Assembly (NCBI RefSeq): GCF_000340565.2
Contig: NZ_CP007203.1
Location: forward strand, 3,721,931 to 3,754,808
Source of the DNA: Nodularia spumigena CCY9414
GTDB taxonomy: Bacteria > Cyanobacteriota > Cyanobacteriia > Cyanobacteriales > Nostocaceae
Length of the DNA stretch: 32,878 bases
Direction: 5' to 3'
The notes beneath the pieces were generated by a model. It saw only the letters and a program-made list of their open reading frames with translations, made no database searches and had not been told where the DNA came from. The position numbers and the translations under genes were made by a program. This document shows positions 1 to 32,878 of the stretch, piece after piece (the first letter of the stretch is position 1; every line of letters begins with the position of its first letter).

Positions 1-146
1 TTCCAATTAGAGATTAAGATGTTTATAAATGAACTGAACCAAAAATACTTTGAAAGCTTTCACCAATTCTCGACCGACCTAGGAATGACCAACTCAGTAT
101 CTAATTGCGATTTGCTTTCGATGTTTGAGTGGATTCGGTCTCCCTA
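1..146 (-). other. 16S-23S internal transcribed spacer (5' part)
   Basis: This stretch directly follows the 16S 3' end on the minus strand and runs off the window. It shows the usual start of a cyanobacterial spacer: a GACC/GGTC-closed D1-D1' arm, then the CTTTCAAAGTA block (D2-like) and GGTTC (D3-like). No tRNA is seen in the 146 bases present. Bases 34-57 are complementary to the 16S leader at 1752-1782 and form the 3' half of the precursor stem. Confidence 0.85.
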
Positions 147-1635
<1,489 letters not shown>

Positions 1636-1806
1636 TGTTGTGCTTAGAGTTTGCTTCCGAACTCTCGGTTCAGAATCCTGTAAAAATTTTTGATTAACCT
1701 TTGGGAATCTTCCCAAACTAAATCTTCTTGACGAGGATTGGTTATTGTTTCGCTTTCAAAGTATTTTGTTTTCTCGGTTCAGGTGTTGCGGCTTTTGCCT
1801 TGGCAC
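1636..1806 (-). other. 16S rRNA leader with processing-stem half
   Basis: Transcribed leader between the rRNA promoter and the 16S gene. Bases 1752-1767 are a perfect 16-nt complement of spacer bases 42-57, and 1776-1782 complement 34-40, separated by an 8-nt bulge on the leader side and 1 nt on the spacer side. In the transcript this makes the long stem that brackets the 16S rRNA, the usual RNase III substrate. A second palindrome, TTTGGGAA/TTCCCAAA, lies at 1700-1717. Function of the stem is known for the operon class; its position here is read from the sequence. Confidence 0.8.
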
Positions 1807-1812
1807 TTATTT

Positions 1813-1841
1813 AACATAACAACTCTATCTGGTTTCGTCAA
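1813..1841 (-). promoter_or_regulatory. rRNA operon promoter (sigma-70 type)
   Basis: On the minus strand the sequence has TTGACG, a 17-base spacer and TATGTT, giving a -35 at 1836-1841 and a -10 at 1813-1818. Transcription would start near 1806 and read the leader and 16S. Spacing is optimal and no other gene lies between this promoter and the 16S. Confidence 0.8.
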
Positions 1842-2391
1842 GGGGTTTGGCAAAGTTTTTTTAAAAGGGGCAAGAAAACTGACTGAAACCCGTTCGTGAT
1901 AGGTATTTGGTAGAACGCCGCAATGTGGATAACGGAGCATCGAAGTTATCATCACCTGCCATGATTCATGCTATCGATTGTTTAGGCAGTGTCTGTGTGA
2001 AGGTTTTCCAGTCAATTGGGGCTAGGGGCGATCGCTCCTATAGAACCCATTCTAAATTTGCTAGGTATGCTCTGCAATTGCCGTATCTCTTGAGTTTCAT
2101 GCCTTTATAAGCCAGTGGATAGAGGCGATCGCCTACTAATACATAGAAACTGAGAAACTAAAATTAAACAACCATATATAGATATGCGGGTAGAGTTTTC
2201 ATCGATTGGTATCCCTGAAGTTAAGTACTAATGTCCAAAAACACACTTTTGGAGAACTGCTAATCCCAGAACGCCTGGGAAAGCGTGGCTAACCTTCCAG
2301 ATTTCCCCCTCAAGTAATTGAGCCACTACAAGCAGCAGGATAATATCAACCGCAAATACAGAGGCTAACAGAGGTATAGTCACACTTCTAT
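1842..2391. other. Intergenic region, no gene recognised
   Basis: About 550 bases between the rRNA promoter and the insertion sequence. It holds two GCGATCGC-type sites and short open frames without family resemblance. A frame on the minus strand (2228-2458) starts inside the insertion sequence and crosses its end, so it is not counted as a gene. No RNA gene or clear promoter is seen. Confidence 0.6.
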
Positions 2392-3531
2392 AGACATCTC
2401 CGAAAACTATCAAACCCTTGCAGTTACGATATTTTTGGTGAGCGATCGCTAACTGCAAATATCCTGAGATTCTACGGTAGAATAGGTGTTAGAAATGCGT
2501 GTTGTTGGTAATTAGCCAAAAGTAGGATCTCTTTGAGGTAATTTTATTATAAATAATTTCAAGTTTTTATAGTTACAAAATAAATGTGCCAATGCGTAAT
2601 CTAACGAGTCCACAAATAGTCATAATTATCTGCTCGTATTTAGAGGAATTTAATCTAAATCTTTCTTGAGCTACTCTAAATATCTTCACTAAACGAATTA
2701 AATGTTCTACAAATATGCGCTCTGATGCCAGTTCTTTATTTTGAATTTTTTGTTCAGAACTTAATTCTTTTTTTCTAGGCTTTTTTTCAGGTGTTTTAAT
2801 TGATTTCTCTCCTTGGTAAGCTTTGTCACCGGAAAATTTTTGTTTCTCTTCAAACCCATTTTTATTTTCCCGAAATAAATTTATGTCACTTTTTCGTCCT
2901 GGCTCACCAGCTACTACATCAACAATATCTCTACCATTAGGCAGAACAATTAATTGACTTTTTCTAGTGTGCATTTTCTTCTTACCTGAGTAATATTTTT
3001 CCTGCTGTTGATACTCTGAAGGTCTTTCTATGGGCTGTTCATAGCTATCTACGATTAGTTCAAAGTCTGTTAAAACTTCTTTAACAATTTCATAGTCACT
3101 GGAGTTTTTTTTACCTGTTCTACTAAACTTGGTGGTAATAATTCTCCCAATAATGGCAACCAATAGTTAAACGTATCATTTGCAGTTGTTTCACTCACGC
3201 CAAATTGAATACCCAATAGTTGAAATGTGGTTAAATGTCGTAAATATGTTAGGGTGAGAATTATTTGCTCCGATGGTGATAATTTTGGTCTGCGACCACC
3301 TCCACCCAGAATAATTCTCACTTTTCTATCTTCAAGCAATTCTCGTTTATGATTGTGCCGTTTAATGGCTTTGTCTAAAAGTTCCTGCAACTGTTCATAT
3401 TTCAGCCCTACTAAACGCTGTGCTTCCTGGGGATTATTTTGGATATAATCGAATATACTGCTCATAATGCTTTACTAAAAATAGCATTTTATACTCTTAT
3501 ACCATAATTTTATTCTTTTTCGGAGATGTCT
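2392..3531 (-). mobile_element. IS5-like insertion sequence
   Basis: The element is bounded by a perfect 15-bp terminal inverted repeat: AGACATCTCCGAAAA at 2392-2406 and its complement at 3517-3531. The trinucleotide TAT flanks both sides (2389-2391 and 3532-3534), which fits a 3-bp target duplication. It carries one transposase gene in two overlapping frames. At 1140 bp it is somewhat long for the group because about 180 bases separate the transposase stop from the left end. Perfect ends suggest recent arrival; the gene may need frameshifting to be expressed. Confidence 0.88.
2573..3465 (-). CDS. IS5-family DDE transposase, two frames joined by a -1 shift
   Basis: Reading 1 (3465 to 3070, 131 codons) holds the N-terminal helix-turn-helix region (LSPSEQIILTLTYLRH, FGVSETTANDTFNYW). 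Reading 2 (to 2573) holds the DDE_Tnp_4-type catalytic region: first Asp in ELIVDSYEQP, second in GEPGRKSDINL, Glu in SERIFVEHLIR. The frames meet at eight A residues (plus strand 3105-3112). In reading 1 the run is phased GTA AAA AAA ACT, a slippery A AAA AAA heptamer. A -1 shift gives EQVKK-NSSDYE, which matches the uninterrupted family protein as I recall it, for a 297-residue product. It could be programmed frameshifting or a one-base insertion; the sequence alone cannot decide. Confidence 0.85.
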
Positions 3532-3534
3532 TAT

Positions 3535-3695
3535 ACCTATTTACAAGTTTTTGAAAGTCTCTCAAATAAGTAGACCGGAAAGTTATGCGATCGCCTCAGT
3601 GATATTTTTACTCTCCTCCGTCAGAGGCAATGTCTCACTTTGCTGTGGATAAGCATATCCTAGTACCGTCATCTACTATTACTTGTCAAGTAGCA
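3535..3695. other. Intergenic spacer upstream of psb34-like remnant
   Basis: Bases between the insertion sequence and the promoter of the psb34-like remnant. They include a GCGATCGC-type site near 3588. No gene is recognised. Confidence 0.5.
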
Positions 3696-3724
3696 TTGAC
3701 GAATCGTAACAATTTTGTTATATT
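3696..3724 (+). promoter_or_regulatory. Promoter of the psb34-like remnant
   Basis: TTGACG (3696-3701), exactly 17 bases, then TATATT (3719-3724). The predicted start near 3731 leaves a short leader with an AGGA ribosome site about 8 bases before the ATG at 3759. The promoter looks intact although the gene behind it is broken. Confidence 0.6.
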
Positions 3725-3758
3725 AGTTTACATAAGGTAACAAATACAGGAAAATATT

Positions 3759-3902
3759 ATGTATACAACCATTAACGAAAGCGGTATTCTGAATAACTAC
3801 GCTAACGAACCCAAAATGTACTGAGCTAACTACCCCAACAAAGAAGAGCAACGTCAATATGCGGTGCAAGGTGCGTTTGCTACATTGGTTGTGACTAAGT
3901 AG
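3759..3902 (+). pseudogene. Broken Psb34-like (ssl1498 family) small photosystem II assembly protein
   Basis: From the ATG the frame reads MYTTINESGILNNYANEPK followed by MY and a TGA stop at 3822-3824. The same frame continues ANYPNKEEQRQYAVQGAFATLVVT and meets TAG at 3900-3902. This N-terminal pattern is typical of the roughly 56-residue Psb34/ssl1498 family of light-harvesting-like proteins, known from photosystem II assembly. The C-terminal membrane helix expected after the LVVT stretch is missing; the DNA instead runs into a heptamer-like repeat. Two in-frame stops plus loss of the helix mark it as a pseudogene, probably a spare copy. Family assignment is from memory of the motif. Confidence 0.7.
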
Positions 3903-3960
3903 GTAAGCATGAATAAACCAAACTATGTTAAGACTCGTAAACAGGGACCAAACCCTTACT

Positions 3961-3987
3961 AATGACCAATGACAAATGACCAATGAC
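3961..3987 (+). repeat. Short tandem repeat, ATGACCA-like
   Basis: Four near-copies of AATGACCA/AATGACAA follow the broken psb34-like gene. Such short tandemly repeated heptamer families are common between genes in Nostoc and Anabaena. Confidence 0.6.
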
Positions 3988-4251
3988 GACCCTAGCTAGT
4001 TAACTTTATTTCCGCCGACCTACTTACGTTAATTTTGGTTACCTTGGGCGTTAGCTAATATTTGTTGATTTCGGTATCGGTATTTCTCATCGTCATTTGG
4101 ACTTCTCCTTCTCACCCCGCTTAGTTTAATCGGTAAATTTATCTTGTAATTCCATCCTTGGTGAAGGTGCAGAATGTGTGATTGAAATTCCCATTCATCA
4201 GTGAATAATTATCAATTATAACTAAAGCTAATTCCGGAGTTAATTTACGTG
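3988..4251. other. Intergenic region, nothing recognised
   Basis: About 260 AT-rich bases between the repeat and the end of the GerMN gene. No open frame of known family, RNA gene or convincing terminator is visible. Confidence 0.5.
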
Positions 4252-4779
4252 TTAAAGAATTAATTCCTTCCCTTGCTCAGTGAAGCGAACGTCTTTAATA
4301 TTCCATTCAGCATTACTGATTAAAGTTTTGCGAAGACTGCCAAATAAAGCAAACTGTTCACAACTAGAAAGAGAAACAAATTGCCGTTTTGACAAAGCAG
4401 ATAGCCGAAAATCAACTGTAGCGATGCCATTTTGAACTTGGACACGATAAGCAGACAAGTCAAAATCAGCTGTATTTTGTTCTTCTATAATTTTACCTAC
4501 CGCAGCTGTTATGGGTTCTGCTGCTGTTAATGAGACTTGTTGCGGAATCAATTCTTGGCATTGGATATCACTAGTATATAAGGTGATATTAACAGTTTGG
4601 CTCGTGGGAGTTTGAGAGGTGGCAGCAGGTGTTTTTGGAGCCGTCCTTGGCGTGGTGGTAGGATCTGGTGTTTGACTGTCAATACTGCTGGAAGTAGGAT
4701 GAGGATTAGAACTACAACTACTGATGCTAGCAGCGATCGCTAGCATTATAAATGGTAAAACGTACTTTTTGTGGATCAT
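4252..4779 (-). CDS. GerMN-domain lipoprotein
   Basis: The ATG at 4779 begins MIHKKYVLPFIMLAIAASISSC, a lipoprotein signal peptide with a lipobox ending at Cys; a longer reading from 4821 would bury this signal, so the inner start is preferred. A low-complexity Thr/Pro/Ser linker follows the Cys, then a C-terminal GerMN-type domain (VNITLYTSDIQCQELIPQ through AEWNIKDVRFTEQGKEL). GerMN domains occur in extracytoplasmic lipoproteins; in Bacillus GerM acts in sporulation and germination, but the role in cyanobacteria is unknown. The gene stands alone, with non-coding DNA on both sides. Confidence 0.75.
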   Translation of the reverse strand: MIHKKYVLPFIMLAIAASISSCSSNPHPTSSSIDSQTPDPTTTPRTAPKTPAATSQTPTSQTVNITLYTSDIQCQELIPQQVSLTAAEPITAAVGKIIEEQNTADFDLSAYRVQVQNGIATVDFRLSALSKRQFVSLSSCEQFALFGSLRKTLISNAEWNIKDVRFTEQGKELIL

Positions 4780-5191
4780 ATTGATAACAGGTATGTGATA
4801 GACTATTAACTTCAGTGCCATTGATATGAATTCCGCATAAATTTAGAAAAACGCTACAAGCTGCTGTGAAGAGTTAACGTTGTTCATATTCTTTGTATAA
4901 ATAACGGTAATTCAACTGAAATTCATGGCAAAATAATTATTATGGATACTTAGTTTAAGGATTTTTCAGACATAAATTCTCCCATTTCCATAGTCCCAAT
5001 AATTTTTTTTCCTTGTCTTCCCGTCCCCCTGGGTTCTGAAAGCTAAAAATGGCAAGAGGCTAGGCTGAGAGACTTACTGGTTTAGCATCAATTAGGATAA
5101 TTTTTGAGTTAATTTTAGATTTGAAATTTTCAATTGGGAAACATAGATATTGAAGTTAACTTCAGCCCGTTAGCTGAAAATAGACAAGACT
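4780..5191. other. Intergenic region, nothing recognised
   Basis: About 410 bases between the divergent GerMN gene and the PAS-kinase remnant. It is AT-rich; no repeat family, RNA gene or clear promoter was identified. Confidence 0.5.
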
Positions 5192-5380
5192 ATGACTGGT
5201 AATTTGATCACGGTTGATAAAAATGCCTATGAATCCCTTCAACAAGAACTCATAGAACTGCGTGAGCGAGAAATTCGTAATAACCTGAAATATAGCCAAG
5301 AGCAAATTGGTTTATTTATAGAGTATACATCGGTGGCGATCGCCAGATTTGATTGTCAAATGCGATACTTAGTAGGATGA
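5192..5380 (+). pseudogene. N-terminal remnant of a PAS-domain sensor kinase
   Basis: The 62-codon frame has a helical N-terminus (YESLQQELIELREREI) and then QEQIGLFIEYTSVAIARFD followed by QMRYLVG, the opening of a PAS domain of the kind found in Nostoc sensor kinases (normally AIAMFDRDMRYL, then more PAS, HisKA and HATPase). It stops right after that opening and nothing downstream continues it before rsmA. It is best read as a truncated gene; a short expressed peptide is possible but unsupported. Confidence 0.6.
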
Positions 5381-5448
5381 ACACAGATAAATATATACTT
5401 CATCTGAATGAAAACTGCTGTATAAACTAGATTTAGTCAGGAAAATTA

Positions 5449-6276
5449 ATGATCAAACCGCGCAAGTCTTTTGCTCAACATTGGCTCAAAAGTGAAAAGG
5501 CTCTGGATGCTATTATTAAAGCAGCAGAATGTCACCAGAGCGATGATCGCGTGCTGGAAATTGGCCCCGGTACGGGTATTCTAACTCGGCGTTTACTGCC
5601 CTTGGTGCGATCGCTCGTAGCAGTAGAAATCGACTTTGATTTATGCAAACAGTTAGCCAAGCAACTCGGTAAAAAAGAAAACTTCTTACTATTGCAAGGG
5701 GATTTCCTCACCTTAGATTTACCATCCCATTTAGCACCATTTCCCAACTTTCAACAGCCCAATAAAGTAGTCGCGAATATACCCTACAATATTACAGGGC
5801 CAATCATCGAGAAATTGCTAGGCACTATCGCCAACCCTAACCCAGAACCATTTGACTCCATAGTGCTACTAGTGCAGAAAGAAGTAGCCGATAGATTGTA
5901 TGCTCATCCTGGTTCGAGAACTTTTGGCGCGTTGAGTGTGCGGGTGCAGTATTTAGCTGATTGTGAATTTATTTGTACCGTTCCCGCAGGTGCATTTTAC
6001 CCACCGCCAAAAGTAGACTCAGCCGTAGTGCGGTTACGTCCCCGAACGATAGAAACACCCGCACTGAACCCCCGAAAATTTGAAAATTTGGTAAAACTGG
6101 GATTTAGCGCAAAACGTAAAATGTTAAGAAATAATTTGCAATCGGTGGTTGAACGCGATCGCCTGACCCACTTACTGGAACAATTAGAAATAAATCCCCA
6201 AGTTCGAGCCGAAGACCTCAGCGTTCAGCAATGGGTAAGATTAGCAAACCAGTTAACAGTGAACACTGAACAGTAA
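5449..6276 (+). CDS. rsmA: 16S rRNA (adenine(1518)-N(6)/adenine(1519)-N(6))-dimethyltransferase
   Basis: RsmA/KsgA dimethylates two adjacent adenines in the 3'-terminal helix of 16S rRNA using S-adenosylmethionine, a late step in small-subunit maturation. The 275-residue product has the usual length. It shows the SAM-binding motif I (VLEIGPGTGILTRRL, about residues 35-49), the acidic AVEID strand end near 58-62, and the catalytic NIPYN motif at 110-114. A PPPKVDSAVVRL block and a C-terminal helical domain complete the family pattern. An AGGA lies 8-12 bases before the ATG. It is followed by ispE, a gene order common in cyanobacteria, so the two are probably cotranscribed. Confidence 0.96.
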   Translation: MIKPRKSFAQHWLKSEKALDAIIKAAECHQSDDRVLEIGPGTGILTRRLLPLVRSLVAVEIDFDLCKQLAKQLGKKENFLLLQGDFLTLDLPSHLAPFPNFQQPNKVVANIPYNITGPIIEKLLGTIANPNPEPFDSIVLLVQKEVADRLYAHPGSRTFGALSVRVQYLADCEFICTVPAGAFYPPPKVDSAVVRLRPRTIETPALNPRKFENLVKLGFSAKRKMLRNNLQSVVERDRLTHLLEQLEINPQVRAEDLSVQQWVRLANQLTVNTEQ

Positions 6277-6280
6277 ACAG

Positions 6281-6321
6281 ACTGATAACTGATAACTGAT
6301 AACTGATAACTGATAACTGAT
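6281..6321 (+). repeat. Tandem heptamer ACTGATA, about six copies
   Basis: Nearly six perfect copies of ACTGATA fill the gap between rsmA and ispE and end directly at the ispE ATG. It belongs to the heptanucleotide tandem repeats typical of heterocystous cyanobacteria. It occupies the place where a ribosome site for ispE would lie; no Shine-Dalgarno sequence is visible there. Confidence 0.9.
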
Positions 6322-7275
6322 ATGCGTTCATACAATCTAATTGCTCCTGCTAAAATCAACTTGTATCTGGAAATCATTAGTGACCGTCCGGATGGCTATC
6401 ACGAGTTAGCTATGATACTCCAAAGTATCGAGCTTGCCGACAAAATTAATGTCCAATCCCTAAGCACAGATAGGATTCGCGTCAACTGCAACCACCCACA
6501 AGTACCCACAGACAAAAGTAATCTAGCATACCGAGCAGCAGCACTCATGGCGGCGAAATTTCCCGAAGCCTTGGCTCAATATGGGGGTGTAGAAATTACC
6601 ATTAACAAGCAAATTCCCGTAGCAGCTGGGTTGGCGGGAGGTTCGACAAATGCCGCAGCCGTGTTAATAGGGATAGATTTATTATGGAAACTAGGACTCA
6701 CGAAACCAGAATTAGAAGAACTCGGTGCTACTTTGGGTTCAGATATCCCCTTTTGTGTCGCCGGGGGAACAGTGATTGCGACAGGTAGAGGTGAGAAACT
6801 TTCGCCTTTACCAAGTTTGGATCATATATATATAGTATTGGCGAAATATCGTAGTCTAGAAGTATCCACAGCTTGGGCGTACAAAACCTATCGCCAAGAA
6901 TTTGGCAATACTTATCTTAAAGATACGGAAAATTTAGCCGCCCGTGCAGCCGCAGTTCATTCAGAAGTAATAGTTAAAGCTATCCTGAATAAAGATACCC
7001 GAGAAATTGCCCAAAAACTACACAATGATTTAGAGCGTGTAGTCTTAGCAGCTTATCCTCAAGTCTTACAACTGCGAGAACTATTTGCCACTCAACCAGG
7101 CGTTTTAGGAACCATGATGTCTGGTTCTGGCCCCACAGTGTTTGCGCTGGTGGAGTCGGAAGCACAAGCCCAAGCAGTTAAGCTACAGATGAGAGCAGCA
7201 ATTCCTGATGAGGATTTAGAATTGTTTGTGACTCGGACTATTACACATGGCATTCAGGTAGCATCATCAATTTAA
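6322..7275 (+). CDS. ispE: 4-(cytidine 5'-diphospho)-2-C-methyl-D-erythritol kinase
   Basis: IspE phosphorylates CDP-methylerythritol with ATP in the MEP pathway, which supplies isoprenoids for carotenoids, phytol and quinones. The 317-residue protein is a GHMP kinase: Lys11 in the N-terminal APAKINLYL motif, the glycine-rich ATP loop PVAAGLAGGSTNAAA (about 99-113), Asp141 in SDIPF, and the C-terminal GTMMSGSGPTVFAL motif. The start is the first ATG after rsmA and fits family N-termini. The upstream sequence is only heptamer repeat, so translation may depend on readthrough coupling from rsmA or on a leaderless or weak initiation. Confidence 0.96.
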   Translation: MRSYNLIAPAKINLYLEIISDRPDGYHELAMILQSIELADKINVQSLSTDRIRVNCNHPQVPTDKSNLAYRAAALMAAKFPEALAQYGGVEITINKQIPVAAGLAGGSTNAAAVLIGIDLLWKLGLTKPELEELGATLGSDIPFCVAGGTVIATGRGEKLSPLPSLDHIYIVLAKYRSLEVSTAWAYKTYRQEFGNTYLKDTENLAARAAAVHSEVIVKAILNKDTREIAQKLHNDLERVVLAAYPQVLQLRELFATQPGVLGTMMSGSGPTVFALVESEAQAQAVKLQMRAAIPDEDLELFVTRTITHGIQVASSI

Positions 7276-7320
7276 GGAAGTATTTTTCTTTGCACCAAAA
7301 CACTAAGACACAAAAAATAT

Positions 7321-7641
7321 ATGAGTGATTCAAAAGTAACACAACCAGAAGCTGAAAATCAGATTCCACCAACTCCCTTACGTTGTATAACCGGAGCAGT
7401 ATTTGCTGGAGGGCTAGGATATGCGATGTATTCGCTGATGATATCCATAGCGACAACTTTTGCAGCTAAACCTATCCATTCGGATAACCCAATGGTGGTG
7501 AATATTGGCTCTGCTGTGCGGACTTTGGTTGTCGGTGTAGTTGCTTTGGGAACTGGAATATTTGGTATAGTTGCAATTGGTTTGTTAGCTTTGGCAATCC
7601 AATTAGTGGTGCAGCAATTGACAAAGCCCAAAAACAGTTAA
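7321..7641 (+). CDS. DUF3082 membrane protein
   Basis: A 106-residue protein with a short polar N-terminus and two hydrophobic segments, about 22-45 (TGAVFAGGLGYAMYSLMISI) and 63-96 (VRTLVVGVVALGTGIFGIVA). This fits the DUF3082 family of cyanobacteria and plastid-bearing plants, of unknown function. It follows ispE by 45 bases and is probably in the same operon. Its stop overlaps the stop of the convergent response regulator gene by three bases. Confidence 0.8.
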   Translation: MSDSKVTQPEAENQIPPTPLRCITGAVFAGGLGYAMYSLMISIATTFAAKPIHSDNPMVVNIGSAVRTLVVGVVALGTGIFGIVAIGLLALAIQLVVQQLTKPKNS

Positions 7642-8525
7642 CCTCGACCTAAAGGTGCATAGTTTTCATGTTGAGGGTGAGAATTGATCATTTGCGGCTT
7701 CTTCTCACTACTGAAAACTTGAGAAAGTTGATTTTGGTTTCTCCAAGTTTTGGGAGGTATACCGTGATCTTGGCGGAACTGGCGGGAGAAATGACAAGCA
7801 TTTTGATAGCCGAGTTTTGTAGCAATCTGCTCTATGGTTTGATCACTATCCCTCAATAACAGCCGGGCTGCGGCCATGCGGCGCTTGACAATCCAACCAT
7901 TAACAGTTTGACCTGTTTTTTTATTTACTCTACTTGTGAGGTAAGCTGGTGAATAACCCACAGCCTCCGCCACATTAGATAAAGTAATTCCTCGATGATA
8001 ATTAGCTTCAATGTAGTCGAAAACTTCTTTGAGATGGGGAATGGCTGGAAAGATTGAGTTAGAGGTGACAGACGGAATTGTGTCTGCGGGTACTGATTCT
8101 GGCATTTGATGCGATTTAGTCGCATACCAGCGATGCAAAAGAGATTGCTTTTCCAATCGGATGGCGATCGCCTTAAGTAATTGCTCTAAAGTACAGGGTT
8201 TAGTAAGATAGTCATCTGCGCCCAACTCCATACCTTTACGAATATCTGTTTGATGATCGCTACCAGTCAGAAAAATAAAGGGAATAATCGCAGTTACAGG
8301 ATCTTGGCGCATCCTCTGGAGAACACTATAGCCATCCATATCTGGCATGACAATATCGCAAACCACCAAATCGGGTAAATAGGTTTGTGCTTTTTCGATA
8401 CCAATTCGACCATTTTCTGCCACTATAGTCTTGAAACCTTCAGCCTCAAGTCCTTTAGCATAAAGATTGCGGGTAGTAGCATCATCTTCAATTATCAGAA
8501 TTGTTTTCGGAGATTCCTGTATCAT
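7638..8525 (-). CDS. Response regulator with REC and AraC-type DNA-binding domains
   Basis: The 295-residue protein starts with a receiver domain: acidic pocket EDD at 13-15, phospho-acceptor Asp57 in VVCDIVMPDMDG, Thr87 in FLTGSD and Lys109 in LTKPC. A linker of about 60 residues leads to a C-terminal AraC/XylS double helix-turn-helix (about 168-265; ITLSNVAEAVGYSPAYL and IEQIATKLGYQNACHFSRQF). It should be a transcription factor switched by phosphorylation. Its natural partner would be the histidine kinase just upstream in the same direction (8722-10704), but that gene is frameshifted here, so the regulator may now be an orphan or driven by another kinase. Confidence 0.93.
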   Translation of the reverse strand: MIQESPKTILIIEDDATTRNLYAKGLEAEGFKTIVAENGRIGIEKAQTYLPDLVVCDIVMPDMDGYSVLQRMRQDPVTAIIPFIFLTGSDHQTDIRKGMELGADDYLTKPCTLEQLLKAIAIRLEKQSLLHRWYATKSHQMPESVPADTIPSVTSNSIFPAIPHLKEVFDYIEANYHRGITLSNVAEAVGYSPAYLTSRVNKKTGQTVNGWIVKRRMAAARLLLRDSDQTIEQIATKLGYQNACHFSRQFRQDHGIPPKTWRNQNQLSQVFSSEKKPQMINSHPQHENYAPLGRG

Positions 8526-8721
8526 TTTTCTATCACTAGGATTTTTGACAAATATAGGGATGTTGCGGTGGGTTACGACGGAAACAAAGGTTGATTCGTC
8601 AAAAAATCATTGACCGCCGTCTAACCCACCCTACGGACTGGGGACACCGATGGTACGGGCGGGTTTAGTCATATTGTCTGCCCGCCTTCTTCCGTTTATC
8701 TCCTAACCTCCTTGGCGGTTC
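8526..8721. repeat. Intergenic repeats (GTGGGTTA palindrome and GTACGGGCGGGTTTA unit)
   Basis: The 196-base gap between kinase and regulator holds an inverted repeat, GGTGGGTTACGACGG at 8567-8581 and CCGTCTAACCCACC at 8617-8630. It also holds GTACGGGCGGGTTTA at 8653-8667. The latter 15-mer recurs exactly at 14528-14542. These are dispersed non-coding repeats of the Nostoc type inserted between the two-component genes. Confidence 0.7.
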
Positions 8722-10704
8722 CTATAACTTTGATTTCACCGCCGGTAACATCATCGTAAATGTGGTACTGACACCAAGTTCACTTTCTACAGCAATGTAA
8801 CCACGATGTAAGTCCACAAGGGTTTTGACAATGGATAACCCTAGTCCAGTACCGGGCAAATGATGAATATTGCTACCTCGATAAAATGGCTCAAATAATC
8901 GCGGTATATCAGCAACGGGAATACCAATACCCCTATCTGTCACCTGAAAAACTACTTTCCCACACTCACAAAACAGTTTAAAATCAACTACGCTGCCAAT
9001 AGGAGAATATTTCATCGCATTATCGAGCAAGTTCGAGATCATCGGCTCCAGCAGTTTTTGATCCATACAGGCTGTTATGTAGCGACCTTGACTCACGAAA
9101 TTTATGCGGTTCTCACTACCATTTGTCTGCATTTGTGCAATTAACTCATTGCAGAACTCAACTAAATTGAGTGGTTTGGCATCAAAGTTGAGTTTGGCTG
9201 CTTCTGCTTTCGCGAAGAACAGAATATCATCCAACATTTTGGTGATCTGTTCCACACCTGATTGAATGTGATCAAGTAATGGTCCTGTTTTTTCCTCCTG
9301 ACAGTAATTTATATGCCTTTTGAGTAAGCTATTAGAGAACGAAACAACATTGAGCGGGGTGCGGAATTGATGGCAAACCATAGACATGAACTGCGCTTTC
9401 AGTTCGCTGAGTTGTTTGATTTGTTCTAAAGTTTGACTCAGATCCGATTCTGCTTGTTTATATTCAGTGATATCAATGCCTGCAATCATTTCAAATGGTG
9501 TTTCTTGATCATCAAGCATTGCGACTGCACAAGCTAACCAGCGTTCTGTGCCGTTTTTTTCCAGAATCTTGATTTCCTGGTATTCTAAATCTTTATCATG
9601 TACCTGTTTACGCTTTTTGTTCTTGAACAATTGGCGCGCATCAAAGCCAGTTATGAGTTCCTCTTTTGTATAGCCTGTGAGTACCTCAGCCGCCGGATTC
9701 ATGTAGGATAAATCCCAGCCTTGAATGATAAAAATGCTAGCATTTGTCGTCTCTGCCAAAGTACACCAGCTAGCTTCATTCAACTGTGGTACTTCTTCTG
9801 TTCGCTGGGATTCGGTAATATCCCAAATACTCCATAGTCTACCCATAATTTTACCCTCCAGCCACTGCGGCTGAGAGTATTGAGCAAAAATTCTCCCATC
9901 CTTTAATTCTAAAATATCGTAGCTTTCCAAATCAAATTGATTGGATATTTCCCGCATCACCTGGTTATAGGCTTCTGGATATTTTAGTTCCTTCTCGAAA
10001 AAAGCTTGGCATTGAAGATAATTCCTGGATAGCATCAGAGAATTGGGTATGTGCCACATATCCAATTCTCTGATTAAAACCGAGAATATCTCCTTTAAGA
10101 CTGACTGTAACAATGCCATGAGCAGTAGATTCCAGGGTAGAACGCAGTAGAGAAAGGGATTGTTGGATCTGTGCTTCCTTTTCCTTCAGTTCAGCAATTT
10201 CCTGTTGTAAATGCTTTTGAGTATTTTGTAATTCGTCAATCCACTTGTACATACACCCCTCTACTACTTCATCATTTCTCTCACAGCCAAAGCTACAGTC
10301 AACTTTTCTGCTTTGCTCATCTATGTAGGTAAAGGTAATTTCCACCAAAAAGATTTTATTCCCTGGGTGGGAGCATTCCGAAATTTGAATGTGAATTCAC
10401 CTTGTAATGTCAGCGTCAACATATCAAGTTGGATCAACATATTTCGCCATGACTCTAACCAATGGTGTCGAAAAAATCCAGCATCCACATTTTCCAGTCT
10501 AATGGAAAGTAATTTTTCCTGGGAATATTTAACCTTTCTGCGCCATGTTGCGGCTTGCTCATCAAGAAACTGCGCGGTTTCTACTAAATAAAAAACAGTA
10601 TGTATAGCTTGATTGCTCAGTAAATTAGCAAATTTTAGTTTCGTTTCTGGGTGTAGTGCTAATGAATAATCGAATTGAGCTAATTGATAATTGCCTGTAT
10701 TCAT
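8722..10704 (-). pseudogene. PAS-PAS sensor histidine kinase broken by two frameshifts
   Basis: Three overlapping frames read as one protein of about 660 residues. Part 1 (from ATG 10704) is an N-terminal region of no recognised family ending LTLQGEFTFK. A one-base loss in an A run near 10381-10386 moves the frame to ISECSHPGNKIFLVEITF, a coiled stretch (LQQEIAELKEKEAQI) and the first PAS domain. A two-base loss (or one-base gain) near 10064-10068 then joins GDILGFNQR to LDMWHIPNSLML. The last part holds the rest of PAS 1, a second PAS domain, a HisKA domain (MVCHQFRTPLNVVS) and a HATPase domain (LLDNAMKYSP, DRGIGIP, GTGLGLSIV). All catalytic motifs survive in the last frame, which could still make a 465-residue fragment. 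Sequencing error cannot be excluded. Confidence 0.85.
10034..10074. repeat. 41-nt near-perfect palindrome at a kinase frameshift
   Basis: Two 20-base arms around a single central base, starting ATCAGAGAATTGG, differ at only one position. The structure lies inside the kinase coding region. The downstream arm (in gene direction) encodes the conserved PAS residues WHIPNSL; the upstream arm is where the reading frame breaks. Confidence 0.85.
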
Positions 10705-11841
10705 ATCCCTACTCGCTATTTTTGTCAATTGGTAGTCGAGGCACTAAAGCTTTGATAATCACAACTTCTTAAAAGTGCTGATTACCCGACGCTATTACAA
10801 AGGATAAATTTAGTTATAAAGATTTTCAGAGTGACTGATAATTCTTAATTTAATCTTACCAAGATAAAGTAGGCAATTCAAGTGATTTACATATAGGACT
10901 TACGCAAGAACTCTCTGAAACCTTCTTAACTTCTCCCAAAGGGAGAGGCTAGCGCCAACGTGTCCTTCGTGTCCTTCGTGGTTCGTTTTTCCATAATTTT
11001 GCGTAAGTCCTGGTCATAAATTAAATTTTCATCATTTTACTCCTCCAGATATCTAACTATAGAATAATGTGCTGAGTCATCTGTCATGAGATATACCTTT
11101 TTTATTAATCTCATATACGTATTACTAGAACATCTTCCCAAAGGTATAAAAATTGTAAAAAAATAATGTATCTATAATCACAAAAGATTGAGAACTAGGA
11201 ATATTGGGTAGCAAAAAAAAACAGCAATAAGCTCTTAGCATCTCATGATGTTTTTTTGCCAGCAATGTATTAACTGGCTTTCAGAGCAGTAAAATCTAGG
11301 TTTTCTGAAAAAAAGGGTATAAAATACAACTTTTATTCAAAATACTAGCTTAAGTCTATAACCAAATCCCAGGGTGTATAATTTGTGATTTTTGGATGTG
11401 ATTTGAGGAGCCACGATTACAGTTCCGGGAAATCAATCAATTGCAAGAGCAAAAGAAGAGATAAGTCTATCCAAAAATCGTTCATATATCTGTGGCTAAA
11501 AATTGAGTACGCTTAACAAAGAAGCTGCTTCTGCAACACGGTTTATCTCTAGGGGCTAATTTAACTAGATATATATTAGGCAGATAAAAATGCTGGCTAG
11601 TTAAATCCACCCCTATTTTCCCAAGTAACTGGTAATTCTGGTTAATGATTTTTACAGATAAGCAGAAATGTCTGTAATCAGCTTTGTGTAATAGCAAAAT
11701 TTTCTTATAGAGATAGTGAAGTTGGATGATACTACCAGGAAGACTCTCAAAGATCAGTCCCGTGATTTTAGATTTTAGATAAAAACATCAATCACAATTG
11801 AATCTAGATGTAGGAATCCAAATTAAAAAAGAGGGAAAGCT
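10705..11841. other. Long intergenic region with one MITE-like element
   Basis: About 1.1 kb between the kinase gene and the hetP-like gene. Apart from the MITE-like element at 10895-11011 it is AT-rich with no protein of known family on either strand. A 71-codon minus-strand frame (11482-11697) has no supporting feature. The part nearest 11842 may hold regulatory sites for the hetP-like gene, but none could be identified. Confidence 0.6.
10895..11011. mobile_element. MITE-like element, 117 bp
   Basis: A perfect 13-bp inverted repeat, AGGACTTACGCAA at 10895-10907 and its complement at 10999-11011, encloses about 90 bases without coding capacity. The interior contains a tandem TCCTTCGTG repeat. 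This size and structure fit a miniature inverted-repeat element mobilised in trans. The parent transposon is not in the window and its ends differ from those of the IS at 2392-3531. Confidence 0.75.
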
Positions 11842-12114
11842 ATGCATCAAATAAATAATAGTTGTAATACACAAGCCGCTAAGAAAATTAATACAGAACA
11901 AATTGAACAAATTATCAAAGCAATTATTGCTGGAAAATATTCCTGGGCTTGTGTATTAATTCTGCGGTTTTCTGGCTACAACCCTATAGACTACATACCT
12001 TACCGCACCTACATTCGATTGCTGAAAAATAATTGCTTAGGGGAAAACTCAAAGTCAAAAGACATGGATAAGAAAGAAGTGTTTGACATGAACTCAAACT
12101 GGATTCGACTCTGA
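11842..12114 (+). CDS. HetP-family protein
   Basis: The 90-residue product carries the HetP core: [20 protein letters not shown] followed by [22 protein letters not shown] and IRLLK (about residues 17-66). HetP and its paralogues control commitment of a cell to become a heterocyst in Anabaena. The paralogue here cannot be named from sequence alone. A GA-rich site (AGAGGGAAAG) lies about 6-15 bases before the ATG. The C-terminal 25 residues are polar and poorly conserved. It is followed 57 bases later by trpC on the same strand, with a long non-coding region upstream that probably carries its control sites. Its presence suggests a heterocyst-forming host. Confidence 0.85.
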
Positions 12115-12171
12115 AAAGATTTCATTGTTTCTCCTTTCTGAGTCACCCTATTTCCAGATACATAGCAGCTA

Positions 12172-13011
12172 ATGATTTACCCACTGACGACTGTTAATAC
12201 CCGTCTGCAACCGATCCTCAGAGAGATTGTTTGGCATAAAAAGCAAGAAGTAGCGCAAATGCACCAACAGATGTCGTTAGCTTCTTTGCAACGCCAGTTA
12301 ACGGCTGCGCCAACCGTGCGAGATTTCTTGACTGCTTTGCAACAAAATCCTTACAAACCTGGACTAATTGCAGAAGTTCAAAAAGCATCACCATTCTATG
12401 GTAATATTCGTACAGATTTTGATCCCATAGCGATCGCCAAAGCTTATGAGCGAGGTGGTGCAGCTTGTATATCAGTTTTCACGGAAACAGCATTCTTTCA
12501 TGGCAGTTGGGAAAGTTTGCGCGCAATTCGCCAGAGAGTAGCATTGCCCTTGTTGTGCAAAGAGTTTATTATTGATCCGTGCCAAATTTATTTAGCACGA
12601 GCAGCAGGAGCCGATGCTGTACTACTAATTGCAGCCATTCTCACAGATCGGGAAATTCAAGACTTTCTGAGAGTAATTCACTATTTAGGTATGAATGCTT
12701 TAGTGGAGGTTCATAACTTGAGTGAACTAGACCGGGTACTCAAGCTTGATGACATCCGCTTAGTTGGGATTAACAACCAGAATTTAGAAGATTTTACCAT
12801 TGATCTGGGCATTACGCAACAATTGCTGGCAGCTAGGCGATCGCAGTTACAAAACTTAGGTGTGATAGTTGTCAGTGAGTCTGGACTATATACAAACGCT
12901 GATTTATCTCTAATGGCTGAGGCTGGTACAAATGCAGTGATAGTGGGAGAATCTTTAATTAAACAAGAGGACATAGAACAGTCCGTGCGTTGTCTGCTCA
13001 AAGGTGATTAG
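12172..13011 (+). CDS. trpC: Indole-3-glycerol phosphate synthase paralogue
   Basis: TrpC closes carboxyphenylamino-deoxyribulose phosphate to indole-3-glycerol phosphate in tryptophan synthesis. The 279-residue beta/alpha barrel keeps Lys130 (LLCKEFIIDP), Glu179 (VEVH), Asn201 (GINN) and Glu236/Ser237 (VSESG). The usual EVKKASPSKG motif is changed to EVQKASPFYG, so the first lysine of the active-site pair is Gln70, and SK becomes FY. The N-terminus is shorter than in the main cyanobacterial TrpC as I recall it. It may be a second copy used elsewhere, for example in a specialised pathway, or have reduced activity. No other trp gene is nearby, which fits a paralogue. Confidence 0.88.
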   Translation: MIYPLTTVNTRLQPILREIVWHKKQEVAQMHQQMSLASLQRQLTAAPTVRDFLTALQQNPYKPGLIAEVQKASPFYGNIRTDFDPIAIAKAYERGGAACISVFTETAFFHGSWESLRAIRQRVALPLLCKEFIIDPCQIYLARAAGADAVLLIAAILTDREIQDFLRVIHYLGMNALVEVHNLSELDRVLKLDDIRLVGINNQNLEDFTIDLGITQQLLAARRSQLQNLGVIVVSESGLYTNADLSLMAEAGTNAVIVGESLIKQEDIEQSVRCLLKGD

Positions 13012-13069
13012 TTAATACTCCACCCGCCCAACACAAATTAAATGTGCCTCCACAGGCTATAATAGTTTT

Positions 13070-13087
13070 AGCCCGCACAAGCGGGCT
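13070..13087 (+). terminator. Hairpin after trpC, possible terminator
   Basis: AGCCCGC, a four-base ACAA loop, and GCGGGCT form a perfect 7-bp GC-rich hairpin 59 bases after the trpC stop. A run of T is weak (AGGTTTGTAT), so termination is plausible but not certain. Confidence 0.5.
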
Positions 13088-13234
13088 AGGTTTGTATAGG
13101 TATAGTCTAGCCACAGAAGCTGAAATCGGTTAGAATAACAAGTATTTCACAACGAAGCAATAGCTTTGCAACAAAAGCGTCACAAATAATATCTACATTA
13201 TTAGTCATACATCTAAATATTCTCACAGGCAGCA

Positions 13235-14485
13235 ATGAACAAGCAAGTACATGATGGAGATGCTTCATTTGATCAGACTCATGTCAAATACCAAAATCAA
13301 GCCCCCTGGAAAAAAGCAGCCGCCTCTTTATCACTGGTGCTGCTGGGATCAGGTATGACATTAGCCGGTGGTTATTTGGCTGAAAACCCTCAACAGATAT
13401 CCGAGAGAACATCAAACCTAGCAGTGAGTCGAGTCAATGCTGCACCTCCATTACCAACTGCTACAGGTTCTAACTTCGTCACTCAGGTAGTGGAGAAGGT
13501 GGGGCCAGCTGTAGTGCGGATTGAAGCGTCGCGAACTGTCACTAATCGGTTACCTGCTGAATTCAACAATCCATTTTTCCGCCAATTCTTTGGTTCTCAG
13601 TTACCAGAACAACAAAGCCGGGTACAACGAGGTACTGGTTCCGGTTTTATCATCAGTAAAGATGGTAGTATTCTCACCAATGCCCACGTAGTTGCTGGTG
13701 CGGATACAGTCAGAGTCATATTGAAAGATGGGCGAAGCTTTGAAGGTAAGGTGATGGGGCGCGATGAATTAACAGATGTCGCCGTTGTCAAAATTGAATC
13801 GAAGAATCTACCGACTGTAGAAGTGGGGAACTCAGACGAACTGCAACCGGGAGAATGGGCGATCGCCATTGGAAATCCTTTAGGATTAGATAATACAGTC
13901 ACCACAGGAATCATCAGCGCCACCGGTCGCAGTAGTAATCAAATTGGCGCACCTGATAAGCGAGTTGAATTTATTCAAACCGATGCAGCCATTAATCCTG
14001 GTAACTCCGGCGGTCCCTTGTTAAATGCTCGTGGTCAAGTAATTGGGATGAATACAGCCATTATCCAAAGAGCGCAAGGACTGGGTTTTGCCATTCCTAT
14101 CAACACAGCTCAACGGATTTCTGACCAACTAATTGCTACAGGTAAAGCCCAGCATTCCTATCTAGGAATTCAAATGGTACAGTTAACGCCTCAAATCAAG
14201 GAACGTCTGAACTCTGACCCCAATAGCCCTGTCACGGTGAATGAAGATAAAGGTGTCTTAATTGTGCGCGTTATGCCTGACTCACCCGCAGCTAAAGCCG
14301 GCTTACGTGCAGGGGATGTCATCCAACGGCTTAACGGTGAATCAGTTACAGAAGCCAGCAGTATCCAAAAAGCCGTAGAAAATGCTCAAGTCGGCGGAAA
14401 TGTGAGCTTAGGACTGCGGCGCAATGGGCAAAATCTTAACTTAGCTGTGCGAACTGGTGCTTTACCCACTCAACAAGTGCAATAA
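13235..14485 (+). CDS. HtrA/Deg-family serine protease with PDZ domain
   Basis: A 416-residue trypsin-like protease with the catalytic triad His151 (TNAHVVAG), Asp181 (DELTDVAVV) and Ser258 (NPGNSGGPL). The N-terminus has a hydrophobic segment (about 30-48, [19 protein letters not shown]) that acts as a membrane anchor or signal, placing the protease in the periplasm or thylakoid lumen. One PDZ domain follows (about 315-405; [25 protein letters not shown]). Length and order match the cyanobacterial HhoA/HhoB/HtrA group, which degrade damaged or misfolded proteins; which of the three cannot be told. It stands alone, with non-coding gaps on both sides. Confidence 0.94.
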
Positions 14486-14527
14486 CTGACTGAGTGCTGA
14501 GTCAGGAATTTGACACTCCCCACTCCT

Positions 14528-14590
14528 GTACGGGCGGGTTTATTAAGAATTGCGACGGTTTACAGACTCACTGCTTAAACCCGCCCCTAC
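14528..14590. repeat. Inverted repeat GTACGGGCGGGTTTA
   Basis: GTACGGGCGGGTTTA at 14528-14542 faces TAAACCCGCCCCTAC at 14576-14590, between the convergent htrA and TSUP genes. The first arm is identical to 8653-8667. The hairpin may also help end both transcripts. Confidence 0.75.
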
Positions 14591-14602
14591 CCATTCTCCA
14601 TT

Positions 14603-14968
14603 TCAGAATAAATACCTGATACCAAGGAGTAACAAAAAAATGCCATACAACTTCTTAATCATTTCACTGCTAATAAATGGCTGATTAGCAAATAACGCTC
14701 CAAACAAATTACCAACTATTAAACCAACAGCAATAATTGCCGCATATTTAATATTTATGTTGCCGTTACGATAATATACTACTGCGCCTAAAATCCCAAT
14801 GGGCAAAATTTGAGCAGCAATAGAAGTACCAGTGGCAAACTTTTGATCCAGACCAACTAACAATACCATTGCTGGTACCATAATTGCACCACCGCCCAGA
14901 CCAAACATACCACCAGTCAAGCCAGCAACTAAACCAATGGTCAACATTTGAATAACGATATTAGACAT
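14603..14968 (-). CDS. TauE/SafE (TSUP) family permease, half-size
   Basis: A 121-residue, strongly hydrophobic protein with about four membrane segments and the TSUP signature GLVAGLTGGMFGLGGGAIMVP at its N-terminus (in two parts: residues 13-22 and 23-32). TSUP proteins export sulfite, sulfoacetate or related organic anions. Most are about 250 residues with two repeats; this one has a single repeat and would have to pair with itself or another half. It starts 12 bases after the stop of the acetamidase/formamidase gene and is surely in the same operon. The substrate is unknown. Confidence 0.85.
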   Translation of the reverse strand: MSNIVIQMLTIGLVAGLTGGMFGLGGGAIMVPAMVLLVGLDQKFATGTSIAAQILPIGILGAVVYYRNGNINIKYAAIIAVGLIVGNLFGALFANQPFISSEMIKKLYGIFLLLLGIRYLF

Positions 14969-14980
14969 ATTTATTAATAT

Positions 14981-15946
14981 TTATAAACTTATTTGCTCTG
15001 CGAGTATGGATTTGGGTAGCATCCCATGAACACCTTTTTGGGGACTATTGACAACTTGAGTAATGTGAAAATTCACAGCTAAACTACACAAGACATAAGC
15101 ATCTTCCGCCGACAAATTGGTGAAACGTTCCAGAAGATCAATCATGTTTTTCACAGCTAGTTCTAAGGCTGTATCTAAAGTGGGAGCAAAACCCATTGTA
15201 ATAATATGAGTTGGGGTTTCAGCTAGAGGTGTTGTCAGTTGTAAATCCTGGCGAAGGGTGAGCTTGATTCTACCATTCATGGAAGTTTCAATCGCGGTGA
15301 CATTAACTTCCCCATCTCCCTGGGCTGAATGTCCATCACCAATAGAAAATAATCCACCTGGAACAAAAACAGGCAAAAATAGCCGCGAACCTGCTTGGAG
15401 TTGACGGTTGTCAATGTTACCACCATAACTACCCGGTGGAATTGAATTGCGGGAATTTTCTGGGGTGGCGACACCAAGGATACCAAAAAAGGGTTTGAGG
15501 GGAATTTTGATGCCACTATGAAGGGGAAACTCGGCGATATTGTTGGTTAAATCTAGGGGAATAAATCTCAGCGCAGGTTGAGTAAACTGTTCTGGTAAGG
15601 CTCCCCAACCTGTACGAATGGCATTAAAACCAATTGGTAAACTAGGTGCGATCGCTTGTAATTCTATCTCCAAAACGTCACCAGGTGCGGCATCTCGTAC
15701 ATAAATTGGCCCCGTGAGTAAATGCGGTCCGCCCGCAACCTGACGTTCTGAGGCTAAATTTTGGCAGATGTCTAGAAATTCTGGTGTGAGAAACTCCGGT
15801 GGGGCTTTGTCGTAAACGTAATAACCAGTGTAAGTTTCCACGTCTATGGTATCGCCAGAATCAATCGTGAGTACTGGTTTAAGTAGATCCGAGAAACCAC
15901 CCAGATGTACAGTTTCTCTCGTGGCTTTTAAAATATGATGCATCAT
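14981..15946 (-). CDS. Acetamidase/formamidase family protein
   Basis: A 321-residue protein of the acetamidase/formamidase (FmdA/AmdA) family, which releases ammonia from short amides such as formamide or acetamide. Visible family features are the SGDTIDVETYTG stretch near the N-terminus, the GPHLLTGPIYVRDAAPGDVLEIE block (about residues 93-115), and the SIGDGHSAQGDGEVN motif (about 203-217), whose acidic and His residues serve the metal site in the family. The start has two adjacent ATG codons; the first is given. The gene lies upstream of a TSUP permease in a two-gene operon, so it may help use amide nitrogen; the real substrate is not shown. Confidence 0.92.
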   Translation of the reverse strand: MMHHILKATRETVHLGGFSDLLKPVLTIDSGDTIDVETYTGYYVYDKAPPEFLTPEFLDICQNLASERQVAGGPHLLTGPIYVRDAAPGDVLEIELQAIAPSLPIGFNAIRTGWGALPEQFTQPALRFIPLDLTNNIAEFPLHSGIKIPLKPFFGILGVATPENSRNSIPPGSYGGNIDNRQLQAGSRLFLPVFVPGGLFSIGDGHSAQGDGEVNVTAIETSMNGRIKLTLRQDLQLTTPLAETPTHIITMGFAPTLDTALELAVKNMIDLLERFTNLSAEDAYVLCSLAVNFHITQVVNSPQKGVHGMLPKSILAEQISL

Positions 15947-16258
15947 TTCAGCATTAATGTGGTTTTATGTGTTAATATTTACAGTATTACTATATTTGTA
16001 TATCAATTTTATTCAATAAACAAACTGGGAAATTAAACTCGGAAATATTTTGACTTTTTTAAGATTTGTTTCGCCTTGGTTCCAGGCTGATGATATGGAT
16101 GGACAGGTTAACAGAAAAGTTATACAATTTGACTGATAGTAGTAATTTTACCTATTGCTCAATCAACCCAACCATAGTAAAGATTTTCTGGTGATTTAGC
16201 CAGATTTGGGAAGCATTCTATTAATATAAGAAAGTCTTGAGAAAGGAACAGCAAACAA
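15947..16258. other. Divergent intergenic region
   Basis: About 310 AT-rich bases between the acetamidase gene (minus) and the small ndhP-like gene (plus). It should hold promoters for both. A GAAAGGA ribosome site precedes the plus-strand gene; no other element is recognised. Confidence 0.5.
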
Positions 16259-16381
16259 ATGGATGTAAAGCTGATTTTAGTGGGATTAACAGTTATATTC
16301 TCTGTTGCGTGCCTGTTCTTTGGCACGAAAAATGGATTTTATGATTCCGAAAACTATCACGGTAATGGATCGGCACATTAA
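16259..16381 (+). CDS. ndhP: Small single-helix membrane protein, probable NDH-1 subunit NdhP
   Basis: A 40-codon gene starting at ATG 16259 behind GAGAAAGGA. The product starts MDVKLILVGLTVIFSVACLF, a single membrane helix, and ends in a conserved polar tail with FGTKNGFYDSENYHGNGSAH. I recognise this as a protein conserved across cyanobacteria and believe it is NdhP, a small subunit of the NDH-1L complex that supports cyclic electron flow and respiration. The conservation-type pattern (helix plus GFYDS.NYHGNGSAH) makes the gene itself secure; the name is less so. It is too short for many automatic gene finders. Confidence 0.65.
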   Translation: MDVKLILVGLTVIFSVACLFFGTKNGFYDSENYHGNGSAH

Positions 16382-16496
16382 CAAGGTAAACTCCTTTAAA
16401 CCCAAAGATGAGAGTTTCTTGTTAAGCAAATTTTCCGAACTGGTTTGAGTTCGATGTCAGCGTCCTCCCCAATCAAAAATTGGCTTTATCCGGGTG

Positions 16497-16522
16497 TAGG
16501 GGCGCAAAAAAACTTGCCCCTA
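16497..16522. repeat. Hairpin TAGGGGC/GCCCCTA in the leader of the MBL gene
   Basis: A perfect 7-bp stem (16497-16503 with 16516-16522) around an A-rich loop, of the dispersed-repeat type. It lies in the open frame upstream of ATG 16601 and argues that this part is untranslated. Confidence 0.6.
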
Positions 16523-16600
16523 GGTGACAAAACCAAGATTCAGCATAATTCTTGGCTTTTGCGGTATGTCGATGATGATCAGGTTAAAGGGGAGGAAAGC

Positions 16601-18259
16601 ATGAGGTATAATCTGTCGGCATCCTCTGGCGTTAATGCTGAAGAGGTTGCTAGTGAATTAAACTGTTTGCCCTATAGTGTCCAACACCATGATGAGGGTG
16701 TGTGTTTATTAGTGCGGATGGGACCACACCGGATTCTTCTAGATTGTGGATTAGGGGATGGTTCATCATTGCTGACCTCGTTGGCTGAGTCACAAATGCC
16801 AGCAGATGTGGTTTTGGTCAGTCACGCCCACCCAGACCACGCTAGAGGTTTGCTAGACCTACATCATACTTTTCCTCTGTTACCTATTTATGCTAGTGAG
16901 GTAACAAGCAAGTTATTACCGCTTAATTGGCTAGACCAAGATCCCCAGAAAATTTCTCAGCTTTGTCATGCTTTGCCGTTGCGATCGCCTGTAGAAATTC
17001 AAGAAGGTCTGGTAGTGGAATTATTTCCCGCCGGACACTTACCAGGGGCAGTAGCAATTTTACTCACCTACACGACAGCAGAGCGTTCTTATAAGCTACT
17101 GTATACAGGGGATTTTTTCTTATCTAACTCGCGACTGGTAGAAGGCTTGCGTTTAGAAGAGTTGCGAGGATTAGAGTTAAATGTACTGATTATTGAAGGC
17201 ACTTATGGCACATCCCGTCATCCCCACCGCCGTCACCAAGAAAATCAACTAGCCGAACGCATTAATCGTGCGATCGCCGACCGTTGTTCTGTACTACTTC
17301 CCACCCCTGCTTTAGGTTTGGGTCAAGAATTGTTGATGTTGTTACGTTCTCATCACCACTTCACCGGACGGGATTTAGATATTTGGGTGGATGGTGCGGT
17401 GGCCACTGGTTGCGATGCTTACCTGGAACTACTGTCCCACCTACCGCCATCAGTGCAGAACTTCGCCCGTCATCAACCCTTATTTTGGGATGAGCGAGTG
17501 CGTCCGCGAGTCCGTCGTTTACAGGCAGAACATCGTGCTACTGTGGGCAAATCTCCCTGTATTGTGCTGACAGACTCCACAGCTAATTTAAACCAGTACT
17601 GCCAAAAAGAAACTGGCCCTTGGTTGATTTTGTTACCAGAAAAAATTGATATAAAAGTTAATAAAAAATATTTAGCAACCACCACCGACGAAAGTTATCT
17701 TCTCGCCCAACATAGTGATGGCCCTGGTACTACTCAGCTAATTCATAATTTGCGTCCCCAGCACGTCGTTTTTGTCCACGGTTCCCCCGCATACCTAGCA
17801 GATTTGACTAGCTTAGAAGAACTACAAAACCGTTATCACGTGCATTCTCCAGCTGCGGGAACTTTCGTAGAACTGCCCATTGGCGAAACATTTTTACAAC
17901 CGGCACCGCCAGAAACTAATTATGAAGGCGAACTCACAGAGTTGGGGACAGTGATTACAGTCACCTTACCGGAGACAATTACAGATGATCCCCGTTGGCG
18001 ACAGTTTGCTGATACTGGTTTAATTGAAGCTCGTTGGCAGGGTGAAGAATTAGTGTTGCGGGGATTGTCTCCACGAGAACTGCTGCACCAAAGTGGCGAT
18101 CGCTATATTTGGTCTAATATAGATTCTTGTGGTAATTGCCGACACCAAAGAGGTCAACGGTGTTGGAATCCCGCCTCCCCATTATATAACTTCAAAGTCA
18201 CCCTTGAGGGTTACTGTCCTGCTTTTGAACGCTTATCCAATTTGGAAACCCCGACTTAA
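16601..18259 (+). CDS. Metallo-beta-lactamase/beta-CASP-type hydrolase with C-terminal Cys cluster
   Basis: A metallo-beta-lactamase-fold protein with the zinc motif SHAHPDH (His75, His77, Asp79, His80 from this start), GHLPG and TGDFF motifs, and a beta-CASP-like middle with IEGTYG. This is the architecture of CPSF73/RNase J-type nucleases. An unusual C-terminal tail contains CGNCRHQRG then QRCWNP and GYCPAF, four cysteines that could bind metal. The frame is open back to a TTG at 16445, but ATG 16601 has a near-perfect GGGGAGGAAAGC ribosome site and the region before it holds a dispersed hairpin, so this start (552 residues) is chosen. Nucleic-acid cleavage is inferred, not shown; it is not one of the classical RNase J proteins. 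Confidence 0.85.
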   Translation: MRYNLSASSGVNAEEVASELNCLPYSVQHHDEGVCLLVRMGPHRILLDCGLGDGSSLLTSLAESQMPADVVLVSHAHPDHARGLLDLHHTFPLLPIYASEVTSKLLPLNWLDQDPQKISQLCHALPLRSPVEIQEGLVVELFPAGHLPGAVAILLTYTTAERSYKLLYTGDFFLSNSRLVEGLRLEELRGLELNVLIIEGTYGTSRHPHRRHQENQLAERINRAIADRCSVLLPTPALGLGQELLMLLRSHHHFTGRDLDIWVDGAVATGCDAYLELLSHLPPSVQNFARHQPLFWDERVRPRVRRLQAEHRATVGKSPCIVLTDSTANLNQYCQKETGPWLILLPEKIDIKVNKKYLATTTDESYLLAQHSDGPGTTQLIHNLRPQHVVFVHGSPAYLADLTSLEELQNRYHVHSPAAGTFVELPIGETFLQPAPPETNYEGELTELGTVITVTLPETITDDPRWRQFADTGLIEARWQGEELVLRGLSPRELLHQSGDRYIWSNIDSCGNCRHQRGQRCWNPASPLYNFKVTLEGYCPAFERLSNLETPT

Positions 18260-18330
18260 TGATGAGTCTTCAGCAACCTTTAATACTGAAAACTCACCAC
18301 TGTGTTGTAAAGACGCGAATAATCGAATCT

Positions 18331-18642
18331 CTACTCAGGATTGGAGTCGGGATAATTATTACGGATGCGCTCTGATTCTGGACAATCTTCCGTCATCAGA
18401 AATTCTGCATTACCGCGTGGCACGGAGGCTAACTTTTGGGTTACAGAGCCAATGCTTTCCAGACGAACCATTTCTTCCCAGGCACAAACTTCGTCTTCCT
18501 CGTCTGTTTCATAGCGTAGAGTCACTAAATCCCCTTCTATATCGAGGATGCGGGCGCGTTCAATCCAGCGTTGCTGGTCCCGCAAGAATACACATACCTC
18601 GCGCCCATCGCAACACAGTTGATAAATCTTGCGGTGTAGCAT
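18331..18642 (-). CDS. Conserved cyanobacterial protein (DUF6679-like)
   Basis: The 103-residue product begins MLHRKIYQLCCDGREVCVFL and has an SH3-like pattern of short strands (RARILDIEGDLVTLRYETD) followed by WEEMVRLESIGSVTQKLA and an acidic tail. I recall this protein as conserved in cyanobacteria and believe it is annotated DUF6679; no function is known to me. It converges with the metallo-hydrolase gene, 71 bases apart. ATG 18642 is the only sensible start; other long frames over this stretch are shadows. Confidence 0.75.
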   Translation of the reverse strand: MLHRKIYQLCCDGREVCVFLRDQQRWIERARILDIEGDLVTLRYETDEEDEVCAWEEMVRLESIGSVTQKLASVPRGNAEFLMTEDCPESERIRNNYPDSNPE

Positions 18643-19244
18643 GTACTGCTTCTACCTTTTTAAACAACGTAGTGAAACCTTTGACGCACTCCCCCGCATA
18701 AATCACGGCGGATTCTGGGTTCAAACAGCAATTGCAGGCGTAGCCTGTCTTATATCGCCTCGCCCAATGGACAGCGCCCTGCCCATAAGGTGGTAAAATT
18801 TGGGATTGACCCCATTTAGATACACCTTTAACAAATCGGTTCCGAGGTTCAGAACCACTGTATCTTATGATTCTACCCATAGACTTGCTTGTGTTTGCCA
18901 AAATCCAAAGAAATTTGAAGTCACAGACTCACAGCGACTGCACCTGTTTAACTAAATTTCCTTCAGGTTTTCAGCCGATGTCTACCTCATAGAGGAAACA
19001 CAATTTGGTAATTCTCCTAACTGGGTGAATATTTGCTGGTGAGTATTTCCAGAAATATGTAATAAAAAATACTCCAAATCAAGCATTGATCGCGGTTGTT
19101 TGATTTGCTTTTTTGTAGTCATGGGCATTGCTGGGAAGTCCGGGAACTCTGCTTTATTTTTATCCCTATGTATTTGATCTTAACTCATTCTCCTGCCGAC
19201 CTTAATCCTTTTCAACAACAATCGGCAAAGAGTTTTGAGCTTTA
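18643..19244. other. Intergenic region with an unassigned minus-strand frame
   Basis: About 600 bases with no recognised gene. A minus-strand frame from ATG 18880 runs for roughly 106 codons to 18560 and overlaps the DUF6679-like gene; it contains CNCCLNPES but matches no family I know. A small palindrome CAGGCGTAGCCTG lies near 18737. The rest, to 19244, shows nothing. Confidence 0.5.
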
Positions 19245-20042
19245 TCATCTCACCCTCGTAATTTGGCTGCGGAAATCTTCATCTTTTTGACTCAATTTCA
19301 CCCAGTCTAGATTTAAAGACATAAATTTTTGCACTAAGCGATCGCAAGCCGGGCGTTCAGTGGCATAATGTCCCGCATCAATTAAAATTAGATGGCGATC
19401 GCGGCTTTCCTGAAACTGATGGAACTTACAATCAGAAGTTAAATAAACTTGAGCCTGAGTTTTGACTACCGCCGAAATATAACTAGCGCCCGAACCCCCC
19501 AACACAGCTACCCGTGAAATATTCTGCTGTAAGTCAGCAGTTGGGGAAAAAATCAAATGAGGAGGAGCGAGTCGGGTGTGAATTTTGGCGAGTAATTCTT
19601 GTAAAGTCAGACATGGCTCTAGTAAACCAACGCGCCCGTAGCCCAATCCTGCTTGTGTGGGTACTATAGGGGTGGCTGACTGCAAGTCTAAAATTTGAGC
19701 CAAAACATCAGCCGTGCCATCCTGTACTTGATCGAAATTTGTATGAGCGCTGTAAATACCAATATTGTGGGTAAAAGCTAATCTTGCCATTTCGGCGATC
19801 GCTTCACCACTACATAAAGACTTGAGAGGACTAAAAATCAGTGGATGATGAGCAAAAATTAGATTAGCATGGAGAGCGATCGCTTCTTGCATCACAGCCA
19901 AAGTCGGTGTCAAACAAACCAACACCCGCGCCTTTTCTGATAACACACCCGGCTGAATTTGCCAACCGCAATTATCCCAACTTTCACACCAAGCAGGATT
20001 TGCCCATTCTTCAAACCAAGTAATTAAATCAGCAATTTTCAC
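19245..20042 (-). CDS. Nif3-like dinuclear metal-centre protein (DUF34)
   Basis: A 265-residue member of the Nif3/YbgI/YqfO family, annotated by some as GTP cyclohydrolase 1 type 2. Metal-binding motifs are FAHHPLIF (about residues 63-70), SAHTNFD (about 98-104) and IDAGHYATE near the C-terminus; WDNCGWQI near the start is also typical. The structures known in this family bind two metal ions and form toroidal hexamers; the physiological role is unclear. The start is GTG at 20042 with an AGGA about 10-13 bases upstream. It is divergent from the DUF1997 gene. Confidence 0.92.
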   Translation of the reverse strand: MKIADLITWFEEWANPAWCESWDNCGWQIQPGVLSEKARVLVCLTPTLAVMQEAIALHANLIFAHHPLIFSPLKSLCSGEAIAEMARLAFTHNIGIYSAHTNFDQVQDGTADVLAQILDLQSATPIVPTQAGLGYGRVGLLEPCLTLQELLAKIHTRLAPPHLIFSPTADLQQNISRVAVLGGSGASYISAVVKTQAQVYLTSDCKFHQFQESRDRHLILIDAGHYATERPACDRLVQKFMSLNLDWVKLSQKDEDFRSQITRVR

Positions 20043-20222
20043 ACAAATACAATCCTGGGAAACTAAGATGTGATTATTTAGTTCTTTAATTTTAGTGATT
20101 TCGTCAAGTTTATGACAGATTATTGAGACTTCCAGAAAATTTTTGGTTTGCTGCTCAACAATACCAGCAAATTGGGAACTCTTAATTTATAGACAAACGC
20201 CAATTTATAGGGGAACACACTG

Positions 20223-20906
20223 ATGCTTTCGACAAACGGCGAATATCAATCTTGGGATATAAAAGAAACAGTTTTGCCCGTAGCGTCAAGTTTATCAGAA
20301 TCTGAGGACACACCTACACAAACAACTGTCGGGACACCCACCAAGTTTTACGGTCGTTATAGCGACTCAATGGAAATGTACAGCCCAGCAATTAAAGTTG
20401 CTGAGTATCTTGAAAGTCACGCCTCATGGTTTTCGCGCTGTGCTGAACCGATGAAGGTACAACCGTTGAGTGAAAATGGTTATGCTGTGATTATTGGTCG
20501 CTTTGGCTCCTTTGGTTATGACGTAGAGCCAAAAATTGGTCTAGAACTTTTACCCCCAGAGCAAGGAATATACCGAATTCGGACAATCCCTGTTCCTGAC
20601 TACCATCCGCCTGGTTATGATGTAGACTATCAGGCATCGCTACAGTTGGTAGAAAATGCCGCCCAAGATACTAATACCGGTTTTAGTGAGATTACCCGCG
20701 TGGAATGGGAATTGGATTTGATAGTTAATCTGCACTTTCCCAAATTTATTCAACGATTGCCCAAATCTTTAATTCAATCTACAGGCGATCGCTTACTTAA
20801 TCAAATCGTCCGTCAAGTCTCCCGGCGCTTAACTCGCACAGTCCAGGAAGACTTTCATCAATCTCTGGGAATATCCTTTCCCGGTCATTCCCAGAAAAAG
20901 CGCTAA
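20223..20906 (+). CDS. DUF1997 family protein
   Basis: The 227-residue product has a polar N-terminus of about 40 residues and then the DUF1997 domain: FYGRYSDSMEMYSPAIKVAEYL, AVIIGRFGSFGYDVEPKIGL, VDYQASLQLV, and a C-terminal IQRLPKSLIQSTGDRLLNQI helix. The family occurs in cyanobacteria and plastids, and is of unknown function; the fold is probably START-like or SRPBCC-like by its pattern, which is my inference. No membrane segment or signal peptide is visible, so it is probably cytoplasmic. Confidence 0.85.
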   Translation: MLSTNGEYQSWDIKETVLPVASSLSESEDTPTQTTVGTPTKFYGRYSDSMEMYSPAIKVAEYLESHASWFSRCAEPMKVQPLSENGYAVIIGRFGSFGYDVEPKIGLELLPPEQGIYRIRTIPVPDYHPPGYDVDYQASLQLVENAAQDTNTGFSEITRVEWELDLIVNLHFPKFIQRLPKSLIQSTGDRLLNQIVRQVSRRLTRTVQEDFHQSLGISFPGHSQKKR

Positions 20907-20932
20907 GTTAACAGTCATTAGCCAATAGTCAA

Positions 20933-20967
20933 TGACTAATGACTAATGACTAATGACTAATGACTAA
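20933..20967 (+). repeat. Tandem heptamer TGACTAA, five copies
   Basis: Five perfect copies of TGACTAA sit between the convergent DUF1997 and DUF4079 genes; the last copy supplies the stop codon of the DUF4079 gene (TAG on the minus strand at 20964-20966). Imperfect related copies lie just upstream. It is of the same repeat class as 6281-6321 but a different unit. Confidence 0.92.
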
Positions 20968-21434
20968 GCATTAGTGAGAATTCTTTGGACAATTTGCACT
21001 CCAGTGATGGCTTGCCAAGTAAAAAGTCCCAAAAGAGCGAAATTTAGGACAATGTGAGTTGCACGCGCCCAACTTGCTCCTTTTTGCATAAAAGGAGATA
21101 AAGAAGCCGAAAATGCGATCAAACCCGTCATTCCCAACCCAGCTAGTAAATGCGGTCCGACAAATAACTTCCCGTTATTGATGTAGGTGACAGCCATACC
21201 ACCAATAGCACCTGTCACCATCAAACCTAAGAGTATAGAACCCATTTGGTAGTGTTTAATGTTATATCTACCTTTAATCAGTTCTTTCTTTTCATCTCCT
21301 TGAGCGCCTCTGGTACGCTGTACTTGTAGCCCCAGATAGGCAGCGTAAAGTGAGAGTGCTAATAGTCCCCACATGGTTACAGGGTGAAAAAAGTTTAGCC
21401 AATATTTAACTTCAGGTGACAGTTCCAAACTCAT
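20964..21434 (-). CDS. DUF4079 membrane protein
   Basis: A roughly 156-residue protein with four membrane segments: HPVTMWGLLALSLYAAYLG, GSILLGLMVTGAIGGMAVTY, LLAGLGMTGLIAFSASLSPF and HIVLNFALLGLFTWQAITG. A positively charged loop (EKKELIKGRYNIKHYQMG) follows the first. The pattern with conserved His residues resembles cytochrome b561-like proteins and matches cyanobacterial DUF4079. ATG 21434 (MSLELSPEVKYW) is preferred to a GTG five codons upstream. The function is unknown; haem binding is a guess from the His positions. Confidence 0.82.
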   Translation of the reverse strand: MSLELSPEVKYWLNFFHPVTMWGLLALSLYAAYLGLQVQRTRGAQGDEKKELIKGRYNIKHYQMGSILLGLMVTGAIGGMAVTYINNGKLFVGPHLLAGLGMTGLIAFSASLSPFMQKGASWARATHIVLNFALLGLFTWQAITGVQIVQRILTNA

Positions 21435-21606
21435 AGTGTTCTCGCCCACTTCTTAAATCTTCATAAAAATTAGCATACCTCTAATTTCTGTGCTTAAAGT
21501 TGCCAGGAGTGAAAGATGTCTTGCCTCTTGCCAAAGTGGTTAAACAATTTCAGACTAAATTTGGGGACTAGACTCACAAAACCTGCTTTGGCGGGAAATA
21601 TTCATT

Positions 21607-22905
21607 ATGGAAAACAACGATGTCTTGCTGCTAAAATCTGCTAAAAGTGGCGATATTAAGCGGCTGTGTGCGCTACTGACGGCTGGTGCTAAGGTGGACG
21701 TTTGCGATCGCGATGGGACTACAGCCTTAATGTTGGCTGCCAATTTAGGTTACACCGAAATTGTGCGATCGCTCTTAGATGCTGGAGCAAATATTAACTT
21801 ACCTAGAAAACGCTATGGTTTGACAGCTTTAATGTTGGCTGTTAGTACCAATCAACTGGACATTGTGCAGCTTTTGGTATCTAGAGGTGCTGATGTGAAT
21901 GCCATTAATGAAGATGGCAGCACAGCTTTAATGGCAGCTGCACTTAAAGGTTATATTGATATAGTGCAAATCTTACTGGCTGCTGGCGCTCAAGTGAATG
22001 TCACAGACAAAGACGATGATACCGCTTTGAAATTGGCTGTAAAATCCGGTAACACCGGAGTCTTTAAATTAATATCACAAAATAGTGCAAATGTCAATAG
22101 TCTAGATCAAGAAGGTGAGACACTCTTGATGATTGCGGCTGACTTGGGACATTTGGAAGTTGTACAAGCATTGCTGACCGCCGGGGCTGATGTCAACCAA
22201 AAAAATGAACATGGTACTACTGCGCTATTGGCAGCAGCAGCAGCAGGACACAGTGCGATACCTTCGGTGAGCGTAGCTATCGCATCTGCTTTAATAGATC
22301 AAGGTGCCAAGATTAATCATCAAGACAAAGATGGTGAAACTGCCTTACATCTGGCTGTTGTAGAAGGCTATATTGACGTAGTGCAAGAGTTACTTAAACG
22401 AGGTGCAAATCCCCAAATTACAAATCACCTGGGTGATACACCAATGCTGGTAGCTGCATTGCAAGGACATAGCCAAATCGTTGAGATATTGCTGCATTCT
22501 GCTGGAAAGATGAATGGCACAACTTTGGGTATACCTTTAATGCTAGCAATATCCCAGGGATACATAGACACAGTGAAAGTATTACTAGACTACGGTGCTG
22601 ATGCTAATACTTTAGGGAATGATAGCAAAACAGCTTTAATTAAAGCAACAGAACACAACTACACAGGGATCATTCGCTTGTTGCTGGCTAAGGGTGCAAA
22701 TGTGAATTTTCAGGACTTAGCAGGGGCAACAGCATTGATGTGGGCAGTCTCTGGAGGCTATAGTGGGGCTGTACAGATATTACTCCAGGCTGGGGCAGAT
22801 ATCAATGTGAAAAATCGGGGCGGTTATACAGCTTTGATGATTGCGGAATTTAATGGATATCAAAATATAGTCCGCAGTCTGCAAAAAGCTGGCGCACAGG
22901 AATAG
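21607..22905 (+). CDS. Ankyrin-repeat protein
   Basis: A 432-residue protein made almost wholly of about 13 ankyrin repeats of 33 residues (pattern DGTTALMLAANLGYTEIVRSLLDAGANIN with variation). No signal peptide, membrane segment or catalytic domain is seen, so it is a soluble protein-binding scaffold of unknown partner. One repeat near residue 220 (GHSAI....ASALIDQGAKIN) is about 10 residues too long because of a 29-bp palindromic insertion at 22255-22283 that keeps the frame. Two GCGATCGC sites lie near the start. It stands alone between a DUF4079 gene (divergent) and a minus-strand RNA candidate. Confidence 0.95.
   Translation: MENNDVLLLKSAKSGDIKRLCALLTAGAKVDVCDRDGTTALMLAANLGYTEIVRSLLDAGANINLPRKRYGLTALMLAVSTNQLDIVQLLVSRGADVNAINEDGSTALMAAALKGYIDIVQILLAAGAQVNVTDKDDDTALKLAVKSGNTGVFKLISQNSANVNSLDQEGETLLMIAADLGHLEVVQALLTAGADVNQKNEHGTTALLAAAAAGHSAIPSVSVAIASALIDQGAKINHQDKDGETALHLAVVEGYIDVVQELLKRGANPQITNHLGDTPMLVAALQGHSQIVEILLHSAGKMNGTTLGIPLMLAISQGYIDTVKVLLDYGADANTLGNDSKTALIKATEHNYTGIIRLLLAKGANVNFQDLAGATALMWAVSGGYSGAVQILLQAGADINVKNRGGYTALMIAEFNGYQNIVRSLQKAGAQE
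22255..22283. repeat. Small palindromic element inserted in the ankyrin gene
   Basis: GCGATA and TATCGC bound a 29-bp sequence with the CCTTCGGTGAGCGTAGC interior typical of small dispersed repeats in Nostoc. It adds about ten residues (SAIPSVSVAIAS) to one ankyrin repeat without shifting the frame. Confidence 0.75.
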
Positions 22906-22930
22906 CCATATTTAAGCAAAAATTAAGAAC

Positions 22931-22967
22931 AAAAAACTCCGACGCAAATATGATGGTTGCATCGGAG
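22931..22967 (-). terminator. Rho-independent terminator (minus strand)
   Basis: An 11-bp stem, with a single mismatch, and a 9-base loop, followed on the minus strand by TTTTTT. It could end the candidate small RNA above; on the plus strand it lies 31 bases after the ankyrin gene but lacks a T run in that direction. Confidence 0.8.
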
Positions 22968-23028
22968 TCAGGAAGAATCGAAACACCAAGGTATAACAGG
23001 CAAAATGTTTCTACATTGGTGTTTCCTA
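22931..23028 (-). ncRNA. Candidate small RNA, possibly Yfr2-like
   Basis: On the minus strand a strong rho-independent terminator (CTCCGATGCAA...TTGCGTCGGAG followed by six T, at 22931-22967) has no minus-strand gene to serve. Upstream of it a second hairpin pairs GAAACACCAA with TTGGTGTTTC, and the predicted 5' end carries AGGAAACA. I recall that motif as the hallmark of the cyanobacterial Yfr2 RNA family; the roughly 98-nt size is close. A -10-like TATCTA lies at 23035-23040 with TTGAAC 15 bases further up (spacing short). The RNA is inferred from structure only. Confidence 0.5.
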
Positions 23029-23184
23029 CTGTGCTAGATAAGCTCAATATATAAGGTTCAAGGCTGGAGAACAGTATTATAAAAAGCAGTTTCTTGGTAT
23101 CATAATTAGAGGCTGATTAACAATACTGATATTAGGGTAAATTCTCGGTTAATTGCCTGAGAAAATAGTTGCACAAATACAAAG

Positions 23185-23330
23185 AATTAATTAACCACAG
23201 ATGTACACAGATAAACACAGATAAATATCTATAGCGATCCTAAATAAGACGTGAACATTTCTCTTCTTTCTCTTCCTATGTGATCTCTGTGTCTCTGTGG
23301 TATGGCTAACGCCACGCTCCGCGAACGTTA
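23185..23330. repeat. Dispersed intergenic repeats
   Basis: This stretch holds ACCACAGATGTACACAGATAAACACAGATA-type sequence (in pieces) and then CTCTGTGTCTCTGTGGT and the palindromic TAACGCCACGCTCCGCGAACGTTA. All are familiar non-coding repeats of Nostoc genomes; a related copy lies inverted near 28060-28130. Confidence 0.6.
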
Positions 23331-23377
23331 AAAAAAATCCCGTTCAAAACTCAAATAGGATTCCTATAATTGATAAA

Positions 23378-23854
23378 ATGAATCAAATTTACCCACAGGA
23401 AATTTCGCCAAGTTTATGGGTAGGAATTGGTTGTCAAAAGGGTAGTTCACGGCTATTGATAGCAACGGCAATAGAGAAAGTATTTCAAGAACATCAACTC
23501 AATGAAAATGCGATCGCCGGGCTTGCTACTATTGACAATAAAGCTTCGGAAGTTGGTTTAATAGAACTTTGCCGTCTTTGCAGTTTTCCTTTAAAAACCT
23601 TCACCGCAGATATTTTGTCCACTGTTTCCGTCCCCAACCCTGCCAAATTCGCTGAAAAAACAGTGGGAACTCCCAGCGTAGCTGAAGCTGCTGCTATTCT
23701 CGCAGTCTCCCATATCAGCCCATGTTTAACTAGCAAGCAAGAGTTAGAAATCAAGTTATTAGTTCCTAAACAAATTTTTCGCTTACAGGGTGAACCAGGA
23801 GCGGTGACAATAGCTGTGGCCTGTCTTACAAAATTGTTCTCAAAAAATAGCTAA
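23378..23854 (+). CDS. CbiG/CobE C-terminal domain protein (cobalamin biosynthesis)
   Basis: A 158-residue protein from ATG 23378; an upstream extension of the frame runs into repeat DNA and is rejected. The sequence LWVGIGCQKGSSRLLIATAIEKV and GLATIDNKASEVGLIEL, with VGTPSVAEAAAI, is the CbiG C-terminal (CobE-like) domain. CbiG opens the delta-lactone ring of cobalt-precorrin-5A, and the C-terminal domain alone is found as CobE. Here it is a free-standing domain; no N-terminal CbiG part is next to it. Its end overlaps the convergent holin-like gene by 29 bases. Confidence 0.85.
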   Translation: MNQIYPQEISPSLWVGIGCQKGSSRLLIATAIEKVFQEHQLNENAIAGLATIDNKASEVGLIELCRLCSFPLKTFTADILSTVSVPNPAKFAEKTVGTPSVAEAAAILAVSHISPCLTSKQELEIKLLVPKQIFRLQGEPGAVTIAVACLTKLFSKNS

Positions 23855-24179
23855 TCAAACTAGAAACAATTGTTAACACAATTGAACCCGCTAAAGCAGG
23901 CCAGAAACCCTGAATTTCAAAACCATAACCAGGAGTGAGGTTACTTGCTAGCCAAATGGTTAACGCATTAATTACAAATGTAAATAAACCAAAGGTAATT
24001 AAAGTAATTGGAAAGGCCAAAATACTTAAAATTGGTCGAATAAACGCATTTACTAAACCAATAATTGCTACAGCCACTAAAGCAGCTACAAAATCCCTGA
24101 CAAAGAACCCAGGAACAACATTAGCGGTGATGAGCAAAGCCACCGCAGTACCAAGCCAAGTTAGCAAAAAGTGTTTCAT
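23826..24179 (-). CDS. Phage holin family (4TM) membrane protein
   Basis: A 117-residue membrane protein with four hydrophobic segments (LLTWLGTAVALLITANVVPG, FVAALVAVAIIGLVNAFI, ILSILAFPITLITFGLFTFV, and GFWPALAGSIVLTIVSSL). The RPILSILAFPITLITFGLF block is the signature of the Phage_holin_4_2/DUF360 family. Despite the name, such genes are common housekeeping membrane proteins of unknown role and no phage gene is nearby. It overlaps the CbiG-like gene tail to tail. Confidence 0.88.
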   Translation of the reverse strand: MKHFLLTWLGTAVALLITANVVPGFFVRDFVAALVAVAIIGLVNAFIRPILSILAFPITLITFGLFTFVINALTIWLASNLTPGYGFEIQGFWPALAGSIVLTIVSSLISYFLRTIL

Positions 24180-24278
24180 CAGTTTTGTCTAGAAATTAGC
24201 GCTCTTTTATCAAGGGTAGGTTGAAAAAAAACCCCACCACTATTGAAATCAAACCCTACGGGTGTGGTGGTGAGAGTG

Positions 24279-25082
24279 TCAACGTCGCGATAGTGCTTCC
24301 CATGTAGCACCACCAACTACACCGTCAGCCTCCAAACCATAGCGCTGTTGTGCAGCTTTTACTGCTGCTTCAGTGTTCATCCCAAAATCTCCATCCACAT
24401 CACCAGCCAGAAAACCAAGCTGTTTTAGTCGTGCTTGCAGCTTCCGCACTTCCGAATTCCGCATTCCTAAACGTAAAATTGGCAATCCTTGGGCGGTATA
24501 TTGAACACCAGGGATTTGTCCAGGAGGCGTTGTAGCTGGTCTTGGCTGAGGTTGAGGACTCGTTGAATTACGTCTGGGAGGACTAGGATTTGTCACCCTT
24601 GTAGTAGGTCTGGTTTGGGTGGGAACAGGAAAATTTGAGTTAGAGGGTCGGTTAGGTGAAGATATCCTGGACGTAACTATTGGCTCTTTCGGGAATAGTC
24701 GTTCCCAAGTCATAGCATCAACAATACCATCTGGATTCAAAGCAACTGCTCGCTTGAACAGAGAAACAGCGCTGGCTGTTTCCTCTCTATAGACACCATC
24801 CACTGCACCTGAGTAAAAGCCCAAAAGTTTTAAAGCCGCCTGAAGTTCTAATACCCGTTCTCCTTGAGAGCCAAATCTGAGGGTAGGACGGCTAATACTA
24901 GCTGTAGGAGTTGCTTGGGCAATTCGTTGGGGCGCTACAATTGCGACTCCTGCATCCGAGGTAATAAGTAAGAACGTAGATGAAAACACAAGTAACCAAT
25001 AAAACTTACCTGTCTTCAAGCCAAGAAATGCTTTTAGTGACTCAAAGTAGTTCACGATACTTGTTTTCAGGCTAACTTGCAT
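24279..25082 (-). CDS. Peptidoglycan-binding protein with two PG_binding_1 domains
   Basis: A 267-residue protein with an N-terminal hydrophobic segment (about 27-50, FYWLLVFSSTFLLITSDAG), likely a membrane anchor or uncleaved signal. Two PG_binding_1 domains follow, at about 66-130 (LRFGSQGERVLELQAALKLLGF) and 203-267 (LRLGMRNSEVRKLQARLKQLGF). They are separated by a Pro/Ser/Thr/Arg-rich linker of about 60 residues. It would bind cell-wall peptides in the periplasm; no catalytic domain is present. ATG 25082 is used, although a start closer to the hydrophobic segment is possible. Confidence 0.9.
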   Translation of the reverse strand: MQVSLKTSIVNYFESLKAFLGLKTGKFYWLLVFSSTFLLITSDAGVAIVAPQRIAQATPTASISRPTLRFGSQGERVLELQAALKLLGFYSGAVDGVYREETASAVSLFKRAVALNPDGIVDAMTWERLFPKEPIVTSRISSPNRPSNSNFPVPTQTRPTTRVTNPSPPRRNSTSPQPQPRPATTPPGQIPGVQYTAQGLPILRLGMRNSEVRKLQARLKQLGFLAGDVDGDFGMNTEAAVKAAQQRYGLEADGVVGGATWEALSRR

Positions 25083-25184
25083 GGGCTTTACTCTCAGAAC
25101 CTTATGATGCTAATATTACACCCGCTTGAGTCGAGAAAACAGCTAATGCGATCGCTAAACTCACCCAAGCAAGATATCGCAATT

Positions 25185-26456
25185 TTACCCCAAAGCCGTA
25201 TTAATTGCTGTTTCTTGACCAACCAAAGATATATAAGGTGACTGTAAATACTTACAGGCGGCGGTTATGGCATCTTTGACACTTACAGATGCAATCAGTT
25301 CTTGAAACTCCTGGTCAAAACCAAGTCCTAAACCCAAAGTTTCATACCAGCCGTATATTTGAGCAATTTGTCCGTTAGTTTGTTTACCCAAAGCATACTG
25401 CCCCAGGATTTTATTTTTAGCTGCTTCTAGGGCGGTTTCTGATACTTCTGTAGTACAGAGTAAATCCACTTCTTTACGTAGCCCTTGTAGAGCGATGCTG
25501 GTATTGTCTGGTGCTGTCCCCATATACACCACAAATGACCCCGGATACAGCCTTGTGGGATAAAATGCCGATACTTCGTAAGCTAAACCCCGTTTTTCCC
25601 GTAATTCCACAAACAAGCGGCTAGAAAGCCCATTACCCAAGTAAGTAGACAGCAATTTTAAGGGGGCGTAGTCTGGACAACTCACCGGTGATCCCAAATA
25701 ACCCAACATCACAATTGATTGCTGTGTTTGTACAGGTTGTAGTCGATGCTGCGGTTCTGCTTGAAGTTCTGGTAAATTAACTAATGGCAAGGGTTGGGAT
25801 GGAATTTGCCAATCGCCAAATACTTGTTCGACTAGTGCTACAGCATCTTCTAAGGTGACTCGCCCGGCGATACTAATTACCAGATTATCGGGACGAAAAT
25901 AAGTTTGATGATACTGCACTAAATCAGCACGCGATAAGCCGCTCATTGTAGTTTCATCTCCTAGTATTGACATAGCATAGGGATGATTTTGATAGATTAC
26001 CTGCCGCATTTGGCTAAAGGCAAGGGTAAACGGCTGTTCTTTTTGAGAGCGAATACTTTGTAGTGCTAAACGCTTTTCTAGTTCCACTTGGGCTTCGGGA
26101 AATGTAGGCGATCGCAATATTCGCCCAGCCAATGTTAAAATCTCCGAGAAGTCAGATGTTACCGTCTTTAAAGACAACAAAAAATAATCAGTAGCAGCAT
26201 CAGCACTTAAACTCGCGCCCACAGACTCTACTTGTTCAGCCAATTCCCAGCTAGAAAGTCCGTCGCATCCTTTCGTCATCACTGCTGACAGCAAATGGGC
26301 TAACCCCGCTTTTTCCCGCGTTTCGTAACAACTACCAGCCCGGACAAACATCCGCGCCGCCACAATATCCGCCACCGGATTTTCAGCCACCAGCACTACA
26401 ATGCCATTATTCAATACAATGCGATGAATAGGAGAAGAAGATAGAGAAGGTTTCAC
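25185..26456 (-). CDS. M16 family peptidase-like protein, non-catalytic subunit
   Basis: A 423-residue insulinase/processing-peptidase fold protein starting at GTG 26456. The zinc motif HxxEH has become HLLSA (54-58), so the Glu and second His are lost. It keeps the C-terminal ELREKRGLAYEVSAFY stretch (about 282-297) that in family heterodimers supplies the Arg/Tyr pair to the partner's active site. It is therefore the regulatory half of a pair whose catalytic half is the gene 173 bases upstream (26630-27898) on the same strand. Substrates are unknown; such pairs degrade peptides. Confidence 0.93.
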   Translation of the reverse strand: MKPSLSSSPIHRIVLNNGIVVLVAENPVADIVAARMFVRAGSCYETREKAGLAHLLSAVMTKGCDGLSSWELAEQVESVGASLSADAATDYFLLSLKTVTSDFSEILTLAGRILRSPTFPEAQVELEKRLALQSIRSQKEQPFTLAFSQMRQVIYQNHPYAMSILGDETTMSGLSRADLVQYHQTYFRPDNLVISIAGRVTLEDAVALVEQVFGDWQIPSQPLPLVNLPELQAEPQHRLQPVQTQQSIVMLGYLGSPVSCPDYAPLKLLSTYLGNGLSSRLFVELREKRGLAYEVSAFYPTRLYPGSFVVYMGTAPDNTSIALQGLRKEVDLLCTTEVSETALEAAKNKILGQYALGKQTNGQIAQIYGWYETLGLGLGFDQEFQELIASVSVKDAITAACKYLQSPYISLVGQETAINTALG

Positions 26457-26540
26457 AGTTATTAGTAATCTATTATTAGTTATTCTTGATGGTTACAGCA
26501 CTTTTCAAGTAAATGAAGTACACATTTTAATATTATAAAT

Positions 26541-26570
26541 CTTGTGGGGTGGGCATCCTGCCCGCCCTTA
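26541..26570. repeat. GC-rich dispersed repeat between the M16 genes
   Basis: CTTGTGGGGTGGGCATCCTG followed by CCCGCCC forms a short GGGC/GCCC hairpin and is related to the repeat at 31701-31788. The adjacent stretch ACAGCACTTTTCAAGTAAAT (from 26495) also looks like a dispersed repeat; ACAGCACTTTTCA recurs near 28027. Confidence 0.6.
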
Positions 26571-26629
26571 TCTACCTCAATCAAATCAAATGTCCTGTAG
26601 TTGTTTACATTAAACAACCAACCACTGAA

Positions 26630-27898
26630 TTAACAGGATTTAAGTATAGTAACCGCATAATTTAGAGGTGAAAGAAACTGTTGAGCTAATTGTTGCAATT
26701 CTTGGGTAGTAAACGATTGAATCTGTTGAGGATATGCTACTGCTAATTCAGCTTGGGCAATAGTGTTGTAATATCCATAAAGCCCCGTTAACTGATTTGG
26801 TGTTTCCGTAGAAAAAGCAAACTCATTACAAACCAGTCTACGTGTCCGGGCGAGTTCCTGCTCAGTAATTCCTGTGGTTTGCAAATCATTTAAATGACTG
26901 AGAATCAAATTTTCGACTTGATCTACATTTTCTGGCTCCAACCAAGCAGTAATTGTAAATAAACTCGATTCTCGTTGTAGAGAAAAATTACTATAAATTC
27001 CCTGTACTAATTGTAATTCTTCCCGCAAATCACGCACCAGTCGGGAAGTTCGCCCTTCTGACAATAACACCGCCAACAAATCTAAACCATAGGCAGTGTG
27101 TAATTGCTCTACCCCTGGTACAACCCACGCCATCATTAAACGTGCTTGTTCTAGACGTGGTAAACAAATTTCTTGGCGGTGAATTCCCGTGATAACTGGC
27201 TCTATTATTTTTTCGGCCTGCGGAAAGTCTAAAGGTGCTGCAAAATCAGCGAATGAATTATTGACAAGTTCCCAGGCTGACTCTTGAGCAATTCCCCCCA
27301 CAACAACTACAGTCATATTTTGCGGTTGGTAGTGGGCGCGATGAAAACAACGCATAGCGGCTGGTGACTGTTGCATTAATTCTCGCTCAGTACCTAACAC
27401 TGAACGCCCATAAGGATGGTTTTGGTAGATGCTTTGATTAAGGGCTTGAAATCCTATCCAATCGGGATCATCATTGCAGGAGCGAATTTCTTCTAGCACC
27501 ACATCCCGTTCGCGGATAAATTCATCGTCTGGAATAGCTGCGTTAATCAGCAGTTCTCCCAAATGAGGCAGAGTATCTGCTAGGTAAGAAGCTGCTGTAG
27601 TCAGGGTATAATGAGCATAATCATAACTCGTAGCTGCATTACTCACACCGCCCCTGGTTTCAATGTTGTGATCAAACATTCCAGGGGCTAGCGTCGCCGT
27701 TCCTTTAAAAATCATGTGTTCTAAAAAATGAGCCATACCGAACCACGGTTTTGGCTCAAGGGTTGCTCCGGCGCGCACCCAAACATCAGCCACAACTACA
27801 GGGGTAGTGGCAATTTCTTGATGGACAAGTGTTAAACCATTATCTAGTCGGAGAACCGAAGCTGGAAACACAGTATGCTGTAGTTGTTGTTGTGACAA
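26630..27898 (-). CDS. M16 family zinc peptidase, catalytic subunit
   Basis: A 422-residue M16 peptidase with an intact zinc motif HFLEH (His57, Glu60, His61) and the downstream acidic ligand region ERDVVLEEI. The C-terminal domain has RLVRDLREELQLVQGIYSNF, lacking the clear R/Y motif of its neighbour. Together with the downstream inactive homologue this gives the split catalytic/regulatory pair typical of bacterial and mitochondrial processing-type peptidases. The frame starts at TTG 27898; no ATG exists before the catalytic motif, so TTG or an internal GTG must be used. The cellular location is probably cytoplasm or periplasm without a clear signal. Confidence 0.93.
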   Translation of the reverse strand: MSQQQLQHTVFPASVLRLDNGLTLVHQEIATTPVVVADVWVRAGATLEPKPWFGMAHFLEHMIFKGTATLAPGMFDHNIETRGGVSNAATSYDYAHYTLTTAASYLADTLPHLGELLINAAIPDDEFIRERDVVLEEIRSCNDDPDWIGFQALNQSIYQNHPYGRSVLGTERELMQQSPAAMRCFHRAHYQPQNMTVVVVGGIAQESAWELVNNSFADFAAPLDFPQAEKIIEPVITGIHRQEICLPRLEQARLMMAWVVPGVEQLHTAYGLDLLAVLLSEGRTSRLVRDLREELQLVQGIYSNFSLQRESSLFTITAWLEPENVDQVENLILSHLNDLQTTGITEQELARTRRLVCNEFAFSTETPNQLTGLYGYYNTIAQAELAVAYPQQIQSFTTQELQQLAQQFLSPLNYAVTILKSC

Positions 27899-28063
27899 GT
27901 TTTTGTAGCTTTAACCACAATTTAAGACAATTTTTGTTATTCTAACTCTCAACGATCGCTAAATTAGAATCAACGGATACAAATTTTCTCTTCCTCAGTC
28001 ATCAAATTGATATTTGCCATTCACATACAGCACTTTTCATCAAGATGAAATCTGAATTTATCT

Positions 28064-28098
28064 GTGTAGCCTACGGCAAGCCGCTAACGCGTCTACAC
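28064..28098. repeat. Small palindromic repeat GTGTAG/CTACAC
   Basis: GTGTAG at 28064-28069 and CTACAC at 28093-28098 enclose CCTACGGCAAGCCGCTAACG, the typical interior of Nostoc small dispersed repeats. It has inserted into a larger ACAGATGAACACAG-type repeat whose halves flank it. Confidence 0.7.
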
Positions 28099-28167
28099 CT
28101 GTGTTCATCTGTGGTCGATTATCTTTATATTTTCTACACTCAATTGCAAACAGCCAGATATAATTAA

Positions 28168-28198
28168 AGCCCCCAAGTTTTTGCTAACTTTGGGAGCT
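28168..28198 (-). terminator. Hairpin terminator downstream of 6S RNA
   Basis: On the minus strand AGCTCCCAAAGTT pairs with AACTTGGGGGCT around a short A-rich loop and is followed by TTTAATTATA. It would end the purK and 6S RNA transcripts. Confidence 0.7.
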
Positions 28199-28204
28199 AA
28201 TAAT

Positions 28205-28394
28205 TTTTAAGTTCACCGCAACGCCGTTTTACCTAAGTTTATGACCTGGTTAAACCAGGTGGGTGCCGACTTTCTTCGTTTTAAGTTTCCGGGTACACGC
28301 CCGGTTTACTGCCACGAGACTTGTTAGCTTCCCTTTTCTTTAAAGACATAGATCAAAAAACTTGATGGCAGTCACCAACGTCGTAGTGCAACTA
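28205..28394 (-). ncRNA. ssaA: 6S RNA
   Basis: 6S RNA mimics an open promoter and binds RNA polymerase holoenzyme. The roughly 190-base region follows purK on the same strand, the arrangement known for cyanobacterial 6S (ssaA). A rod-like fold is visible: the 5' end TAGTTGCACTACGACGTT pairs with AACGGCGTTGCGGTGAACTT near the 3' end, with internal stems such as CCACCTGG/CCAGG and CCGGGCGTGTACCCGG. A TATAAT -10 box sits at 28401-28406, 7 bases before the predicted 5' end. Ends are estimated. Confidence 0.82.
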
Positions 28395-28400
28395 AAACCT

Positions 28401-28406
28401 ATTATA
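28401..28406 (-). promoter_or_regulatory. -10 box of the 6S RNA promoter
   Basis: A perfect TATAAT on the minus strand that overlaps the purK stop codon (28402-28404). No good -35 hexamer is present at 17-base spacing, so the promoter may use an activator or an unusual -35. Confidence 0.65.
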
Positions 28407-29610
28407 GCCTTCCCAAACCAGTTGTGTGTTCAGTATGGAAATTTTCTCGTACATTTAACAAAGGATACCAGATAGATTCTATAGTTTGGGCTATGGTCAT
28501 GATGGCATCTCGGTTTTGATGATCTACTAACACGGTGACGTGTCCCAGTTTGCGCCCAGGACGTGATTCGGTTTTCCCGTACCAGTGAACGAAAGCCTGG
28601 GGAATTTCGGCTAATTTTTGGCGCTGGCTTTGGTAGTCGCTTTGTGAAATTTCATACCCTAGAAGGTTAACCATGACAGCACTAGCACAATGTAAAGCCG
28701 GATTTCCCAAAGGTAAGCCACAAACGGCTCGCAAGTGCTGTTCAAACTGAGATGTTTCACAAGCGTCTAAGGAGAAATGCCCAGAATTATGGGTACGAGG
28801 GGCAATTTCATTGACCAAAACTTTCCCGTCGGGGGTGAGAAATAGTTCTATACCAAAAACGCCCACGACTTGCAGGTTATTTAAGAGAGTATGAGCGATC
28901 GCCTCAATTTCTGCGGCTTGATTCGGTGTAATATCAGCAGGTGCAATCACTCGCCGACATACCTGTTCTTCTTGTTGAGTTTCTACCACTGGGTAAGTCA
29001 CAACCTCACCCTCTACAGAACGAACCGCAATTATTGCTAATTCTCGTTCAAAGGTGACAAATTCTTCAATTAAAAAAAATCCTTGACTAAAAGCTTTATT
29101 TGTGTTAGGTAAATTTAGCTTTTGCTGCAAATCGGCTAAATCTTTAATAATGAAAGTCCCTTGACCATCGTAACCGTGCCGACGGGATTTTAAAACCACC
29201 GGAAAACCCAAGTCTTCTATTTGAGACGCGAGATTTTCGGGTTCTTCCACCGCGAAAAATCTGGGAACAGGTAAACCCAAGTCTTTTAAATAGCAGCGCT
29301 GCTCATATTTATCTAAAAGCGGAGTTAAAGCTTCTAACCTGGGTCGAAAGCAAACACCTTGATTTTCTATAACAGATAAAGACTCTAAATCAACAAATTC
29401 ATTTTCAAAGGTAATGACATCAGTTTTCTGTGCTATAATCTCTGTGGAGCTAGCATCATCAACTTTAGCCAAAACAGTATCCTGGGCGATCGCTACAGCA
29501 GGATCATCCAAACTAGGAGTTTGCACCACTAATTCAACGCCTAACTTTTTAGCTGCGCCTCCCATCATCCAGGCTAGTTGCCCACCACCAATTATACCAA
29601 CACGCTTCAT
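28402..29610 (-). CDS. purK: 5-(carboxyamino)imidazole ribonucleotide synthase
   Basis: PurK makes N5-carboxyaminoimidazole ribonucleotide from AIR, ATP and bicarbonate in purine synthesis. The 402-residue ATP-grasp protein starts MKRVGIIGGGQLAWMMG and shows the ATP-grasp blocks FPVVLKSRRHGYDGQGTFII (about 135-155), FFLIEEFV, and the metal-binding LVNEIAPRTHNSGHFS (about 262-277). ATG 29610 overlaps the stop of the upstream pentapeptide gene as ATGA and has AGG six bases upstream; a second ATG at 29616 is possible. purK is thus translationally coupled to a gene now interrupted by an iscB element. 6S RNA follows immediately. Confidence 0.95.
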   Translation of the reverse strand: MKRVGIIGGGQLAWMMGGAAKKLGVELVVQTPSLDDPAVAIAQDTVLAKVDDASSTEIIAQKTDVITFENEFVDLESLSVIENQGVCFRPRLEALTPLLDKYEQRCYLKDLGLPVPRFFAVEEPENLASQIEDLGFPVVLKSRRHGYDGQGTFIIKDLADLQQKLNLPNTNKAFSQGFFLIEEFVTFERELAIIAVRSVEGEVVTYPVVETQQEEQVCRRVIAPADITPNQAAEIEAIAHTLLNNLQVVGVFGIELFLTPDGKVLVNEIAPRTHNSGHFSLDACETSQFEQHLRAVCGLPLGNPALHCASAVMVNLLGYEISQSDYQSQRQKLAEIPQAFVHWYGKTESRPGRKLGHVTVLVDHQNRDAIMTIAQTIESIWYPLLNVRENFHTEHTTGLGRL

Positions 29611-29987
29611 CGACATCCTAGAGAATAACGAGTTTCTACACCAGTTTTAGAGTTTACACCACTGGCTTTGCTGCAAAGTTCTTTAATTTGCACGCCATCC
29701 AAAATTGCATCTGTGAAATCCGCACTGTCTATATTCACATCCGTAAAGGTGGAGCGTAGCAAAAGAGCTTCTTTGAAAACCGCATCGCTCAAATCAGCCC
29801 CGGCGAACTTTACCTGATCCACCATAGCATTAGTTAAATCCGCCCCGTGCAGATTCGCCTGAGTCATTACCGAAGCACTCATGACGGCTCCCCGTAAATC
29901 AGCATCTGCAAAATTAGCTAATTCCATATTGGCGTTAGAGAACTCAGCCGCTTGTAAACTTTGTCCAGAAAAATCTCGTCTTTGCAT
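29607..29987 (-). pseudogene. Pentapeptide-repeat protein, C-terminal part (gene split by iscB element)
   Basis: The 126-codon frame begins MQRRDFSGQSLQAAEFSNAN and continues with A(D/N)LxxA pentapeptide repeats (about residues 15-105), which fold as a right-handed quadrilateral helix. It ends with a Cys-containing tail (ELCSKASGVNSKTG, SLGCR). It lacks the signal peptide its family carries; that is found on the other side of the iscB element (31493-31621). The ATG used here comes from the edge of the inserted element. Only residues from about RDFSGQ onward belong to the original gene, so any product would be cytoplasmic. Its stop overlaps purK as ATGA. Confidence 0.85.
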
Positions 29988-30017
29988 TTAATCTCATAAA
30001 ATTGTAGTTGTCCGTAG

Positions 30018-31295
30018 TCAAACGTAGCTATACCCGTCACTACAATGAACCTTAGTAATATCTTTCATTGTTGAAAATTCAACTCTAAAACCATTGATAA
30101 CAATCTCACATCCGTTTTTTGTGGGAGTTTTAACACGACTTACATACTTTCCAGAAGTTATGTTTTTACGATCTTTGTGCAAAGTAGCCTTAACAAAATC
30201 TCCTGTAGAAACATGAGTGAATATTTTTTTAGGCTCAGTGCAAGGAAAACCAAATTTATTGATCCTACAGAATCTTCTGCAACTATGCCCCGTGCTTTTT
30301 ACTGTTAAAATTTTTGTTGTCAGTATTTTGAGAGTTTCAACTTTTCCTACACAAGCAGCATCAATCCAATGAGTTTTAGGCAATCCTAAACGAGTTCTAT
30401 TAAACTTAGTTAAACCTCCTGAACCTGTTGTTATAGGTAATCCAGTTTCTTTTAACTTATTAAATAAAGCCCATCTCGTTGAATTTACAGCAGACGCATC
30501 TTTTAGTGGACGCTTGGCTTGGGATAAAATTTGCTTCAACAACTCAGGCTTTTTTGCTAAAAACTTCTCAATATCTTGAGTACCTTTTTTGATATTGCAT
30601 TTCTCACAAGCTAGACACAAATTAGAAATTCTATTAGTTCCTCCTTTGGCTTTTGGTTTAATATGCTCAACTTGTAAAGGGACATTTTCCGCAGTACAGT
30701 ATGCACATTTTCTATTCCATTTATTCAAAAGATATTCACGGACTTCATACCCTTGTAACTCTCCCTGTTGATACTCAAAGCCTGATATCTCCGGGTTTTC
30801 TAGCTGCTGTAGGTCAAACCTAGCAAGCTCTTCAACTATGTCAGTTATTGGGGCAAAATTACATAATCTTTTAACCCAAGTGTTAATAGTTAAAACTCTA
30901 TGGCTTAAAGAAGGTGCTAACCAACCTTGAGGTTTAGTGCGGTTAAGAAATCTAGCTTGACGATAACGAGTATGTCTAGAACGTCTTCCTCGCCTTACTC
31001 CTTTTCGAGTTTCTAGGCTTTCTTTAATAGCTAAACCTCTGTGTTGTAATTCCATACCCCAGATGACTTTATTATTTTGAACTAACGCAAAACCTGTAGT
31101 TTTACTCCCTGGATCTATTTTTAATTCAATCGGTTGAGTTGGAACTTCAGATTTAGGTTCTTTCAAAATTATGGTAAATGGAAATCTTCTAAATACAGCA
31201 GCTTTTTGTTGATTTAATAAAAAACGTGCATCTCCTGGATGAATTGGAGTAAGTGGTTTTTTGTTGGTATCAAGAACTAGAACAAAATTAGACAT
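30018..31295 (-). CDS. iscB: IscB RNA-guided nuclease (RuvC/HNH)
   Basis: IscB proteins are the compact ancestors of Cas9: they cut DNA under guidance of an omega RNA. The 425-residue protein has the N-terminal PLMP-type domain (KKPLTPIHPGDARFLLNQQK), RuvC-I with Asp61 (KIDPGSKTTGFAL), an Arg-rich bridge helix (about 97-119, RRGRRSRHTRYRQARF), and RuvC-II with Glu156 (IVEELARFD). The HNH domain (about 197-240) has a CxxC pair at 197/200 and 230/233 and His211. RuvC-III has His309 and Asp312 (HWIDAAC). The C-terminal domain (about 340-425) is the region that reads the target-adjacent motif in relatives. All catalytic residues are intact, so the nuclease is probably active. Confidence 0.95.
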   Translation of the reverse strand: MSNFVLVLDTNKKPLTPIHPGDARFLLNQQKAAVFRRFPFTIILKEPKSEVPTQPIELKIDPGSKTTGFALVQNNKVIWGMELQHRGLAIKESLETRKGVRRGRRSRHTRYRQARFLNRTKPQGWLAPSLSHRVLTINTWVKRLCNFAPITDIVEELARFDLQQLENPEISGFEYQQGELQGYEVREYLLNKWNRKCAYCTAENVPLQVEHIKPKAKGGTNRISNLCLACEKCNIKKGTQDIEKFLAKKPELLKQILSQAKRPLKDASAVNSTRWALFNKLKETGLPITTGSGGLTKFNRTRLGLPKTHWIDAACVGKVETLKILTTKILTVKSTGHSCRRFCRINKFGFPCTEPKKIFTHVSTGDFVKATLHKDRKNITSGKYVSRVKTPTKNGCEIVINGFRVEFSTMKDITKVHCSDGYSYV

Positions 31296-31492
31296 TTAAA
31301 TTTCACCTTTTCAGGGTAATGTTTGCTTCAACCTTGTTATCTGAGCTTGTTATGCTAAATACACTATCCTTGCGGATTGTTTAATAAGTAGCAACATGGC
31401 AGGGGACTAGCGAATCCCAAGGTGTTATGACCTAGATAACGTTTACTCATGTTTTGAGTGGTTTGGTTCACATAAACTACAGATTACTCCGT
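31296..31492 (-). ncRNA. Candidate omega RNA (HEARO) upstream of iscB
   Basis: The roughly 200 bases directly before the iscB ATG have no coding capacity and show an organised fold on the iscB strand: a long-range 7-bp stem GTTATCT/AGATAAC (31434-31440 with 31336-31342), enclosing GGGA/TCCC (31403-31418) and a GCAA-capped ATCC/GGAT hairpin (31366-31377); a TTACC/GGTGA hairpin lies just before the start codon. HEARO/omega RNAs are known in this position and of this size, with the guide at the 5' end. The exact 5' end and the guide are not shown by sequence alone. Confidence 0.65.
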
Positions 31493-31621
31493 TTATTTAT
31501 GCTCTCTGGCTAACTCTGCATTACTAAAAGACATGGGATGAGTCCAATCTGCCCAAGCTGGGGAAGCTAAGAGCCATACAGTAATTCCTAGAATAAATGC
31601 TAATCCTTGTTTCCAGAACAT
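31493..31621 (-). pseudogene. Pentapeptide-repeat protein, N-terminal signal-peptide part
   Basis: ATG 31621 begins MFWKQGLAFILGITVWLLAS followed by PAWA, a signal peptide with an AxA cleavage site, and then DWTHPMSFSNAELAREHK and a stop. FSNAELAR is the beginning of the mature protein that continues at RDFSGQ in the fragment 29607-29978. The last codons (EHK and stop) are supplied by the edge of the iscB element. The intact gene would have encoded a secreted or lumenal pentapeptide-repeat protein of about 160 residues. A TTG extension to 31678 is not needed. Confidence 0.85.
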
Positions 31622-31700
31622 AATCAAGTATCTAATTGTTCTCTCTAGCTTACCGCATTTGAATTTCGGGACTGACAAATAAAAAACTATGACAAATTTT

Positions 31701-31788
31701 CTTGTGGGATGGGTGTCCCCACCCGTCCCCTAATCAGGGCGGGCAAGACTTGTACTGAGCGTAGTCGAAGTATGCCCTCCCCCACAAT
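31701..31788. repeat. GC-rich dispersed repeat with imperfect ends
   Basis: The ends TTGTGGGATGGG and CCCTCCCCCACAA are imperfect inverted repeats. The interior contains ACTTGTACTGAGCGTAGTC, a widespread short repeat. It lies between the split pentapeptide gene and the divergent kinase gene. Confidence 0.65.
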
Positions 31789-31931
31789 AATTTTATTTAG
31801 GTTTTCAATTTGTAGGTGTAATTCGGTGAGCCTTTCTATGTGTGAGTAAAATCACTTGCTATACTACTCATAGATTTGGCACAATCAAGCTAATAAATTC
31901 CAATCAATCTAGGACTGCCTAGTGAAAAGCC

Positions 31932-32878
31932 ATGCCTACGACTGGTACAATCCTCCGTAATCACTATAAAATCATTAACCGACTGGGAAGTGGTGCATTT
32001 GGTGAGACCTATTTAGCAGCAGATATAGACTTACCCAACCATCCCAAGTGTGTAGTAAAACACCTCAAACCCAACTCCGACCCCGTAGTATTACAAACCG
32101 TTAGAAGATTATTTGATAGCGAAGCGAAGGTTTTATACCGTTTAGGCAATGATAGCGACCAGATACCGCGACTATTTGCCCACTTTGAAGAACAAGGGGA
32201 ATTTTATTTAGTCCAAGAGTTTGTCGATGGGGAAGACTTAAGCAAAGAAATCAGTCCTGGTAAAAAGTTGAGTGAAACAGAAGTCACCAAACTATTACAA
32301 GAAATTTTGGAAGTATTAGCAGTAGTTCACAAAAAAAATATCATCCACCGCGACATCAAACCCGCAAACTTAATGCGTCGCCGTCAAGATAGGAAAATAG
32401 TGTTAATTGACTTTGGTGCAGTCAAAGAAATAAACACCGTGATGGTGAATAGCCAAGGTCAAACTAGTGTTAGCGTTGTCATTGGAACTAATGGCTATAT
32501 GCCAAGTGAACAAACAGCCGGACAACCAAAATTATGCAGCGATGTTTACGCAGTGGGGATGTTGGGAATTTATGCTTTAACAGGGAGACAACCCCACGAA
32601 CTACCAAAAGACCCCACTGATGGTGAAGTGATTTGGCGTAATTATGCAAATGTCAGTGACAAACTGGCAGGTGTTTTAAATAAGATGGTGAGTTATCACT
32701 TTCGAGATAGATATTTTTCAGCAGAGGTAGCATTGCAAGCCCTCCAGCCGTCACAGCCACCGCCACAGATAGCACCGACACAACTAAATCCACCATCACC
32801 TCAACAGCTACAGCCACAACCACAACGACGACAACCACCCCCACAGCCAACATCTGATTTGTCACGCCGTCAGGTAAT
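31932..32878 (+). CDS. Serine/threonine protein kinase (3' end outside the window)
   Basis: Starts at ATG 31932 (MPTTGTILRNHYKIINRLGS) and runs off the window after 315 codons. All kinase motifs are present: glycine loop LGSGAFGETY, Lys in CVVKHLK, HRDIKPANLM catalytic loop, DFGAVKE, and GTNGYMPSEQ in place of the usual GTxGYxxPEQ. After about 270 residues the domain gives way to a Pro/Gln-rich linker that continues past the end. This layout is typical of Pkn-type kinases of Nostoc, which often carry further domains or membrane segments behind the linker. Confidence 0.96.
   Translation, partial: MPTTGTILRNHYKIINRLGSGAFGETYLAADIDLPNHPKCVVKHLKPNSDPVVLQTVRRLFDSEAKVLYRLGNDSDQIPRLFAHFEEQGEFYLVQEFVDGEDLSKEISPGKKLSETEVTKLLQEILEVLAVVHKKNIIHRDIKPANLMRRRQDRKIVLIDFGAVKEINTVMVNSQGQTSVSVVIGTNGYMPSEQTAGQPKLCSDVYAVGMLGIYALTGRQPHELPKDPTDGEVIWRNYANVSDKLAGVLNKMVSYHFRDRYFSAEVALQALQPSQPPPQIAPTQLNPPSPQQLQPQPQRRQPPPQPTSDLSRRQV

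Follow-up and report, generated by a model that had tools for sequence, protein, structure and literature searches.

Evidence for a recently active IscB/HEARO transposable element in an exported pentapeptide-repeat protein gene of Nodularia spumigena CCY9414

A recently active IscB/HEARO transposable element has very probably inserted into the gene of an exported pentapeptide-repeat protein of the brackish-water cyanobacterium Nodularia spumigena CCY9414. Within the known group of IscB/HEARO (ISC) elements, it is a new and recently amplified member. The genome hosting this iscB insertion is that of CCY9414, a Nodularia and not a Nostoc as the original prediction had implied, and the single gene that it interrupts lies on the minus strand of the window, i.e., of the whole stretch of 32,878 nucleotides that was analysed. 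An Rfam 6S match in the window overlaps the 6S RNA of N. spumigena CCY9414 reported at 3750385-3750114 (PMC3610870).

Read along the minus strand, the region consists of the signal-peptide half of the gene (ATG at 31621), a junction at about 31507, a non-coding region, iscB (31295..30018), a short tail, a second junction at about 29980 and the repeat half, which runs to 29607. The features are listed below in window positions.

31507..31621, minus strand: part of the interrupted pentapeptide-repeat gene that encodes the signal peptide (MFWKQ...NAELA; signal peptide judged by eye); in relatives its homologue is the N-terminus of the uninterrupted gene
31507..31526, minus strand: flanking gene sequence that would be expected, by analogy with OgeuIscB, to serve as the guide of the omega-RNA of the window copy
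29981..31506, minus strand: complete iscB/HEARO (ISC-type) element of 1,526 bp, in iscB sense 5'-GAGAGC...TGCAAA-3'; delimited by the ends of its copies in the genome (20 left, 20 right), by relatives from 98% to ~70% DNA identity and by empty sites
31296..31506, minus strand: omega-RNA (HEARO RNA) scaffold region with probable limits; Rfam RF02033 match at 31316-31477
31471..31501, minus strand: putative first omega-RNA hairpin, beside the element end; both partners changed in 3/7 outer-stem pairs, with 97.6% of cells paired
30018..31295, minus strand: iscB, 425 aa, RuvC/HNH RNA-guided nuclease; Pfam RRXRR and HNH, PDB IscB chains at E 2e-38 to 6e-30, catalytic residues aligned
29978..29980, minus strand: GAC target motif at the junction distal to the omega-RNA, predicted core of the IscB TAM; GAC at 20/20 intact right ends and at 13/14 empty sites of the gene
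29607..29980, minus strand: part of the split gene with the repeats (RDFSGQ... up to the stop); Pfam Pentapeptide E 2.9e-18

Copies, ends and target motif of the element

The CCY9414 genome contains 31 matches to the element: 30 have 99-100% identity, and the last is a short match of 71%. Twelve of the 30 element segments run from end to end, and the 11 complete copies other than the window copy differ from it at 1-4 positions. The full 425-aa ORF is present in ten of the 12 complete copies, while two have one inserted A. A search for the exact left-end pattern gave 20 hits in CCY9414 and none in 10 other genomes. The exact right-end pattern also occurs 20 times; a 21st match to it, with two mismatches, looks like coding sequence and was taken as chance. 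Truncated element ends adjoin runs of N in 15 cases, and four other ends represent one shared internal join (element positions ~132 and 703). One internally deleted copy (G000:C1:852303-853262, in the CCY9414 genome) retains both ends; its deletion takes in the last part of the omega-RNA region and the first part of iscB.

A single site cannot fix the cut, since AGA stands at both junctions of the window copy and creates a 3-nt ambiguity with four equivalent cuts. The other copies and the diverged relatives resolve the limits to 29981-31506. The original prediction had set the boundaries by eye, to a few bases, at 29979-31504; the length was right, and these limits were one of the four equivalent cuts, since replaced by the multi-copy comparison. 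The accompanying remark that the ends of ISC elements can rarely be defined was overstated. Comparing copies to define the ends of ISC/HEARO elements is established practice.

Alignments of diverged copies begin exactly at the first G of GAGAGC, and the base before it varies among copies (A in 14 of the 18 distinct left flanks of CCY9414). At the site of copy L012 this base is C, and it is likewise C in 5/5 relatives; thus the base before GAGAGC is host sequence. The GAGA left end and the GAC right flank are kept even in L071 and L072, which are ~70% identical to the element. Terminal inverted repeats are absent, the element ending in GAGAGC and TGCAAA, and comparison of occupied with empty sites revealed no target duplication.

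Insertion occurs immediately 5' of GAC on the iscB strand, most commonly with A before the cut and GACTR after it. GAC follows 20/20 intact right ends in the genome; the gap-adjacent right end L021, which has small indels and departs from this motif by reading GAA, was left out of the intact-end count. The 21 distinct right flanks (19 from CCY9414 and one each from L070 and L099) all begin with GAC, their fourth base is T in 14 cases, and their fifth is G or A in every case. The twentieth CCY9414 right end repeats the flank of another copy and has GAC there too. On the other side, the base before the cut is A in 15 of 20 distinct left flanks.

GAC is present in empty relatives at three of the five sites compared, these relatives being other species whose bases may differ from those of the strain that was hit. 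The element is absent at the L002 site from all 11 relatives read, eight of which have GAC (a twelfth matching relative is outside this count), and at the L010 site GAC was found in 7/7 aligned homologues. No GAC was found in the five relatives at the L012 site, where the junctions read GAG, GAG, GAG, AAC and AGT, or in the 11 more distant homologues (63-77% identity) at the L004 site. The 20/20 GAC count at right ends is independent of these contrary L012 and L004 results and of the hairpin-shuffle results given below, and our confidence is therefore unaltered. From the flanking sequences we predict GACNR as the TAM of the IscB of this element. For the L008 site, the left-flank stretch beside the junction was not found in relatives. 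The L008 left flank contains at query positions 663-741 an interspersed repeat of ~80 bp, which has at least ~40 matches in each of five Nodularia genomes.

No transposase ORF lies inside the element, and iscB is its only ORF. A Y1 search of the CCY9414 genome gave eight matches, namely five canonical TnpA and three RAYT-like proteins. A resident TnpA was considered as a partner and rejected: all five matches are from a single IS (IS605-like by eye), whose left end differs from that of the element and which has no BLAST match to it. Among 101 related loci (taken with flanks of 1.5 kb in 29 cases and of up to 3 kb in 72, with some places represented more than once), none had a TnpA- or RAYT-like ORF at E 0.01, and the same search was positive in 7/7 control loci. 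The missing linkage and the missing similarity to the resident TnpA-bearing IS would both suit homing by the nuclease alone, in which IscB cuts the empty allele and recombination copies the element with no transposase involved. Allelic homing, however, does not explain why the copies occupy unrelated sites with only about five bases in common, and the sharp ends and fixed 3-nt target resemble transposase cutting. We consider such homing improbable.

At G000:C1:4332609-4334703 a RAYT-like transposase domain (L067) stands ~220 bases away from the complete copy L012, a proximity that is presumably coincidental. Another RAYT-like Y1 domain, L066 (G000:C1:3424292-3424633, plus strand), opens an 829-aa frame that by eye runs into a subtilisin-type protease; this is either a fusion or a frame artefact. 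No coherent GC skew was seen across 20 stretches of 20 kb, the background against which a replication-strand bias of the copies, as a sign of single-strand transposition, would be judged.

Flanks of iscB copies are repeated with 98-100% identity in three regions of G000:C1 (at ~852k, 905-908k and 1353-1357k; L265-L267), two of which contain N gaps. This suggests mis-scaffolding or recombination between copies. At L010 the right flank matches genes in relatives and the left flank does not; by eye, the left flank of L015 resembles the missing part, and a rearrangement or mis-scaffolding between these copies is likely. The high copy number as a whole might be largely an assembly artefact of the draft scaffold, which would suit the 15 truncated ends at N runs, the three regions with common flanks and the full copy L007, whose left flank is also that of L020 and whose right flank is also that of L022. 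With 18 distinct left and 19 distinct right flanks in CCY9414, and with both flanks of the window copy belonging to one gene, this explanation is very improbable.

The interrupted gene and its empty site

The pentapeptide-repeat gene is a clear example of a host gene broken by an IscB-type element. When the flanks are joined by script with the element left out, they form a single open frame over the junction, 162 aa from MFWKQ at the ATG at 31621. The original prediction that the rejoined halves would give one in-frame protein thus held, and this protein matches the uninterrupted genes in relatives.

The repeat half has a match in 150/150 genomes, the own genome counted. Out of 29 relative loci fetched, 14 were read at the junction, and in all 14 relatives the gene is uninterrupted there, which confirms that the iscB element has split one exported pentapeptide-repeat gene. 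The junction in these relatives reads GCAGAGTTAGCCA directly followed by GACGTGATTT, or a variant thereof, and GAC stands at the empty junction in 13 of the 14. All nine relatives translated in the right orientation have one frame through the junction. Alignment of the joined sequence with relatives had been proposed together with the prediction, and it yielded one uninterrupted gene in them. The contrary outcome that had been named, a protein that in relatives always begins at RDFSGQ and lacks a signal peptide, was not observed. The observation is therefore confirmed, and its interpretation is supported.

Two genes that were always separate, a signal-peptide ORF and a pentapeptide ORF with the element between them, could be imagined from the plausible starts in both halves (the ATG of the repeat half being contributed by the element end), but the probability of this is close to nil, as it is already refuted by the uninterrupted orthologues with their 14 continuous junctions, nine single frames and open frames of 164-199 aa at the 29 relative loci (L032-L060) versus 126 aa at the split gene.

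The intact orthologue L035 matches the pentapeptide protein 2f3l/2g0y with E 1.8e-35 over 133 residues. The likeness to this pentapeptide (Rfr) protein is that of the uninterrupted orthologue, whereas the CCY9414 gene is broken after the signal peptide. At window positions 29981-29995 an ATG supplied by the right end of the element shares the reading frame of the repeat half, and GAG starts eight bases upstream of it. Because of these two features, the element end could restart translation of a version of the split protein without the signal peptide.

The nuclease, its RNA and their distribution

The expectation of an intact iscB with its RNA region between the two halves was borne out by the 425-aa ORF and by the Rfam match. 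RF02033 (HEARO) was found at 31477-31316 with 82.7 bits and E 1e-16, the gathering score being 83. The iscB product matches Pfam RRXRR (E 3.2e-72) and HNH (E 5.5e-11). Judged by the E-values of the HEARO and RRXRR matches (1e-16 and 3.2e-72), chance can be ruled out as their source. In PDB, the five top-ranking matches are all IscB proteins, including TbaIscB (E 2.2e-38) and OgeuIscB (E 3.7e-30). The catalytic residues D61, E193, H247, H340 and D343 of OgeuIscB (PMC9640706) align with D61, E156, H211, H309 and D312 of the window-copy IscB, i.e., five of five are kept. Residue 155, beside the catalytic E156, is polymorphic among copies (E or Q). IscB is regarded as the likely ancestor of Cas9 (PMC9640706).

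The CCY9414 element resembles known IscB/HEARO systems in its 425-aa IscB with RRXRR, RuvC and HNH, in the HEARO RNA directly upstream, and in having no linked TnpA; IscB without linked TnpA is common (PMC9755519). It differs from them in its own target motif, GAC(T)R, and in an Rfam score just below gathering (82.7 vs 83). The TAM of OgeuIscB is NNRR (PMC9640706), in contrast to GACNR predicted here.

HEARO scores above the gathering score in 11 of 16 related loci, among which L072 and L101 are the same sequence; L070, L099, L100, L103 and L104 are below it. In an alignment of six sequences, the first hairpin begins five bases inside the element, and the second omega-RNA hairpin has two of six pairs changed on both sides, with 85.3% of cells paired. 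Sliding the partner lowers the share of paired cells over all 16 pairs from 93.6% to 44.8% or less. The covariation score was reached by 0/500 shuffles, the number of both-side pair changes by 20/500 and the number of pair types by 241/500; three of the six sequences have the same first hairpin, and the structure was drawn from these same sequences. The covariation of the first omega-RNA hairpin may be taken as modest evidence. At the end distal to the omega-RNA no hairpin was supported, as single-sequence folds disagree between relatives. In the Dolichospermum copy (L099, at 2782) the second omega-RNA hairpin is 8 bases longer, and its four outer stem pairs are retained. The guide of OgeuIscB lies 5' of the scaffold (PMC9640706), and by analogy the guide of each copy would be the host DNA at the omega-RNA end.

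Among the papers listed for HEARO RNA, IscB and cyanobacteria, none concerns the CCY9414 element, as judged from titles and the openings of abstracts, and the sole match naming IscB with Nodularia concerns another subject, TnpB structure. For this genome, 164 transposase genes have been reported, grouped in families that each have 1-32 identical copies (PMC3610870), and the element may figure in the supplementary table of that paper under another name.

The element has a match in 68 of 150 genomes, its own included, in a set with one genome per species. Near-identical full copies were seen only in the CCY9414 genome and in one other genome, G076 (98-99%), and a 98% fragment in G031; copy numbers outside CCY9414 are lower bounds, with two candidates scored per genome. 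Three of four Nodularia congeners have no match, and one has a match of 64%. Among 72 loci the closest named relative by protein is that of Dolichospermum sp. UHCC 0259 (98% protein and 98.0% DNA identity), and short 96-100% pieces of the element occur in Dolichospermum sp. ST_sed8. The next genus after Dolichospermum follows at 74% by protein. The 98-99% identity in another genus, together with the lack of a match in three of four congeners, points to a recent exchange of the element between cyanobacterial genera.

Proposed movement and retention

Elements of the IS200/IS605 family (IS608, ISDra2) have no inverted repeats, produce no target duplication, and have a fixed short motif at one junction and a hairpin beside one end. 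The CCY9414 element shares these traits but has no TnpA, its motif adjoins the end away from the omega-RNA, and a hairpin at the other end is unsupported.

We infer that a Y1 (HUH) transposase of the IS200/IS605 type, acting in trans, would move the element as single-stranded DNA, and that this Y1 enzyme would cut the opposite strand after GTC. Every new copy would take the DNA upstream of its own end as the omega-RNA guide. The guided IscB would then cut chromosomes in which the empty site, where the guide sequence is followed by GACNR, had been kept or regained, and repair of the cut chromosome from the occupied copy would retain the element. An occupied site would escape cutting, since the first bases of the element are GAG instead of GAC. 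Many cyanobacteria are polyploid, and empty sister chromosomes in polyploid cells would offer targets to IscB. Retention by guided cleavage is suggested by what is known of the family; a gene-drive role has been reported for TnpB in plasmids (PMC11870625).

Taken together, this would describe a transposase-less IscB element that has passed from one cyanobacterial genus to another and then multiplied to ~20 or more copies in a genome, whose landing motif acts as the self/non-self signal of the nuclease (GAC when empty, GAG when occupied), and which is moved by a kind of transposase not yet matched to IscB. We offer this full scheme tentatively and consider it doubtful as a whole. If it is true, target choice and RNA-guided retention would be locked together by one base.

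One genome provides ~20 near-identical IscB elements with known ends and 18 distinct natural guide sites, and for several sites the empty counterpart is available in relatives. This would make the retention model of IscB, in its peel-and-paste or gene-drive form, testable in one strain, with a TAM (GACNR) predicted ahead of biochemistry.
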